Shown here: positions 1 to 64,000 of the stretch, in pieces
Layout: the number at the start of each line of letters is the position of its first letter
Numbering within the stretch: the stretch's first letter is position 1
Assembly (NCBI GenBank): GCA_016926875.1
Contig: JAFGNU010000073.1
Span: 62,001 to 126,000, forward strand
Direction of reading: 5' to 3'
Source: Anaerolineae bacterium
GTDB taxonomy: Bacteria; Chloroflexota; Anaerolineae; Aggregatilineales; Aggregatilineaceae
DNA: 64,000 nt
Translations under genes and position numbers: made by a program
The notes under the pieces: model-generated
The model's input: the letters and a program-made list of their open reading frames with translations, nothing else
The model's database searches: none
Told to the model about the DNA's origin: nothing

Positions 1-971
1 TCTTCCAACGCGCGCCCGGCCCCAACCGCCGTTGATACCAGCGGGTCTTCGGCGCGATAGGCGGGCACACCCACCGCCCGCGTGATATAGTTGTCAATGC
101 CGCGCAGCAGCGCCCCGCCGCCTGTCAGCACGATCCCCCGGTCGATGATGTCCGAAGCCAGTTCCGGCGGGGTTTTTTCCAATACGGCTTTGGCCGCGCC
201 GACAATCGAAGACAGCGGTTCTTCGATAGCTTCCATCACTTCGCTGGTTGTAACGGTGATCGTGCGCGGCAGCCCGCCCACCTGGTCGCGTCCCTGAATC
301 TCCATACTCAGTTCTTCGCCAATATCCGCCGCCGCGCCGATCTGGATTTTGATCGATTCGGCGGTCGGCTCACCGATCACCAGGCTGTATTTGCGCCGGA
401 TATAGTTGATAATCCCCTCGTCCAGGCGCATACCGCCCATCCGCACGCTGTCGGCCACAACGATACCGTTCATGGCCAGCACAGCGGCTTCGCTGGCCCC
501 ACCGCCCAGGTTAAAGATCATGTTGCCCGCCGGGGTGCTGATCGGCAGGCCCGCGCCCAGCGCCGCCAGCAGCGGCTCCGGCAGCAGGTACGCCTCGCGC
601 GCCCCGGCCCGCACCGCCGCCTCGTGGACAGCACGCTTCTCGACGCTTGTCACGCCATACGGCACGCTGAGCATCACCTCCGGCCCGCGAAACCGCATCC
701 GCCCGCCAACCTTCAGGAAGAAATAGCGCAGCATCGCTTCGGTGACCTCGTAATCCGCGATCACGCCGTCGCGCAGCGGGCGCAGCACTTCGATATGCTC
801 CGGGTGGCGCCCGTACATATCGCGGGCTTCCTGGCCCACCGCTACCACGCGCTCCTCCTCAATCGTGAGCGCTACCATCGCCGGTTCCTGGAGCACGATC
901 TGTCCCCCGGCGTATATCATCACATTGACCGTCCCCAGGTCAACGCCAAGCTTCTTTGAGAAAAGTCCCAT
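1..971 (-). CDS. mreB: Rod shape-determining protein MreB (3' end cut by window edge)
   Basis: Bacterial actin homologue that forms membrane-bound filaments guiding lateral cell-wall synthesis. Reading the minus strand from the ATG at 969-971 gives an uninterrupted frame to base 1. It begins [18 protein letters not shown], where GVDLGTVN (residues 9-16) is the phosphate-1 motif of the actin/Hsp70 ATPase fold. Later come the MreB-type stretches [25 protein letters not shown] and [12 protein letters not shown]. About 323 residues are visible, against roughly 335-350 for the family, so only a short C-terminal piece lies outside the window. FtsA and other actin-fold proteins are less likely because the sequence follows MreB end to end. 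It lies downstream of atpC in the same direction with a 158-bp gap. No mreC or mreD is visible on this side. Confidence 0.93.
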
Positions 972-1129
972 GCTGTAACCGCCTTCCAGGTTCAGCGTCA
1001 CCACTCACGCTAAACATACCGCAACCTGCGCTGCGAGGCGAAAACAAAGATCGCACCGGGATCGCACGCCCTGGCGCGATGCTATTTGATTCTTCCGGCA
1101 GCACGTCTACAGGCGGCGCCAGGTTGTAC

Positions 1130-1585
1130 TCAGCCGATCTCGTCTTCGTCTTCCCGTACTTGAATCTGGTACCGGGGCCGATCCATCACCCGCTGGGCGA
1201 TGCGTGCTTCGATCTCGGCCCGGCGAAGCTCGCGCATCACCTGGGTCCGTTCGCCAGCCGGACTTGACTCCATCAACCGGCGGGCGCGTTCACGGGCAGC
1301 CCTGGCCGCTTCATAATCGATTTCCGCCGCAGCTTTTGCATCGTCTGCCAGCACGATCACCTTGTCCGGGCGAATGTCGACCACGCCGCCAAACACAACA
1401 AAACCGTGGACTGTATCGCCTTCAATGATCTGTAACTCGCCTTGATCGCGCAGCGTGGTCAGCAGCGGCGTATGGCGGGGCAGCACACCCATCTCACCCT
1501 GGCTGCCCGGCACAATCACGATGTCGGCGTTGTAGGTGTGATACAGTTCGCGCACCTGCGACACTACTCGAACCTCCAGCGGCAT
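1130..1585 (-). CDS. atpC: ATP synthase F1 epsilon subunit
   Basis: Epsilon is part of the F1 central stalk. It couples rotation to catalysis and can inhibit ATP hydrolysis. The 151-residue product has the N-terminal beta-sandwich with GEMGVLPRHTPLLTTL, the family's signature region near residues 30-45. A charged, Ala/Arg-rich C-terminal helical hairpin (about 85-140) follows, ending in an acidic tail. It is slightly longer than the usual 130-140 residues. It starts 24 bp after the atpD stop, as in canonical F1 operons, and is the last gene of the cluster before mreB. Confidence 0.93.
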   Translation of the reverse strand: MPLEVRVVSQVRELYHTYNADIVIVPGSQGEMGVLPRHTPLLTTLRDQGELQIIEGDTVHGFVVFGGVVDIRPDKVIVLADDAKAAAEIDYEAARAARERARRLMESSPAGERTQVMRELRRAEIEARIAQRVMDRPRYQIQVREDEDEIG

Positions 1586-1609
1586 CGTTCTCGCTCCTCA
1601 ACCGGCCTA

Positions 1610-3043
<1,434 letters not shown>

Positions 3044-3121
3044 TCATCTCCTAACGAACCGTCAGCCGGACCCACAAGCCGCGTGCCTATGGGGTGATAA
3101 TCAGAATCCGCACAATGACCC

Positions 3122-3146
3122 TGTAGAGGCGCAGCTTGCTGTGCCC
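3122..3146. repeat. Dispersed hairpin repeat, module A (diverged copy)
   Basis: Bases 3122-3146 begin TGTAGAGGCGCAGCTTGCTG and end in TGCCC. The same 25-bp module occurs at 15525-15549 with few differences (TGTAGGGGCAGAGCTTGCTC, then TGCCC). The core pairs around AGCTTGCT, so it can form a small hairpin. It lies in the gamma-beta gap of the atp cluster. Confidence 0.7.
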
Positions 3147-3229
3147 AGTGCGGAGTAATGCACCGTTATTTTCTATAGTGCGGCAGCAACTGGTGTGATC
3201 GTTATAGCACCGGTCACGTTGGCGCTTGT

Positions 3230-3260
3230 TGTAGGGGTGACCCGGTGGGTCGCCCCTACA
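3230..3260. repeat. Dispersed hairpin repeat, module B
   Basis: A near-perfect palindrome. The left arm TGTAGGGGTGACCC pairs with the right arm GGGTCGCCCCTACA around a CGGT centre, with one mismatch or wobble. Its reverse complement closely matches 15551-15576 (GGGCGACCCACCGGGTAGCC and onward). It may act as a transcript-stabilising or attenuating hairpin between atpG and atpD, but no U-tract follows on either strand. Confidence 0.8.
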
Positions 3261-3379
3261 CGATCACGATATCATTGAGTGCCTGGATACATTCAAACGT
3301 GCTCACGTTACCGCGCAGATTTGTAAAAGAGCATGGCTCCGCCCTGCCAATTACGCGCAGGTCTGGACTGGTTGCTCGA

Positions 3380-4345
3380 TCAGTCCAGTTTCATCGCTTC
3401 CACGCCGCCGATGATATCGAGCAGCTCGCTCGTGATCGCAAGCTGGCGGGCCTTGTTATATTCGAGTTGTAACGCTTCGCCCAACGCTTCCGCGCTGTCT
3501 GACGCGTTGCGCATCGCCACCATCCGCGCGCTGTGCTCGCTGGACAGGCTTTCGCGCACAGCGTGCAATATCTGCAACGTGGTAAATCGTGGGATGACCT
3601 CGCCCAGGACGCTGGCTGCATCCGGCTCATAAATATACGCCAGTCCCCGGTTTTTTACTTCCGGGTCAGGTTCAACCAGGTCCATGATCCGGCGGTCCTG
3701 GGCCTCAAAGGGGCGCAGCGGCAGCAGCGGCAGCACGCGCGGCTTCTGGGTCATGGTGTTGATAAAGTGCGTGTATGCTACAAACACTTCGTCCACCTGC
3801 CCGCTGATAAACTCGTCCGTGACCACCTGTGCAATACGGGCTACTACGTCGCCGAGATCAGGATCGGTAAACGCTGCCGGGAATGCGTACACAATTTCCT
3901 GCTGCTTAAAAATCTCCGGGGGGTCCTCATCCTCATGCAGGTTGGCGATCCAACGCCGGATCGCGGTGCTTCCCCGCCGCCCAACCGTCACCCACCGGAC
4001 CGGGCATTGATGGTCTTCAACACGCTGCCAGGCAACTTGTTTGGCCCGCTGGATGATCCGCGCGTTATATGCCCCGGCCAACCCCCGGTCGCCGGTGATC
4101 AACAGGATGCCAACCGCGTTAATCTTGTCACGCCCCTTCAGCAAGGGGTGAATATCTGTACCCTGGCTCTGCGCGGCTACGTTGACCAGCACATCATACG
4201 CATACTGCGCGTAGGGGCGGCTGGCGATGACCGCATCCTGGGCTTTGCGTACCCTGGATGCAGCGACCGCTTCCAGCGCGCGAGTCACCTGGTTGATATT
4301 CTTGACCGAGTTGATCCGGCGTCTGATCTCGCGTGTTGTCGGCAT
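3380..4345 (-). CDS. atpG: ATP synthase F1 gamma subunit
   Basis: Gamma is the rotating central shaft of F1. The 321-residue product starts MPTTREIRRRINSVKNINQV, the standard gamma N-terminal helix, and ends with a C-terminal helix (EALQLEYNKARQLAITSELLDIIGGVEAMK) that corresponds to the coiled-coil partner, although the usual ITNEL-DIV sequence is slightly altered. It is about 30 residues longer than typical 285-295-residue gammas, mostly through a central insertion around LHEDEDPPEIFKQQEIV. It sits 43 bp downstream of atpA in the same direction. The 345-bp non-coding gap before atpD is unusual. Confidence 0.94.
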   Translation of the reverse strand: MPTTREIRRRINSVKNINQVTRALEAVAASRVRKAQDAVIASRPYAQYAYDVLVNVAAQSQGTDIHPLLKGRDKINAVGILLITGDRGLAGAYNARIIQRAKQVAWQRVEDHQCPVRWVTVGRRGSTAIRRWIANLHEDEDPPEIFKQQEIVYAFPAAFTDPDLGDVVARIAQVVTDEFISGQVDEVFVAYTHFINTMTQKPRVLPLLPLRPFEAQDRRIMDLVEPDPEVKNRGLAYIYEPDAASVLGEVIPRFTTLQILHAVRESLSSEHSARMVAMRNASDSAEALGEALQLEYNKARQLAITSELLDIIGGVEAMKLD

Positions 4346-4388
4346 GGATCACTCTACTCCAGTCGATTCCTGCGCCGGGAAGGCGGTA

Positions 4389-5915
4389 TCATGTCTGCCC
4401 ATCAGTTGGTTCAACCCAGGTCAGGTTAAACTCGTCCACTGCCTTTTTGAGCACGGCCTCCAGCTCGTCCGTATAGGCATAGTCGGCAGCGATCACCTGT
4501 TCTTCAAAATCGGGATGGCTGGCATGGAAATATTCAAGAAAGCGGTGTTCCCAGTCTTTCACCTGGCCGGGATCCACCTCATCGATTTTGCCCTGTGTCC
4601 CGGCATACAGCAGCGCCACCTGGTCGATCAACGGCGTTGGCTGGTACTGCGGCTGTTTCAGGATTTCCTGCAAGCGCTGTCCCCGATCAAGCTGCTGCTG
4701 GGTGGTCTTATCCAGGTCCGATCCAAACTGGGCAAACGCGGCCAGGCTGCGATACTGCGCCATATCCAGCCGTAAACGCCCCGCGACCCTGCGCAAAATG
4801 CTGCGCTGTGCGCTGCCGCCCACGCGGCTGACGCTCAGGCCGGTGTTGACTGCCGGGCGCACACCGGTATAGAACAGGTCGCTTTCCAGGTAAAGCTGCC
4901 CATCGGTGATCGAAATAACGTTGGTAGGGATATAAGCCGACACGTCGCCCAGCAGCGTCTCGATAATCGGCAGCGCGGTCAGACTGCCCCCGCCGAGATC
5001 GTCGGACAACTGCGCGGCACGCTCCAACAGGCGGCTGTGCAGGTAAAACACGTCGCCGGGATACGCCTCACGTCCGGGCGGGCGGCGCAGCAGCAGCGAC
5101 ACCTGGCGATACGCCCAGGCGTGCTTGGACAGGTCATCATAGACTATCAGAGCGTCTCGCCCGCTATCCATGAAGTACTCGCCAAGCGCGCAGCCTGTAT
5201 ACGGCGCGATGTACTGTTCCGCTGCCGGGTCAGAAGCCGACGCCACGACGATGATGGTATGACTCAGCGCGTCGTATTCTTCCAGCGTGGCGACCACGCG
5301 CGCCACCTGCGCCCGCTTCTGCCCGATGGCTACGTAGATGCAGATCAGGTCGCCGTCATCCTGGTTGATGATCGTATCCACCGCAATAGCAGTCTTGCCC
5401 GTCTGCCGGTCGCCAATGATCAGCTCGCGCTGCCCGCGCCCGATCGGAAACATCGCGTCAACCGCGCGGATGCCGGTCTGGACCGGGCGTTCCACGTTCT
5501 TACGCTCGATCACGCCCGGCGCGATGCGCTCAATCGGCACGTGTTGTTCCGCCCGGATCGGTCCCTTGCCATCAATCGGGCGTCCGAGCGCATCAAGCAC
5601 GCGCCCGATCATCGCGTCACTGGCCGGGACCGAGATAATTTCACCGGTGCCGCGCACCTCGTCGCGCTCTTTGATGTCGGTGTAATCACCCAGGATGATC
5701 ACGCCGACATATTTTTCTTCCAGGTTAAAGGCGATCCCCGGCGTACCGTTCCGAAACTCTACCAATTCCTGGGAGCGGACGTTGTCCAGGCCCGTAACAC
5801 GCGCGATGCCGTCACCGATGTCTTCTACATACCCGACCTCGACGGCTTCCCGCCTGGGCTTAAACCCCCTAACCTGATCTAACAGTCCTTTAGTAATGTC
5901 GCTGGCATCCGGCAT
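4389..5915 (-). CDS. atpA: ATP synthase F1 alpha subunit
   Basis: Non-catalytic nucleotide-binding subunit of the F1 hexamer. The 508-residue product carries the P-loop GDRQTGKT at residues 168-175 and the alpha-type C-terminal domain. Two in-frame ATGs exist, at 5919-5921 and 5913-5915. The GAGGAG on the minus strand (5923-5928) is one base from the first and seven bases from the second, so I place the start at 5915 ([10 protein letters not shown]). It heads the alpha-gamma-beta-epsilon cluster. The expected upstream neighbours atpH (delta), atpF, atpE and atpB are absent; proC lies there instead. Confidence 0.96.
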
Positions 5916-6047
5916 ACACATTCTCCTCAGAACACCAGAAGGCAGTTCGCTGCATAGTCAGCCAATAACCGGCACATCAGGCACAGCAACCTGGCCTGAG
6001 TAACGCTCGGCTTAGCATAGAACACTTAAAGGTAAAAATCAAAAAAG

Positions 6048-6053
6048 ATTATA
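6048..6053 (-). promoter_or_regulatory. Possible -10 element for the F1 ATP synthase cluster
   Basis: On the minus strand these bases read TATAAT, inside AT-rich DNA 133 bp upstream of the atpA start. No good -35 hexamer is found 16-18 bp further upstream (6070-6076 reads poorly), so this is a candidate only. Confidence 0.35.
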
Positions 6054-6132
6054 AGATTTTCTCCCTCGACCTGCGACACTTGTTTGCGACCGGTGGCCGC
6101 AGATCGCCAGAAGCCAACCGTTTGCTTTTTGC

Positions 6133-7014
6133 TTACCGGCCCCCCTCCTCCGAATTACCTGAGTCATCCGGGTGACGCCCGGCCAGCCGCGACACCTTGC
6201 GCCCGCCGCCTAGTCCCACGCTGCGCTGGTAGGCGGCCCAGATGGCGCGGGCGACCACCGTCCGCAGGCTGCCCTTTTCCAGGTGATAGATCGCTTCCGC
6301 CGACGTGCCGCCAGGGCTGGTTACCTGATTGCGCAGCATGGACAGGTGCTCCCCTGACGCCATGGCATATTCGACCGAGCCGCGCACCGTCTGAAAGACC
6401 AGTTCTTCGGCCACGTGCCGCGAAAAACCCAGATGCACCCCGGCATCGATCATGGCTTCCATGAACAGGTACACATATGCCGGGCCGGTGCCGCTCAACG
6501 CGGTGGCCATGTCGAGGTAGTCCTCGTCATCGACATAAATCTCTTTACCGAGCGCTCCCAGCAGCAAGCTCGCCTGCTGGCGCTGTTTATCGGGCACTTC
6601 CGCCGTCGCCGTCCACACGCTGATCCCCTGGCCAATGCGCGCGGGGGTGTTTGGCATCACACGCACCACGTAGGCATTCGCCAGCCCGTCAGCGATCATC
6701 CGGATCGGCGCGCCCGCGACAATACTCAACACAAACGAGCACGTTCGCGCCCCGCTGCGCACCTCCGGCAGCACAACCGGGAGCACCTGCGGCTTGACCG
6801 AGAGCACCAGGATATCCGCCTGGGTTGCTGCCGACAGGTTATCGGTAGTGGGCCGGATACCGTAGCGCTCCTTCAACTCCTCGCCCCGGCTCACACGCGG
6901 GTCTGCGGCAATGATCTGCTCCGGTGCGAGCAAACTCTGCTTCAATAACCCGTGGATCATCGCCTCGCCCATGTTGCCGCTGCCGATAAATGCCAGCGTG
7001 ATGTCAGAAAACAT
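6133..7014 (-). CDS. proC: Pyrroline-5-carboxylate reductase
   Basis: Reduces 1-pyrroline-5-carboxylate to L-proline with NAD(P)H, the last step of proline synthesis. The 293-residue product has the N-terminal Rossmann motif AFIGSGNMGEAM (residues 8-19). The C-terminal family signature region ALSGTGPAYVYLFMEAM is followed by VTSPGGTSAEAIYHLEKG, the P5CR motif. It is about 20 residues longer than most ProC because of a polar, Gly/Arg-rich tail after residue 265. An AGGAGAG lies 8 bp before the ATG. It is not obviously in an operon; the divergent VanZ-like gene starts 123 bp away. Confidence 0.95.
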   Translation of the reverse strand: MFSDITLAFIGSGNMGEAMIHGLLKQSLLAPEQIIAADPRVSRGEELKERYGIRPTTDNLSAATQADILVLSVKPQVLPVVLPEVRSGARTCSFVLSIVAGAPIRMIADGLANAYVVRVMPNTPARIGQGISVWTATAEVPDKQRQQASLLLGALGKEIYVDDEDYLDMATALSGTGPAYVYLFMEAMIDAGVHLGFSRHVAEELVFQTVRGSVEYAMASGEHLSMLRNQVTSPGGTSAEAIYHLEKGSLRTVVARAIWAAYQRSVGLGGGRKVSRLAGRHPDDSGNSEEGGR

Positions 7015-7137
7015 GCTGTTCTCTCCTAGCTTTTGCCCGGCAGGCGCATCAGGTAAGCGCCGCCAAAGCGTCTGTTGCCCAGTGTATCCCCCTTATGTTA
7101 ACGTAGAACCTATCAGAAAACATGTAGAGTTCAACCA

Positions 7138-7596
7138 ATGCCGCGCTTTCACATCCTTGCTCGACGCGCCGTACTGCTCACCTGGGGGCCGGTCCTGGTG
7201 ATGATGGCCGTATTGTTTATCGCGTCGGCCCAACCCAAATACGAACCGCCCGGCGGGGCGGACCGGATTTACTTCTCCGGCTTGATGCCGGTCTTTCCCG
7301 GCAGTTGGGAATTCCTGCTCAAAAAAAGCGGGCATATGATCGTGTTTGGGCTGCTGGCGCTGTCGATTCTGCGCGCCCTGCTGATAACCGGGGAGTCCCT
7401 GCGCAGCGCGTCCTACCTGGCGATCCTGATCACCGTCGGCTACGCGCTGACCGACGAGTATCACCAGTCATTTATCACGGGGCGCTATGCCTCACTGCTG
7501 GATATTGGCTTTGACACGGCGGGGGCAATCATCGCCACGCTGGGCGCACGCTGTGTGCTGGCCCGGCGTGCACCTGCCTACCCCGGTGCCACGTGA
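7138..7596 (+). CDS. VanZ-like membrane protein
   Basis: A 152-residue integral membrane protein of the VanZ-like family. It has about four hydrophobic segments (roughly residues 13-29, 67-80, 92-105 and 123-140). The family hallmark TDEYHQSFITGR follows the third segment and lies before the last. VanZ itself gives low-level teicoplanin resistance, but most family members have no proven role, so no function is assigned beyond the envelope location. The last 19 bp overlap the 3' end of the convergent B12-binding gene. Confidence 0.8.
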   Translation: MPRFHILARRAVLLTWGPVLVMMAVLFIASAQPKYEPPGGADRIYFSGLMPVFPGSWEFLLKKSGHMIVFGLLALSILRALLITGESLRSASYLAILITVGYALTDEYHQSFITGRYASLLDIGFDTAGAIIATLGARCVLARRAPAYPGAT

Positions 7597-9245
7597 TCAC
7601 CCGCCGCCCGGATCGCGGCGATCCGGGTCGTTTCGTCTACCGGCACGCCATGCGCATCAACCGTCCATAACGCCCCGTCGATACTTCGCGTGCGCACCCG
7701 TCCGGGCGCGTAGCGATTGTTGATCAACTGCGGCGCGTCCAGCAAGCCCAACGCTACCGCCTGCGCCAGCACATCCGGGCTGCTCAGCGGATCGTCCTCG
7801 CCCGGTCCCAGTTCGCGGATAGCATCGATCAGCCGGTGTGTTTCCCCGATCAACTGTTCCTTGCGCCTTTGGATACGCGGGTCTGCGGTCATGTCAGGAT
7901 TGCCGCGCAGCGCCGTGTCGATTACTTCCTGCGTCATGACCGCGCTTTCGATCACTTCGTCCGCGGTGGCCGCATGATCGGCTTCGCTGTAGCCCACTAC
8001 GTGCACGATGTGCGGGCGCAGCGCCATCTGCAACATCATGCTCTGCGCCAGGTGCGCGCGTGCCCGGCGCATATCGACCGGGTAGCTCAGCAGGCCGGTG
8101 CGCGTCTGCCGCCAGATGCGGAAATCGTCAGCGGCGAATGCTTCGGTCAGTTCCACGACGGCCAGCGCCCGCGCCAGGTCCATACCATTCGACAGCATGG
8201 GCGGACTCTGGAACATATACGTCATGATGTAATCGCGCACGCCAAACCGCCGGGCGTTGTGCGCGTACAGGTAGGCCGACGCGCAGACTACCACGTCCGG
8301 CGCGTCGCGCATTCCCCAGTGATAGGATTCGTTGCCTTCGACCGGAATATCACGCTCGCCGTGCCATTCCATTAACTGCTGGTGTTCACGAATCGACCGG
8401 GCCAGCGGCGATGGGCCGCGCCCGTCCATGTCGTTGAACCAGAACAACGACGTTGCGCACCACGCGTTCTGGATCGTGCGAACCAGCAGGTCCGCGTACC
8501 GGATATGATCCGCCGTGCCCGAATATGAGCGGAGCAGCGGGAAATTGCCCCGGCGGCTGGCCTCGTACAACGTCACCAGGTCGTCCTCGGTGCGGAACGG
8601 CACACCGCCCGCCCCGGTGCGCCTGGGGTCTTGCCTGACGGGATGGAAAAAGTGCGCCTGTGCGTCCTGGTCTGCGCCCAGTGAGATCACATCCAGCGCA
8701 CCTGACCCGGCAATGCGCGCGATACCATCTACCGTCGGCGCAATCGTCTGCGCGGGGATGCCGAAGTGATGCCGCAAGATGGGAGACGGCGCTTTCCAGC
8801 GGATACGCTCAACGGCCCGCTGTGGAAAATCCGCCAGGCGGGCCTCATCCACCACCTGCCCTTCCAGCGCCAGCCGCACCAGGTGCGGGGATTCCTCGCC
8901 CGAAAACACCGCGTCGAAATACCCCAGTTCACGGGCGACTGCCGCTACCGGGGGCGTCCCGCCAAACAAGATGCGCGCCCGCCCTAACACACCGGCGGCG
9001 TCCAGCATACCGCGCAGATCGTGCAGCAGTGTGCGAGCATTGTCGGGCGTCAGCCGGTAGCTGACCCCGATCACATCCGGGCCAAACGCCAGGATCGCGT
9101 CCACAAACGCTTCCAGGTCGGTCGCCGGGCCGGTAAAAAACGTTTCATACCCGGCATCCTCGGCCACTGCCAGGAAGCGCGTCACCCCCGCCACATGCAC
9201 ACAGTCCCCCAAACAGCCCGCCAGCACCTTTTTTTGATCGGGCAT
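7578..9245 (-). CDS. B12-binding, mutase-like protein
   Basis: The 555-residue product begins with a cobalamin-binding Rossmann domain (about 1-125), followed by what looks like an alpha/beta barrel (about 150-450) and a helical tail. The B12 motif is a variant: GDCVHVAG places His17 and Gly20 as in HxxG, but Asp14 is three residues before the His rather than two. SYRL (62-65) and GG (95-96) would be the SxL and GG elements. No four-helix methyl-corrinoid cap precedes the domain, which favours a mutase-type over a methyltransferase-type protein. The start at 9245 (MPDQKKVLAG) is chosen because GGGAGGGG lies just upstream; a longer frame begins at 9272. It follows the opine-dehydrogenase-like gene by 48 bp, so they are probably co-transcribed. 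The substrate is unknown. Confidence 0.7.
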   Translation of the reverse strand: MPDQKKVLAGCLGDCVHVAGVTRFLAVAEDAGYETFFTGPATDLEAFVDAILAFGPDVIGVSYRLTPDNARTLLHDLRGMLDAAGVLGRARILFGGTPPVAAVARELGYFDAVFSGEESPHLVRLALEGQVVDEARLADFPQRAVERIRWKAPSPILRHHFGIPAQTIAPTVDGIARIAGSGALDVISLGADQDAQAHFFHPVRQDPRRTGAGGVPFRTEDDLVTLYEASRRGNFPLLRSYSGTADHIRYADLLVRTIQNAWCATSLFWFNDMDGRGPSPLARSIREHQQLMEWHGERDIPVEGNESYHWGMRDAPDVVVCASAYLYAHNARRFGVRDYIMTYMFQSPPMLSNGMDLARALAVVELTEAFAADDFRIWRQTRTGLLSYPVDMRRARAHLAQSMMLQMALRPHIVHVVGYSEADHAATADEVIESAVMTQEVIDTALRGNPDMTADPRIQRRKEQLIGETHRLIDAIRELGPGEDDPLSSPDVLAQAVALGLLDAPQLINNRYAPGRVRTRSIDGALWTVDAHGVPVDETTRIAAIRAAGDHVAPG

Positions 9246-9293
9246 ATACCCCTCCCGTACATACGGATGCACAGTTACCAGCCGGTATGCCTG

Positions 9294-10442
9294 TCAGGAG
9301 GCCGCTTTGTCGCCCAGTTGGTTGCCCTCCGGCGGTGGTTGCACGCTGCCGGTTTGCACCAACCGCGTGATCTCGCGCAGCGACAGGCCCACCAGGCCCA
9401 TCCGCTCCAGCGTGCGCCCACGATAGCGATAATCTGTGCCGTCGATCACACATGCAAGCTGAATCATCGACTCGATCCCCCACACGTCCACGCCGAAGCG
9501 CCTGCCAAACTCGGCAATCGGCACCAGGCTGAACGGTACGTCTTCAAACAGGTAGCGGTGGCGCAGTGTACGCGGCGCTTGAATCCCCTTATAGCCGGGG
9601 TTGGCGTGCAGTGATTCGTACAGGTTCTTGCCATGCGCCGAATACGCCCGTACCAGCCATTCGCACGCCGTTTCTACCCGGATGCCCAGCGCCGTGGCAA
9701 CGGTGACGCGCTCGCGGTCCAGGCGTTCCAGCAGACAAGCGGTTGACGGCGTAACGCCATCGACATAAAACTCGAAATCACCGCCGGTCGCCTCGATCCA
9801 ACCGGCGTTCATCAAAACAAGAGCAGGATGAAACACCGCGCCCATGTTATTCAGGCTGGTGTGCAATACATTCGGCGCGGCGATAAACTGGGGATATACC
9901 TCTTGCACAATATCCAACACCTGCTGAGTGCCTGTCGCAGGCAGCGCCGCCAGCGGGACGGTGTTTTTGCGCCGGAAGATTTGGGCCTGGGCCGGGCCGG
10001 TACTCCGGCTGGCAAAAATAAACGTTTCAGCTTCGGCCACAATAACATTTGCCGTGCAACCGATCTCTTGCAGCGTGTTGCGGAACTCCAGCGCGCCCCC
10101 CGTCCGACCTGGGTTCAGCACCACGATCTGCCCATCTTGCAGGTGCGGCGCGCAGGCCAGTGCGACGTCACGATGGCCTGATGCCGGAAGCACTACCATT
10201 ACCAGGTGGGCACCATCCAGCGCACAGGCCATATCACTGGTGACGGTATCCAGCGAGCCAAAGCACTGCTGCCCGTCTTCCAGCGTGACCTCGATCCCGC
10301 CACGTGCAGCGATTGTTTCGATATTGTGGTAGCTGCGGTTATATAAGCGCACCGCATACCCGTGCACCGCCAGGTCAGCAGCCATCGCTTTGCCACCGTG
10401 CCCGGCTCCAACAACTGTGATTTGCAGTTCGCTGTCAAGCAT
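9294..10442 (-). CDS. Octopine/nopaline dehydrogenase family protein
   Basis: A 382-residue NAD(P)-dependent dehydrogenase. The N-terminal Rossmann fold has ITVVGAGHGGKAMAADLA, with GAGHGG at residues 12-17. The C-terminal half is the all-helical domain of the octopine/nopaline dehydrogenase family, with NNMGAVFHPALVLMNAGWIE matching its conserved Asn/His region. Known members join an amino acid to a 2-oxo acid by reductive condensation, or run the reverse reaction; the substrate here cannot be read from sequence. A GAGGAAGAG precedes the ATG. The B12-binding gene follows in the same direction, suggesting that both act on the same amino-acid-derived compound (inference). Confidence 0.82.
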   Translation of the reverse strand: MLDSELQITVVGAGHGGKAMAADLAVHGYAVRLYNRSYHNIETIAARGGIEVTLEDGQQCFGSLDTVTSDMACALDGAHLVMVVLPASGHRDVALACAPHLQDGQIVVLNPGRTGGALEFRNTLQEIGCTANVIVAEAETFIFASRSTGPAQAQIFRRKNTVPLAALPATGTQQVLDIVQEVYPQFIAAPNVLHTSLNNMGAVFHPALVLMNAGWIEATGGDFEFYVDGVTPSTACLLERLDRERVTVATALGIRVETACEWLVRAYSAHGKNLYESLHANPGYKGIQAPRTLRHRYLFEDVPFSLVPIAEFGRRFGVDVWGIESMIQLACVIDGTDYRYRGRTLERMGLVGLSLREITRLVQTGSVQPPPEGNQLGDKAAS

Positions 10443-10674
10443 TGTTTCTCTTCCTCGTCTATGCTATCGAGCCAGTATCACTCCTTCGATTTGATCTGTT
10501 TTTGATTGCTTTTATCAGGTTTAATTTGCCAGATCAAAGTTTCCCTGTTCGATCCGGCAGCCTATGTGCCGACCACCGGTCAAACGGGCCATAATCCATC
10601 AATTACGCTGTAACGTTGGGGCAAAACGCTCCTGCCCAACCAGGGAGCGCGCCAACTGGGATACAGAGCAGCTA

Positions 10675-11346
10675 CTAGGGTTTGAGGTAGTACGTCATAC
10701 GCTGGAGATGCACAACCGGATCAATGTACTGCACGTGCACGCCCGGTGGCACCGCCAATGTAATTGGCGCGTAGTTCAGGATCGCTTTCACCCCCGCCTG
10801 GACAAGCTGGTTTGCAACCAGTTGGGCCGCTTCTGCCGGAACGGCAATCATCGCCACCTGAACGCCCTGCCGCTGAATCTCCGTGCTCATTTGCTCCATT
10901 GGCAGTACTGACAGCCCGGCGATCTTTTCACCTATCACATCCGAGTTGTTATCGAACAGGCACGCTACCCGAAATCCCCGCGAGGCAAACCCCCGGTAAT
11001 GAGCAATCGCATGCCCCAGGTCGCCCACACCCACAACGGCAACCGGCCATTGGTGGTCCACGTGCAGGATATGCCGAATCTGTTCGGATAGATAGGCCAA
11101 GTTATAACCGGTGCCTTGCTTGCCAAACTCGCCAAAATGCGACAGGTCTTTCCGAATCTGGGCCGAACTGATCCCCAACCGCCCGCCCAACTCGTGAGAC
11201 GAAGTGTATTCTTTGCCTTCCTGAATCATGTGATTCAGCGCACGCAAGTAGATCGGCAGTCGTCCAATCACAATATCCGGTATACTCGAATTGCTCATCA
11301 CGGTCACTTTGGCAGCAGGCTCTGGCATCCGAAAAAGCCAAAACAA
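10675..11346 (-). CDS. rex: Redox-sensing transcriptional repressor Rex
   Basis: Rex binds DNA when NADH/NAD+ is low and releases it when NADH builds up, derepressing fermentative and respiratory genes. The product has the winged-helix signature [20 protein letters not shown] and a Rossmann domain with [14 protein letters not shown]. The start is a TTG at 11346. The minus strand reads AAAGGAGG eight bases before it, whereas the ATG at 11298 ([10 protein letters not shown]), where most Rex proteins begin, has no ribosome site. The chosen start gives 223 residues; the other gives 207. It is upstream of and co-oriented with the opine-dehydrogenase pair, 232 bp apart. I did not find a clear Rex operator nearby. 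Confidence 0.93.
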
Positions 11347-11527
11347 GCCGCCTGCCTCCTTTTCGATTCAGCAGCAGTATTGCCATTTCCCATGACATTG
11401 TAACGTATTATGCAACTCAACCAGATAAAACAAGCCAACAATTTGATAGATTTACCTTAATTCTACCCTGAACACCTGTTTTCGGCAGACATTGGCTTAT
11501 GCATCATGACCACAGGAGCACACACGA

Positions 11528-12289
11528 ATGGCCCGATCGGCTTCTCGGCGGGATTTCCTGGGATTGGCCGGGCTGACCGCCGTTGCAGCAGGGTTGAGCT
11601 GTATCGGCGGCGCGTTGGGTTATCTCGCGCTGGATTACCTCACATCCGGCTCGCCAACCAGCCCTGCACCTGCCCCATCCGGCCCGTCTTCCAACCGGGT
11701 CAAACACATCGACTGCCCGCCGATCATCGCCCGTGCAGAATGGAACGCGCGCGCCCCGGATCACAGCGCCAAAAACGAGCCGGGCTTTTACAGCGCGATC
11801 AATCCCCTCGGCTGGTGTGTCTATGACGGCGATCTGCGTACAATCTACCGCACGGTCATTGTGCACCACTCCGTACTCTATGAAAAGGACGATCCGGTCA
11901 CCATGCGCACTATTCAAGACCTGCACATCGATTCGCGTGGGTGGGCCGACATCGCCTATCATTTCGCGGTAGGCAAAAGTGGGCAGGTCTTTGAAGGCCG
12001 CGCCCTGGATGTACGCGGCGCGCACGTATCGGACTATAACACGGGCAGCCTGGGCGTGGTCTTTTTTGGCGACTTTGAGCACGAAGTCCCCACCCCGGAG
12101 CAGCTAAACGTTGGGCGCCAGCTTATCAACTGGCTGGCGCTGCGCCTGGAACTGACACACCTGGCCGGACACAGCGAATTCAACGACTTCACCGAGTGCC
12201 CCGGCAGGTATATGATCTATTACCTGGACGCGCTGGCGGAGTCGGCGGGCCTGTCACGCGGCACCGGCGGCTACCAGCCTCCCGAGTAG
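11528..12289 (+). CDS. Tat-exported N-acetylmuramoyl-L-alanine amidase / PGRP-type protein
   Basis: Predicted to cut the amide between N-acetylmuramic acid and the L-Ala stem peptide. The 253-residue product starts with a twin-arginine signal, SRRDFLGLAG at residues 6-15, then a hydrophobic stretch to about 36 and a Ser/Pro/Ala linker. The amidase_2/PGRP domain runs from about 65 to 240. VIVHHSV (His113/His114), GHSEF (His215) and ECPG (Cys224) supply the zinc ligands, and the family's Tyr lies in IAYHFAVG. An AGGAGCA precedes the ATG. It is monocistronic by context. Confidence 0.88.
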   Translation: MARSASRRDFLGLAGLTAVAAGLSCIGGALGYLALDYLTSGSPTSPAPAPSGPSSNRVKHIDCPPIIARAEWNARAPDHSAKNEPGFYSAINPLGWCVYDGDLRTIYRTVIVHHSVLYEKDDPVTMRTIQDLHIDSRGWADIAYHFAVGKSGQVFEGRALDVRGAHVSDYNTGSLGVVFFGDFEHEVPTPEQLNVGRQLINWLALRLELTHLAGHSEFNDFTECPGRYMIYYLDALAESAGLSRGTGGYQPPE

Positions 12290-12420
12290 CTGCCAACCAC
12301 CGCAGCATATACAGGCAGGGCACCATGCGCGGATAGGCCATCGTGTCCAGGTATATCAGGCAGGCGGTCTCACTTGCCACGCCCGGCGGGGACTGCTACA
12401 GTTTATGCAAGCCTGCCCGG

Positions 12421-12426
12421 TATAAT
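12421..12426 (+). promoter_or_regulatory. Possible -10 element of the GbsR-like regulator gene
   Basis: A perfect TATAAT 40 bp before the ATG at 12466. The -35 region is poor. Its position inside the longer open frame that starts at 12343 supports the downstream ATG as the true start. Confidence 0.4.
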
Positions 12427-12465
12427 AGGGTCAGCATCGAATCTGTCGCACACGGACGTTTCACA

Positions 12466-13032
12466 ATGAACAACCCGGCATCAAACGGTCCACACAATCC
12501 CAGCCTGGACGCGGTCAGCACCAGCATCCTGCAAGGGCTGGGCCAGCTTGCCAGTTATTTTGGCTTCAGCAAGGTCATGGGCCAGTTGTTTGGCGCGCTG
12601 CTGCTCAGCCCTGGCCCGCTCAGTCTGGACGACCTGGCGGAGCAGTTGGGCGTCTCAAAAGCCAGCGTCAGCACCAACATGCGCACCCTGGAACATATGG
12701 GCACCGTGCACGAAGTGTGGGTCAAGGATGATCGCCGCAAGTATTACCAGGCCGAAAGCGACTTCTGGCACATCGTAACCAACATGCTCCGCAGCCGCGA
12801 ACTGCGCGACGTGAACCAGGCGCTGCGTGTTTTGGGGGACGACGCCGACCGGCTGTCTGCCGCCATACCGACGATGAACGAAGATGACCGCGCCCTGGCC
12901 GAATTTTATATCGACCGGATCGAGCAGTTGCAGGGCTTTTTCCGGTTCGCACAGCTTCTGCTGCTGTCGGTCATCGAGCAGGGTCAGAACCCGCCGGATG
13001 TCAGCGATATCAAGCGGGAGGGCTTCGATTGA
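12466..13032 (+). CDS. GbsR/MarR-family transcriptional regulator
   Basis: A 188-residue winged-helix regulator. The DNA-binding core is about residues 38-95: LDDLAEQLGVSKASVSTNMR is the helix-turn-helix, and VWVKDDRRKYYQAE is the wing. The C-terminal helices (about 100-175) would form the dimer interface as in GbsR-like proteins, which often respond to osmolytes or drugs. The ligand here is unknown. The start is the ATG at 12466, because a TATAAT lies upstream of it and the extra N-terminus of the longer frame is unlike the family. A polyprenyl synthase gene follows in the same direction after 135 bp. Confidence 0.82.
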   Translation: MNNPASNGPHNPSLDAVSTSILQGLGQLASYFGFSKVMGQLFGALLLSPGPLSLDDLAEQLGVSKASVSTNMRTLEHMGTVHEVWVKDDRRKYYQAESDFWHIVTNMLRSRELRDVNQALRVLGDDADRLSAAIPTMNEDDRALAEFYIDRIEQLQGFFRFAQLLLLSVIEQGQNPPDVSDIKREGFD

Positions 13033-13167
13033 CTTGATTCTCTATACTTCTCTAACAGTCTACCATTGCTTTTTTGCTGCCGGTTATCTATAATTTCGTT
13101 TAGAAAGTTTTGAAAGATGCAAACGAAACAGCCGCAACACAGTGCTGCCCGTGACATGGGAGGCCGC

Positions 13168-14124
13168 ATGACGATAGACAATGTACTCCAGGCTGTAGAA
13201 GAATTACTGTTTTCCACAATCGACAGCGATGTTTTTTTGCTGCGCCAGACCAGCGAGCACATCCTGAACGCAGGCGGTAAACGGCTGCGCCCGCGGTTGC
13301 TGCTGCTGGCACACGAGGCAACAGGCGGGCACAACTGGGATGTGGCCGCGTCGCTGGCAGCGGCGGTTGAGATCATCCACACCGCCACCCTGGTCCACGA
13401 CGACATCAACGATCACGGCACGCTGCGCCGGGGCCGCGAAACGGTCAATTCACGCTGGGGCGGCACGTTCGCGCTGCTGACCGGCGATTACATGTTCACC
13501 AAAGCCTACGAGTTGATGCTGCCCCACGGTCCGGCGCTGAACGCCATCCTGGCCCGCGCAGCAGTCGACCTGGTCGAAGGTGAAACGATCCAGATTCAGG
13601 CTGCCAAAGAGGGCAGGCTGGACCGTGATACCTACATGCAGATCATCGCCAAAAAGACAGCGGCCCTGTTTGTAGCGGCGGTCAAGCTTGGCGCGATGGC
13701 AGCCAACGCCGCCCAGGCACAGGTGGACGCGCTGCACCGGTACGCCTTCAACCTGGGTCTGGCCTTCCAGATCACCGACGACGTGCTCGACCTGGTCGCC
13801 GACCCACAGCAGCTCGGCAAAAATGTAGGGGTTGATCTATCGCAGGGGCGCGGTTTTGTGATCGCGCTGCAAGACGGGCAGAGCGCCACACCGGCGGCAG
13901 CGACTCCAGTCGCCATCGAATCCGACAATGGCACGCTGCTTGATTCGCTGGGACGCGGCCTGTTGGGCAGCGACCGGGCGCTCAATACCGCCGTCCAAAA
14001 GGGCCGCCGCAAAGCGCGCGAACTGGCCGGTGAAGCGTCCGCCAGCCTGGACGCCCTGCCGCCCTCTGACGCGCGGGATGAACTGCGCGCCCTGACGCGC
14101 AAGATCATCGAGCGGGATCACTAA
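13168..14124 (+). CDS. Polyprenyl diphosphate synthase (trans, long chain)
   Basis: Condenses isopentenyl diphosphate onto an allylic primer to make an all-trans polyprenyl diphosphate, the usual precursor of quinone side chains. The 318-residue product has both aspartate-rich Mg2+ sites, DDIND (78-82) and DDVLD (204-208), plus GGKRLRPRL (36-44). After the second motif, GKNVGVDLSQGRGFVIAL matches the family. A polar Ala/Thr-rich segment (about 228-250) then replaces part of the usual helices. The start at 13168 is favoured by GGGAGG four bases upstream; the frame is open from 13117. Chain length cannot be predicted reliably. Confidence 0.9.
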   Translation: MTIDNVLQAVEELLFSTIDSDVFLLRQTSEHILNAGGKRLRPRLLLLAHEATGGHNWDVAASLAAAVEIIHTATLVHDDINDHGTLRRGRETVNSRWGGTFALLTGDYMFTKAYELMLPHGPALNAILARAAVDLVEGETIQIQAAKEGRLDRDTYMQIIAKKTAALFVAAVKLGAMAANAAQAQVDALHRYAFNLGLAFQITDDVLDLVADPQQLGKNVGVDLSQGRGFVIALQDGQSATPAAATPVAIESDNGTLLDSLGRGLLGSDRALNTAVQKGRRKARELAGEASASLDALPPSDARDELRALTRKIIERDH

Positions 14125-14231
14125 CTTCTTAGCGCATCCATCACAATTACGCAGGAACGGGCAGCGTCGCTCACCCGGCGGTCAAGCGTGGTTTGACGCG
14201 CCTCCCTCCTCACGCTAAACTCCCCCACGCT

Positions 14232-15494
14232 ATGACATTTGACGAAGCGAAAATACACGTGCGCAGCGGCGACGGGGGAAACGGTATTGTCCACTTTCGC
14301 CGCGAAAAATATGTACCGCGCGGCGGTCCCAGCGGCGGCGACGGCGGCAAGGGCGGTGACGTGGTCCTGGTCGTCAAATCGACGTTGAACACGCTGATCG
14401 CCTTCGCTCAACAGCGCCATTTCAGGGCCGATAACGGCGCGCCGGGCGGGTCCAGCAACAAGACCGGGCGCAGCGGCGCGGATACGCTGATCAACGTGCC
14501 GCCAGGCACCATTGTGCGCGACGCCGATACGGGCAACATGATCGCAGACCTGGTCGAGCCGGGCCAGCGCGTGACGGTCGCCAGGGGCGGGCGCGGCGGG
14601 CGCGGTAACGCGCGCTTTGCAACCAGCACCAACCAGGCGCCTCGCATCGCTGAAAAAGGCGAGCCGGGCGAGGAACGCTGGCTGCACCTGGAACTGAAGC
14701 TGTTGGCCGATGTGGGCATTGTCGGCGTGCCGAACGCGGGCAAATCGACGCTGCTGTCGGTGCTCAGCAATGCCAGACCCAAGATCGCGGACTATCCTTT
14801 CACCACGCTGCAACCCAACCTGGGCGTGGCGCAGTTGGACGACCGTGACCTGGTGCTGGCCGATATTCCGGGACTGGTCGAAGGCGCGCATGCGGGCGTG
14901 GGACTGGGGCACGATTTCCTGCGCCATATCCAGCGCACGCGGGTGCTGATCCACCTGCTCGACGGCGCTGCCGATGATCCGATTGCCGACTTTCACCAGA
15001 TCAATACCGAACTGGCACTGTTCGATGAAAAACTGTCCGGCAAGCCACAGATCGTGGCGCTCAACAAGCTGGACCTGCCCCAGACCCAGGAATACTGGCC
15101 GCTGATCCGCGACGAGCTTCAAAAGCTCGGCTACGAACCGATGGCGATCTCGGCAGCCACGCACCAGAACGTGCGCGATCTGCTCAACCGCACGCTGCAA
15201 GCGCTGGACGCGCTGCCCGAAGAAATACCCGAAGCTGCGGAACTGCCCGTCTACCAGTTGGACGAAAACCCGCTCGCCTTCGACGTCACCAAAGAGGGCG
15301 CGGGCGTCTTTCGTGTGTCCGGCAAGCGCATCGAGCGCGCCGTCGCCATGACCTACTGGGACTATGACCAGGCCGTGACCCGCTTCCAGCGTATTCTAGA
15401 GTCAATGGGCGTTACGGCGGCGCTGGAAGACGCGGGAGTCAAGCCGGGCGATACGGTATTCATCGGCGATATGGAACTCGAATGGAGCGATTAG
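14232..15494 (+). CDS. obg: Obg/CgtA GTPase
   Basis: Essential ribosome-associated GTPase involved in 50S assembly and stress control. The 420-residue product has the glycine-rich Obg fold (about 1-158), including [18 protein letters not shown]. The G domain follows, with P-loop GVPNAGKST at 165-173, the [11 protein letters not shown]3 region and NKLD as G4. The C-terminal OCT domain covers about 340-420. The ATG at 14232 starts at the family's usual [10 protein letters not shown]; an in-frame TTG at 14193 would add 13 unlike residues. nadD follows, as often seen with obg. Confidence 0.96.
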
Positions 15495-15524
15495 TACACA
15501 TCGGCGGAACCACTGCCGGGTTTG

Positions 15525-15576
15525 TGTAGGGGCAGAGCTTGCTCTGCCCTGGGCGACCCACCGGGTAGCCCCTACC
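15525..15576. repeat. Dispersed hairpin repeat, modules A and B joined
   Basis: Bases 15525-15549 (TGTAGGGGCAGAGCTTGCTC and on) and 15551-15576 (GGGCGACCCACCGGGTAGCC and on) match the two separate repeats at 3122-3146 and 3230-3260. The outer TGTAGGGG and CCCCTAC ends are complementary, so the unit can fold on itself. It lies between obg and nadD. Confidence 0.8.
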
Positions 15577-15645
15577 AGAAAACACCTGCTACCTTCTGCC
15601 AGACTGTACTAGCGCCCGGACCTGCGCAAAGGACACGGACACACT

Positions 15646-16272
15646 ATGCAACGTCTCGGTATCTACGGCGGCACCTTCGACCCGCCGCACACCGGCCACC
15701 TGATCCTGGCTGAGTGCGCCGTTACCAGCCTGGAGCTGTCGCGGGTGTTGTTTGTGCCCGCCGCCGATCCGCCGCACAAAGCTGCATCCTCGATCCAGGC
15801 CGCCGCGCAACACCGGCTGGCTATGGTCGAGCGGGCGATTGGCGGCAATCCACGCTTTGCACTCTCGCGCGTGGACATGGATCGCCCCGGCCCGCACTAC
15901 AGCGTAGATATGCTGCACCGGCTGCGCGGGGACTACCCGGACGCTGACCTGTTCTTTTTGATCGGCAGCGATTCGCTGTGCGACCTGCCGACGTGGTCCC
16001 GCCCATCAGAGCTGATCCGGCTGGCGCGGCTGGGTGTTATGCGCCGGTCGTGTGTCGAGCCGGACCTGCCCGCGCTGGAACGCCAGATTCCCGGCCTGCT
16101 TCAGCGCTTGCAGTGGATCGACGCGCCGCTGGTTGAGATCGCATCAACCACGCTCGCCGCGCAGATCGCCGCCGGGCGCAGCGTGCGCTACCAGGTGCCG
16201 GATGCCGTAGGCGCATATATCGAGGAACATAGGTTGTACAGGGAGACTTATGAACCGGAAGCCAGATCGTAA
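15646..16272 (+). CDS. nadD: Nicotinate-nucleotide adenylyltransferase
   Basis: Transfers AMP from ATP to nicotinate mononucleotide, giving deamido-NAD+ in NAD synthesis. The 208-residue product has the nucleotidyltransferase start GIYGGTFDPPHTGHL (residues 5-19), with the H-x-G-H type site TGHL. It also has FVPAADPPHK, FLIGSDSLCDLPTW, and a C-terminal STTLAAQIAAGRSVRY that replaces the family's S-T-x-I/L-R region. AAGGA lies upstream of the ATG. It lies downstream of obg, and its last 23 bp overlap the next gene, so the two are probably translated together. Confidence 0.94.
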   Translation: MQRLGIYGGTFDPPHTGHLILAECAVTSLELSRVLFVPAADPPHKAASSIQAAAQHRLAMVERAIGGNPRFALSRVDMDRPGPHYSVDMLHRLRGDYPDADLFFLIGSDSLCDLPTWSRPSELIRLARLGVMRRSCVEPDLPALERQIPGLLQRLQWIDAPLVEIASTTLAAQIAAGRSVRYQVPDAVGAYIEEHRLYRETYEPEARS

Positions 16273-18118
16273 CCCCAGATACATCACCAACCTGAAACGG
16301 GCGCTGCCGCCTGTGCTGCTGGCCGCGCTTTTAGGGCTGCTGCCGGTTGTCGGCGGGCACAGCACGGTGCAGGCGTTTTTGCAGGCCAGCGAAACACCGC
16401 TGCCTTCGCCCACACCGACCGATCCGCCGACTGCCACCTCGACGCCGCTGCCCTCGGCCACGCCAACCGACCCCGCGCCAACGCTGGTCCCGCCAACGCC
16501 AATCCCGCAGCAGGCCACACCGCAGGCCGCCGCCGCGATCACCGAGTCCGCGCTGGCACGGGTGCAGGCCGACCGGGTGCTGCGCGTGGGCACGTATTAC
16601 AACGCCTACCCGTTCACCTGGCTGAACGAGCTAGGCGAGGTGGTCGGTTACGAGGCGGATATTGTGCGCTCCATCAGCGTTGAACTGGGCGTTGACGTTG
16701 AGTTTGTCCAGGTAACGCGCCACAACGCCATCCAAACACTGCAAAGCGGCGAGATAGACCTCCTGATCGGGCAGCAGGTGCTGTCACAGGACCGCGAAAG
16801 CCTGCTGGACTATACGCACCCGTACTATCTCAATTACGAGTATATGGTCGTGGTCGAAGAAAGCGCCTATTCCGACCTGGCCCAACTGGCAGGCCAGCCG
16901 GTCGGCGTCGAGATCGGCAGCCGCAGCGAGCACGCCCTGAACGCCTGGATCGACCGCTCCGGCATCACGCTCGACGTGCGCACGTACTTCACCGAGAGCG
17001 ACGCGCTCGACGCCCTGGCGAACGGCGAAGTGCAGGGTACCATCGGCGTGCTGGACAGCCTGCGCCGCGCGGGCCGCCTGCACATGCGCCTGATCGACCA
17101 GCCGCTTCTTGAAGAACCGTATGCGATTGTGGTCCGCCGCTGGGATATCAACCTGCGCAACCTGTTGAACCGCTCATTGCAGCGCCTTGGCGCCAGCGGG
17201 CGGCTGGACGAGATTTTCGCGGAATGGTTCCCCGGCGAAACGCTGGATTTCCATACCCTGGTGCCGGTCTACGATACGCTGTACGAAGACGAGCGCACCC
17301 TGGACGAGTTCAATACCGACCTGCCCCTGCCTGATCGCCCGGTGCTGGATCGCATCGACGAAAACAAGCCGGTCCGGGTCGCCGGATTGGCCGAAAACGA
17401 CACTGCGCCCGCCCAACTGCGCATCACCAACGCGCTCAACCAGGCGTTGATCGAAGAAATGGCGCGCCGCTGGAACGCGCGGGTTAACTTTGTGCCGGAT
17501 TCGGCGCTCAACGCGGTGAACCTGGTCGCCAATGGGCAGGCCGAGATCGCCATCGGGATCACGCCGCGCTGGGACGGCGCCGACCGCGTTGATTACTCGC
17601 TGCCCTATGCCGAGCACGGCGACCGCCTGATGGTCCCAGAAAAAGAGACGATCACCGGCTTCTCGGATATGCTGGGCACGGGCTGGTGGATCGGCTATTT
17701 CGCAGACGATGCGACCGACGCAGAACACATCCAGAAGTACGCCGACATCTTCAACGTCGGCCAGAACATCAGTATATTCGCGCTCCAGGGCGACGACCGG
17801 GCGATCTATACTATGACCGTCGAGAACAACATCACCGCCATCTTTGGCGACAGCCTGCGCCTGCTGGCGCTGCAACGTGACGCCGGGGACAGCCTGCCCG
17901 CCGTGAAGATTCTGGATACGTGGTACGGCACAGTCGTGCCGGTTGCGTTCGCCGTACCGCGCAACGATGCCGACTTCCGCGCCCTGGTCGATCACACTCT
18001 ACAAGTGATGGCCCAGGATGGCACTTACCAGCGCATCTGGGCGGAAACCCTCGGTTTTGGCGATCCGCTGGCGATCCCGGTCTGGCCCGCATCTAACCCG
18101 GATGGCCCGCTCGAATAG
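16250..18118 (+). CDS. Secreted protein with two tandem solute-binding domains
   Basis: A 622-residue extracytoplasmic protein. An N-terminal hydrophobic segment (about 17-45) is followed by a Pro/Thr/Ser-rich linker (about 46-95). Two periplasmic-binding folds of the SBP_bac_3 type follow, about 100-330 and 365-610. The first contains RVGTYYNAYPFTWLNELGEV and later DLLIGQQVLSQDRESLLDY; the second contains VRVAGLAENDTAPAQLRITN and AEIAIGITPRWDGADRVDYS. Such domains usually bind amino acids for ABC uptake, but no permease or ATPase gene is nearby, so it could be a sensor or an orphan binding protein. A GGGAG precedes the ATG, which lies inside nadD. Confidence 0.82.
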   Translation: MNRKPDRNPRYITNLKRALPPVLLAALLGLLPVVGGHSTVQAFLQASETPLPSPTPTDPPTATSTPLPSATPTDPAPTLVPPTPIPQQATPQAAAAITESALARVQADRVLRVGTYYNAYPFTWLNELGEVVGYEADIVRSISVELGVDVEFVQVTRHNAIQTLQSGEIDLLIGQQVLSQDRESLLDYTHPYYLNYEYMVVVEESAYSDLAQLAGQPVGVEIGSRSEHALNAWIDRSGITLDVRTYFTESDALDALANGEVQGTIGVLDSLRRAGRLHMRLIDQPLLEEPYAIVVRRWDINLRNLLNRSLQRLGASGRLDEIFAEWFPGETLDFHTLVPVYDTLYEDERTLDEFNTDLPLPDRPVLDRIDENKPVRVAGLAENDTAPAQLRITNALNQALIEEMARRWNARVNFVPDSALNAVNLVANGQAEIAIGITPRWDGADRVDYSLPYAEHGDRLMVPEKETITGFSDMLGTGWWIGYFADDATDAEHIQKYADIFNVGQNISIFALQGDDRAIYTMTVENNITAIFGDSLRLLALQRDAGDSLPAVKILDTWYGTVVPVAFAVPRNDADFRALVDHTLQVMAQDGTYQRIWAETLGFGDPLAIPVWPASNPDGPLE

Positions 18119-18135
18119 CCGGATAATCCACCAAA

Positions 18136-18168
18136 ACGGGGCGAAGCGTTGACATTCGCCTCGTTTTT
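18136..18168 (+). terminator. Intrinsic terminator after the tandem binding-protein gene
   Basis: Stem ACGGGGCGAA (18136-18145) pairs with TTCGCCTCGT (18155-18164) with one wobble, followed by TTTTG. It ends the obg-nadD-binding protein stretch. Confidence 0.75.
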
Positions 18169-18244
18169 GATTATGTATCTATGCGGCGGCACAGTACGCC
18201 TCACCTGCTTACTACCAACACGAGAGGGGAAAAAGCCGAACACA

Positions 18245-19195
18245 ATGGATCACACCACCCTGATCATCAACCGCGTCTTGCCCATCCTGATCCTGATCAG
18301 CTTAGGTTACTGGATACGCCGCAGCCGGTTCTTATCCGAAAGCACCGTCGATGACCTGCGCAAGATCGTTGTGAACATTGCGCTGCCGTCGGTGCTGTTC
18401 ATCTCGTTCCTGAATATCGAACTCAAAACCAAGTACATCGTCATCTTCATCACCGCGTTTGTGTTGTGCGTGGGACTGGCTGGCTTTGGCCGCTGGCTGC
18501 ACAGGCGGCTCAAGGTCGAACATGAATATTTCCCGTTCCTGATGACCGGTTTCGAATACGGGATGTTGGGCGTCAGCCTGTTCGGCAGCGCGTATGGGCT
18601 GGATAAGATCGGCTATATCGCCGTCGTTGACCTGGGGCACGAGCTGTTTATCTGGTTCGTATTCCTGGCCCTGCTGCTGATGAAGCGTGACGGGCACGAA
18701 GACCCCCGCCAGCTAGTCCGGGCGTTTTTTACGTCCCCGGTCATCATCGGGATTCTGGCGGGCATCGCCCTGAACATACTGGACGCGCAAGAATTCCTGT
18801 ACGAGCGCATCGTTGCAGGCGGGGTCATGTCCACGTTGGAATTCCTGGGCAACCTGACCATCCCGCTGATCCTGATCATCGTCGGCTACGGCATCAAATT
18901 TGAGCGGAGCACGTTCCGCGAGGCCGCGCTGGTGATCGGTGTGCGGCTGGCGCTGATGATCCCGCTGGCACTGCTTTTGAACATCGTGTTGATCCGGGGC
19001 TTGCTGGACCTGGAAGAAGCGTTCGAGGCCGCCTTGTTCACGCTGTTGATCCTGCCGCCGCCCTTCATCATCCCGCTGTATATGAAACCAAACGTTCCCG
19101 ACGAACGGCGCTATATCAACAACGTGCTGACGCTGTACACGGTGGTTTCCATCATCATCTTTGCGACCTACTTCGCGATGAACCCGGAGATTTAG
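18245..19195 (+). CDS. AEC-family (auxin efflux carrier-like) transporter
   Basis: A 316-residue inner-membrane protein with about ten transmembrane segments arranged as two similar halves, as in the bile/arsenite/riboflavin transporter superfamily. The N-terminus VLPILILISLGYWIRRS and the following VVNIALPSVLFISFLN are typical of AEC permeases, including a conserved Asn-Pro type region in the second segment. Characterised bacterial relatives export or exchange malate or malonate and related organic acids; the substrate here is unknown. The start is set at the ATG 18245 after GAGAGGGG; the longer open frame from 18149 crosses the terminator. It stands alone. Confidence 0.85.
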   Translation: MDHTTLIINRVLPILILISLGYWIRRSRFLSESTVDDLRKIVVNIALPSVLFISFLNIELKTKYIVIFITAFVLCVGLAGFGRWLHRRLKVEHEYFPFLMTGFEYGMLGVSLFGSAYGLDKIGYIAVVDLGHELFIWFVFLALLLMKRDGHEDPRQLVRAFFTSPVIIGILAGIALNILDAQEFLYERIVAGGVMSTLEFLGNLTIPLILIIVGYGIKFERSTFREAALVIGVRLALMIPLALLLNIVLIRGLLDLEEAFEAALFTLLILPPPFIIPLYMKPNVPDERRYINNVLTLYTVVSIIIFATYFAMNPEI

Positions 19196-19225
19196 CCCGC
19201 CAACGGGCGCATACACTGGCGTATC

Positions 19226-19247
19226 GGGGCGATCCGGTGATCGCCCC
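19226..19247. terminator. Bidirectional hairpin between converging genes
   Basis: Perfect 9-bp stem GGGGCGATC (19226-19234), loop CGGT, and GATCGCCCC (19239-19247), followed by TTGTGTT. It separates the AEC transporter from the convergent SDR gene. Confidence 0.7.
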
Positions 19248-19263
19248 TTGTGTTACCATCCGC

Positions 19264-20211
19264 TCAATAGGGCCGCCGCCATACGAACTGCACCAGTTCC
19301 GCCAGGTAGCGCCGCCCCGGCATGTACGTTACCAGCGTGTCTTCAAACCGGACAGGCCGCACGCCGCAGTAATCGTACAGGTTGCCGAGTTGGGCCGTGC
19401 GGTTGCTGGCCAAAACATCGAACCACTGCGCCGTGGCAGGCCAGCGCGGCACCAGCCGGTTCATCATGACCGTGATGCTCCGCAGCGTATGCGGCGGCAG
19501 GCTGACCACGATCCGCCGCGTGCGCGTCACCCGCATCACCGTGCGCACGATCTCGTTATACGACTTATACTCCGCCCCGCCAATCTCAACCGTCGCATCC
19601 ACCAGATCAACGCTCTCCAGGCTGTTTTCCAGCGCCTGAACCAGGTCTGCCACATACAACGGGTGCAGCAGGCTTTCGCCCTGCCCCGGTTGGAAAAACA
19701 CCAGTGGACTGGCCCGCAGCAGCATCGCAATGCTGTTGATGAAGCGGTCTTCGGGACCAAACAGCACCCCACAGCGCAGGATCGTATACGCCAGCCCGCT
19801 GTTCCGGATCAAGCCCTCGACCTGCCCCTTGACGCGCAGCAGCGTATAGGCCGAGGATGGCTCCGCGCCAAGCTGGCTGAGGTAAAACAGGCGCCCGACG
19901 CGCGTCGAACGCGCCACCGCTACCAGGTTGCGCGTGCCTTCGATGTCGATTCGTTCCAGGTCGCGCCGCCTGCCCCACCACTGTGCGCTGGCCAGGTGAA
20001 AAACCGTGTGCACGTTCTGCATTGCCTGGTGCAAGGCGCGCGTATCGTCCAGGCTGCCCACCACGACCTCGACGCCTTCCGGCCAGCCCAGACGCGGTGC
20101 GCGCACGCCGCGCCGGGAATGGACCAACACCCGCACCGGCCAGCCTGACCCGGCCAGCTTTGGAATCAGGTAGTGCCCAACCAGCCCGGTCCCGCCCGTC
20201 ACTAAGATCAT
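19264..20211 (-). CDS. Atypical short-chain dehydrogenase (NAD(P)-binding epimerase-like)
   Basis: A 315-residue Rossmann protein starting MILVTGGTGLVGHYLIPKL, with TGGTGLVG as the nucleotide loop (5-12). It resembles the atypical SDR group that includes NmrA-like and complex-I NDUFA9-like proteins. The catalytic YxxxK of classical SDRs is not clear: the region reads SSAYTLLRVKGQVEGLIR. Many such proteins bind NADP(H) without a known reaction, so no substrate is assigned. An AGGT-containing ribosome site (GGAGGTAAACAGCG) precedes the ATG. It points towards the AEC gene and away from fabF, with a hairpin between it and AEC. Confidence 0.78.
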   Translation of the reverse strand: MILVTGGTGLVGHYLIPKLAGSGWPVRVLVHSRRGVRAPRLGWPEGVEVVVGSLDDTRALHQAMQNVHTVFHLASAQWWGRRRDLERIDIEGTRNLVAVARSTRVGRLFYLSQLGAEPSSAYTLLRVKGQVEGLIRNSGLAYTILRCGVLFGPEDRFINSIAMLLRASPLVFFQPGQGESLLHPLYVADLVQALENSLESVDLVDATVEIGGAEYKSYNEIVRTVMRVTRTRRIVVSLPPHTLRSITVMMNRLVPRWPATAQWFDVLASNRTAQLGNLYDYCGVRPVRFEDTLVTYMPGRRYLAELVQFVWRRPY

Positions 20212-20342
20212 CGCTGTTTACCTCCGGCGCGCTAGTATGCCATAGCCTGTCGCCGGACACAATCGGCAGCCCTGTGTAACCTTTTGTGTTTCAACGGGTT
20301 ATAGTCACTGAATCGCGGAACAGGCCAGGCGTCCGGCAAACA

Positions 20343-20351
20343 TGGTATAAT
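20343..20351 (+). promoter_or_regulatory. Extended -10 promoter for fabF-fabH
   Basis: TGG followed by TATAAT at 20346-20351 makes an extended -10 (TGnTATAAT). The -35 position is weak, which extended -10 promoters tolerate. It lies 98 bp before the GTG start of fabF. Confidence 0.55.
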
Positions 20352-20449
20352 CACCCATTACCTGTTATTTAAGGTAACCCTGACCAGTACGTTTTAATGC
20401 GCTGCCGGTTCTGGCAGTGATACCATACAATCTGACCGGAGGAAAAGCA

Positions 20450-21700
20450 GTGGACCCTAAACGTGTTGTTGTCACCGGGCTGGGCATTCTCAGTCCCATC
20501 GGCAACTCACCCGCCGACGCATGGCATAACGCCGCCAACGGTATATCCGGTGCGGTGCATATTCCTAAGTTTGAAGAACTTGGCCTGAAGGTTACTTTTG
20601 GCGCAACGGTAAAAAACTTTGATCCTGAAGACTACCTGCCGCGCCGAGATCTGCGCCGCACCGATCCTGTTACGCAAATGGCGATGTATACCAGCCAGCA
20701 GGCTATCGAAGACGCCCGGCTGGTGATCACCGACGACAATCGTCACCGCATCGGCGCATTGATAGGCACAGGCATCGGCGGCATTCAAACCCTGTTCGAC
20801 GGCATCGTCACTTTTTTGGAAAAAGGCCATGCCAGTATCAGCCCGCTGCTTCTCCCCATGATGCTGCCCGACAGCCCGGTTGGCAAAGTCGCCATCGAAC
20901 ACGGCTTGCGCGGGCCTAACATGTCGATCTCGACCGCCTGCGCCACCGGCAACAACAGCATCGGTGAAGCCTACAAAATCATCCGGCGGGGTGACGCCGA
21001 CGTGATGCTGGCCGGGAGCGCTGAAGCAGCCCTGATCGAGATCACCGTCGCCAGCCTGTCAAACATGCACGCCATTTCGCGCCGCAACGATGAACCGGCC
21101 AAGGCATCACGCCCGTTTTCGGCAGACCGCGACGGATTCGTCGTGGCCGAAGGCGCCGCCGTCCTGATCCTGGAAGAACTCGAACACGCCAAAGCGCGCG
21201 GCGCGCGTATCTATGCCGAGGTGACCGGGTATGGCAGCACATGTGATGCATTCCACATCACCGCCCCGCTCGAAAACGGCGAAGGCGCGCAAGACGCCAT
21301 GCGCCTGGCCCTGCAAAGCGCCGGGCTGCAACCCGAAGACATCGACTATATCAACGCGCACGGCACCAGCACCGAGCTGAACGACGTCAGCGAAACACGC
21401 GCGATCAAGGGCGTCTTTGGCGACGCGGCTTACTCCGTGGTGATCAGCTCAACCAAGTCGGTCACCGGGCACCTGATGGGCGCAGCGGGCAGCGTCGAGG
21501 CGGTGCTGACGGTCAAGGCTATCGACGAGCAGTTCATCCCACCAACCATTAACCTGAACGTGCCCGATCCAGACTGTGACCTGAACTACACGCCTAACAT
21601 AGGCGTTCCAGCCAATATAACGCACGCCATGAGTAACTCGTTTGGCTTTGGCGGGCACAACGCGGTGCTGATCTTTAGCAAATATGATGGGCATGACTAA
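20450..21700 (+). CDS. fabF: 3-Oxoacyl-ACP synthase II
   Basis: Elongates acyl-ACP with malonyl-ACP in fatty-acid synthesis. The 416-residue condensing enzyme has the Cys-His-His triad: Cys164 in STACATG, His304 in INAHGTST, and His341 in KSVTGHLMGAAG. The start is the GTG at 20450, because GGAGG lies just upstream and the product then begins with the family-like VDPKRVVVTGLGILSPIGN. An earlier ATG at 20417 would add 11 odd residues. The next gene, fabH, starts inside the last 17 bp of this one, so they form an operon. Confidence 0.95.
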   Translation: MDPKRVVVTGLGILSPIGNSPADAWHNAANGISGAVHIPKFEELGLKVTFGATVKNFDPEDYLPRRDLRRTDPVTQMAMYTSQQAIEDARLVITDDNRHRIGALIGTGIGGIQTLFDGIVTFLEKGHASISPLLLPMMLPDSPVGKVAIEHGLRGPNMSISTACATGNNSIGEAYKIIRRGDADVMLAGSAEAALIEITVASLSNMHAISRRNDEPAKASRPFSADRDGFVVAEGAAVLILEELEHAKARGARIYAEVTGYGSTCDAFHITAPLENGEGAQDAMRLALQSAGLQPEDIDYINAHGTSTELNDVSETRAIKGVFGDAAYSVVISSTKSVTGHLMGAAGSVEAVLTVKAIDEQFIPPTINLNVPDPDCDLNYTPNIGVPANITHAMSNSFGFGGHNAVLIFSKYDGHD

Positions 21701-22952
21701 TCACCAGGGGCGTTCGCGCCGTTTATATCCAAGCCGTATCATCCGGGCAGCCAGGCCGCGCCCGCTGCGCTACGCGCATGTGATCGGCTGGGGCATGGAA
21801 GTGCCGTCTGAGGTGCTGTCCAATTTTGATCTGGAAGCGATCGTGGACACCAACGACGAGTGGATCGTGACCCGCACCGGCGTCAAAGAACGGCGTATCG
21901 CCGAACAGCGCGAAACCACTACCAGCCTGGCCACCCGCGCCGCCCAAAAAGCGCTGGATATTGCGGATGTGCTGCCCAGCGAGATCGACCTGATCATTGT
22001 CGCTACTGCCACGCCGGAGCATATTTTCCCCAGCACAGCCAGCATGGTCCAGGATTTCCTGGGCGCGAGCAACGCAGGCGCATGCGATCTCAGCGCCGCC
22101 TGCACCGGTTTTATCTACGCGCTGGACATGGCAGCCAACAAGATACGCACCGGTGACATCAACAACGCGATTGTGATCGGTGCGGAAACGCTCAGCCGCG
22201 TGATGAACTGGAGCGACCGGGGTACGTGCATCCTGTTTGGTGACGGCGCGGGCGCAGTTGTGCTCCAGGGCAGCGACGTCCCCGGCGGCATCCTGAACAG
22301 CGTGCTGCGCTCGGACGGCTCCGGCTGGGACCTGCTCACCCTGCCAACGGTCGGCAGCCGTGACACCTACCTGGAAGACGGCTCGCACGAGATGCACCGT
22401 ATTTACATGGATGGCAAAGGCGTCTATCGCTTCGCCACGCGCGTGATCGGTGACAGTCTTAGGCAAGCCCTGGACCAGATCGACCTGACGCCGGACCAGC
22501 TAAACCTTGTCATCCCACACCAGGCTAACCAGCGTATCATCAATTACGCAGCCAAATCGCTGAAAATTCCGGAAGAGAAGGTGTATAGCAACGTCGCGCG
22601 CTTCGGCAACACCTCCGCCGCGTCGATTGCCATCGCGCTGGCCGAAGCAGCCGACAGCGAACGGATCAAGCCGGGCGACCTGCTGGGATTGGTCGGTTTT
22701 GGGGGCGGCCTGACATGGGGCGCCATGGTCCTTGAATGGTCGGCGCTGCCGTCTACCCGGCCCACCTACTCGCTGACCTGGGGACGCCGCCAGGGGCAGT
22801 ACGCGATGGCCGGGCTGCGCCGCCCGGTGGTCCGCTGGTGGCGGCGGCTGATGCTGCTCTCCCCGACAACCTGGGTTGCAGCGCTGATGCGACGGCTGTC
22901 CCGGCGCCACCGGAACCCGTCAACCTATCCATCCGACGGCGAACACGACTAG
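21684..22952 (+). CDS. fabH: 3-Oxoacyl-ACP synthase III with C-terminal extension
   Basis: Starts fatty-acid chains by joining an acyl-CoA to malonyl-ACP. In the 422-residue frame the triad is Cys140 (SAACTGF), His279 (IPHQANQRI) and Asn309 (FGNTSAAS). The core resembles a ~320-residue FabH, but it has two extras. About 30 basic residues stand before the first strand (RYAHVIGWGMEVPSEVL). A ~70-residue tail beyond residue 352 is rich in Arg, Trp and hydrophobics (for example RRPVVRWWRRLMLLS). Three close ATGs (21684, 21687, 21693) are possible and no ribosome site decides among them. It overlaps fabF by 17 bp. Confidence 0.9.
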   Translation: MMGMTNHQGRSRRLYPSRIIRAARPRPLRYAHVIGWGMEVPSEVLSNFDLEAIVDTNDEWIVTRTGVKERRIAEQRETTTSLATRAAQKALDIADVLPSEIDLIIVATATPEHIFPSTASMVQDFLGASNAGACDLSAACTGFIYALDMAANKIRTGDINNAIVIGAETLSRVMNWSDRGTCILFGDGAGAVVLQGSDVPGGILNSVLRSDGSGWDLLTLPTVGSRDTYLEDGSHEMHRIYMDGKGVYRFATRVIGDSLRQALDQIDLTPDQLNLVIPHQANQRIINYAAKSLKIPEEKVYSNVARFGNTSAASIAIALAEAADSERIKPGDLLGLVGFGGGLTWGAMVLEWSALPSTRPTYSLTWGRRQGQYAMAGLRRPVVRWWRRLMLLSPTTWVAALMRRLSRRHRNPSTYPSDGEHD

Positions 22953-22986
22953 CCGGGCCGTTTACCCTGCTTCCACCAAAAACACA

Positions 22987-23023
22987 GGGCGATCACGAAT
23001 CCACATGATCGCCCTTTCGTTTT
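22987..23023. terminator. Intrinsic terminator after fabH
   Basis: Perfect 9-bp stem GGGCGATCA (22987-22995) and TGATCGCCC (23006-23014), followed by TTTCGTTTT. The other strand also has T residues after the stem, so it may serve the convergent zinc-ribbon gene too. Confidence 0.75.
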
Positions 23024-23074
23024 CCGGCAGTCCCTTGGGGCACAATTCAATCAGAAAACCAGCGCAGCGCCACC

Positions 23075-23578
23075 CTAGCCTACCAGGATCACATTGATGT
23101 GGCTGGTATCGATTTTGTTGTAGGTTTTGCACTTGGGACAGCGCACAACAGTCGTCTTCTGATAGCGCAGACCATCCTGCCATTCGTGTTCGCACGAGCC
23201 GCACTGAATCGTATTGATGAAATTGTCATTAATACCGCGTGCCGCCATCTGGAGGCTGAACATATCCGGAACCAGGTTGCATGCCCCTGTCACAGTCGCC
23301 TTGCTCAGGTCTGTCTGCCAGGGCAGCAGCCGTTCCAGGTACAGCCCTTCTTTGTCCATGCCCCAGTTGCCTTCGGACGGCGTTTCGACCACCACGTAAT
23401 ACAGCGGCTGCGTGACGGTTTTGGTCTTCAAAAAAGCGCGCGCCGATTCAGCGTCCGTGCCTTTATAGACTTCGTAGGTGTTATTGCCGCGCTTGGTCTT
23501 GCTAACAAACTTCGGTTTCTTGCCGGACGAACCGCCGCCCGACTGTCCACCACCAAAGATTTTCCTCAAAAAACCCAT
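23075..23578 (-). CDS. Zinc-ribbon protein of unknown function
   Basis: A 167-residue soluble protein that I do not recognise. Its basic, Gly/Ser-rich N-terminus (MGFLRKIFGGGQSGGGSSGK) is followed by a mixed alpha/beta region (about 25-115). A C-terminal zinc ribbon formed by CGSC and CPKC, about 20 residues apart (about 125-155), ends the protein. The start at 23578 is preceded by GGGAGG with a 7-bp gap; a TTG two codons earlier is less likely. The convergent neighbour is fabH; tyrS lies upstream in the same direction after 122 bp. The zinc ribbon could bind nucleic acid or protein; no pathway link is visible. Confidence 0.7.
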   Translation of the reverse strand: MGFLRKIFGGGQSGGGSSGKKPKFVSKTKRGNNTYEVYKGTDAESARAFLKTKTVTQPLYYVVVETPSEGNWGMDKEGLYLERLLPWQTDLSKATVTGACNLVPDMFSLQMAARGINDNFINTIQCGSCEHEWQDGLRYQKTTVVRCPKCKTYNKIDTSHINVILVG

Positions 23579-23700
23579 TAACAAACCTCCCTTTACTATA
23601 GCGGTGTGTGTTGGCGCAATCGCCGGTTCAGGGCAGTACGCTGCACATGCGCAGTCCTTCTGCCGCCTAGAACCAGATCATTCTAACACTATTTAGCGTA

Positions 23701-24924
23701 TTACGCAGGAACCACGCGCACGAATTTACGCTTACCAACCTGTAACACAACCGGCAGGTCATCCGGCAAAAGGATCGCGTCAAAGTCGGCTATCTTGTCG
23801 CCGTTCAACCGCACGCCGCCGCCCTTGATCTGGCGCTTGGCATCGCCCTTGCTGGATGTCAGCCCGGCACCGGTCAGGATGTCCACCACGCGCGCTTCGC
23901 TCACGATAGCATATTCGGGCATCTCGTCCGGCAGCTCGCCGCGCTGGTGCACCTGCGCAAAATGCGCCGCGCCCTGCTCCGCGCCATCCTGGCCATAAAA
24001 TGTGCGCGTGATCTCATACGCCAGCGCCTTTTTGACCGCCATTGGGTCGCTTTGCATCTGCGCGTCGAGTTCATCCAACTGCGCCGCGTTCCAGCCGAGC
24101 AGCAGTTTATGGTACACGTGCATCGCCTTATCCGGCACGCTCATCACCTTGCCGTACATATCTTCGGACGTGGTCATCAGCGGGATATCGTTGCCCAGGC
24201 TCTTGCTCATTTTTACTTCGCCGTCGGTGCCGGGCAGGCTCTCACCCATAATGATCGCTACCAGCGGCGGCATACCAAGCGCCTGTTGGAGCTTGCGACC
24301 AGCCACCAGGATATTGAACAACTGGTCCTGCCCGCCAACCTGCACGTCGGATTGCTGCGCGTAGGCATCATACGCCTGCATCAGCGAGTAAAACATCTCG
24401 TGCAAGTAGATCGGCTCGCCTGCGTCCAGGCGCCTGGCGAAATTCTCGCGCGTGAGGAACTGCTGCACGGTGAAGTTCTGCGCCAGCCGGATGATGTCGC
24501 GGAAGTCCAGGTCCGCCAGCCATTCATCATTGCGGCGCACGCGCGTACGCGCCGGGTCCAGAATCTTGAATGCCTGTGCCTGGTAGGTGCGCGCATTTTC
24601 TTCGACCTGTTCGGGCGTGATCTGCTCGCGCGCCTTGTCCACGTCCGACGGGTCACCGATCAGGCTGGTGAACGTCCCGATCAGGAACGTCACATCGTGC
24701 CCAAACTCTTGAAACTGGCGCAGTTTGCGCATCGAAATCGTGTGGCCCAGGTGCAGGTCGGGCTTGCGCGGATCATAGCCGCAATACACCCGCAAAGGCC
24801 GTTTCTCTTTTTCGGCCTGGATCAGGCGTTCGCGCAGTTCCCTGGTCATGTTTTCCCTGGTCTGGGGATCGCCGTATTCGGCCCCTGACATCAAGACTTC
24901 GACCTGCTCATCGATGTTTGCCAT
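23701..24924 (-). CDS. tyrS: Tyrosyl-tRNA synthetase
   Basis: Charges tRNA-Tyr with tyrosine. The 407-residue product has class I signatures: HLGH in YDPRKPDLHLGHTIS (the HIGH site) and KMSKS in GEVKMSKSLGND. The C-terminal S4 RNA-binding domain contains DAKRQIKGGGVRLNGDKI. The start is the ATG at 24924 (MANIDEQVEVL), preceded by GGAAGGAAG. The open frame continues upstream to 25050 but the added 42 residues are unlike the family. It is divergent from alaS, with an approximately 200-bp shared upstream region that holds the alaS promoter. Confidence 0.96.
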   Translation of the reverse strand: MANIDEQVEVLMSGAEYGDPQTRENMTRELRERLIQAEKEKRPLRVYCGYDPRKPDLHLGHTISMRKLRQFQEFGHDVTFLIGTFTSLIGDPSDVDKAREQITPEQVEENARTYQAQAFKILDPARTRVRRNDEWLADLDFRDIIRLAQNFTVQQFLTRENFARRLDAGEPIYLHEMFYSLMQAYDAYAQQSDVQVGGQDQLFNILVAGRKLQQALGMPPLVAIIMGESLPGTDGEVKMSKSLGNDIPLMTTSEDMYGKVMSVPDKAMHVYHKLLLGWNAAQLDELDAQMQSDPMAVKKALAYEITRTFYGQDGAEQGAAHFAQVHQRGELPDEMPEYAIVSEARVVDILTGAGLTSSKGDAKRQIKGGGVRLNGDKIADFDAILLPDDLPVVLQVGKRKFVRVVPA

Positions 24925-25043
24925 GAGATATACTTCCTTCCACAAGTACGCGGCTATGAACAACGATGCATTATCATACCACAGCCCTTGCCGCCGATCA
25001 TTGGTCAGTCCGACGAGAAGCCGGGGAAGGCAGGGCTTTGCCA

Positions 25044-25072
25044 TTGTCAAGCCGCCTGCCCTTCACTATAAT
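25044..25072 (+). promoter_or_regulatory. Sigma-70-type promoter for alaS
   Basis: TTGTCA at 25044-25049, a 17-bp spacer, and a perfect TATAAT at 25067-25072, giving a predicted start near 25079, about 45 bp before the alaS ATG. This is the best-formed promoter in the window. Confidence 0.75.
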
Positions 25073-25122
25073 CGCGTCACTTGGCATGGCAACTGAACGC
25101 GAACACAAGAAAGACATACAGC

Positions 25123-27825
25123 ATGAAAAAAATGACCAGCGCTGAAGTGCGCGAGGCGTACCTGGACTTTTTTGAAGAAATGAACCACAAACGGGTGGCG
25201 TCCTCGTCGCTTGTGCCCGGCAATGACCCGACCCTGCTGTTTACCAACGCGGGCATGGTCCAGTTTAAGGACGTGTTCCTGGGGTTGGACAAGCGCGACT
25301 ATTCGCGCGCCACCACCTCGCAGAAGTGTATGCGCGTCAGCGGCAAGCACAACGACCTGGAAAACGTCGGCCCATCGCCCCGTCACCACACCTTTTTTGA
25401 GATGCTCGGCAACTTCAGCTTTGGCGACTACTTCAAGCGCGGCGCGATCCGCTTCGCCTATGACCTGCTGACCAAAGTCTACGACATGCCGCTCGATCAC
25501 CTGCTGTTCACGGTGCACGATTCCGACGACGAAGCCTGGAACATCTGGGCAGACGAGATCGGTGTGCCGGAAGAACGCATCCTGCGCATGAGCGACGCAA
25601 CCAATTTCTGGCAGATGGCCGACGTCGGACCGTGTGGTCCCACCAGCGAAATCCACTGGGACTGGGGGCCGGACGCGTGCACCTGCGGCATCGGCGCCGA
25701 GCCACATCTGCACCTGGATAACGGCTGTGATCGCTACGTGGAACTTTGGAACCTGGTGTTTATGCAGTTCCAGCAGTTCGAGGACGGCCACCGCGAGCCG
25801 CTGCCCGCGACCGGCGTTGACACCGGCGCAGGGCTGGAGCGTATCGTCAGCGTGCTGCAAAACGCGCGCGCCAACTATGAAACCGACCTGTTCATGCCGA
25901 TTATTCAGCGGGTGCAGGAACTCACCGGTGACAGCGATACCGAGCGCGACGCGAACATTGTGCCCTACCGTGTCATTGCGGATCATATGCGCGCGGCCAC
26001 GTTCCTGATCGCGGACGGCGTGCGCCCCGGCGCGACCGGGCGCGACTACGTCTGCCGCATGGTCATCCGGCGGGCGGTGCGCTACGCGACCAAGCTCGGC
26101 TTTGAGGAGCCGTTCCTGGCCGACGTGGCCGACACCGTGATCGACACCATGCACGATCACTACACCGAACTGGACGATCACCGCGCCGCCATTCGCCGCG
26201 CCATCACCAATGAAGAGGTGCGTTTCCGCCGCGCGATGGATAACGCCCTGGCCGAACTGGATGACATGCTGGCCGATTTAGCGACGGGCGGCGAACTGCC
26301 CGGTGTTCAAGCCTTCCGCCTGCATTCCGAGAAGGGCTTGCCGCTGGAAATCACGCGCGACATCGCCCGCGAGCGCGGCTACAGCGTCGATGAGGCGGGC
26401 TTCCGCGCGGCGCAAAAACATCACGAGGCCGTCAGCCGGGGCACAAGCGGCGGCGCGTTCGGCACGATTGACATGGGCGAAGCCTACCAGGTCGCGCTGA
26501 ACACTCTGCGCGAACAAGGCGCTGCCCAGGATGGCGTCGAGCAGGACCAGTACGGCCCACTGAGCCAGGAGACGCGGCTGCTGGCGCTGCTGCACGAGGG
26601 GGACATGGTCGAGCGCGCCAGCGTGGGCGACCGCGTCGAGGTGGTGTTGGACCGCACGCCGTTTTACGTTGAATCCGGCGGGCAGGTCAGCGATACGGGC
26701 GTGATCGCGGGCGATGACTGGATGATCGACATCGAAGACGCGCGCCAGCCCATCGGCGGCCTGATCGTCCATATTGGCGAGGTGGTCGAGGGCCAGCCGA
26801 CCGTCGGCGCTGGCTGTACCGCGACGGTAGATGGCGAGCGACGGCTGGACATCCAGCGCAACCACACGGCCACCCACCTGCTGCACGCCCAATTACGCGC
26901 CGTGCTGGGTACACACGTCCAGCAGCGCGGCTCGCTGGTCGCCCCGGACCGGCTGCGCTTCGACTTCAGCCACGACCAGCCGATCACCGCCGACGAACTC
27001 GATACCATCACGCACAACATCAACGAGGCGATCCTGGCCGATATGCCCGTTGTGCCGGTCTGGAAAGACCTGGATACCGCCCGCTCCGAAGGCGCGATGG
27101 CGCTCTTTGGCGAAAAATACGGCGACCGCGTGCGGACCATCAACATTTTGCAAGATAACGACGCGCGCTACAGCTACGAGCTGTGCGGCGGCAACCACGT
27201 CGAGCACACCGGCATAATCGGCCCGTTTGTCATCACGTCCGAGGGCAGCGTTGCCCAGGGCATCCGCCGGATCGAGGCGCTGACCGGTCACGCCGCCGAA
27301 GCGTATATCCGCCGCAGCCTGAAGCGCCTGGATCACGCGGCGGGACTGCTCGGCGCAACAGCAGACGCGCTGCCGGGCCGGATCAGGGCGCTGCAAGACG
27401 ACTTCAAAACGCAGCAGCATGAAAACGCCCGCCTGCGCCGCCGGATCGCGCTGCTGGAATTTAACGACCTGCTGGCCGACACGCAGCAGATCGGGGAAGC
27501 GTCCGTGCTGGTCGCCAGCGTCGAATCCACCACCACCGACACGCTGCGCGAGATGACCGACTGGTTCCGCGACCGGGTAGACTCCGGCGTGGTAGTGCTG
27601 GGCATGGTGGCCGACAACGGCAAACCGCAGTTGGTCGCCGCCGTGACCCAAGACCTGACCGGGCGCGTTCACGCGGGCAAGATCATCAAGGCCGCCGCCG
27701 GGATCATGGGCGGTGGGGGCGGAGGCCGTCCCGATATGGCCCAGGCGGGCGGCAAAGACCCGGATAAATTGGACGACGCCCTGCAACACGCCGTTGATTT
27801 GATCGTGGACGCCCTGCGCGCGTAA
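25123..27825 (+). CDS. alaS: Alanyl-tRNA synthetase
   Basis: Charges tRNA-Ala and edits mischarged Ser/Gly. The 900-residue product starts MKKMTSAEVREAYLDFFEEM. Class II catalytic motifs are present, including RYCT-like QKCMRVSGKHNDLENVG and DTGAGLERI. The editing domain has the zinc-binding HTATHLLHAQL and CGGNHVEHTG. The C-terminal DHHA1 domain includes GGGGGGRPDMAQAGG (about 865). The start at 25123 lies 45 bp after the promoter's predicted start; an in-frame TTG at 25081 is too near that start to be translated. Its length is slightly above the usual 870-880 residues. Confidence 0.97.
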   Translation: MKKMTSAEVREAYLDFFEEMNHKRVASSSLVPGNDPTLLFTNAGMVQFKDVFLGLDKRDYSRATTSQKCMRVSGKHNDLENVGPSPRHHTFFEMLGNFSFGDYFKRGAIRFAYDLLTKVYDMPLDHLLFTVHDSDDEAWNIWADEIGVPEERILRMSDATNFWQMADVGPCGPTSEIHWDWGPDACTCGIGAEPHLHLDNGCDRYVELWNLVFMQFQQFEDGHREPLPATGVDTGAGLERIVSVLQNARANYETDLFMPIIQRVQELTGDSDTERDANIVPYRVIADHMRAATFLIADGVRPGATGRDYVCRMVIRRAVRYATKLGFEEPFLADVADTVIDTMHDHYTELDDHRAAIRRAITNEEVRFRRAMDNALAELDDMLADLATGGELPGVQAFRLHSEKGLPLEITRDIARERGYSVDEAGFRAAQKHHEAVSRGTSGGAFGTIDMGEAYQVALNTLREQGAAQDGVEQDQYGPLSQETRLLALLHEGDMVERASVGDRVEVVLDRTPFYVESGGQVSDTGVIAGDDWMIDIEDARQPIGGLIVHIGEVVEGQPTVGAGCTATVDGERRLDIQRNHTATHLLHAQLRAVLGTHVQQRGSLVAPDRLRFDFSHDQPITADELDTITHNINEAILADMPVVPVWKDLDTARSEGAMALFGEKYGDRVRTINILQDNDARYSYELCGGNHVEHTGIIGPFVITSEGSVAQGIRRIEALTGHAAEAYIRRSLKRLDHAAGLLGATADALPGRIRALQDDFKTQQHENARLRRRIALLEFNDLLADTQQIGEASVLVASVESTTTDTLREMTDWFRDRVDSGVVVLGMVADNGKPQLVAAVTQDLTGRVHAGKIIKAAAGIMGGGGGGRPDMAQAGGKDPDKLDDALQHAVDLIVDALRA

Positions 27826-27891
27826 TGGGGGGACGTTCATTGTTCATACATGCGGGCGGCCTACCGGGTCGCCCCCGGTCTATTCAATACC

Positions 27892-29430
27892 ATGACATCC
27901 AACCTGCACATCCTCCGGCTTGAACCCTACGACGACGTGGTCTCGATCCGAGACCGGCTGACGTTTGTTGATGCCCGGCGGGTGCTGCTGGTCTGGCCCG
28001 CTGGTGCGCCGGGTCTGCGCCGCAAACTGGACCTGCTGCTGGTCCAACGCCAGGCCGCCCGGCTGGGGATGTGGCTCGCGCTGGTGTGCGCCGATCCAAC
28101 CGTCACGGCCCACGCGCACGACCTGAACATCTCCGTCTTCGACAGCGTAGACACCGCCCGCCGCACCGCCTGGCAGCGCCCGCGCAGCAAGGTATTCACT
28201 GCCCGGCGCGATCCTGCCGCCCGTGCCGAACTGGCCGAGATCGTGGCCGAACAGCGCGAACGTTCGCTGCTGCCCACCGGGCACGCACGGGCGATCCTGC
28301 GCTGGGGGTTGTTCGCCGGAGGGCTGCTGGCGCTGGTGATCGCCTTTTTCCTGGCCGCGCCAAGCGCCACCGTCACGCTCACGCCTGCCAATGATCAGGT
28401 CTACGTGCGCGTGCCCATCGTGGCCGACCCCGACCTGGTTGACATCGACATCGAAAACTACCGGATGCCCGCCGCCGTTGTCTCACTGGAAGCCACCAGC
28501 CATGTTACGGTCCAATCGTCCGGGCGCGAAACGGCGAGCGCATCCCTGGCCCAAGGACTGATCACCGTCACCAACACAACCGATCAGCCCGTTGTGATCC
28601 CGCTCGGCTCTATCGTTACCACCAGCGGCACGTATCCCACCCGCTTTGAAACCCTGATCGAAACCACTATCCCCGCCGGTCCCAATATCACCACCCAGGT
28701 GCCGATCCAGGCGCTCGCGGAGTATTCCGGCGCAGCGGGCAACGTCGATCCCGGCGCGATCAACCGCATCGAGGGCGGGCTGGGTGAGATCATCGCCGTG
28801 ACCAACCCCAACGCGACCTTTGGCGGTGCCGCCCAGGAATACGCCACCGTCACCGCCGACGATCACGCGCGGCTGCTGGTGCTGGGCCGCCAACAGGTGC
28901 TCCAACGCGCGCGCGATACGCTGCTGCACCAGTTGTCCGGCGATCAGTTCCTGGTGCCCGGCTCGGTGGTCATCATCGAAGAACAGCCGGAATGGACGAT
29001 CTACAGCGCGATTGTGGGCGACACTGCCGAAAGCGTCAGCCTGGATTTTCGCGCCCGCGTGCAGGCCGTCGTCGTTGATGAACAGCAGGCGCGGCAGGTG
29101 GCCTATTCCGGCCTGGCGCCCTATATCCAACCCGGCCTCGAAGTCTCGCCGGACGCGCTGCGCTTCACACGCGGCGACATCCAGCAGATCGAACCTAACG
29201 GGCGCGTGATGTTTTTGATGATCGTCGAGGGCGACATTGCTGTCTCGATTGACGAGGACGCCGTCCGTGACCGGGTGGCAGGCGCCAACGTGGGAGAGGC
29301 GATCAGCCGCTTGCAGCGCGAACTGCTGCTTGATCCCGATCATCCCCCGGAGATCGACACCTGGCCCGGCTGGTACAACCGCCTGCCCGTGCTGCCCGTC
29401 CGAATCAGCGTGCGCATCGAGACGCCATGA
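27892..29430 (+). CDS. Baseplate-J/gp47-like membrane protein of unknown role
   Basis: A 512-residue protein with a cytoplasmic N-terminal domain (about 1-135), one membrane span (about 139-156), and a beta-rich outside part. The outer part (about 165-512) includes repeated strands such as SGAAGNVDPGAINRIEGGL and ITVTNTTDQPVVIPLGSIVT, reminiscent of baseplate-J or adhesin-type modules. No phage genes are near, so this is not evidence of a prophage. The chosen ATG at 27892 (MTSNLHILRL) removes 14 unlike residues. Its last 4 bp overlap the start of ruvX, suggesting translational coupling. I would treat the family name as descriptive only. Confidence 0.68.
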   Translation: MTSNLHILRLEPYDDVVSIRDRLTFVDARRVLLVWPAGAPGLRRKLDLLLVQRQAARLGMWLALVCADPTVTAHAHDLNISVFDSVDTARRTAWQRPRSKVFTARRDPAARAELAEIVAEQRERSLLPTGHARAILRWGLFAGGLLALVIAFFLAAPSATVTLTPANDQVYVRVPIVADPDLVDIDIENYRMPAAVVSLEATSHVTVQSSGRETASASLAQGLITVTNTTDQPVVIPLGSIVTTSGTYPTRFETLIETTIPAGPNITTQVPIQALAEYSGAAGNVDPGAINRIEGGLGEIIAVTNPNATFGGAAQEYATVTADDHARLLVLGRQQVLQRARDTLLHQLSGDQFLVPGSVVIIEEQPEWTIYSAIVGDTAESVSLDFRARVQAVVVDEQQARQVAYSGLAPYIQPGLEVSPDALRFTRGDIQQIEPNGRVMFLMIVEGDIAVSIDEDAVRDRVAGANVGEAISRLQRELLLDPDHPPEIDTWPGWYNRLPVLPVRISVRIETP

Positions 29431-29906
29431 CCGCCGCGTCGCCCGTCCCCGGTCGGCTGCTCGGCATCGATCACGGGTTGAAGGTGATCGGCCTGGCCGT
29501 GAGCGATCCCACCGGCCTGCTGGCCCGCCCGCTGCAACTGCTGCACCGAACGTCCAAACAGGCAGACTTCGCCGTCATCAATACTATCCTGACCGAGCAG
29601 GACGCCGCCGCTGTGATCGTGGGCCTGCCGGAGTCTCCGCCGCACATCACCGCCCACACCCAGGCCGACACTGTGCGCCTGTGGGCTTCGCGTCTGGCAA
29701 CAGCGACCCCCGTGCCGGTTTACCTGTGGAACGAGCGCTATTCCTCCCAGGACGCCGAAGACCTGCTGACCGAAGCCGGACGCCCGCGCCCGGAGCGGAT
29801 CGACGCGGTGGCCGCCGCCGTGATCTTGCAGTCGTTTCTGGACGCTCTGCGCGCCGGTGCCCCCTGGCCCGATCCCGTCTCGCCTGCCGACGAGTCCGCG
29901 CCGTAG
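29427..29906 (+). CDS. ruvX: RuvX/YqgF-family putative Holliday-junction resolvase
   Basis: A 159-residue RNase H-like nuclease fold. Family members act in 16S rRNA 5'-end maturation or Holliday-junction resolution. Conserved points: LGIDHGLKVIGLAVSD (residues 11-26) supplies the first acidic site, GLPES the second loop, NERYSSQDAE the usual DER-like Glu, and IDAVAAAVILQSFLD the last Asp. The loop GLPESPPH is shorter than the usual GLPLNMDG type. Its ATG overlaps the stop of the preceding gene by 4 bp, and mltG lies 108 bp downstream behind its own possible promoter. Confidence 0.86.
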   Translation: MTAASPVPGRLLGIDHGLKVIGLAVSDPTGLLARPLQLLHRTSKQADFAVINTILTEQDAAAVIVGLPESPPHITAHTQADTVRLWASRLATATPVPVYLWNERYSSQDAEDLLTEAGRPRPERIDAVAAAVILQSFLDALRAGAPWPDPVSPADESAP

Positions 29907-29962
29907 CCCAATCGCCGCCCGACCGCCCGGCAGCCTGCTTTTCCCCCGGCCCGGTTTGCGCG

Positions 29963-29968
29963 TATAAT
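29963..29968 (+). promoter_or_regulatory. Possible -10 element for mltG
   Basis: TATAAT 47 bp before the mltG ATG. No good -35 is present 17 bp upstream. Confidence 0.4.
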
Positions 29969-30014
29969 CTCGCCTGAGACATGCGATAGTCGACACCTAC
30001 CCGGAGACAACGGT

Positions 30015-31193
30015 ATGAATAACACGGTTCCCGGCTCTAACTCCATGTGGAAAACCGCCCGCACCCTGCTGATCGTCCTGGTCCTGAGCGGCTTACTGAT
30101 CGGCTGCGTGGTGGTCGGCGGGCTGTACCTGTGGGCGCGGCAGGAAGGGCTGAACCCGGTCAAGGCGATCCAACTGCGGATCAGCCTGTCGCTGAACAAC
30201 GACGAACTCAACACCCCGGCAGGCAGCGATCCCACCTACCGCCAGTTTGAGGTCTACGCGGGCGACACGGCCAGCAACATCGCCCTGAACCTGGTCGATA
30301 TGGGCCTGATCACCGATGCCGACCTGTTTGTTGATTACGTGCAGTATCACCAACTGGACAGCCAGCTTGAGGCGGGGACGTACTACCTGCGGCAAACGCA
30401 AACCATCCCCGACATCGCCCGCGCCCTGACCGATGCCAGCGCGGCGACCGTGCCCTTCCTCACGCTGGAAGGCTGGCGCATCGAGCAGATCGCGGAAGTG
30501 ATCGATACCAACCCGCTGCTGAACTTCACCGGCGCGGACTTCCTGGCGACCGTCGGCCCAGGGGCAGGCATCCCGCCGGAGTTCAAGGTGCAGGTGGGCA
30601 TCCCGGACGTGCTCGGCAACGGGCAGCCGCCCTCGCTCGAAGGCTTTTTGTTCCCGGCCACCTACAAGCTCAAGCCGGGCATCACCGTCTTTGAACTGCG
30701 TGACACCATGCTGGACACGTTCAACCAGTACGTGACCGACGACCTGTATCAAAAAGCCGCCCAGCAGGGTTTCACCATGTACGACGTCGTCACGCTGGCC
30801 TCGATCGTGGAGCGCGAAGCCGTCGTCGCGGACGAAGCGCCGGTCATCGCCTCGGTCTACCTCAACCGCCTGCGCCTGCCGATGAAGCTTGACGCCGATC
30901 CGACCGTGCAGTACGCTATCGGCAACTCGCGGGATGGATCGTGGTGGCCGCAGATCACCCAGGCCGATTACTACGGCACCGACGGCCTGCCCAACCAGTC
31001 CTACAGCACCTACCTGAACGAGGGCCTGCCGCCCGGCCCGATTGCCTCGCCGGGGCTGGCATCGATCACCGCCGTGCTGGACGCCCCGCCAACCGAGTAT
31101 TACTACTTCCGCGCGGGCTGTGACGGCGACGGGCGGCACGTCTTTTTTACGCTCGAACAGCAGGCCGATCACGCAGATTTCACGTGCTCGTGA
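30015..31193 (+). CDS. mltG: Endolytic murein transglycosylase MltG
   Basis: Cleaves nascent glycan strands in the periplasm, setting strand length. The 392-residue product has a cytoplasmic tip, a transmembrane helix (about 17-38), and a YceG/LytG domain from about 70 on. The catalytic Glu lies in ASIVEREAVV, followed by the family's ASVYLNRLRLPMKLDADPTVQYAIG region and LPPGPIASPG near the C-terminus. The GGAG-containing site precedes the ATG. It follows the baseplate-J-like and ruvX genes in the same direction. The ruvX-mltG link is common in bacteria. Confidence 0.93.
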   Translation: MNNTVPGSNSMWKTARTLLIVLVLSGLLIGCVVVGGLYLWARQEGLNPVKAIQLRISLSLNNDELNTPAGSDPTYRQFEVYAGDTASNIALNLVDMGLITDADLFVDYVQYHQLDSQLEAGTYYLRQTQTIPDIARALTDASAATVPFLTLEGWRIEQIAEVIDTNPLLNFTGADFLATVGPGAGIPPEFKVQVGIPDVLGNGQPPSLEGFLFPATYKLKPGITVFELRDTMLDTFNQYVTDDLYQKAAQQGFTMYDVVTLASIVEREAVVADEAPVIASVYLNRLRLPMKLDADPTVQYAIGNSRDGSWWPQITQADYYGTDGLPNQSYSTYLNEGLPPGPIASPGLASITAVLDAPPTEYYYFRAGCDGDGRHVFFTLEQQADHADFTCS

Positions 31194-31297
31194 TCGGTCG
31201 TTCAGCCTGATACAAACACGCCAGGGCGACCCGGCGCTGTCAGCGTCGAGCCGCCCTGTTCTATTCAGCCAGACGGTGGGCGGTCAGGCGTGGGTAG

Positions 31298-31588
31298 TTA
31301 CTCCTCGCCGCCGTCTTCCTCGCGGATCACTTCCACTTTGACGCGCGTCATCAGCGCTGCCAGTGCGCCCAGCGCGGCCAGCACCGGCGCGGCCAGTACA
31401 AACGCGCCGCCCGCCACCACGCCCACCGTCAGCGGAATTTCCAGCAGGAATTTACCGTCCGCATCCTTGATGATCAGGCGGCGGACGTTGCCTTCCTGGA
31501 TCAACTCCTTGACGCGATCAACAAGCTGGCGTCCTTCCAGCTCGATCTCCTCAATCAGCGTGCGTCCTTTGTCGTCTTGTTCACTCAT
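31298..31588 (-). CDS. DUF4342-type small membrane-associated protein
   Basis: A 96-residue protein. An acidic helical start (MSEQDDKGRTLIEEIELEG) is followed by VRRLIIKDADGKFLLEIPLT and a hydrophobic Gly/Ala-rich segment (about 55-80), then MTRVKVEVIREEDGGEE. This arrangement, with a conserved strand followed by a single membrane helix, is that of DUF4342 proteins, which have no known function. GGAAGGAG lies 8 bp before the ATG at 31588; the open frame is longer upstream but less likely. It follows the pyrimidine phosphorylase gene in the same direction after a 94-bp gap. Confidence 0.72.
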   Translation of the reverse strand: MSEQDDKGRTLIEEIELEGRQLVDRVKELIQEGNVRRLIIKDADGKFLLEIPLTVGVVAGGAFVLAAPVLAALGALAALMTRVKVEVIREEDGGEE

Positions 31589-31682
31589 GTTGATGGCTCC
31601 TTCCACCAGGTCTAAAGCTTTCAGGGCATAGTCGGTGTATTTGAATGCGTTATGAATCGACACCAGCCTTCACTCCGAAGCA

Positions 31683-33002
31683 CTAATCGTTATAGATAGT
31701 ATCGTAAAACATCGGCAAAGGTTGCTGCTCACGCTCATCATACACCGGCGCCTGCTCCAACTGCGCGATGGCGCGCTCAAGCTGGTCTTCGTTGTCGGCG
31801 TGCACTGTGAACATCACATCACCCGCCCCGACCTGGTCTCCTACCTTGTAATGCACTTCCACGCCAACCGCCGGGTCAATGCTATCGGTCTTACGCGCGC
31901 GCCCCGCGCCCAGTTCCACACACGCCAGCGCGACCATCATCGCGTTCACCTGCGCCACAAAGCCATCCCCCGGCACCAGGATATCATGCTGGATCGCCGC
32001 CTGCGGCAGCCGGTCGGGATCGTCCACCATCGACACATCGCCGCCCTGCGCTTCGACCAGTTCGCGGAACTTGGCAAAACCCGCGCCGCTATCCATCAGG
32101 TCGGCCAGGTCGGCCATCGCTTCGGCCAGCGCATACTGGCTGGTGTCCTGGCGGCCCAGGCGCAGCATGTGCCCGCCCACCGCCAGGCAGTGTTCACGCA
32201 AATCAAGCGGCCCGCCGCCTTGCAGCGCCTCAATCGCTTCGCGGACTTCCAGCGCGTTGCCAACCGCGCAGCCAAGCGGCTGGTTCATGTCGGACAGCAG
32301 CGCGACCATCTGGCGCCCGGCGCTTTCACCGATGTCTACCATGATCTGCGCCAGTTCGCGCGCCTGTGACACGCGCCGCATAAACGCGCCCATACCAACC
32401 TTGACGTCCAGCACAATCGCGTTCGCCCCGGCGGCCAGTTTTTTGCTCATGATGCTGCTGGCGATCAGCGGCAGGCTGGACACCGTCGCCGTGACATCGC
32501 GCAGGGCATACAACAGCCCATCGGCGGGCGCCAGCTCACGCGTCTGCCCGCACAGCACAATGCCGTGATCGCGCACCTGCTGTAAAAATTCTTCTTCGGT
32601 CAACTGCACGCGGTACCCGGCAATAGATTCCATTTTATCCAGTGTGCCGCCGGTAAACCCCAGCCCGCGCCCGCTCATCTTCGCCACCGGGATACCCGCC
32701 GCCGCCACCAGCGGCAGCACCACCAGCGACACTTTATCGCCCACGCCGCCGGTCGAATGTTTATCGACCGCATAGGGTATGACCGGTGACAGGTCAAGCT
32801 GATCGCCGCTTTCGGCCATTGCCACTGTCAGGTCGAACGTCTCACGCCGCGACATACCCTGCATGTAGATCGCCGTGAGCCACGCCGCCGCCTGGTAATC
32901 CGGTATCTCGTTGTGTGTATAGCCATCCACGAACCACCGGATTTCCTCTGTTGTCAACTCTTCGCCATCGCGTTTTTTCGCAATAATATCTGTTGCGCGC
33001 AT
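31683..33002 (-). CDS. Pyrimidine-nucleoside phosphorylase
   Basis: Splits thymidine or uridine with phosphate into the base and (deoxy)ribose 1-phosphate for salvage. The 439-residue product carries the thymidine/pyrimidine phosphorylase signature SGRGLGFTGGTLDKMESI. Also present are the phosphate site KHSTGGVGDK and a C-terminal domain rich in VGDQVGAGDVMFTVHA. The ATG at 33002 (MRATDIIAKKRDGEELT) has GAAGGAT eight bp upstream and matches family starts. Sequence alone cannot separate deoA-type from pdp-type specificity. It is divergent from the thioredoxin-like gene. Confidence 0.92.
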   Translation of the reverse strand: MRATDIIAKKRDGEELTTEEIRWFVDGYTHNEIPDYQAAAWLTAIYMQGMSRRETFDLTVAMAESGDQLDLSPVIPYAVDKHSTGGVGDKVSLVVLPLVAAAGIPVAKMSGRGLGFTGGTLDKMESIAGYRVQLTEEEFLQQVRDHGIVLCGQTRELAPADGLLYALRDVTATVSSLPLIASSIMSKKLAAGANAIVLDVKVGMGAFMRRVSQARELAQIMVDIGESAGRQMVALLSDMNQPLGCAVGNALEVREAIEALQGGGPLDLREHCLAVGGHMLRLGRQDTSQYALAEAMADLADLMDSGAGFAKFRELVEAQGGDVSMVDDPDRLPQAAIQHDILVPGDGFVAQVNAMMVALACVELGAGRARKTDSIDPAVGVEVHYKVGDQVGAGDVMFTVHADNEDQLERAIAQLEQAPVYDEREQQPLPMFYDTIYND

Positions 33003-33157
33003 TCTCAAATCCTTCATGAACCAACAATAAACTATCCATAACCCTTACGTCGAAGTATACCACAACGGGCGCGTACCAAGACTGCCCGCGCACCTGCCTC
33101 ATGTGTCTCGTTTTGTCACCCCACCCTTGACACTACCCCTTTGTACGGTAGATTTAC

Positions 33158-33163
33158 TATAAT
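33158..33163 (+). promoter_or_regulatory. Possible -10 element of the DsbA-like gene
   Basis: TATAAT 42 bp before the ATG at 33206. A perfect TTGACA (33127-33132) is upstream but 25 bp away, too far for a normal spacer. Confidence 0.4.
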
Positions 33164-33205
33164 CTCTGGCATCCTGATATCAACTTCGAGAGACGAGCAA
33201 TCTAT

Positions 33206-34105
33206 ATGACGACACAAACCAAACATTCTGAAAAACAATCTGGTTTGAATCGGTTCTGGCGCAAGCGTGCGGATTTCCGGGCAGGAAAAACCAAACGCCA
33301 GCGCCAGGCTCAGTTCCAACAGCAGATCACCGTGTTGTCGGTGGTGCTGCTGGCAACCGTCGTGGCGGGCGGGCTGACGATCTACTTCAACTGGCAGGGC
33401 GCCGGATCCGCCCAGACCGTGAGCTGCGACACCTTCCCGCAGTACTGTGTGCCGCTGGTCGGCGGGTTGGCAGACGAGAGTGACAAAGCACTGAACGAAT
33501 CACCTGATGCCCGCAAGCTTGACAGCGAAAGCCAGGGCGCGCCCGGCGTGGTGCGCGGGTACACGCCGGACGGGATGCCGTTCATTGGCGATCCAGACGC
33601 GCCGATCCATTTTGCCATGGTGACGGACTTCGCCTGCTCGCACTGCCAGTTGTATCACCAGACTGATTTGCAGCGTTTTATAGACGACTATGTGCTGACC
33701 GGACAGGCTACGCTCTACTTTGCGATGCTGACCGGCACCGGGGGCGCCTATTCTGAAATCGCTTCACAGGGCGCGCTGTGTGCGGGCGAACAGGGCGCGC
33801 TGTGGGAGATGAGCGATGAATTGTTTCGTCTCGGCAACTCGATGTACTACCAGGACGCATTTTCGATTGCGCAAATTCGCCTCTCGGCTGATGACATGGG
33901 CCTGGACGCCGACGAACTGGTAGACTGTGTGCGCAGCGGGCGCTACCGGGACGAGTTGATCGCCTTTCGCGGTTTTTCGAACGACAACGGCATAACCGGC
34001 ACGCCGACCATGCTGGTTAGCTACGGCGACTCAAACGAGTGGGCCAAAGTGCAGCGCACCTATGACACGCTCAAAGAACTGACCGAAGCCGCCAACGCAG
34101 AGTAG
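33206..34105 (+). CDS. Membrane-anchored DsbA-like thioredoxin-fold protein
   Basis: A 299-residue protein with a basic cytoplasmic start, one membrane anchor (about 43-63) and an external thioredoxin fold of the DsbA/thioredoxin_4 type. The redox site is CSHC in DFACSHCQLYH, and the cis-Pro loop is GTPTM near the C-terminus. It probably forms or isomerises disulfides in exported proteins. Extra Cys residues in VSCDTFPQYCVPLVG between the anchor and the fold could form a structural pair. The CydDC exporter elsewhere in the window could supply a thiol redox balance, but that link is inference. Confidence 0.85.
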   Translation: MTTQTKHSEKQSGLNRFWRKRADFRAGKTKRQRQAQFQQQITVLSVVLLATVVAGGLTIYFNWQGAGSAQTVSCDTFPQYCVPLVGGLADESDKALNESPDARKLDSESQGAPGVVRGYTPDGMPFIGDPDAPIHFAMVTDFACSHCQLYHQTDLQRFIDDYVLTGQATLYFAMLTGTGGAYSEIASQGALCAGEQGALWEMSDELFRLGNSMYYQDAFSIAQIRLSADDMGLDADELVDCVRSGRYRDELIAFRGFSNDNGITGTPTMLVSYGDSNEWAKVQRTYDTLKELTEAANAE

Positions 34106-34139
34106 TGACACCTGCCCACCTACCCCACTACATCAAAAA

Positions 34140-34168
34140 GCCCCTCACCGGTTGGCGAGGGGCCTTTG
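34140..34168. terminator. Bidirectional terminator between convergent genes
   Basis: Stem GCCCCTC (34140-34146) pairs with GAGGGGC (34157-34163). CTTTG follows on the plus strand and CTTTTTG on the minus strand. It separates the DsbA-like gene from the 953-residue secreted protein gene. Confidence 0.8.
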
Positions 34169-34196
34169 TTGTCTGGTTTTGCCGCGTTGCAGCCTG

Positions 34197-37058
34197 CTAT
34201 TGCTGCGGCGGCACGATAAAGATCGCCGTGGCTTGTGGTTGAACAACACCACCGCTGCCTTGTTGGCCCGGCTGACCCGGTAACATCCCGCCAGTCAAAA
34301 AGGTCGCGTCATCCGGCACAGCGTCCAGCGTTAGAATATCGACCGGCAGGCCGCCCTGCGTGATGACCAGGTATTCCACCGCCGCCCAGCCTTCAAAGAT
34401 TTCGTGGTTGCTGGCGATATAGGTGACATGCACCCACGTGCCATCGGCGTTACGCCCGTTGACGATCACCATCTCGCCGCTGGGAACGGCACGCACCACG
34501 CGCCCGTCGGCGGTCGGACGGTTGCGCAGGTTCAGGTTCGCGCCCGGATCGAGGTTCACCACGCCCATTACGGCCTGCTGTTCCGGCGGGACCGTCGGGG
34601 GCTGGCTCTCGGCTTCGTAGTATCCGGCCTCTTCGGGCGATACTTCGTCCACCACCTCTTCGAGCACCTCGACTTCCTTGTCAAGCTGCGTCACCTGCAC
34701 GTATTCCATCGACACCCAGCCAATGGTTGCGCTGCCGTCTTCCTTCACGTAGCGCACGCGGAGCCAGCGCGGATCAACCGGTTGGCCGACCAGTCCTTCG
34801 CTCGGCACTTTGGCATACCCCAGCACTTCCAACTGCGCGCCCGCCGGAACACGATCCAGCACTTCGGCATCGGTCTTCGGATGGCGGCGAAGCTGCAAGC
34901 TCACGCCGGGATCAAGATTCACGGTAGCCAGCACGGCGTCCCACTGCGGCGTGGGCGGAGTCACAGCCGTATCGACTGCTTCGCCCGGATTGTTAAACGG
35001 CTCTTCGGGCAGCTCCCACAGCTCTTCGAGCTTATCAAGCAGTTGGCCGTTGAATTCAACGCGCAAGAACTGCGCCGCAACCCAGCAGCGTAGATACCCA
35101 CCCTCCGGTGTATCCCACTGCACCGACAGCCACAGGTCCTCGATTGTCTCGACAACCGGGGTCGGTTCCGGCGTGGGGTTGCCGGTTTCGGGCACCAGCG
35201 GCTCGCCGGTGCGCCCGATCACGGTCACGGTCGTACCACTTGGGATCAGGCCCAACGAGCGCGCATCCGAGCGCGGATACTCACGGCAGTGCAGGTTCGC
35301 GCCGGGGTTCAGTTCAACAACCGCCACCGGCTTTGGTTTCTCTGTTACAACCGGCAGCGGCGCCTGGGTCGGCGGGGCCTCGGTTGGCGCCTCGACTACT
35401 TCACTGCTCGCGCCCGGCTCATCATATACCAGCTCGGTTTCGATTGGCTGTTCCGGCTGCGGTTCAACAGCTTCCGGCTCTACTGCCTCCGGCTGCGGTT
35501 CGACCGCTTCCGGCTGCGGCTCAACTGCCTCGGCCTCCGGCTGCGGTTCAGCGGCTTCCGGCTGTGGCTCGACAGCTTCCGCTTCGACTGCTTCCGGCTG
35601 GGGTTCAACGGCTTCCGCCTCGACCGCTTCCGGCTGGGCTTCGGCAACCGCTGCCTCGGCTTCCGGCTGGGCCTCGGCCTCGACCGCTTCGGGTTCCGCT
35701 GCCATCGCAGGCACTGCCCCCGGCAGGCTGTCGGGCGTAACATTGACATCGGTTCCGGCCACGCGCGCATCATACGCCGCGCCTGCCGTACCACCGCCAT
35801 AGACCAGCACAGAATAATACGTGCCGCCGATGTACGACTGCGCCGGGACGGCCACGCTTACCGGGGTATCGATCCCCTCAAGGCTGACGGTCAGCATGTA
35901 ATCGCCAACCGGGACATATACCGGCTCGCCCTGCATGTTCGCCGCCAGCGCAGACGCCAGCACCGTCGCGTCCGGGTCAGACAGCGCAACGGTGGTCGTC
36001 GCGCCCGCAACGGCATTTACCACGCTGATACGGGCGCTGTCCGCAGCCATATCCGCCACCGCATCGGGGAAGACTTCCAGCGCCAGCGAACCGTCGGCCA
36101 GCTCGCCCAACGCCACCACCGTTACAGCGGGCGTATCAGCAGCAAATGTGACATCAGTCGTCACCGCTGCCGGATCGGCAGTCGTGGTTCCTGCCGGACG
36201 CAGCGCCAGGGTATGATCGCCCTGCGGGAACGGGATATGCCCGCTCATCTGGCCGAGTTCCAGCCCTGGTACCAGCAAAATATCATCGGCGTAAACGTCC
36301 ACGGCGGACGCGTCCGGGCTGGCGTGCGCAAACCGCACGCGCAGATCGGTTGCCGTGGTGTTCAGCGGCGTCGGCAGCGTGATCACAGATGGGGCGACAT
36401 CCCCTTCGAGCGTGCCCAACGCTACAAAGGTATACAGCGTCCCACTTTGCAACTTCACCTGCCCAATCGAAGCAACTACGCTCTCCGGCGCGCCACCTGC
36501 CGGGACCATTGCCAGGTCTTGCAGCCCGGCGTTGATATTGATAGTGCCGTACTGAATGCCATAGCTCACGCCCTGGAACAGCGGTCCACCGGCAGCGGTC
36601 AGCACGTCCAGCGGCGGCGCATCGGCAATGGTGTTGAACGCCGTCAAACGCGCCATGCCCGGCGCGATCTCATCCAGGACATCCTCGTAAAACGCCATTT
36701 CGAGCGCGTCCGGTCCGCCTTGGACAACCAGGGTATAGGCCAGGCCGGGCGGCAGCGCGATCGGACCTTCAACCAGAGCAGGCGAATCCGGCCCCGTGCG
36801 TGCCGGTCGGACGGCAACCTGGTGCTCGCCGCCGGTCACATTCATATGCGGTGTTGCATCGGTGAATCCCATGCCGGGCACCACCAGCGCGCCATCCAGA
36901 TACACATCAACAGCCGGTGTGCCCGGTACAGCGTGCAGGAAGCGAAGCCGCGCCATACCATCCTGCGCCTGCGCCGCGCCGCTGTTCATCGGCCCAACCA
37001 GCGCCAGCGCGACAGCAGCCATCAGCAGGCAGGTTAGAACCCATTTTTGACGATTCAT
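34197..37058 (-). CDS. Secreted DUF4397/SH3-domain protein with repeat linker
   Basis: A 953-residue exported protein. Signal peptide about 1-32. Four DUF4397-like segments start near 35, 135, 238 and 341; the best is DLRVRFAHASPDASAVDVYA. A low-complexity acidic linker of PEAVE/PQPEA units covers about 455-540. Three bacterial SH3-like (SH3b) modules follow, marked by VVELNPGANLHCREYP, TVNLDPGVSLQLRRHP and VVNLDPGANLNLRNRP. The tail is Gly/Gln-rich. DUF4397 has no proven role; SH3b domains often bind cell-wall or ligand peptides, so a surface protein is likely. It is related in its DUF4397 part to the lipoprotein at 55024. Confidence 0.82.
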   Translation of the reverse strand: MNRQKWVLTCLLMAAVALALVGPMNSGAAQAQDGMARLRFLHAVPGTPAVDVYLDGALVVPGMGFTDATPHMNVTGGEHQVAVRPARTGPDSPALVEGPIALPPGLAYTLVVQGGPDALEMAFYEDVLDEIAPGMARLTAFNTIADAPPLDVLTAAGGPLFQGVSYGIQYGTININAGLQDLAMVPAGGAPESVVASIGQVKLQSGTLYTFVALGTLEGDVAPSVITLPTPLNTTATDLRVRFAHASPDASAVDVYADDILLVPGLELGQMSGHIPFPQGDHTLALRPAGTTTADPAAVTTDVTFAADTPAVTVVALGELADGSLALEVFPDAVADMAADSARISVVNAVAGATTTVALSDPDATVLASALAANMQGEPVYVPVGDYMLTVSLEGIDTPVSVAVPAQSYIGGTYYSVLVYGGGTAGAAYDARVAGTDVNVTPDSLPGAVPAMAAEPEAVEAEAQPEAEAAVAEAQPEAVEAEAVEPQPEAVEAEAVEPQPEAAEPQPEAEAVEPQPEAVEPQPEAVEPEAVEPQPEQPIETELVYDEPGASSEVVEAPTEAPPTQAPLPVVTEKPKPVAVVELNPGANLHCREYPRSDARSLGLIPSGTTVTVIGRTGEPLVPETGNPTPEPTPVVETIEDLWLSVQWDTPEGGYLRCWVAAQFLRVEFNGQLLDKLEELWELPEEPFNNPGEAVDTAVTPPTPQWDAVLATVNLDPGVSLQLRRHPKTDAEVLDRVPAGAQLEVLGYAKVPSEGLVGQPVDPRWLRVRYVKEDGSATIGWVSMEYVQVTQLDKEVEVLEEVVDEVSPEEAGYYEAESQPPTVPPEQQAVMGVVNLDPGANLNLRNRPTADGRVVRAVPSGEMVIVNGRNADGTWVHVTYIASNHEIFEGWAAVEYLVITQGGLPVDILTLDAVPDDATFLTGGMLPGQPGQQGSGGVVQPQATAIFIVPPQQ
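35438..35693 (-). repeat. Coding low-complexity repeat (Pro/Glu/Ala/Val/Gln)
   Basis: In-frame short units encoding PEAVE, PQPEA and AEAVE variants, about 85 residues in all, joining the DUF4397 part to the SH3 part of the 953-residue protein. At the DNA level the plus strand repeats motifs such as GCTTCCGGCTGCGG. Likely prone to length change. Confidence 0.85.
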
Positions 37059-37221
37059 GCTTCATCTTCTCCTGATAAACTCATCTCCAAACGACGGATT
37101 TCGCGTCGTGAGCAGCCCCATTGTAACGCACGCAGGGCGCGTTACCCAACGCCGTCCTGACGCTCAGCCGCCGCCAGGGCGTTTGATGCAACCGCACGCT
37201 CACGCCAGTTGACCGGCCCGC

Positions 37222-38493
<1,272 letters not shown>

Positions 38494-38608
38494 TTACTCC
38501 TCGTATGCATACCTTGCTTTTAGCTCCCACGCCGACGCGCAGGCAGCCGCCCATTGTAACACAGATTGGTTATTGGTTAACGGTCAACCCGGTGCCGCGC
38601 GCTAACCG

Positions 38609-39403
38609 TCAGGTCCGCGCCCAGCCCGGCCCTTCTAAAAACGTGTGATACAGCCGGAACCCCAGCTTTTCATACACATGGATCGCGGGCGCGTTGTCCT
38701 GGCGCACGTTCAGCACAACCGTATCCAGGCCCGCCGCCAGCGCCGCCTGCACAACCGCCGCCGTACATTCCGTCGCATAGCCGCGTCCCCGGTGGGCCGG
38801 GTGCGTGAACACATTGCCTATCGCCGTCACACCTTCGGCCTGTGACCAGACATGCGTACCCGCCGCTGCCACCAGATTGCCGCCGTCCCATACGCCAAAA
38901 AACGCCCCGTGCGCGATCTGCCACGGGCTGAACGCGATCACTTCTTCGCCCGGCCCGGCTTCCTGGCGATAGAGGGCCATCAGCGTATCGGTATGCTCGC
39001 CGCCCAGCCGCGAGACGCGATCCAGCGGCGGCGATACGAATGCCTCAGCGTCCAGCACCATGCGCCACTCGCGCCGTATTTCCGGCAGCTCAAAATAACG
39101 CCCCAGCAGCGTTTCCAGTTCCGGCGGCATCAGGTAATAAATCTCGTCGGGCAAGGGCTGCGTGTCAAAGATGGCGCGCACGCTGTCCGGATCGCCAAAC
39201 GCCGTCAGTACCGGCGGTGTCAGGCCATGATAAAGCAGCACCAGTGCTGCCAGCCGCCCTCCCTGCCGCGCGCCATAAAAAACGCTGTCCGGCCAGAACG
39301 CATCATCCAGGTCGCCCAGCGCGTAAGCGGTCAGGGCGCGATCCCGGTTCAAATAGGCCCGGATCGCCGTTTTATCGGTCAGGCGCAGCGTCTCGATGCT
39401 CAT
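38609..39403 (-). CDS. GNAT-family N-acetyltransferase
   Basis: A 264-residue protein. The C-terminal half holds the acetyl-CoA site: IGNVFTHPAHRGRGYATECT, with the RGRGYAT loop, and LNVRQDNAPAIHVYEKLGF is the typical GNAT end. The N-terminal half (about 1-130) is a separate alpha/beta domain of unclear function. The substrate is unknown. Its start overlaps the stop of the kinase gene upstream by 4 bp, so the two are translationally coupled. Confidence 0.82.
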   Translation of the reverse strand: MSIETLRLTDKTAIRAYLNRDRALTAYALGDLDDAFWPDSVFYGARQGGRLAALVLLYHGLTPPVLTAFGDPDSVRAIFDTQPLPDEIYYLMPPELETLLGRYFELPEIRREWRMVLDAEAFVSPPLDRVSRLGGEHTDTLMALYRQEAGPGEEVIAFSPWQIAHGAFFGVWDGGNLVAAAGTHVWSQAEGVTAIGNVFTHPAHRGRGYATECTAAVVQAALAAGLDTVVLNVRQDNAPAIHVYEKLGFRLYHTFLEGPGWART

Positions 39404-40365
39404 GCTTCCTTTAGCCAGGCATCCAGCGCGCCGTCGTCGTCAAAGGCCGTGCGGAAGCGCCGCACAAACTCCGGCACCGTGTAGCTGTGATTCTGGGTGC
39501 CGTTCTGCTCCAACACGTAGACCGCCGCCAGTGACCCGATCTGGCCGCACAATTCCCAGCCAAAATCGGACGCGATGCCCTTCAGCAGCCCGGCCCGGTA
39601 CGCATCCCCGACGCCGGTCGGCTCGACGATCTTCTCGACCGGGAACACCGGTATAACATAGTGCTCGCCCCCGGCGTAGATGTGCGACCCGTCGCCGCCG
39701 TGCGTGATGATCAGCGTTTTGCCAGCCTGCACCAGCTTATCGCGTGTCAGGCCGGTCTTTTTGGCGATCATTTCCCATTCGTATTCGTTCACGATCAGCA
39801 TCGTGCAGCGCTCGGTGCCGTGAATCAAAGGCTCGGCGTCCAGCCAGATCACCTGCTGGCTTGGATCAAACATGAACGGCACACCTTTTTTATGGCATTC
39901 TTCGGCCAACTGCGACATGGCCGTTGGATCGTTGGGCGAGACGGTCACAAAGTCGGGCATGTGATCCAGCACATCGGCCAGCGCGTAATTCTTCGCGTAG
40001 GCCATCGCGCCGGTATAAAATGAGCCGATCTGGTTGTTCTCCGCGTCCGTATTGGCGAAGAACGACGCCGTATACACGTCCTCGATCTCGATCACCGCCG
40101 ACGTATCCACACCATGTCGATCCAGCCACGCGCGGTACTCGCCAAAATCGCTGCCGACCGTGCCCATCAGGATCGGGCGTTCACCTAGCAGCGCCAGGCT
40201 AAACGCGATGTTCGCCCCCGATCCGCCGCGCTGGCGGGTCAGGTTTTCCACCAGGAAACTAACACTGATCTGGTCCAGCTTGCCTTCGATCAGGTGATCG
40301 CGGAACCGCCCCGGAAACTGCATCAGGTAATCAAACGCAATGGAGCCTGTAATGACTATTTTCAT
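39400..40365 (-). CDS. PfkB-family kinase, possibly adenosine kinase
   Basis: A 321-residue ribokinase-fold enzyme. N-terminal GSIAFDYLMQFPGRF and RQRGGSGANIAFSLALLGE form the sugar-binding side; the C-terminal PTGVGDAYRAGLLKG holds the catalytic GxGD. PfkB enzymes phosphorylate sugars or nucleosides. Clustering with ahcY, which releases adenosine, suggests adenosine kinase (AMP from adenosine plus ATP), but ribokinase-like substrates are not excluded. The last 4 bp overlap the GNAT start. Confidence 0.8.
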   Translation of the reverse strand: MKIVITGSIAFDYLMQFPGRFRDHLIEGKLDQISVSFLVENLTRQRGGSGANIAFSLALLGERPILMGTVGSDFGEYRAWLDRHGVDTSAVIEIEDVYTASFFANTDAENNQIGSFYTGAMAYAKNYALADVLDHMPDFVTVSPNDPTAMSQLAEECHKKGVPFMFDPSQQVIWLDAEPLIHGTERCTMLIVNEYEWEMIAKKTGLTRDKLVQAGKTLIITHGGDGSHIYAGGEHYVIPVFPVEKIVEPTGVGDAYRAGLLKGIASDFGWELCGQIGSLAAVYVLEQNGTQNHSYTVPEFVRRFRTAFDDDGALDAWLKEA

Positions 40366-40637
40366 CGTTCGCTTCCGTCCAACTTGTCGAATGACGAGTA
40401 AAAAAACAGGGGAAGTATACCACTAAATCGCACGCCGCAAAGCCCGCCGCATCTCGGCATATCGGGATGTCACGCCCCAACAGCCCCAGTTGCAAATAAT
40501 CCTCACTTAGGCTATTTCTCGTATCGGAGATAATCACAAGCCCGCTGCAAGCCGCGCTTTAAGGCTTCGACGAGGAATATGTTGAACTGTGACGCATACG
40601 GGCGCGCACCTGACGCCCGCAGGAGGATCACCCACCC

Positions 40638-41963
40638 ATGTCTGAATCCGATCACAACAACGGTCACGGCGACCGCCCCCCGCCGGACAGCCTATCGCCT
40701 ATCGTGCCGGGACGCAGCGGACGCCCCAGTTATTCGCTGGACGCGCTGCGCGAGCGGGTCGAGCGGCAGTTTCACGAGGAAACCGCTCACCGGTCCGACA
40801 TCCTGATCGACCTGGACACCGGGGACAAGCGCCGCGCTCACCTGCGCGACATCATCGAGTATGTGCTGGCGGTCGAGTCGATCACGCTCTCGCCCAAAGA
40901 CACGCTGGCCCTGCTCGACAGCGCCTACTGCCGCCTGTTCACCTTTGGCCCGCTGGACGCCTGCCTGGACGATGAAACCATCACCGAGATCACGATCAAC
41001 GGCCCGGCGGATGTTCACGCCCGACGCGGCATGGGTACGCTGGAACCGACCGGCACCATCTTTGACGACCGCTTCCACCTGGAAGGCGTGTTGGAACGGG
41101 TGCTGGCAACTGCCGGGATCGACCTGTTGCACAGCGAACCGTTTCTCGAAGCCGGTGTGACGCTGTCCGGTCGCGCCGCGCGTATCAGCCTGATCGGCCC
41201 GCCGGTCAGCCCGGAATACAGCCTGGAAATTCGCCTGCACCCGCGCCAGCCGCTCTCGCTGGATGACCTGCACACCCGCTTTCGCGCCGTCCCGCCTCAG
41301 GCCGCGGCCCTGCTGCGCGCGATCCTGGCCGCCGGGCATGGCCTGCTGATTGTGGGCGATGTGGGGTTGGGCAAAACCACGCTCGCCGGGGCGCTGGCGC
41401 ACAGCCTGCCTGCTGATGCCGCGATCACCGCCGTCGAGCGCGCTGCCGAGATGCACCTGCCGCCGCACATCCGGCGCCGGTCGCCCACGCCTGCCACGCC
41501 TGACAATCCCGGTACCGATTTTATCGCCGAGATTCGGGCCGCGCTGGACGATACGCCCGATTGGCTGATCGTGGACGAGATTCGCGGGGATGAATCGGCG
41601 GCGGTATGGGACGCACTGAACCGGGACAATACGCCGCGCTGCCTGTGGGTCTTCCGGGGCGACAGCCAGCCCGACCGCCTGCGGAACGCGCTCAGCATGA
41701 CCATCCGCCAGGGGCAGCCCACCATCGCCCAGGCCGAGATTCACCGCCTGCTGGCCCGCCACCTGCCGTTTGTCACCGCCGTGAAGCGCATCGAGGGCAC
41801 CCCGCGCCTGGACCTGGTCGCAGAATGGGCGCTCGGCAAACCGGCAGGCGATGATGTCCCGCTGGTGCTGCGCCCACTGCTGACCGAGCAAGAGGACGGC
41901 TGGCTGGTAGCCGATAACCGCCCCACGCGCCCGCTTGACCTGCCCGACGATTTTTGGGAGTGA
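40638..41963 (+). CDS. Orphan CpaF/TadA-like secretion ATPase
   Basis: A 441-residue protein of the type II/IV secretion ATPase family. The P-loop is GDVGLGKT (240-247) and the Walker B-like region is WLIVDEIRGDESAAVWDAL. The N-terminal domain contains DETITEITINGPADVHARRG, like the CpaF/VirB11 N-domain's SEIMVNGP motif. Family members power pilus or secretion assembly, but there are no tad, pil or virB genes nearby. Upstream is a 272-bp gap and downstream a strong terminator, so it is expressed alone. Its partner may lie elsewhere. Confidence 0.82.
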   Translation: MSESDHNNGHGDRPPPDSLSPIVPGRSGRPSYSLDALRERVERQFHEETAHRSDILIDLDTGDKRRAHLRDIIEYVLAVESITLSPKDTLALLDSAYCRLFTFGPLDACLDDETITEITINGPADVHARRGMGTLEPTGTIFDDRFHLEGVLERVLATAGIDLLHSEPFLEAGVTLSGRAARISLIGPPVSPEYSLEIRLHPRQPLSLDDLHTRFRAVPPQAAALLRAILAAGHGLLIVGDVGLGKTTLAGALAHSLPADAAITAVERAAEMHLPPHIRRRSPTPATPDNPGTDFIAEIRAALDDTPDWLIVDEIRGDESAAVWDALNRDNTPRCLWVFRGDSQPDRLRNALSMTIRQGQPTIAQAEIHRLLARHLPFVTAVKRIEGTPRLDLVAEWALGKPAGDDVPLVLRPLLTEQEDGWLVADNRPTRPLDLPDDFWE

Positions 41964-41982
41964 GGACGTCGAAGAATCAAAA

Positions 41983-42016
41983 CGGGGCGCAACCCATGCC
42001 CCGCTGTGTTTTTTGT
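41983..42016. terminator. Intrinsic terminator after the CpaF-like gene
   Basis: Stem CGGGGC (41983-41988) and GCCCCG (41998-42003), then CTGTGTTTTTTG on the plus strand. The minus strand side also has TTTTGATT, so it can serve mtnA too. Confidence 0.8.
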
Positions 42017-42034
42017 GCCGACCCCTGAAAGCGC

Positions 42035-43084
42035 TTATTTACCCTGCATACTCCTGACCGCTTCTGCCAGGTTATCCTCGAACGGCGGCAGGATGATCCC
42101 GGTTTCCGTAACCAGCCCAGACAGGTACTTCTGCGGCGTGACGTCAAACGCCGGGTTCCGCGCGCGGTAGTGATCCGGCACAATCGAGCAGCCATACGGC
42201 GCGCGCACCTCGTCGGGATCGCGCTCCTCAATCGGGATATCATCGCCGGTCCTGACCGACAGGTCCACTGTAGACGTCGGGAAGACGGAATAGCACGGAA
42301 TGTGATTTTCGCGCGCCAGCACGGCGATCTGGTATGAGCCGATCTTATTCACCACGTCGCCGTTGGCGGCGACCCGGTCCGCGCCAAACAACACCAGATT
42401 GATCTCGCCACGCCGCATGTAATACCCCGCCGCTGTATCCGGCAGAATATCATACGGGATGCCGAGTTCTTCACACTCCCAGGCGCTCAGCCGCGCACCT
42501 TGCAGCCGGGGTCGCGTCTCGTCCAGCAGCACATGCACGCGCTTACCCTGCTCATGTGCCATCCGGATCACGCCCAGTGCCGTGCCATAATCAACCGTGG
42601 CCAGCATACCGGTATTGCAGTGGTGCAGGATCGTGTCGCCATCGCTGATCAGCGCCGCCCCATGTGCCGCAAGCTGCCTGTTGGTGTCAACATCCGCGTC
42701 GGCCATACGTTTTGCCTCGTCCAGCAGCGCCTGCCGGACGTCGTCCGCGCGGTCCAGGCGCTCGTCATGTGCCAGCGCCAGCATGTGATCAACCGCCCAG
42801 GCCAGGTTGACCGCCGTCGGGCGTGCTTTCTTCAGGATAACCGCCGCCACTTCGAGAAACTCAAGCAGGCTACCAACGTCCAGCGCCGGGCACTGACAGC
42901 TCGCCAGCGCCATGCCAAACGCCGCCGAAACGCCAATCGCGGGCGCGCCGCGCACCACCATATCGGTGATCGCCTGCGCCACGTCCCGGTAATCGTCATA
43001 TTCTGCATACGCCAACTGCCAGGGAATCTGCCGCTGATCGATCATCCGCACGCGGTTCTGAGCGGTCCATTCTACCGTCCGCAT
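42035..43084 (-). CDS. mtnA: 5-Methylthioribose-1-phosphate isomerase
   Basis: Converts 5-methylthioribose 1-phosphate into methylthioribulose 1-phosphate in the methionine salvage pathway; homologues can also act on other aldose 1-phosphates. The 349-residue product has RGAPAIGVSAAFG (45-57), the catalytic Cys156 in LHHCNTGM and Asp236 in LFGADRVAANGDVVNKIG. Three starts are possible: TTG 43123, ATG 43093 and ATG 43084. GAGG lies nine bp before 43084, and MRTVEWTAQNRVRMIDQ matches family starts, so I use 43084. It is related to eIF2B subunits, but MtnA fits better in length and motif. Confidence 0.92.
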   Translation of the reverse strand: MRTVEWTAQNRVRMIDQRQIPWQLAYAEYDDYRDVAQAITDMVVRGAPAIGVSAAFGMALASCQCPALDVGSLLEFLEVAAVILKKARPTAVNLAWAVDHMLALAHDERLDRADDVRQALLDEAKRMADADVDTNRQLAAHGAALISDGDTILHHCNTGMLATVDYGTALGVIRMAHEQGKRVHVLLDETRPRLQGARLSAWECEELGIPYDILPDTAAGYYMRRGEINLVLFGADRVAANGDVVNKIGSYQIAVLARENHIPCYSVFPTSTVDLSVRTGDDIPIEERDPDEVRAPYGCSIVPDHYRARNPAFDVTPQKYLSGLVTETGIILPPFEDNLAEAVRSMQGK

Positions 43085-43169
43085 TCTTTCCATCCTCGGT
43101 TGATATACTGTCAGGTTTTCCAAACCTCAGTTTAACCACTCGCCCTGGCAGCGTCAACCGCCCACCCAC

Positions 43170-43193
43170 AAAAAAGGCTGCCCGCAGGCAGCC
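43170..43193 (-). terminator. Intrinsic terminator of the short HEAT-repeat gene
   Basis: On the minus strand: stem GGCTGCC, loop TGCG, GGCAGCC, then a run of six T (bases 43170-43175). It lies just after the stop at 43208. Confidence 0.88.
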
Positions 43194-43207
43194 ATTGTGA
43201 GCCACGT

Positions 43208-44170
43208 CTACCGTCGTCGTTTTCGACGCCGCGCCGCGCGCTTTTGCTGCGCCTGGCGTAGAATGGCGGCAACATCTTCATCTGATGAAGATGCGGGCGT
43301 CTGCGGCTGCCCTTGGGGAGTCGATGAGGAGGCATTCAGAGTGCCGGGCGCGGACTGCGCTCCTGGCTTGGCGATGTTCTTGCCAAGCGCCTGCCCGCGC
43401 CGGATCATCTCGCGTTCAAGCGATCCATCTTGCTCCATCTCCCAATAGATTGCACCCCAATACAGCACTTTGCCAAAACGCTGTGCCGCCTGCCGCACCT
43501 TAGGCGACTGGTCGGATACAAATACTGCGGCCAGATGTGGCAGCGCTGCGGGGTTATTCAATTGTGCCAGCTCAATCGCGGCCTGTTCACGCATCGCAGG
43601 TGTAGCACCCTCGCGCAGCCGCCGCAGCCAGACCGAAATATCTGCTGTAGACGGCGCCGTGGCAGGCGTGCGCTTGACACCGATCTGCGGGCGGTCACCG
43701 ATATTGGATGAAGCCACACCTGCGCCCGGCGACATCGCCCCAACCGCCGCGCTCATCCCCACCAGCGATCCACCTACCATCCCCGCCCCCAGGCTGGCCG
43801 CCATCGCCATGCCGATCTGGCGTTTTTGCGCGCGCTGCTTCATCTGTCGCAGCTCTACATCAAGCCCGTCTTGCAGTTTTTGAATCAGCTCGGCCTCATC
43901 AGCGTCGGGCGTGTTTTCGACCTCACGATCCACGCCAAAATATCTGCACAGCTCGTCAATTGTGGCATACCCGGCCTGCTTCGCCTCGTATAAACGCTTG
44001 CCCGCCCAGGCCAGGGCGCTGCGCACACCCGCCTCAGTCTCCGCCTGATACTGCTGCCGCAGCGCATCCAATGCGCGCGTTTCATCCAACATCCCCAACA
44101 CGCGCACCACGTCCAGCCGGACCGCTGGTTGGGGGTTCTTCAAGCCGCCAAGAAGTACCTCTAACCTCAT
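43208..44170 (-). CDS. HEAT-repeat protein with Gly-rich segment and basic tail
   Basis: A 320-residue protein that I do not recognise by function. It starts with HEAT-like helices (PQPAVRLDVVRVLGMLDETRALDALRQQY and following). A polar coil and a Gly/Ala/Met-rich stretch follow (AASLGAGMVGGSLVGMSAAVGAMSPGAGV, about 125-150). Another HEAT-like pair (MREQAAIELAQLNNPAALPHLAAVFVSD) follows, and the end is a very basic AARRRKRRR tail. The start at 44170 has GGAGAGG on the minus strand just upstream; the frame is open to 44227. It is divergent from the larger HEAT-repeat gene, with 218 bp between. The hydrophobic Gly-rich part could insert in or sit beside a membrane. Confidence 0.6.
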   Translation of the reverse strand: MRLEVLLGGLKNPQPAVRLDVVRVLGMLDETRALDALRQQYQAETEAGVRSALAWAGKRLYEAKQAGYATIDELCRYFGVDREVENTPDADEAELIQKLQDGLDVELRQMKQRAQKRQIGMAMAASLGAGMVGGSLVGMSAAVGAMSPGAGVASSNIGDRPQIGVKRTPATAPSTADISVWLRRLREGATPAMREQAAIELAQLNNPAALPHLAAVFVSDQSPKVRQAAQRFGKVLYWGAIYWEMEQDGSLEREMIRRGQALGKNIAKPGAQSAPGTLNASSSTPQGQPQTPASSSDEDVAAILRQAQQKRAARRRKRRR

Positions 44171-44388
44171 CGTCAGCCTCTCCGATAATGTCATCCTGCG
44201 AATGAATACCCTGGGCTGTTGATACAATCATCTACGTGCATCCCCAGCGCAGGTAGCGGAAAAACCCTGATAAATGCCAATTGGCGCTTTTTATTATACA
44301 ATAGTTCACTTTATGATGAAATTACACCCCGGATTTTGGGTATGTCGTACAAATTCGTTTGATGCAAGTAGTAAGGAGCACAGTCAAC

Positions 44389-46461
44389 ATGCCGCTATTT
44401 GGCCCCCCAGACATCGACAAGCTGAAAGCAGAACAAGACGTCAACGGGCTGGTTAAGGCCCTGCGTCACAAGGACGGCTCTACCAGGCTCAAGGCCAGGT
44501 TGGCGCTGGACGAGATCGGCGACGCGCGCGCGGTGGAGCCGCTGATCGCCGTGCTCCAGGCCAGGAACAAGGATACCCGCCAGGAGGCAGCCAAAGCATT
44601 GGGCAACATCGGTGATGCACGCGCCGTCGAGCCGCTGATTGCCGCCCTCCAGGACCAGGATGATTGGGTCCGCAAAGCGGCAGCCGAGGCATTGGGCAAA
44701 CGCGGCGATGCGCGCGCCATTGACCCGCTGATCGCCGCCCTCCAGGATACCGAGTTCTCAGTCCGCGAGGAAGCAGCCAGGGCGCTGGGCAACTTCGGCG
44801 ATGCGCGTGCCATCCCCGCGCTCAGCGCCGCGTGCCAGGACAAACATGGCAAAGTTCGCAGCGCCGCATCCAGAGCGCTGGAAAACATCGGCCCGGACGC
44901 GGTCGAATCGCTGATCGCCATGCTCCAGGATGGAGATGACGCGGCCTTGCGCGTGCTGGTTAGCATTGGCGACCAGCGGGCAGTGCCTCCGCTGCTGGCC
45001 ATGCTCCAGGATGATGAGGCAGAAGTGCGCAAAAAAGCTGCCAAGGCGCTGGAAGACATGGGCAAGCGGCCCAAGTCCGGTAAACACGTCGTGTTGTATT
45101 GGATTGCACAGCGCGACTGGGAGCGGTGCGCCAAAATCGGATCGGCTGCGGTCAAGCCGCTGACCGCCATGCTCCAGGACAAGAGTGAGTGGGTCCGCCA
45201 GGATGCGGCCAGGACGCTGGGCACCATCGGTGATATGCGCGCCGTCGAACCGCTGCTTTTCGCGTGCCGGGACCAGGATCGGGGTGCCCGCCGGGCGGCT
45301 GAGGAGGCGCTGGATGCGTTCGGCAGCAAGATCACCAAGCGGCTTACCCTCGCGCTCAAGGACGAGAACCTGCGTGGCCCGGCTGCTGAGATGTTGGAAC
45401 GCTTCGGCGCGGATGCGGCCAAGCCGCTGATCGCCGTGCTCCAGGATAAAGATGCGGACGTTCGCCGGACGGCTATCAGGATATTGAGGACCGTTGGCGG
45501 TGAACACGCCATTGAACCACTGATCGCCATGCTTCAGGACAACGACAGGGATGTCCGCCTGAACGCTGTTGGTGCGCTGGGCCGGGGCGGGGATGCGCGC
45601 GCGATCGAGCCGCTGATCGCCGCGCTGCAAGATACCGACGCCCTGGTCCGCGCGGTGGCCGCCGAATCGTTAGGTACACTCGGCGATACGCAGGCCGTCG
45701 AACCGCTGATCGCCCTGCTCCAGGATGACGATCAACGCGTCCGCAAAGCGGTTATCAACGCGCTGGACACGCTCGGCGAGTCGCGCGCCATCGAGCCGCT
45801 GATCGATGCGCTCCAGGACAAAGATGGGGACGTCCGTAAAGCGGCTGCCGGGGCATTGGACACATTCGGCGAGGCTGCCGTCGAGCCGCTGATCGCTGCG
45901 CTTCAGGACGAGGATAAGAATGTCCGCAAAGCGGCAGCCAGGCGGCTGGGCGCCATCGGCGATACGCGGGCCGTTGAGCCGCTGATCGCCCTGATTCGGA
46001 ATAACGATCACCGGGAGGTCCGCTGGTCGACTGCTACCGCACTGGGCAGGATCGGCGATGCGCGGGCCATCGAGCCGCTGATCGCCATGCTCCAGGAGAA
46101 AGATGAAGATGTCTGGTACCGTGGCGCGGCTGCCAGTGCATTGGGCACCATCGGCGATGCGCGGGCCGTTGAACCGCTGATCGCTGTACTCCAGGACTGC
46201 ACCATCATGACGGATCTCTGCGGGTCAACTATCAAGGCGTTGGGCAGCATCGGCGGGGCGGCGGCGGTCGAGGCGCTGATCGACGCGCTGCGGCGTCCAT
46301 TCCGGCACATCCAGACGGCAGCGGCGGATACGCTGGGCGATCTGTACCAATCACCGGATACACCGGATACGCTCAAACAACTGATCTGGGAAAAGCGCCA
46401 ATCGATTTTGATTCACTCGAGTCCCATGAAGAAACTGGGGTATGTTTTCCGGTCACGGTGA
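44389..46461 (+). CDS. Large HEAT-repeat (PBS-lyase-type) protein
   Basis: A 690-residue protein built almost wholly from about 20 HEAT-like repeats of ~31 residues, with consensus DARAVEPLIAALQD-x-D-x-x-VR-x-AA-x-ALG-x-IG. A linker near residues 225-255 (GKRPKSGKHVVLYWIAQRD) breaks the array. Some repeats are degenerate. Such solenoids bind other proteins; no enzyme site is visible, so a scaffold or regulatory role is the most that can be said. AAGGAG lies nine bp before the ATG at 44389. It is divergent from the smaller HEAT-repeat gene. Confidence 0.85.
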   Translation: MPLFGPPDIDKLKAEQDVNGLVKALRHKDGSTRLKARLALDEIGDARAVEPLIAVLQARNKDTRQEAAKALGNIGDARAVEPLIAALQDQDDWVRKAAAEALGKRGDARAIDPLIAALQDTEFSVREEAARALGNFGDARAIPALSAACQDKHGKVRSAASRALENIGPDAVESLIAMLQDGDDAALRVLVSIGDQRAVPPLLAMLQDDEAEVRKKAAKALEDMGKRPKSGKHVVLYWIAQRDWERCAKIGSAAVKPLTAMLQDKSEWVRQDAARTLGTIGDMRAVEPLLFACRDQDRGARRAAEEALDAFGSKITKRLTLALKDENLRGPAAEMLERFGADAAKPLIAVLQDKDADVRRTAIRILRTVGGEHAIEPLIAMLQDNDRDVRLNAVGALGRGGDARAIEPLIAALQDTDALVRAVAAESLGTLGDTQAVEPLIALLQDDDQRVRKAVINALDTLGESRAIEPLIDALQDKDGDVRKAAAGALDTFGEAAVEPLIAALQDEDKNVRKAAARRLGAIGDTRAVEPLIALIRNNDHREVRWSTATALGRIGDARAIEPLIAMLQEKDEDVWYRGAAASALGTIGDARAVEPLIAVLQDCTIMTDLCGSTIKALGSIGGAAAVEALIDALRRPFRHIQTAAADTLGDLYQSPDTPDTLKQLIWEKRQSILIHSSPMKKLGYVFRSR
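44470..46350 (+). repeat. Tandem coding repeats of about 93 bp
   Basis: About 20 in-frame units of roughly 93 bp encode the HEAT repeats. Many begin GATGCGCGCGCC-like and share GAGCCGCTGATCGCC. They are similar in sequence but not identical, so the array is old rather than freshly duplicated. Confidence 0.8.
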
Positions 46462-46643
46462 CGGTAGAGGAGCCAAAAGTTTAATAGCCATACAAAGCGA
46501 TTGCATGAGCGATCATGCCGATTGCCGCCGGTCTTGATGGGTTTTGTCACATGAAAAACAGAATAGGATCACACTAAACTGGTAATTAGCCGTTGTGTCA
46601 TAGCCGGTTTTGTACCGCCGGTTGTTGATAGGAGGTAACGTAT

Positions 46644-48026
46644 ATGGAAGCATTGGACCTTGCACGCCTGCAATTTGCCATAACGACTGTCTATCACTTT
46701 TTCTTTGTACCCCTGACGATGGGCCTGTCGCTGCTGGTCGCCATCATGCAGACGATGTGGGTGTACACTGATAGGCCCTTTTACAAACGCATGACGAAAT
46801 TTTGGGGCAAGTTGTTTGTGATCAACTTTGCGATGGGCGTGGTGACCGGCATCGTGCTGGAATTCCAGTTTGGCATGAACTGGTCCGAGTACGCCCGCTT
46901 TATGGGCGATATCTTCGGCGCGCCGCTGGCTATTGAGGCGCTGCTGGCGTTTTTCCTGGAATCCACGTTTCTCGGTATCTGGCTGTTTGGCTGGAACCGG
47001 TTGTCCAGGGGCGTCCACCTGGCGGCGATCTGGCTGGTTGCCATCGGTTCAAACCTGTCCGCGCTGTGGATTCTGATCGCCAACTCGTTTATGCAGCAGC
47101 CAGTCGGCTATGTGATCAACGAAACCACCGGGCGGGCGGAGATGGACAGCTTTGCCGACCTGATCACTAACCCCACCGTACAAACACATTTCCCGCACGT
47201 CGTCGCGTCCAGCATCACGACCGCCGGGTTCTTTGTGCTGGGGATCAGCGCGTGGCACTTGCTGCGCCAAAACGAACTGCGCGGCTTCTTCCGCCAGTCA
47301 TTCAAAATCGGCGCGATCTACGGGTTGATCGGTGTGCTGCTGGTCATCGGCATCGGGCACGCCCAAGCCCAGCACATGATCGAAACCCAGCCGATGAAGA
47401 TGGCCGCTGCCGAGGGATTGCTGGAAAGCGAAGACCCGGCAGGCCTATCGCTGATCACGATCATGAACCTGGACGAGGATAAAGAACTCTTTTCGATCCG
47501 CATCCCGCGCCTGCTCAGCTTCCTGGCCCATAACAAGTTTGAGGGCGAGGTGCGGGGCATTGAAGACATCCAGGCGGAATACGAAGCCACGTATGGCGAA
47601 GGCCAGGACTACAGCCCGTCGATCTTTATCTCCTATTGGAGCTTCCGCGCGATGGTCGGGGCCGGGTTCCTGATGCTGGCGCTGGCGGCGGGCGGCCTGT
47701 TTTTGCTATGGCGCAAGCAGTTGTTGAACCAAACACGTGTCTTGCAGGTGATGCTGCTGTCGCTGGCCCTGCCCTACATCGCCAATTCAACCGGCTGGCT
47801 GCTGACCGAAGTTGGACGCCAGCCCTGGATCGTGTTCGGCGAGTTGCGCACCGAGGACGCAGTATCGCCCAACGTGTCGGCGGAGATGATCGCCGCCTCG
47901 CTGGTGCTGTTCGCGCTGATCTACGGCGTGCTGATGCTGGCCGACGTGTACCTGCTGGCCAAGTACAGCCGCCTGGGTCCGGTTGACGATGAGACCGACG
48001 GCGAACCAGCCCCGGTTGCTGCCTAG
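46644..48026 (+). CDS. cydA: Cytochrome bd ubiquinol oxidase subunit I
   Basis: Quinol oxidase subunit carrying haems b558, b595 and d; it reduces oxygen to water at very high affinity. The 460-residue membrane protein starts MEALDLARLQFAITTVYHFFFVP, with the haem-ligand His18. It has LLAFFLESTFLGIWLFGW (the conserved acidic loop), IETQPMKMAAAEGL (the quinol-site Lys region) and short Q-loop architecture. AGGAGGT lies just before the ATG. It is followed by cydB 18 bp downstream. Confidence 0.95.
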   Translation: MEALDLARLQFAITTVYHFFFVPLTMGLSLLVAIMQTMWVYTDRPFYKRMTKFWGKLFVINFAMGVVTGIVLEFQFGMNWSEYARFMGDIFGAPLAIEALLAFFLESTFLGIWLFGWNRLSRGVHLAAIWLVAIGSNLSALWILIANSFMQQPVGYVINETTGRAEMDSFADLITNPTVQTHFPHVVASSITTAGFFVLGISAWHLLRQNELRGFFRQSFKIGAIYGLIGVLLVIGIGHAQAQHMIETQPMKMAAAEGLLESEDPAGLSLITIMNLDEDKELFSIRIPRLLSFLAHNKFEGEVRGIEDIQAEYEATYGEGQDYSPSIFISYWSFRAMVGAGFLMLALAAGGLFLLWRKQLLNQTRVLQVMLLSLALPYIANSTGWLLTEVGRQPWIVFGELRTEDAVSPNVSAEMIAASLVLFALIYGVLMLADVYLLAKYSRLGPVDDETDGEPAPVAA

Positions 48027-48044
48027 GGAAGAAAGGAAAACACG

Positions 48045-49052
48045 ATGGACTTGCAAGACCTGTGGTTCATTCTGATCGGGGTGTTGTTCACCGGCTTTTT
48101 CTTCCTGGAAGGCTTCGACTACGGCGTGGGCATCCTGCTGCCTGTCCTGGGAAGCAGTGACGCCGAGCGCCGCCAGATCATCAACACCATCGGCCCGCAC
48201 TGGGACGCGAACGAAGTGTGGATGATCACGGCAGGCGGCGCGCTGTTTGCCGCGTTCCCGGACTGGTACGCCACCCTGTTCAGCGGCTTTTACCTGGCGC
48301 TGGTGCTGCTCCTGTTCGCGCTGATCCTGCGCGGCGTGGCCTTCGAGTTCCGCAGCAAAGAAGACGACCCGCGCTGGCGGACGCTGTGGGACGGCGCGAT
48401 CTTCGTCGGCAGCCTGCTCCCGGCGCTGCTGTGGGGCGTGGCCTTTGGCAACCTGATTCGCGGCGTGCCGATTGGCGCCGATAAGAACTATGCGGGCGAC
48501 TTCTTCGATCTGCTCAGCCCCTACACGCTGCTCTTTGGGCTGGCGTCATTGATCGTGTTCGCGCTGCACGGCGCGGTCTTCCTGGACCTGAAAACGGACG
48601 GCGCGGTCCGGCGCAAAGCGCAGGGGGCCGTCTGGGCGCTGTGGATTCCGGCGGTGCTGGTGGCCGGGCTGCTGCTCATCGCCAGCCACATCGATGTGGA
48701 CCTGTTCGACCAGCCGGGGCCGGGTTTCGTGGCCGCGCTGGCGGTGGTGGCGGTGCTGGCCGTCGGCTACTTCCAACGCGCGCAGCAGCCGATCCGTGCC
48801 TTTGCGGCGACCGGCCTGACGATTGTGCTGACGATGCTGGCACTGTTCTGGTTCATGTACCCCAACGTCATGATCTCCAGCAGCAACGTTGCCAATAACC
48901 TGACGGTGGATAACGCCTCGTCTTCGTCCTACACGCTGAAGGTGATGACGGTCGTCGTGCTGATCTTCCTGCCGTTTGTGCTGGTGTACCAAGCGTGGAG
49001 CTACTGGACGTTCCGCAAGCGCATCACGGCGGACAGTCCCCTGGAATATTGA
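48045..49052 (+). CDS. cydB: Cytochrome bd ubiquinol oxidase subunit II
   Basis: Membrane partner of CydA, with about eight or nine transmembrane helices. The 335-residue product has the family start LQDLWFILIGVLFTGFFFLEGFDYGVG, the conserved NEVWMITAGGALFAAFP and a C-terminal [32 protein letters not shown]-type site precedes the ATG. After this gene comes a palindromic repeat element and then a lipoprotein gene, before cydD and cydC. The whole is probably one functional cluster. Confidence 0.94.
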   Translation: MDLQDLWFILIGVLFTGFFFLEGFDYGVGILLPVLGSSDAERRQIINTIGPHWDANEVWMITAGGALFAAFPDWYATLFSGFYLALVLLLFALILRGVAFEFRSKEDDPRWRTLWDGAIFVGSLLPALLWGVAFGNLIRGVPIGADKNYAGDFFDLLSPYTLLFGLASLIVFALHGAVFLDLKTDGAVRRKAQGAVWALWIPAVLVAGLLLIASHIDVDLFDQPGPGFVAALAVVAVLAVGYFQRAQQPIRAFAATGLTIVLTMLALFWFMYPNVMISSSNVANNLTVDNASSSSYTLKVMTVVVLIFLPFVLVYQAWSYWTFRKRITADSPLEY

Positions 49053-49066
49053 TCTGGTTGGCTTGG

Positions 49067-49222
49067 GATTTGGCCTCACCCTCCGGCCCCCTCTCCATTC
49101 AAAATGGCGAGGGGGAGCAAAACCGTGCACGCTGTTATCCCGCTGCCCGGCTCCCCTTCTCCCCTCTCCAGCAGAGCTAAAGAGAGGAAAAGGGGCTGGG
49201 GTATGAGGAGTGAGGCCAGATC
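49067..49222. repeat. Palindromic repeat element between cydB and the lipoprotein gene
   Basis: The ends are inverted repeats: GATTTGGCCTCAC at 49067-49079 and GTGAGGCCAGATC at 49210-49222 (12 of 13 paired). The inner parts are also related in inverted order, with CCCCCTCTCC / GGAGAGG-type blocks. The whole could fold into a long imperfect hairpin. No open frame, transposase or target duplication is evident. It lies between cydB and the lipoprotein gene, where it may affect mRNA stability. Confidence 0.7.
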
Positions 49223-49281
49223 AACCGGCTTTGTTCTCGCAACAACCAAAACTCGCATAAAGCCCACATGGAGAAGGTAAC

Positions 49282-49773
49282 GTGTTCAAAAAACGACTGG
49301 TTCTATACCTGGTACTCCTGATGTTATGTACGTTGATGATCTCGGCTTGCGGTGGAGATGATGGTAGTGATGATAGTGGTGACGATGGAAACGACAGCCC
49401 TCCCAAAGTCGAACTGGCTTACCAGGGCTATCAGCTTCAGGTTACGCAAGCCAACCTGCAAGATGAGCACACTCACGTCGATACCGTGTTTCGGCCTGTG
49501 GATGGACAGAGATTTCTCCGGGTCACGGTTGAGATCGTATCCAAAGAAAAACCACAAGACAGTGATTGGGAATTTACGGTGATCGACGAGGCGGGCAACG
49601 AGTCACCGGGGGATTTAAATCAGTATTCGGTTGATGCCGATGGACAGGTCTACAGCTTTACACAGATCATGCCTGTTTCGGATCAGGCTAAGGAATTCAC
49701 GCTAGACATCAACGGTGAAGTGCAAGTTGATCTGACGCCAATCCTGACCGACGAGCCAGTTTTACAAGACTAA
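49282..49773 (+). CDS. Lipoprotein of unknown function in the cyd cluster
   Basis: A 163-residue exported lipoprotein starting at GTG 49282 after GGAGAAGG. The signal MFKKRLVLYLVLLMLCTLMI leads to the lipobox ISAC with Cys23, then an Asp/Gly-rich linker (about 24-38). The mature part is beta-rich (about 40-160), with GQRFLRVTVEIVSKEKPQD, resembling telokin-like DUF4352 lipoproteins. Its place between cydB and cydD may hint at oxidase assembly, but no partner is known. This is context inference only. Confidence 0.7.
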   Translation: MFKKRLVLYLVLLMLCTLMISACGGDDGSDDSGDDGNDSPPKVELAYQGYQLQVTQANLQDEHTHVDTVFRPVDGQRFLRVTVEIVSKEKPQDSDWEFTVIDEAGNESPGDLNQYSVDADGQVYSFTQIMPVSDQAKEFTLDINGEVQVDLTPILTDEPVLQD

Positions 49774-49905
49774 AGCCATTAGCCGAAAGCACTGCGCGAA
49801 GAATGCGGCTACGCGCAGGTAGAACCTGCCAGCGACACAAGCTAATCGTGCTAATATTTTGCCGACACGGGGGTCAATCGGCTGGTCCCATCCTCCGGTC
49901 CGCCT

Positions 49906-51636
49906 ATGAACCTTGACAAACGCCTGCTCCACGAAACACGCACCGTGCGCCGCCCGCTGGTCCTGACGGTGCTGCTCGGCCTGCTGGCAGGCGTGCTGCT
50001 TGTGATCCAGGCGTACTACCTGAGCCAGATCGTCAGCCGCGTATTCCTGGACGGTGAAGGGCTGCGCGACGTGGCGCCACTGCTGACCGGCCTGCTGGGG
50101 ATCGCGCTGGTCCGGGCGGCGGCGCTGTGGGGCGGCGAGGTGGCGGCTAATCACACTGCCGGGCAGATCAAAACCCGCCTGCGCGAACGGTTATTCGCCC
50201 ACCTGGTGACGCTCGGCCCGGCCTACACACGCGGCGAACGCACCGGCGAACTGGCGAATACCGCCGTCACCGGCATCGAAGAACTGGATGCCTACTTCAG
50301 CCAATACCTGCCCCAGGTCGCGCTGTCAGCGCTGATCCCGCTGGCGATGCTGGCCGTCATCTTCCCGCTGGACCTGCTGTCGGGGGTGGTGCTGCTGGTC
50401 ACGGCCCCGCTGATTCCGTTTTTTATGGTGCTGATCGGCGGGCTGGCGAGCGCACAGTCCCGGCGGCAGTGGGCCGCGCTCAGCCGACTCAGCGCGCATT
50501 TTCTGGACGTGCTGCAAGGGCTGACCACGCTCAAGCTGTTTGGACGCAGCCGCGAGCAGGCGCAGATCATCGGGACGATCAGCGACCGCTTCCGCGATAC
50601 GACCATGAGCGTCTTACGCATTGCGTTTTTGTCCGCGCTGGCGCTCGAACTGCTGTCCACCATCAGCACGGCGATTGTCGCGGTTGAGATCGGGCTGCGC
50701 CTGCTGTACGGGCGGCTGGACTTTGGCCAGGCGTTTTTTGTGCTGATCCTGGCCCCGGAGTTTTACCTGCCGCCGCGGATGCTCGGCACGCGCTTTCATG
50801 CGGGCGTTTCCGGCGCGACGGCTGCCGCCCGTATCTACGAAGTGCTCGAAACGCCGGTCCCTGCCCCGCCCACCGCGCGCCGCTCGCTGATCGCCCCGTC
50901 CCGCTTCGCCGTTCGCTTTGAGGACGTATGTTACGCTTACGACGGCGGCGACCGCCCCGCCCTGAACGACGTGTCCTTCACTATCCAGCCGGGGCAGCAG
51001 GTCGCGCTCGTTGGGCCAAGCGGCGCGGGCAAAAGCACCGTCGTGCACCTGCTGCTGCGCTTTGTCGAGCCGACCGGGGGCCGGATCACGGTCGACGGCA
51101 TGCCGCTGGAAACCATCCCGCCGGACGGCTGGCGCAGGCGGATCGCGTGGACGCCGCAGCTTCCCTACCTGTTCCACACCAGCGTTGCGGATAACATCCG
51201 GCTGGCGCGTCCCGGTGCCCCGCTGGACGACGTGATCCGCGCCGCGCAGTTGGCCCATGCCGACGCGTTTATCCGGGCGCTGCCCGCTGGCTACGATACA
51301 CCCATCGGGGAGCGGGGCGCCCGGCTGAGCGGGGGGCAGGCGCAGCGGATCGCGCTGGCACGCGCCTTTCTCAAAAACGCGCCCCTGCTGATCCTGGACG
51401 AAGCCACCTCGAACCTTGATCCCGACACCGAAGCGCTGCTGATCGACGCCATGCACACGTTGAAACAGGATCGCACTGTGCTGATCATCGCGCACCGGCT
51501 GAGCACAGTCTATCAAGCCGACCAGATCGTGGTCCTGGACGGCGGGCGCGTGGTCGAATCTGGCACCCATGCGGACCTGCTGGCGCGCCGGGGCGCGTAT
51601 CACCGGCTGGTGACCGCCCACGAGAGCCTGTCATGA
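49906..51636 (+). CDS. cydD: CydD: thiol-exporting ABC transporter, subunit D
   Basis: One half of the heterodimeric CydDC exporter, which moves glutathione/cysteine-type thiols to the periplasm and is needed for cytochrome bd assembly. The 576-residue product has a six-helix transmembrane domain (about 1-320) and an ABC domain. The Walker A is VGPSGAGKST, the signature LSGGQAQRIALARAF, and Walker B LLILDEATSNLD, with IIAHRL as the H-loop. No strong ribosome site precedes the ATG at 49906. Its stop overlaps the cydC start by 4 bp. Generic lipid exporters are less likely because of the cydAB context. Confidence 0.92.
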   Translation: MNLDKRLLHETRTVRRPLVLTVLLGLLAGVLLVIQAYYLSQIVSRVFLDGEGLRDVAPLLTGLLGIALVRAAALWGGEVAANHTAGQIKTRLRERLFAHLVTLGPAYTRGERTGELANTAVTGIEELDAYFSQYLPQVALSALIPLAMLAVIFPLDLLSGVVLLVTAPLIPFFMVLIGGLASAQSRRQWAALSRLSAHFLDVLQGLTTLKLFGRSREQAQIIGTISDRFRDTTMSVLRIAFLSALALELLSTISTAIVAVEIGLRLLYGRLDFGQAFFVLILAPEFYLPPRMLGTRFHAGVSGATAAARIYEVLETPVPAPPTARRSLIAPSRFAVRFEDVCYAYDGGDRPALNDVSFTIQPGQQVALVGPSGAGKSTVVHLLLRFVEPTGGRITVDGMPLETIPPDGWRRRIAWTPQLPYLFHTSVADNIRLARPGAPLDDVIRAAQLAHADAFIRALPAGYDTPIGERGARLSGGQAQRIALARAFLKNAPLLILDEATSNLDPDTEALLIDAMHTLKQDRTVLIIAHRLSTVYQADQIVVLDGGRVVESGTHADLLARRGAYHRLVTAHESLS

Positions 51637-53384
51637 CTCGGACCTTTTACCGCCTGATCCGGCTGGCTGCGCCGTTCCGCTGGTGGATGGCGCTCTCGGC
51701 GCTGTTGGGCTTTGCTACCATCGGCAGCAGCATCGGCCTGATGTCCACCGCCGCGTGGATCATCGCCAGCGCTGCCCTGCACCCGCCGCTGGGCGAACTG
51801 CAAGTCGCCATCGTCGGCGTGCGCTTTTTTGGCATCGCGCGCGGCGTGTTCCGCTACCTGGAACGCTATGTTTCCCACCAGACCACGTTTCGCCTGCTGG
51901 CCCGGCTGCGCGTGTGGTTCTACCGCAGCCTGGAACCGCTCGCGCCCGCCCGCCTGGAACAGGTCCACAGCGGCGACCTGCTCAGCCGCGCGGTAGCTGA
52001 CATCGACACGCTGGAAAATATCTACCTGCGCGTGATCGCCCCGCCCGCCGTAGCGCTGCTGGTCGCGCTGGTGATGTGGGTCTTTTTGAGCGCCGCCGAC
52101 GTGCGGCTGGCGGCTGCGCTGACCGGCTTCCTGGCGCTGGCGGGCATCGGCGTGCCGCTGCTCACCCGCCGACTCAGCCGCCGGACCGGGCGCGATCTGG
52201 TCCGCACCCGCGCCGATCTCAACGTCGAACTGGTGGACGGCGTGCAGGGCTTGGCCGACCTGGTCGCGTTTGGCGCGCAGGATCGCCAGTTCGAGCGGGT
52301 GCAGGCACTCAGCCGTGCCCTGACCCGCCAGCAGGCGCACATGGCCCGCCTCGCTGGACTAAACACCGCGCTGATCAGCCTGTTCATCAGCCTCGCCACG
52401 CTGGCCACGCTGCTGATCGCGATCCCGCTGGTGCGCGCCGGTCAGATCGACGGCGTGATGCTGGCCGTGCTGATCCTGGCGACCATCACCAGCTTTGAGG
52501 CCGTGCTGCCGCTGCCCGCCGCGTTCCAGCACCTCGAAAGCAACCTCGCCGCCGCGCAGCGCCTGTTTGACATCGTGGACGCCCCGCCCGCCGCCTGCGA
52601 TCCACCCGACCCGCTCCCGCCGCCGGACCACGTCGATCTGGTCGTGCACAACCTTCGCTTCCGCTACAACCCGGACGATCCCCCTGCCCTGGACGGCATC
52701 AGTTTTTCACTGCCGCAGGGGGGCAAGCTGGCGGTTGTCGGTGCCAGCGGCGCGGGCAAATCGACGCTGGTCGCGCTGCTGCTGCGTTTTTGGGACGGCT
52801 GGACGGGCGCGATCACACTCGGCGGAATCGATCTGCGCGCCTATCGTGGGGAAGACGTGCGCGCCCTGATCGGCGTGGTGGCGCAGACCACACACCTGTT
52901 CAACGGCACGATCCGCGACAACCTGCTGATCGCCCGGCCCGATGCGACCAACGATGACCTGGTCCGCGCCGCGCAGTGCGCCCGGCTTCACGATTTTATC
53001 GCCGGACTGCCCCAGGGCTACGATACCTGGATCGGGGAACAGGGGCTTGGCCTGAGCGGCGGTGAGCGCCAGCGGCTCGCCATCGCGCGCGCCATCCTGA
53101 AAGACGCGCCGATCCTGGTGCTGGACGAACCCACCGCCAACCTGGATACCGTGACCGAACGCGCCGTGATGGACGCCCTGCACGCGGCCATGCGGGACCG
53201 CTCGACCCTGCTGATCACGCACCGGCTGGTCGGGTTGGAAGCGATGGATGCTGTTGTGGTGTTACAGGCGGGGCGCATCGTGGAGCAGGGCCGCCACGCC
53301 GACCTGTTACAGATCGACGGGCACTACCGGCGTATGTGGGCGATACAAAACCAACGGCTGCCGCTGGCAACGAGCAGCCAGTAA
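51633..53384 (+). CDS. cydC: CydC: thiol-exporting ABC transporter, subunit C
   Basis: Second half of CydDC. The 583-residue product has a transmembrane domain (about 1-320) and an ABC domain with Walker A VGASGAGKST, signature LSGGERQRLAIARAIL and Walker B ILVLDEPTANLD. The ATG overlaps the cydD stop by 4 bp, which shows coupled translation. It ends the cydA-cydB-lipoprotein-cydD-cydC stretch; a hairpin follows at 53389. Confidence 0.92.
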   Translation: MTRTFYRLIRLAAPFRWWMALSALLGFATIGSSIGLMSTAAWIIASAALHPPLGELQVAIVGVRFFGIARGVFRYLERYVSHQTTFRLLARLRVWFYRSLEPLAPARLEQVHSGDLLSRAVADIDTLENIYLRVIAPPAVALLVALVMWVFLSAADVRLAAALTGFLALAGIGVPLLTRRLSRRTGRDLVRTRADLNVELVDGVQGLADLVAFGAQDRQFERVQALSRALTRQQAHMARLAGLNTALISLFISLATLATLLIAIPLVRAGQIDGVMLAVLILATITSFEAVLPLPAAFQHLESNLAAAQRLFDIVDAPPAACDPPDPLPPPDHVDLVVHNLRFRYNPDDPPALDGISFSLPQGGKLAVVGASGAGKSTLVALLLRFWDGWTGAITLGGIDLRAYRGEDVRALIGVVAQTTHLFNGTIRDNLLIARPDATNDDLVRAAQCARLHDFIAGLPQGYDTWIGEQGLGLSGGERQRLAIARAILKDAPILVLDEPTANLDTVTERAVMDALHAAMRDRSTLLITHRLVGLEAMDAVVVLQAGRIVEQGRHADLLQIDGHYRRMWAIQNQRLPLATSSQ

Positions 53385-53388
53385 AGCC

Positions 53389-53415
53389 GGGGCGCATCTA
53401 TGCCATACGCGCCCC
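53389..53415. terminator. Hairpin after cydC
   Basis: Stem GGGGCGC (53389-53395) and GCGCCCC (53409-53415), inside a wider GCCGG/CCGGC pairing. There is no T-tract, so termination strength is uncertain. It lies between cydC and a convergent gene. Confidence 0.5.
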
Positions 53416-53436
53416 AGCCGGTACGATCACGCTTGC

Positions 53437-54048
53437 TTACTCGTCGTAGAAAAACAGTGTGTCCATGATCAGCGCGTAAATGTCTTGCTGCACCAGCGCC
53501 AGCGGGTTGTTCTCCACGATCTCGGCGCGATACTCGAACTCAACCACCGTGGCCCCATGCACCACGTAAACCGTCATGATCGCCGCATCGCCGCCAAACC
53601 GTTCCACCTGGACCGCCGGGTACTCGTTGACTACCAGTTCGGTGAACTTGCTGGTTTCGATCTCGCCCTCGTCGCTGACCGGGAAGATGTTCGGCGCGCC
53701 CTCGTCCATCGCCACCTGCCAGGCCGCCAGCACACGCTGCTCGGCCCAGTCCATCGCCGCCAGTTCGTCCGGATTCTCGATCACCGTCACCTCGATCTGG
53801 TACGCCGGGCCGCTGACCGTGAAATCCATCTCGGCAGGGCGGATGCTTAGCTCCGGCCCGACGATGCGCAGTTCGGTATCCGAGACTGCTTCCAGGCTGG
53901 CGTTGGCCGGATAGCCCAGTTCAAACACGTCGCCCTCGTACCATTGCAGGCCGCCGGGCCCGCCCTGCGCCAGCGCGCTCCCCGGCAGCGCCAGCGTCAC
54001 CAGCGCTACCACGCAGCACACCACGCCGATCACATGTGAACGCCTCAT
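53437..54048 (-). CDS. Secreted protein of unknown function
   Basis: A 203-residue exported protein that I do not recognise. It has a signal peptide (MRRSHVIGVVCCVVALVTLA, cleaved near ALAQ at residues 25-28) and a beta-rich mature part with two acidic stretches. The end VEFEYRAEIVENNPLALVQQD resembles secreted PsbP/DUF-type small domains, but I cannot assign a family. GAGGAGG lies eight bp before the ATG at 54048; the frame continues to 54066. The convergent neighbour is cydC; the divergent one is the Hsp20 gene 207 bp away. Confidence 0.6.
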   Translation of the reverse strand: MRRSHVIGVVCCVVALVTLALPGSALAQGGPGGLQWYEGDVFELGYPANASLEAVSDTELRIVGPELSIRPAEMDFTVSGPAYQIEVTVIENPDELAAMDWAEQRVLAAWQVAMDEGAPNIFPVSDEGEIETSKFTELVVNEYPAVQVERFGGDAAIMTVYVVHGATVVEFEYRAEIVENNPLALVQQDIYALIMDTLFFYDE

Positions 54049-54254
54049 CGATAGTTGCCTCCTCACAACTCACATTCCGTTGCCCAGTATCTTACTGGCA
54101 GGCTCGTTTTTAAGCGAACCGGTGTTGATGAAACATCTACGCCGCGCTGACACAATTTTTATGCGGCGCTTACGTTTTTCTACCACACCTGATCTATAGT
54201 ACAAACAACCCAATCAAACACAACAGGCGTGAATGTTAGAGGAGGTTAAACATC

Positions 54255-54695
54255 ATGACACGGATCACTCGTTGGGACCCCGTGCGGGACATGATCACCA
54301 TGCGTCAGGCTGTTGACCGCATGTTGGACGAAGCGTTCGCGCGCGGTTCCGAGTCGCGCGGCACCGGGGCCTGGCTGCTGCCGATGGATGCTTACATTAC
54401 CGACACCGCTATCGTCATCCGCGCCGACGTGCCCGGCCTTTCGGCTGATGAGATCGACATTACGCTCGAAGGCGACACCCTGGCAATTCGCGGCGAGATC
54501 AAGCGCGACGAAGCAGAAAACCGCAAGTACGTGCTGCTCGAACGGCCCACCGGGCGCTTTGAACGCACGCTGAACATCAATACGCCGATTGATCACGACA
54601 AGGTCGAAGCCAACTTCAAGGACGGCGTCCTGACGCTGGTGCTGCCCAAAGCCGAAGCCGTCAAGCCGCGCCAGATCACGGTCAAGAGCAGTTAG
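54255..54695 (+). CDS. Small heat-shock protein of the Hsp20/alpha-crystallin family
   Basis: ATP-independent chaperone that holds unfolded proteins. The 146-residue product begins with an N-terminal arm including TRWDPVRDMITMRQAVDRML. The alpha-crystallin domain covers about 43-135, with ADVPGLSADEIDITLEGDTL and the conserved AxFKDGVLTLVLPK variant (ANFKDGVLTLVLPKAE). The C-terminal IxI-like sequence is RQITV. GGAGG is just upstream of the ATG. No CIRCE or other heat-shock operator was recognised in the upstream DNA. It stands alone. Confidence 0.92.
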   Translation: MTRITRWDPVRDMITMRQAVDRMLDEAFARGSESRGTGAWLLPMDAYITDTAIVIRADVPGLSADEIDITLEGDTLAIRGEIKRDEAENRKYVLLERPTGRFERTLNINTPIDHDKVEANFKDGVLTLVLPKAEAVKPRQITVKSS

Positions 54696-55023
54696 CCGCT
54701 GGCAGACTTGAAGCCCGAATCCCAATTCGACCAACAACTTCCGCTGCCCGGTGATACGTCTCCCTGATCGCCGGGCGGTGGCCTATTCATCTGTGCTCCC
54801 TGGACCAGAGTGCGCTACCCTTTGATCCACATCCCCAGTACAATATGCCAAAGACGACATGCAAACCTTACGCCTGGCTGCCAGTCGTTAGTTTTTAGTT
54901 GCCAGTTGTTTGTGGACAGCACGCAGCGGAGCCTCAACCGCTTCAAGAACCTGTAACTAAAAACCAACTGCCACCAACAAACAGCGCTTTACCACCAGCC
55001 AGGCGTACTAACCGGAGGATACC
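54696..55023. other. Non-coding gap upstream of the DUF4397 lipoprotein gene
   Basis: No credible gene here. The first part (54696-54868) shows nothing clear. The second part (54869-55007) is an inverted-repeat element described separately, which ends just before the ribosome site GGAGG of the next gene (near 55014). Confidence 0.75.
54869..55007. mobile_element. MITE-like element with perfect 12-bp terminal inverted repeats
   Basis: TACGCCTGGCTG at 54869-54880 is the perfect reverse complement of CAGCCAGGCGTA at 54996-55007. Inside, AT-rich blocks such as TAGTTTTTAGTTGCCAGTTG and the right-hand AACTAAAAACCAACTGCCAC are also related by inversion. If the outer TA is target DNA, the element is CGCCTGGCTG...CAGCCAGGCG flanked by TA on both sides, the duplication expected for Tc1/mariner/IS630-type elements. 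It is 139 bp with no open frame. It lies a few bases before the ribosome site of the next gene. Confidence 0.65.
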
Positions 55024-57123
55024 ATGCGACGCCTGATCCCGATTGTTGTGGCGCTGACCCTGATCGCGCTGGCGCTGGCGGCATGTGGCGGCAACGAGGA
55101 AGACAAAACGCCCGCCCCGGCTGCTGCTACCGCGACCGCAACTGCCAGCCAAACTCCCATCCCGCCCAGCCCTACCCCGCGTCCCACGGGTACGCCGGTG
55201 ATCATGCCGGAAACCGACACCAACCCGCTCACACGGGCGCTGCTGCGCGTGGTACATGCCAGCCCGGACTTACCGGCGGTTGATCTTTACCTGGACGGGG
55301 CACAAATCGGGTCACGCTTCACACAGGGGTTGTATCACAGCACGCCCTTATCCTATCGCGCCGGGTCCTACACGCTGCGCGCGTACCCGGCAGGCGCCGA
55401 TCTCAGCACCACTCTACCCCTGCTCGACACCTCGCTGGAACTGGGCGAGGGCCTGAGCACAGTCGTGCTGCTGGTCGGCGCAGCCGATTCGATCCAGGCC
55501 GTGCCGTTCGAGGAAAATATCGACCCGCTGCCCGTCGACACGGTGCGCCTCAACGTGATCCATGCCGTGCTGCGCGGAGCCGCCTTCGACCTTCAAGAAG
55601 ATGAAGAAACACTGATGGGCGGGCTGGACTTTGGGCTGGTCGGCGGGCCGGAAGAGATTCCCGCCGGGCCGCACACGTTCGACTTTGTCAGCGGCGCTGT
55701 CCGGCTGAGCACGCTAAACCTGAACATGCTTGCCAACAACACCTACACCATCGTGCTGATCGGCAACGCGGCCAATAACACGTACCAGCCGGTGAGCTTC
55801 AGCACGCCCGTGATCAGCGAAACGCCGGTCCGCGTGATCCATGCCTCACCCGATGCCCCGCCTGTCGATTTTTACCTGGAAAACAGCCCGCTGGTCGAAA
55901 ACCTGAGCTACCGCGAGTGGCAGGACTGGACGGTCCACCGCTCAACTACTTATGACCTGCGCGTGGTACCCGCCGGAGAACCGGACGCCGATCCGCTCTA
56001 CCAGGGGCGCGTGGCGCTCAACCCCAACCAGCCGCTTAACCTGGTGCTGCTCGATACGTCCGACCGGCTGCGCGTGGTCCCCTTACCGGAAGACCTGAGT
56101 CCGGTCCCTGCCGAAACAGTGCGGTTGATGTTTATTAATACCGCGCTTGGTACGATGCGGGTCGCCATCGAGACACACGGCGGCACGCTGCCTGATCTAC
56201 CGCCCGTCGGGTTTGGATCGGCTTCACAGCCCGTTCTGCGACCCGGCAAGCCGGAAACCTACTTCTTCCAGACCACCGATCCATCCGACCCGCAGGAGGT
56301 GGATACCCTGCACGAACGGGACTGGACCGCCGGACACGCCTACACCGTCGTGATCACCGGCTATCCCAACACCGAACCGCTGGTGTTTGAAACCGAGGTT
56401 GGCTTCGATCCGCTGGCGGAAGCGTCGCTTAGCGAAGCCGTACCCGGCCAGTTGGACGCAGCATCGAGCGAAACATTCAATATGCGGTTTGTACACGCCC
56501 TGCCGGACGTAGGCCCCATCGACATTGACGCCAACGATGAAACCATCTTCGAATCCCTGCTGCCCGGTTCATCCACCCTGTATCACACCTTTGATCCCAG
56601 CGAGAACAACCTGCAAATCCGTGACAGCGTCTCCGGCGATGTGCTGTATGCTGATGAATTTGTCTGGATCGGGGGAACAGAGCTAACCGTGTTTGTGACC
56701 GGTGAACGTGATGCGATCTGGCTCGAACCCGCGCCCGACGACCGGTACGAAATACCTGGCGGGCAGGCGCGGCTGCGCATCCTGCACAATGCCCCCAACC
56801 AGCCGGTCCTGCTGGTCATGACCGATGCGTCCGTAGTCGCGACACCGGTCCCGCTGGATGTTGGCGAAGGGACGCCGGTTAGCACGCAAATGCCCGAAGA
56901 GATCGTATTGGGCCAACCGGCAGTCTACGGCCAGCCCACCGAGCCGCAAAACATCTATGCGGGCACATACGAACTGCGCATCGTAGACAAAGACGCGGGC
57001 TTTTTGATCGTGGCTGTGCCCGCCAATACATTCGCAGCCGGTGTGTTCTACGACCTGCTGATCCTGCCAGACGCCAGCGGCCTGAGTGTTCGCCTGGAGC
57101 TGGTCGCGCACCCGACGCCATAA
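55024..57123 (+). CDS. Lipoprotein with several DUF4397 domains
   Basis: A 699-residue exported lipoprotein. The signal ends with LAAC, Cys21 being the lipid site, followed by a Pro/Thr/Ala-rich linker to about residue 65. DUF4397-like units follow. The clearest are LRVVHASPDLPAVDLYLDGA (about 75) and VRVIHASPDAPPVDFYLENS (about 275); weaker ones are MRFVHALPDVGPIDIDAN (about 485) and LRILHNAPNQPVLLVM. DUF4397 is typical of large surface proteins in this type of bacterium and has no known activity. GGAGG precedes the ATG. A palindromic element lies directly upstream, so its expression could be affected. Confidence 0.82.
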   Translation: MRRLIPIVVALTLIALALAACGGNEEDKTPAPAAATATATASQTPIPPSPTPRPTGTPVIMPETDTNPLTRALLRVVHASPDLPAVDLYLDGAQIGSRFTQGLYHSTPLSYRAGSYTLRAYPAGADLSTTLPLLDTSLELGEGLSTVVLLVGAADSIQAVPFEENIDPLPVDTVRLNVIHAVLRGAAFDLQEDEETLMGGLDFGLVGGPEEIPAGPHTFDFVSGAVRLSTLNLNMLANNTYTIVLIGNAANNTYQPVSFSTPVISETPVRVIHASPDAPPVDFYLENSPLVENLSYREWQDWTVHRSTTYDLRVVPAGEPDADPLYQGRVALNPNQPLNLVLLDTSDRLRVVPLPEDLSPVPAETVRLMFINTALGTMRVAIETHGGTLPDLPPVGFGSASQPVLRPGKPETYFFQTTDPSDPQEVDTLHERDWTAGHAYTVVITGYPNTEPLVFETEVGFDPLAEASLSEAVPGQLDAASSETFNMRFVHALPDVGPIDIDANDETIFESLLPGSSTLYHTFDPSENNLQIRDSVSGDVLYADEFVWIGGTELTVFVTGERDAIWLEPAPDDRYEIPGGQARLRILHNAPNQPVLLVMTDASVVATPVPLDVGEGTPVSTQMPEEIVLGQPAVYGQPTEPQNIYAGTYELRIVDKDAGFLIVAVPANTFAAGVFYDLLILPDASGLSVRLELVAHPTP

Positions 57124-57194
57124 ACCGGGGCGTAAAAACTCGTGTTGTCATGTGGGCGGTGGGCAGTCGTAGCGCCGCCGCCTGCATTTTTGCC

Positions 57195-57222
57195 TTGCCG
57201 CCAAAGTCCGGCACGGTATAAT
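57195..57222 (+). promoter_or_regulatory. Possible promoter for the GDP-sugar operon
   Basis: TTGCCG at 57195-57200, a 16-bp spacer and a perfect TATAAT at 57217-57222. A hairpin GGTGCC / GGCACC (57223-57240) follows at once, and the untranslated leader to the GTG at 57418 is about 190 bp long. Confidence 0.5.
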
Positions 57223-57417
57223 GGTGCCCGTTTCGGCACCTGCCGGGCCACCGGCCACGCCGCGAGCATGGCGGCTCATGTGTAAACCTGGCACAGCACG
57301 GCAGCAGCAAGCAGCCGTATTCCTGCCAGTCATTACCGGATGTCAGCGGGTCATATGTCCTGCATCCCTGATCCCAATAACCTATTTACAATGAGCCACA
57401 CTGGAAGGAAAAAACAC

Positions 57418-59378
<1,961 letters not shown>

Positions 59379-59390
59379 TTCGTCATACCA

Positions 59391-59409
59391 GGGCAGGCGT
59401 GACCTGCCC
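59391..59409 (+). terminator. Hairpin after gmd
   Basis: Stem GGGCAGG (59391-59397), loop CGTGA, CCTGCCC (59403-59409). No T-tract, so it may be a weak or stabilising hairpin. Confidence 0.5.
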
Positions 59410-59452
59410 TGCCCCCTTCTACTAACGCATCCATGCCGGAGAAAACCGCTAA

Positions 59453-60256
59453 ATGACACTCGTCGATACGCACTGCCACCTGAACTTTGACGCCTACGAC
59501 GGCATCCGTGACGACGTGGTGTGCGAAGCGGCTGAGTCCGGCGTGACGCGCATCATCAACCCCGGCATCGACCTGGACACCTCGCGCGCCGCGCTGGCAC
59601 TGGCGGATAGCTACCCGGCCATCTACGCAGCGGTCGGCATCCATCCCAACAGCACGCCCGACCTGCCCGGCGATTGGCCGGATACCGTGCGGGCGCTGGC
59701 GGCGCATCCCAAAGCGGTTGCCATCGGTGAGATCGGGCTGGATTACCACTGGGATACGGCGCCCAAACCGGTCCAATGGCGCGCGTTTGAGGCGCAGCTC
59801 CGCCTGGCCGCCGAACTGGAATTACCCGTTATCATCCACAACCGCAACGCGGGCGACGATGTGCTTGATATCCTGAGCACCTGGGTGCCCACCCTACCGG
59901 ACGCGCTGAAAAATCGCCCCGGCGTGCTGCACTCGTTCTCCGCGCCGCCGACCATCGCGGAGCGAGGACTGGCGCTGGGTTTCTACCTGGGCTTTACCGG
60001 CCCGGTGACGTTCAAAAAAGCCGACGATCTGCGCGCCATCGCCGCCGCCGTGCCGGACGACCGGATTCTGATCGAAACCGACGGCCCCTTCCTGACGCCT
60101 CATCCCCATCGCGGCAGGCGCCCCAACAAGCCAGCCTACGTGCGTTTCATCGCGGAGCGGCTGGCGTCGCTGCGCGGCGTGCCGTTTGATGACTTCGCCA
60201 CTCAAACCACCGCCAACGCCGAACGATTGTTTGCCCTGCCGACCACAGCGCACTAG
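59453..60256 (+). CDS. tatD: TatD-family metal-dependent hydrolase (DNase)
   Basis: A 267-residue TIM-barrel hydrolase. DTHCHLNFD supplies the first His-x-His metal pair, AIGEIGLDYHWD the Glu, VIIHNR the next His, LHSFS a further His, and ETDGPFLTPHPHRG the late Asp. TatD proteins are exo-DNases/3'-5' nucleases with roles in DNA repair and quality control. GGAGAAAA lies before the ATG at 59453. It is downstream of gmd with a hairpin in between, so the link is not functional. Confidence 0.92.
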   Translation: MTLVDTHCHLNFDAYDGIRDDVVCEAAESGVTRIINPGIDLDTSRAALALADSYPAIYAAVGIHPNSTPDLPGDWPDTVRALAAHPKAVAIGEIGLDYHWDTAPKPVQWRAFEAQLRLAAELELPVIIHNRNAGDDVLDILSTWVPTLPDALKNRPGVLHSFSAPPTIAERGLALGFYLGFTGPVTFKKADDLRAIAAAVPDDRILIETDGPFLTPHPHRGRRPNKPAYVRFIAERLASLRGVPFDDFATQTTANAERLFALPTTAH

Positions 60257-60337
60257 ACTACAAACGACCGCCCGCAACAACCGCGTGCGCTGCACGTAGA
60301 TCGCTATACATGCTGATATTTACAGGGAGAACGAAAT

Positions 60338-62188
60338 ATGTTACATAAGACTGTTTCCTTCCGCCGCACGACCCTGGCGCTGATCCTGATCGGCGTGCTG
60401 GTCCTGCCGCTGCTCGCGCCCGCCGCCGCCCAGGATGACGACCGCGTTTCCAGCCTCGGCAAATACCGGGGTTATTCCGAGCCATTGTATGATGACTACG
60501 TGCGGATTTCGCAGTATGTTCCGGTGCGGGACGGCACCCGGCTTGCGGTAGACATTTTCCGCCCGGTGGCAGACGGCGTGCCGGTCGATGACCCGCTGCC
60601 CGTCATCTGGACGCACCACCGCTACCACCGCGCCGATACGGATGAGAATGGTCGGGTATATTCCATCCTGGATTCTGTGCCCGCCCTGGAAACGCTGATT
60701 GAGTACGGCTACGTGGTGGCGGCGGTGGATGTACGCGGCGGCGGCGCGTCGTTCGGCACGCGCCCCGGTGAATTCACCCGCATCGAAGCGCAAGACGCCT
60801 ACGATATGACCGAGTGGTTCGCCGAGCAGCCCTGGTGTGACGGCAATATTGGCATGTATGGCATTTCGTACCTGGGCATCACACAGTACATGGCCGCCAG
60901 CACGCGCCCGCCGCACCTGAAAGCCATCTTCCCGCAGATGGCCATGTTCGACATGTATTCGTTTGTCTATCCGGGCGGCGTCTTTCGGGATGATTTCCTC
61001 ACCCAGTGGGGCTTCCGCACGCGGATGCTTGACAAAAGCTGGCCCGCCGCGCCCGTCGATGATGATCCCGACCTGCGGCTGCTGGAACAGGCCATCGAGG
61101 AGCACCAGGACAACGTCAACATTTATACGCTCGCCCTGGACCAGCCCTACCGCGACAGCACATCCGGCCCGGCCAACACCATGCTGCACTTTGAATGGAG
61201 TCCGGCCAGCTACATTGAAGAGATCAACCAGTCCGGCGTGGCGATCTACCACCTGGCCGGGTGGTACGACATGTACCCGCGTGCCGCGCTGACCTGGTTC
61301 AATAACCTGACGGTGCCGCAGAAGATCATCGTTACGTACTGGTCACACAGCGGCTCCGGCGGGTTCAACCTGATGACCGAGCATCTGCGCTGGTTTGATT
61401 ACTGGCTCAAGGACATCGACAACGGCATCATGGACGAGCCGCCGATCACCTACTTCGTGATGGGTGCGCCCGACGGGGAACGCTGGCGGACAGCGGAGCA
61501 GTGGCCGCTGCCGGACGAGCAGCCGACCGTCTATTACTTCCAGCCCGGCCCATCTGACAGCATTGCATCGGTCAACGACGGCCTGCTGGGCACCGAGCCA
61601 CCCGCCAGCGCCGGGTTTGACCCGTACACGGTGGATTACAGCACCACCACCGGCCAGACCACCCGCTGGACCGATGGCTACGGCGGCGGCTACGGCTACC
61701 CGGACATGGTGACCAACGATCAAAAAGGGCTGACCTACACCACCCCGCCCCTCGATGTTGACACCGAGATCACCGGGCACCCGGTCGCGCACCTGTGGAT
61801 CAGCGCCGACGCCGAAGACGCCGATGTCTACGTCTACCTGGAAGAAGTGGAAGCGGACGGCACCTCGACCTACATCACCGAGGGCGTGCTGCGCGCCTCG
61901 CACCGCGCCACCAGCGAGCCGCCGTTCGCGTATATGGGCCTGCCCTACCATCGCAGTTTTGAGGAAGACATCGCCCCCCTGACACCCGGCGAGCCGGTTG
62001 AACTGCTGATCGACCTGCTGCCCACGTCCAACATCTTCGACGCCGGGCACCGCATCCGTATCACGATCACCGGGGCAGATGCCGACAACTACGCCACGCT
62101 CGGCCTTGATCCGCCCCCCACCATCAGCCTGTACCTGGGCGGCGAGAAATCATCGAGTGTTACGCTGCCGGTCATCCCGGCGGAGTGA
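60338..62188 (+). CDS. Exported CocE/NonD-family hydrolase (X-Pro dipeptidyl-peptidase S15-like)
   Basis: A 616-residue secreted alpha/beta hydrolase. The signal peptide is about 1-32 (LVLPLLAPAAAQ). The nucleophile is Ser177 in the loop MYGISYLGITQY; the catalytic Asp and His are expected near HLAGWYDMYPRA (about 305) and TYWSHSGSGG (about 335). The C-terminal third (about 440-616) is the jelly-roll X-Pro DPP C domain. It is close to cocaine-esterase-like and X-Pro dipeptidase families; the substrate is not known. GGGAGAAC precedes the ATG. Being exported, it probably acts on peptides or esters outside the cell. Confidence 0.87.
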   Translation: MLHKTVSFRRTTLALILIGVLVLPLLAPAAAQDDDRVSSLGKYRGYSEPLYDDYVRISQYVPVRDGTRLAVDIFRPVADGVPVDDPLPVIWTHHRYHRADTDENGRVYSILDSVPALETLIEYGYVVAAVDVRGGGASFGTRPGEFTRIEAQDAYDMTEWFAEQPWCDGNIGMYGISYLGITQYMAASTRPPHLKAIFPQMAMFDMYSFVYPGGVFRDDFLTQWGFRTRMLDKSWPAAPVDDDPDLRLLEQAIEEHQDNVNIYTLALDQPYRDSTSGPANTMLHFEWSPASYIEEINQSGVAIYHLAGWYDMYPRAALTWFNNLTVPQKIIVTYWSHSGSGGFNLMTEHLRWFDYWLKDIDNGIMDEPPITYFVMGAPDGERWRTAEQWPLPDEQPTVYYFQPGPSDSIASVNDGLLGTEPPASAGFDPYTVDYSTTTGQTTRWTDGYGGGYGYPDMVTNDQKGLTYTTPPLDVDTEITGHPVAHLWISADAEDADVYVYLEEVEADGTSTYITEGVLRASHRATSEPPFAYMGLPYHRSFEEDIAPLTPGEPVELLIDLLPTSNIFDAGHRIRITITGADADNYATLGLDPPPTISLYLGGEKSSSVTLPVIPAE

Positions 62189-62205
62189 TCCCCCGGCAAA
62201 AACTA

Positions 62206-62230
62206 AGGGCGTCCCGCTGTAGGACGCCCT
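62206..62230. terminator. Hairpin between convergent genes
   Basis: Perfect 9-bp stem AGGGCGTCC (62206-62214) and GGACGCCCT (62222-62230). On the minus strand it is followed by TAGTTTTT, so it is best placed to end the minus-strand gene; it may also serve the plus-strand gene. Confidence 0.78.
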
Positions 62231-62273
62231 GCGTACATTCTGTCACGCAATTGTGTGTGTTCAACTACAGTCC

Positions 62274-63320
62274 TCAGGTGGACTGGCCACCCGGTCCCTT
62301 ACCGCCGCCTTGACCACCCGCGCCGCGTGTGTCCGGTCCACCGGCGGGACGCGCCCACCAGTACGAGGCATCCATGCGCCACTCCAACCGGTCGCGCAGG
62401 CCGTCCAGTGCCCAGTCCGCCTGCTCCTGGGAGATTTTTTCGTCGGCCACTGCCTGGTTCACGTCCTCGGTGATGCGCGCCTCGGTTTCATCCACTACGG
62501 CTGCGACATCCAGCTCATACGCTTCAACCACGTCTGCCAGCGTGCCCGCGTCGCGCCATTCCTTCAGAATATCGCGCGGCTCAACGTCCGCCAGTTCGGC
62601 CACCACGCCGACCAGGGTGCTGTCCAGGCGTTCCTCGACCGTCTGCCACACCAGCCGGGGACGCCCGGCGAACGGCATGGTCATCATATCCGGGTAGAGC
62701 AGCGCCGCCGCGTCGAGCGCTTCGTCCATCTGCGCCTGCGTGATCGAGCCGTCGTCCACCGCCGCCTGGAGGTCTTCGGTCAGCCGGGCGACTGCTTCTT
62801 CGACCACGGCATCAACCTCAACCCCGTTGGCTTCGGCGATGTCGGCCAGCGAGCCACCGTCCTGGCGCAGCGTTTGCGTGATGTCTTTCACATCCAGGTC
62901 AGCCATCTCGGCCAGCACGGCCACCAGCGTATTCTCCATGCGGTTGGTGAACCGGTCCCGCAGCGGTTCAAACGGCCTGACCGGCGCGTGCGCGTTCAGC
63001 GCGCGGTTCAGCGCGTCGTCCAGCGTTTCGTCCACAGTCGCCGCGATGTCTGCCTTCACCTCTGCGAGCAGCGCTTCGGTATCGACCTCGTATTCTTCGC
63101 AGACCTCGGCCAGCGTCTTGCCGTCACGGACCTGGTCGCGCAGTTCCTCAACGCTCAGGCCGGTTGCCTCGGCGATGGCATCCAGCAGGGGACCGGTCAC
63201 CCGGTCACGCGGGCGGTCCGGTTTGTTTTCGGGTCCCTGCGCCGCCGCGACACCGACTACGCCGAGTGCCATCACCGCTACCAGAACCACTACACCGATT
63301 CGCATTCCCCACTTGTTCAT
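62274..63320 (-). CDS. Secreted helical repeat protein of unknown function
   Basis: A 348-residue exported protein. The signal peptide is about 1-28 (GVVGVAAAQ). The mature part has three similar helical units, at about 45-110, 131-207 and 234-314. Each contains a TLAEVCEEYEVDTEALL-like helix-turn (also SLADIAEANGVEVDAVV and TLADVVEAYELDVAAVV). The second and third end in ITQAQMDEAL / ISQEQADWAL. The C-terminus is Gly-rich. No enzyme motif is seen. GGAGAGAAGAG precedes the ATG at 63320. The acidic, helical design could bind cations or other surface proteins, but this is inference. Confidence 0.7.
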   Translation of the reverse strand: MNKWGMRIGVVVLVAVMALGVVGVAAAQGPENKPDRPRDRVTGPLLDAIAEATGLSVEELRDQVRDGKTLAEVCEEYEVDTEALLAEVKADIAATVDETLDDALNRALNAHAPVRPFEPLRDRFTNRMENTLVAVLAEMADLDVKDITQTLRQDGGSLADIAEANGVEVDAVVEEAVARLTEDLQAAVDDGSITQAQMDEALDAAALLYPDMMTMPFAGRPRLVWQTVEERLDSTLVGVVAELADVEPRDILKEWRDAGTLADVVEAYELDVAAVVDETEARITEDVNQAVADEKISQEQADWALDGLRDRLEWRMDASYWWARPAGGPDTRGAGGQGGGKGPGGQST

Positions 63321-63486
63321 ACTCTTCTCTCCTTTTTCATAGTCCAATCACATTCTTGTGACGTGAATTTCGTTTCTGTGCCCCTATTGTCAGCAGTAAA
63401 TGTAACGGTTCCATCAAACAACTACCAGCGTTTTGTAAAATACTGGTAAAATCAGCGGTCGATATACAGGTGGGACATCTGGACTC

Positions 63487-63996
63487 ATGCAGCACGCGCT
63501 CAATACCACCGGCCCGCCCGATTCCGGCGACCTGGCGGCCTGGTTCGGTTTTACGCCGGACGAACTGGCGCTTAACCGCGCGGGACAGCTCAGCGACCGG
63601 CAGCGCCAGCGGGTATTCTTTTTGAGCATTGGCTACCTCGTTCGAGGGCTGGCAATGCTGATCCTGACGCTGATCCTGGCGATCTATCTCGCACCGGGCG
63701 CCGACCAGGATCACGAGGTTGTACTGCTGGCCGTGATCGTTGGGCTGCTGGTGCTGTTGACTGTATTCATGTTCTTCGCCGCCTGCCGGGTTTTCCGCCC
63801 GGCAGTTGAAACGGTTACCGGATCGCTGGCCCGCTGCGGCAAAGAAACATGCCCGTGCGTCTGCGTGGGGGACCGCGAACTGACGATCTCCTTCCGGCGC
63901 TGGAAGCGGCTCAAACCGACCTATCCGGGGCAGTTCCGCGCGTACTATTGCTTTGGCAATATGCTGCTCAGCATCGAACCGTGCCCACAGGATTGA
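63487..63996 (+). CDS. Small membrane protein with Cys-rich segment, unknown function
   Basis: A 169-residue protein that I do not recognise. A soluble N-terminal part (about 1-45, GFTPDELALNRAGQLSDRQR) is followed by two transmembrane helices (about 50-68 and 78-98). A C-terminal cytoplasmic or outer part contains ARCGKETCPCVCVGDRELT, a cluster of four Cys, then a basic stretch. No strong ribosome site lies before the ATG at 63487, so start confidence is limited. The upstream gene is divergent. It ends just before the window edge; the stop at 63994-63996 is inside the window. Confidence 0.55.
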   Translation: MQHALNTTGPPDSGDLAAWFGFTPDELALNRAGQLSDRQRQRVFFLSIGYLVRGLAMLILTLILAIYLAPGADQDHEVVLLAVIVGLLVLLTVFMFFAACRVFRPAVETVTGSLARCGKETCPCVCVGDRELTISFRRWKRLKPTYPGQFRAYYCFGNMLLSIEPCPQD

Positions 63997-64000
63997 TCAT

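Follow-up and report, generated by a model that had tools for sequence, protein, structure and literature searches.

A fused B12-binding mutase-like protein and an adjacent opine dehydrogenase in Anaerolineae: a candidate two-enzyme module for acidic amino acids

Introduction

Few reactions of AdoCbl-dependent mutases are known, and each new one usually defines a pathway. Glutamate mutase of Clostridium cochlearium (1CB7/6H9E) is built from separate S and E subunits, GlmS and GlmE, and carries a B12-binding motif of the form DxHxxG. In GlmE, three substrate-binding arginines (Arg66, Arg100, and Arg149) form the so-called arginine claw, and Glu330 binds ribose; the metabolic partner of the enzyme is methylaspartate ammonia-lyase, while GlmL has a known role in reactivating AdoCbl mutases. 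The lysine and ornithine aminomutases, KamDE and OraSE, act in pathways where the aminomutase reaction is followed by a dehydrogenase.

Among opine dehydrogenases, the N-(1-D-carboxylethyl)-L-norvaline dehydrogenase ArODH/CENDH (1BG6) has Ala111 and Asn198, prefers apolar amino acids, and uses NADH. Six opine dehydrogenases from hot springs (mODHs), about 40% identical to ArODH, were purified by Telek et al. 2024 (PMC10787698). These enzymes prefer L-Asp, then L-Glu, with pyruvate and mostly with NADPH, and with Asp they reach kcat/KM values of 0.04-1.5 per s per mM, at KM values of 0.5-25 mM (PMC10787698). A swap at ArODH positions 111 and 198 switches the preference, Ala/Asn favoring Phe and Arg/Gly favoring Asp, and Arg at position 35 marks the acceptance of NADPH (PMC10787698). 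The mODH genes (BK063522-BK063532) come from short-read assemblies that gave no genomic context, and neither a physiological role nor a B12 partner was reported (PMC10787698). The subclass has six purified members, whose substrates are known and whose role is not.

In this study, we report an analysis of a gene pair that joins these two enzyme types in a 64,000-nucleotide stretch of DNA (the window) from an Anaerolineae bacterium, whose genome is represented by a 3.75-Mb assembly that is 86% complete. Both enzyme types are known, and no paper joining them was found among the open-access papers searched, in agreement with an earlier note on this DNA that knew of no named pathway with the pair; neither the Cys-loop fused mutase subfamily nor a link between it and an opine dehydrogenase, both described below, was found in this literature.

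Results

Organization and conservation of the gene pair

The first gene of the pair (9294..10442, minus strand) encodes an opine dehydrogenase of the octopine/nopaline type of 382 aa, and the second (7578..9245, minus strand) encodes a fused B12-binding/mutase protein of 555 aa, in which a GlmS-type domain is followed by a GlmE-type barrel. The mutase ORF is open further from its ATG at 9245 to a GTG at 9272 (7578-9272, minus strand), which would give 564 aa; residue numbers below refer to this longer form. The dehydrogenase stop and the mutase ATG are separated by 48 bp. The same arrangement of a B12-binding mutase-like gene and an opine-dehydrogenase-like gene on one strand had been described in the earlier note, and the ORFs and Pfam matches bear it out.

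Conservation of the pair was analyzed in 80 loci fetched from named genomes of Anaerolineae and two Bacillota MAGs; the relatives include a cultured thermophile, Bellilinea caldifistulae (L129). In 76 of these loci, the dehydrogenase gene adjoins the mutase gene and shares its strand, with either gene first, and the pair is thus not confined to one genome. The four unlinked loci comprise L098, where just 19 bp are available upstream of the mutase, and three loci (L087, L094, and L146) that show no dehydrogenase. The order of the two genes varies by clade and changed at least twice on the mutase tree, indicating that the linkage outlived rearrangement. About one in three of the Anaerolineae genomes sampled has the mutase family, and among 298 genomes of the class a PF02317 gene occurs in 93 of the 96 mutase-bearing genomes versus 11 of the 202 genomes without the mutase (Fisher p 2e-60, a statistic that ignores the relatedness of the genomes). 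We consider it highly probable that the mutase is functionally coupled to the dehydrogenase.

Other features of the locus are not shared in this way. A rex gene does lie just upstream of the pair (10675-11346), as had been noted; however, tblastn across the relatives' loci places Rex beside the pair only in this genome. The one near match to a Rex operator (9434-9451, two mismatches) falls inside the dehydrogenase gene, the window containing 11 matches versus 23 expected by chance, and control of the pair by Rex was rejected. The neighboring genes for P5C reductase, VanZ, and an amidase were rejected as partners, since they are not conserved among the relatives' loci. No cobalamin riboswitch was matched by Rfam, either in the segment from the window or in the ten related loci searched.

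Fold and domain architecture of the mutase

The B12-binding Rossmann domain occupies residues 15-124 (8901..9230, minus strand) and matches Pfam PF02310 with 45.4 bits (cut-off 32.1). The protein also matches Met_asp_mut_E with 27 bits (cut-off 26.6), a result that was not relied on alone because this model gives methylmalonyl-CoA mutases about 20 bits too; with the NCBIfam equivalog for methylaspartate mutase subunit E, it scores 13.9 bits, below the cut-off of 390. An AlphaFold2 model built from an alignment of 37 window-type proteins (mean pLDDT 87.9, pTM 0.81) was compared with the PDB by Foldseek. The best matches are the glutamate mutase E chains 6h9e_B (E 2.5e-17) and 1cb7_B (7.5e-17), followed by the lysine and ornithine aminomutases (1xrs_A and 3kow), and the N-terminal domain resembles GlmS-type and corrinoid-protein domains (1y80 and 1i9c_A), so that the modeled fold does have the features expected for cobalamin binding.

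The barrel, at about residues 162-440 (7953..8789, minus strand), was delimited by its fold, profile alignment, and invariant residues. In hhalign comparisons with true GlmE proteins of the phylum (L156-L159), the alignment extends over 385 columns through the C-terminus (E 5e-9). The same method gives a probability of 0.8% against methylmalonyl-CoA mutase, and an identity as an acyl-CoA mutase (MCM, HCM, or ICM) was rejected, the domain order in those enzymes also being reversed, with the barrel first and the B12 domain after it. Judged from the structural matches and the GlmE profile alignment, the 555-aa protein is predicted to consist of a GlmS-like domain followed, in one chain, by a GlmE-like barrel, a domain order already recognized in the earlier note. 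The significance that the note had attached to the joining of two enzyme types is upheld by this fold search together with the conserved linkage. The protein is very likely an AdoCbl-type mutase that would bind B12 and use AdoCbl as its cofactor. It resembles glutamate mutase in both folds and in the colinear GlmE alignment, but is encoded by a single ORF with the B12 domain first.

Motifs and predicted active-site residues of the mutase

The lower-axial-ligand loop, GDCVHVAG, contains at residues 24-29 (CVHVAG; 9186..9203, minus strand) a Cys in place of the Asp of the canonical DxHxxG. The alteration of this motif had been described correctly as to its sequence but as a change in spacing, and it is better read as a substitution of Cys for Asp (CVHxxG). 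The general form of the loop is [DE]CVHxxG, and Cys24, Val25, His26, and Gly29 are invariant in all 37 proteins of the window-type alignment; among the 80 loci, only L081 (CIH) and L089 (NDVH) depart from CVH. The acidic residue ahead of the Cys is not conserved in a second, MutL-bearing subfamily (see below); in the wider family, the invariant residue is the Cys. Because of this replacement, cofactor binding could be weaker or changed. SYRL (residues 71-74; 9051..9062, minus strand), previously noticed at the position of the SxL motif, is present and invariant across the window-type family.

The invariant residues of the barrel include R167, H169, DQxxQ (201-205), R248, Y250, NxxDGRGP (280-287), R391, E430, and H433, of which Glu430 lines up with the ribose-binding Glu330 of GlmE. 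In local profile alignments, the three claw arginines of GlmE, Arg66, Arg100, and Arg149, correspond to His169, Gln205, and Tyr250, respectively, all of them invariant. Since the same positions move by 1-7 residues in global alignments, we claim only that the claw appears not to be conserved in register. This alignment of the GlmE arginines with other residues suggests that the substrate of the mutase need not be glutamate.

Specificity signature of the linked dehydrogenases

The dehydrogenase matches Octopine_DH (PF02317) with 161.7 bits and combines this domain with an NAD(P) Rossmann domain and a catalytic His205/Asp301 dyad, as in opine dehydrogenases. Its closest solved structure is ArODH/CENDH (1BG6; E 7e-78, 39% identity), which has the His-Asp dyad in common with it, His205 (9828..9830, minus strand) being equivalent to ArODH 202. 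At the two specificity positions, where ArODH has Ala and Asn, the window dehydrogenase carries Arg113 (ArODH 111; 10104..10106, minus strand) and Gly201 (ArODH 198; 9840..9842, minus strand), the residues associated with acidic amino acids (PMC10787698), and it has Arg36 at ArODH 35.

The same signature is found throughout the linked dehydrogenases. In ArODH numbering, Arg111 and Gly198 are both present in 75 of 75 linked proteins and in 11 of 12 copies beside the fused form described below, and they are both present in 5 of 20 unlinked PF02317 proteins of the same class; Arg35 is found in 70 of the 75. Many of the cleft changes published for mODHs recur as well (14 H, 34 N, 36 T/S/F, 108 H, 154 R, 160 P, 253 R, 284 K, and 291 H), and the identity to ArODH is about 40% in both groups. 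On the strength of this residue signature, we infer that the linked dehydrogenases belong to the same clade as the mODHs (PMC10787698), and the window enzyme in all likelihood acts on an acidic amino acid.

Partner genes in relatives

The MutL gene beside the pair at L055 matches the GlmL equivalog with 604 bits (cut-off 475), and GlmL genes adjoin the pair in relatives from both Anaerolineae and Bacillota, the two Bacillota MAGs having the three-gene sets ODH-GlmL-mutase (L115) and GlmL-ODH-mutase (L136); a GlmL is present at L095 as well. In a second subfamily, of about 1240 aa, the B12 domain, barrel, and MutL are joined in one chain, which is about 30% identical to the window type over the shared part. 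Most of these fused proteins have an opine dehydrogenase beside them, and their neighborhoods also hold an ABC transporter of the Opp type and a regulator of the RpiR type; an Opp-type transporter is also found at L055. The evidence for GlmL was drawn only from copies adjacent or fused to the mutase, because a MutL match (PF13941) says little in a class where it is so common: it scores above the cut-off in 187 of 298 genomes, mostly through a distant protein of about 600 aa, and was rejected as a general marker. The window genome, 86% complete as assembled, has no dedicated GlmL, its only MutL-like match being a distant 610-aa protein.

Fifteen loci carry an asparagine synthetase gene on the same strand, a trait that changed at least eight times on the tree; at L083, the order is ODH-AsnB-mutase, with gaps of 10 and 13 bp. 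L061 and L110 further carry a D-glutamate-cyclase-like gene. Collectively, the partner genes suggest acidic amino acids as substrates, and the recurrent asparagine synthetase would also fit substrates of the aspartate type.

Discussion

The families of both enzymes, their coupling, and the acid-specificity signature, as supported by sequence, structure, or published residue data, indicate that the gene pair probably forms a metabolic module in which two enzymes handle acidic amino acids; we infer its exact substrate and direction with less confidence. Such a pairing offers a role for acid-specific opine dehydrogenases, which would take either the substrate or the product of a B12 mutase as their own substrate, and it would account for a part of amino-acid metabolism that is uncharacterized in these bacteria, which are widespread and mostly uncultured.

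In the proposed module, homolysis of the Co-C bond of AdoCbl by the mutase would initiate radical chemistry that interconverts a linear and a branched acidic amino acid. A possible, though tentative, scheme is that the mutase interconverts glutamate and 3-methylaspartate, and that the dehydrogenase condenses 3-methylaspartate with pyruvate and NADPH to N-(1-carboxyethyl)-3-methylaspartate, or splits this opine in the reverse direction. We regard this scheme as the simplest because central metabolites suffice and the three-gene set fits it without further enzymes; it would also account for the fact that the published enzymes are only modestly efficient with Asp. The direction of the pathway may differ by clade. 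In the clades that have them, the Opp transporter and the RpiR regulator point to uptake and breakdown, whereas the preference for NADPH and the asparagine synthetase suggest that other clades possibly work in the direction of synthesis.

An unlikely alternative is that the opine itself is what the mutase rearranges; the dehydrogenase would first make a tricarboxylate, N-(1-carboxyethyl)-aspartate or -glutamate. In favor of this reading, L-Asp and L-Glu serve directly as substrates of the dehydrogenase's published relatives (PMC10787698). In the mutase, the GlmE claw does not appear to be kept in place and R167, R248, R285, and R391 are invariant nearby, an arrangement that could suit a larger, more negative substrate; however, this placement of arginines hangs on an alignment at 18% identity. 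To our knowledge, no known AdoCbl mutase takes an N-carboxyalkyl amino acid.

Less plausible still is a conventional role, in which the protein works as an ordinary glutamate mutase for the classical methylaspartate (mesaconate) fermentation and the dehydrogenase is an incidental neighbor. Glutamate mutase is the closest structure, GlmL adjoins the pair in relatives, and of the 14 genomes that encode a true methylaspartate ammonia-lyase, 8 have the mutase too. However, the linkage to the dehydrogenase can hardly be called incidental at the level of either loci or genomes, and the ammonia-lyase was not found in the window genome, is absent from most mutase-bearing genomes, is only weakly associated with the mutase (Fisher p 0.07), and is not among the recurrent annotated neighbors of the mutase loci. 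Moreover, in two genomes (G040 and G072) a true GlmE exists separately alongside this protein.

A PLP- and B12-dependent aminomutase of the lysine 5,6- or ornithine 4,5-type, with the opine dehydrogenase replacing a diamino-acid dehydrogenase, is very improbable. Such enzymes share the AdoCbl mutase superfamily fold with the window protein and are its next-best structural matches, and a dehydrogenase also follows the aminomutase in their pathways. They differ from it in domain order and in the PLP lysine: the alignment of the B12 domain (residues 15-124) shows no conserved Lys that could serve as the Schiff base site of the KamE/OraE type, which argues against PLP dependence, and the sole conserved lysine, K160, belongs to the linker and is missing from the fused subfamily. 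The dehydrogenase signature points to acidic rather than diamino substrates, and no recurrent neighbors from the KamDE and OraSE pathways were seen at these loci. A sensing or structural B12 domain attached to a barrel that is not a radical mutase, as the missing canonical Asp of the axial loop might suggest, is scarcely credible given that the barrel is preserved from end to end, invariant polar residues included, and that it is associated with GlmL, a reactivator of AdoCbl mutases.

Returning to the two-enzyme module for acidic amino acids, its most far-reaching form is speculative and distinctly unlikely as a whole: a new AdoCbl mutase acting on, or supplying, an opine would stand at the center of a pathway, not described before, for branched acidic amino acids in their N-(1-carboxyethyl) form, and in some Anaerolineae an asparagine-synthetase-like enzyme that has lost its glutaminase cysteine would then amidate or cyclize the product. 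The asparagine synthetases of L110, L119, L127, and L147 are without the glutaminase cysteine. Beta-lactam synthetase cyclizes another N-carboxyalkyl amino acid; two of these four Cys-less proteins were compared, both proved nearer to AsnB, and an identity as beta-lactam synthetases was rejected.

Gene neighbourhoods and distribution of the mutase and opine dehydrogenase

In four loci of relatives (L055, L056, L057 and L058), two opine dehydrogenase genes are arranged in tandem, flanked by the gene of the glutamate mutase reactivase GlmL on one side and by the mutase gene on the other. In L055, the upstream of the two dehydrogenases carries Ala at position 35 (ArODH numbering), which suggests that its cofactor use is different. 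Genes for asparagine-synthetase-like proteins lacking the N-terminal glutaminase cysteine were observed within or close to mutase/opine dehydrogenase operons in four loci (L110:4476-5846, L119:12893-14254, L127:5526-6890 and L147:252-1640). The fused mutase gene is adjoined by an AAT-family (PF03417) acyltransferase-like gene in one locus (L045:4095-5282) and by an amidohydrolase gene in another (L046:3064-4716), both of which are possible clues to the nature of the imported compound.

Among the surveyed Anaerolineae, ten genomes (G009, G028, G062, G224, G272, G005, G049, G090, G177 and G285) encode a true methylaspartate ammonia-lyase (219-351 bits) without a recognisable GlmE, and the B12 mutase of the pair is present in five of them. 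The MutL-like PF13941 protein L072 (610 aa; G000:C5:31054-32409) is only distantly related to GlmL, and its gene is adjoined by small membrane-protein genes; most genomes of the class, with or without the mutase, encode relatives of L072 that are likewise about 600 aa long.
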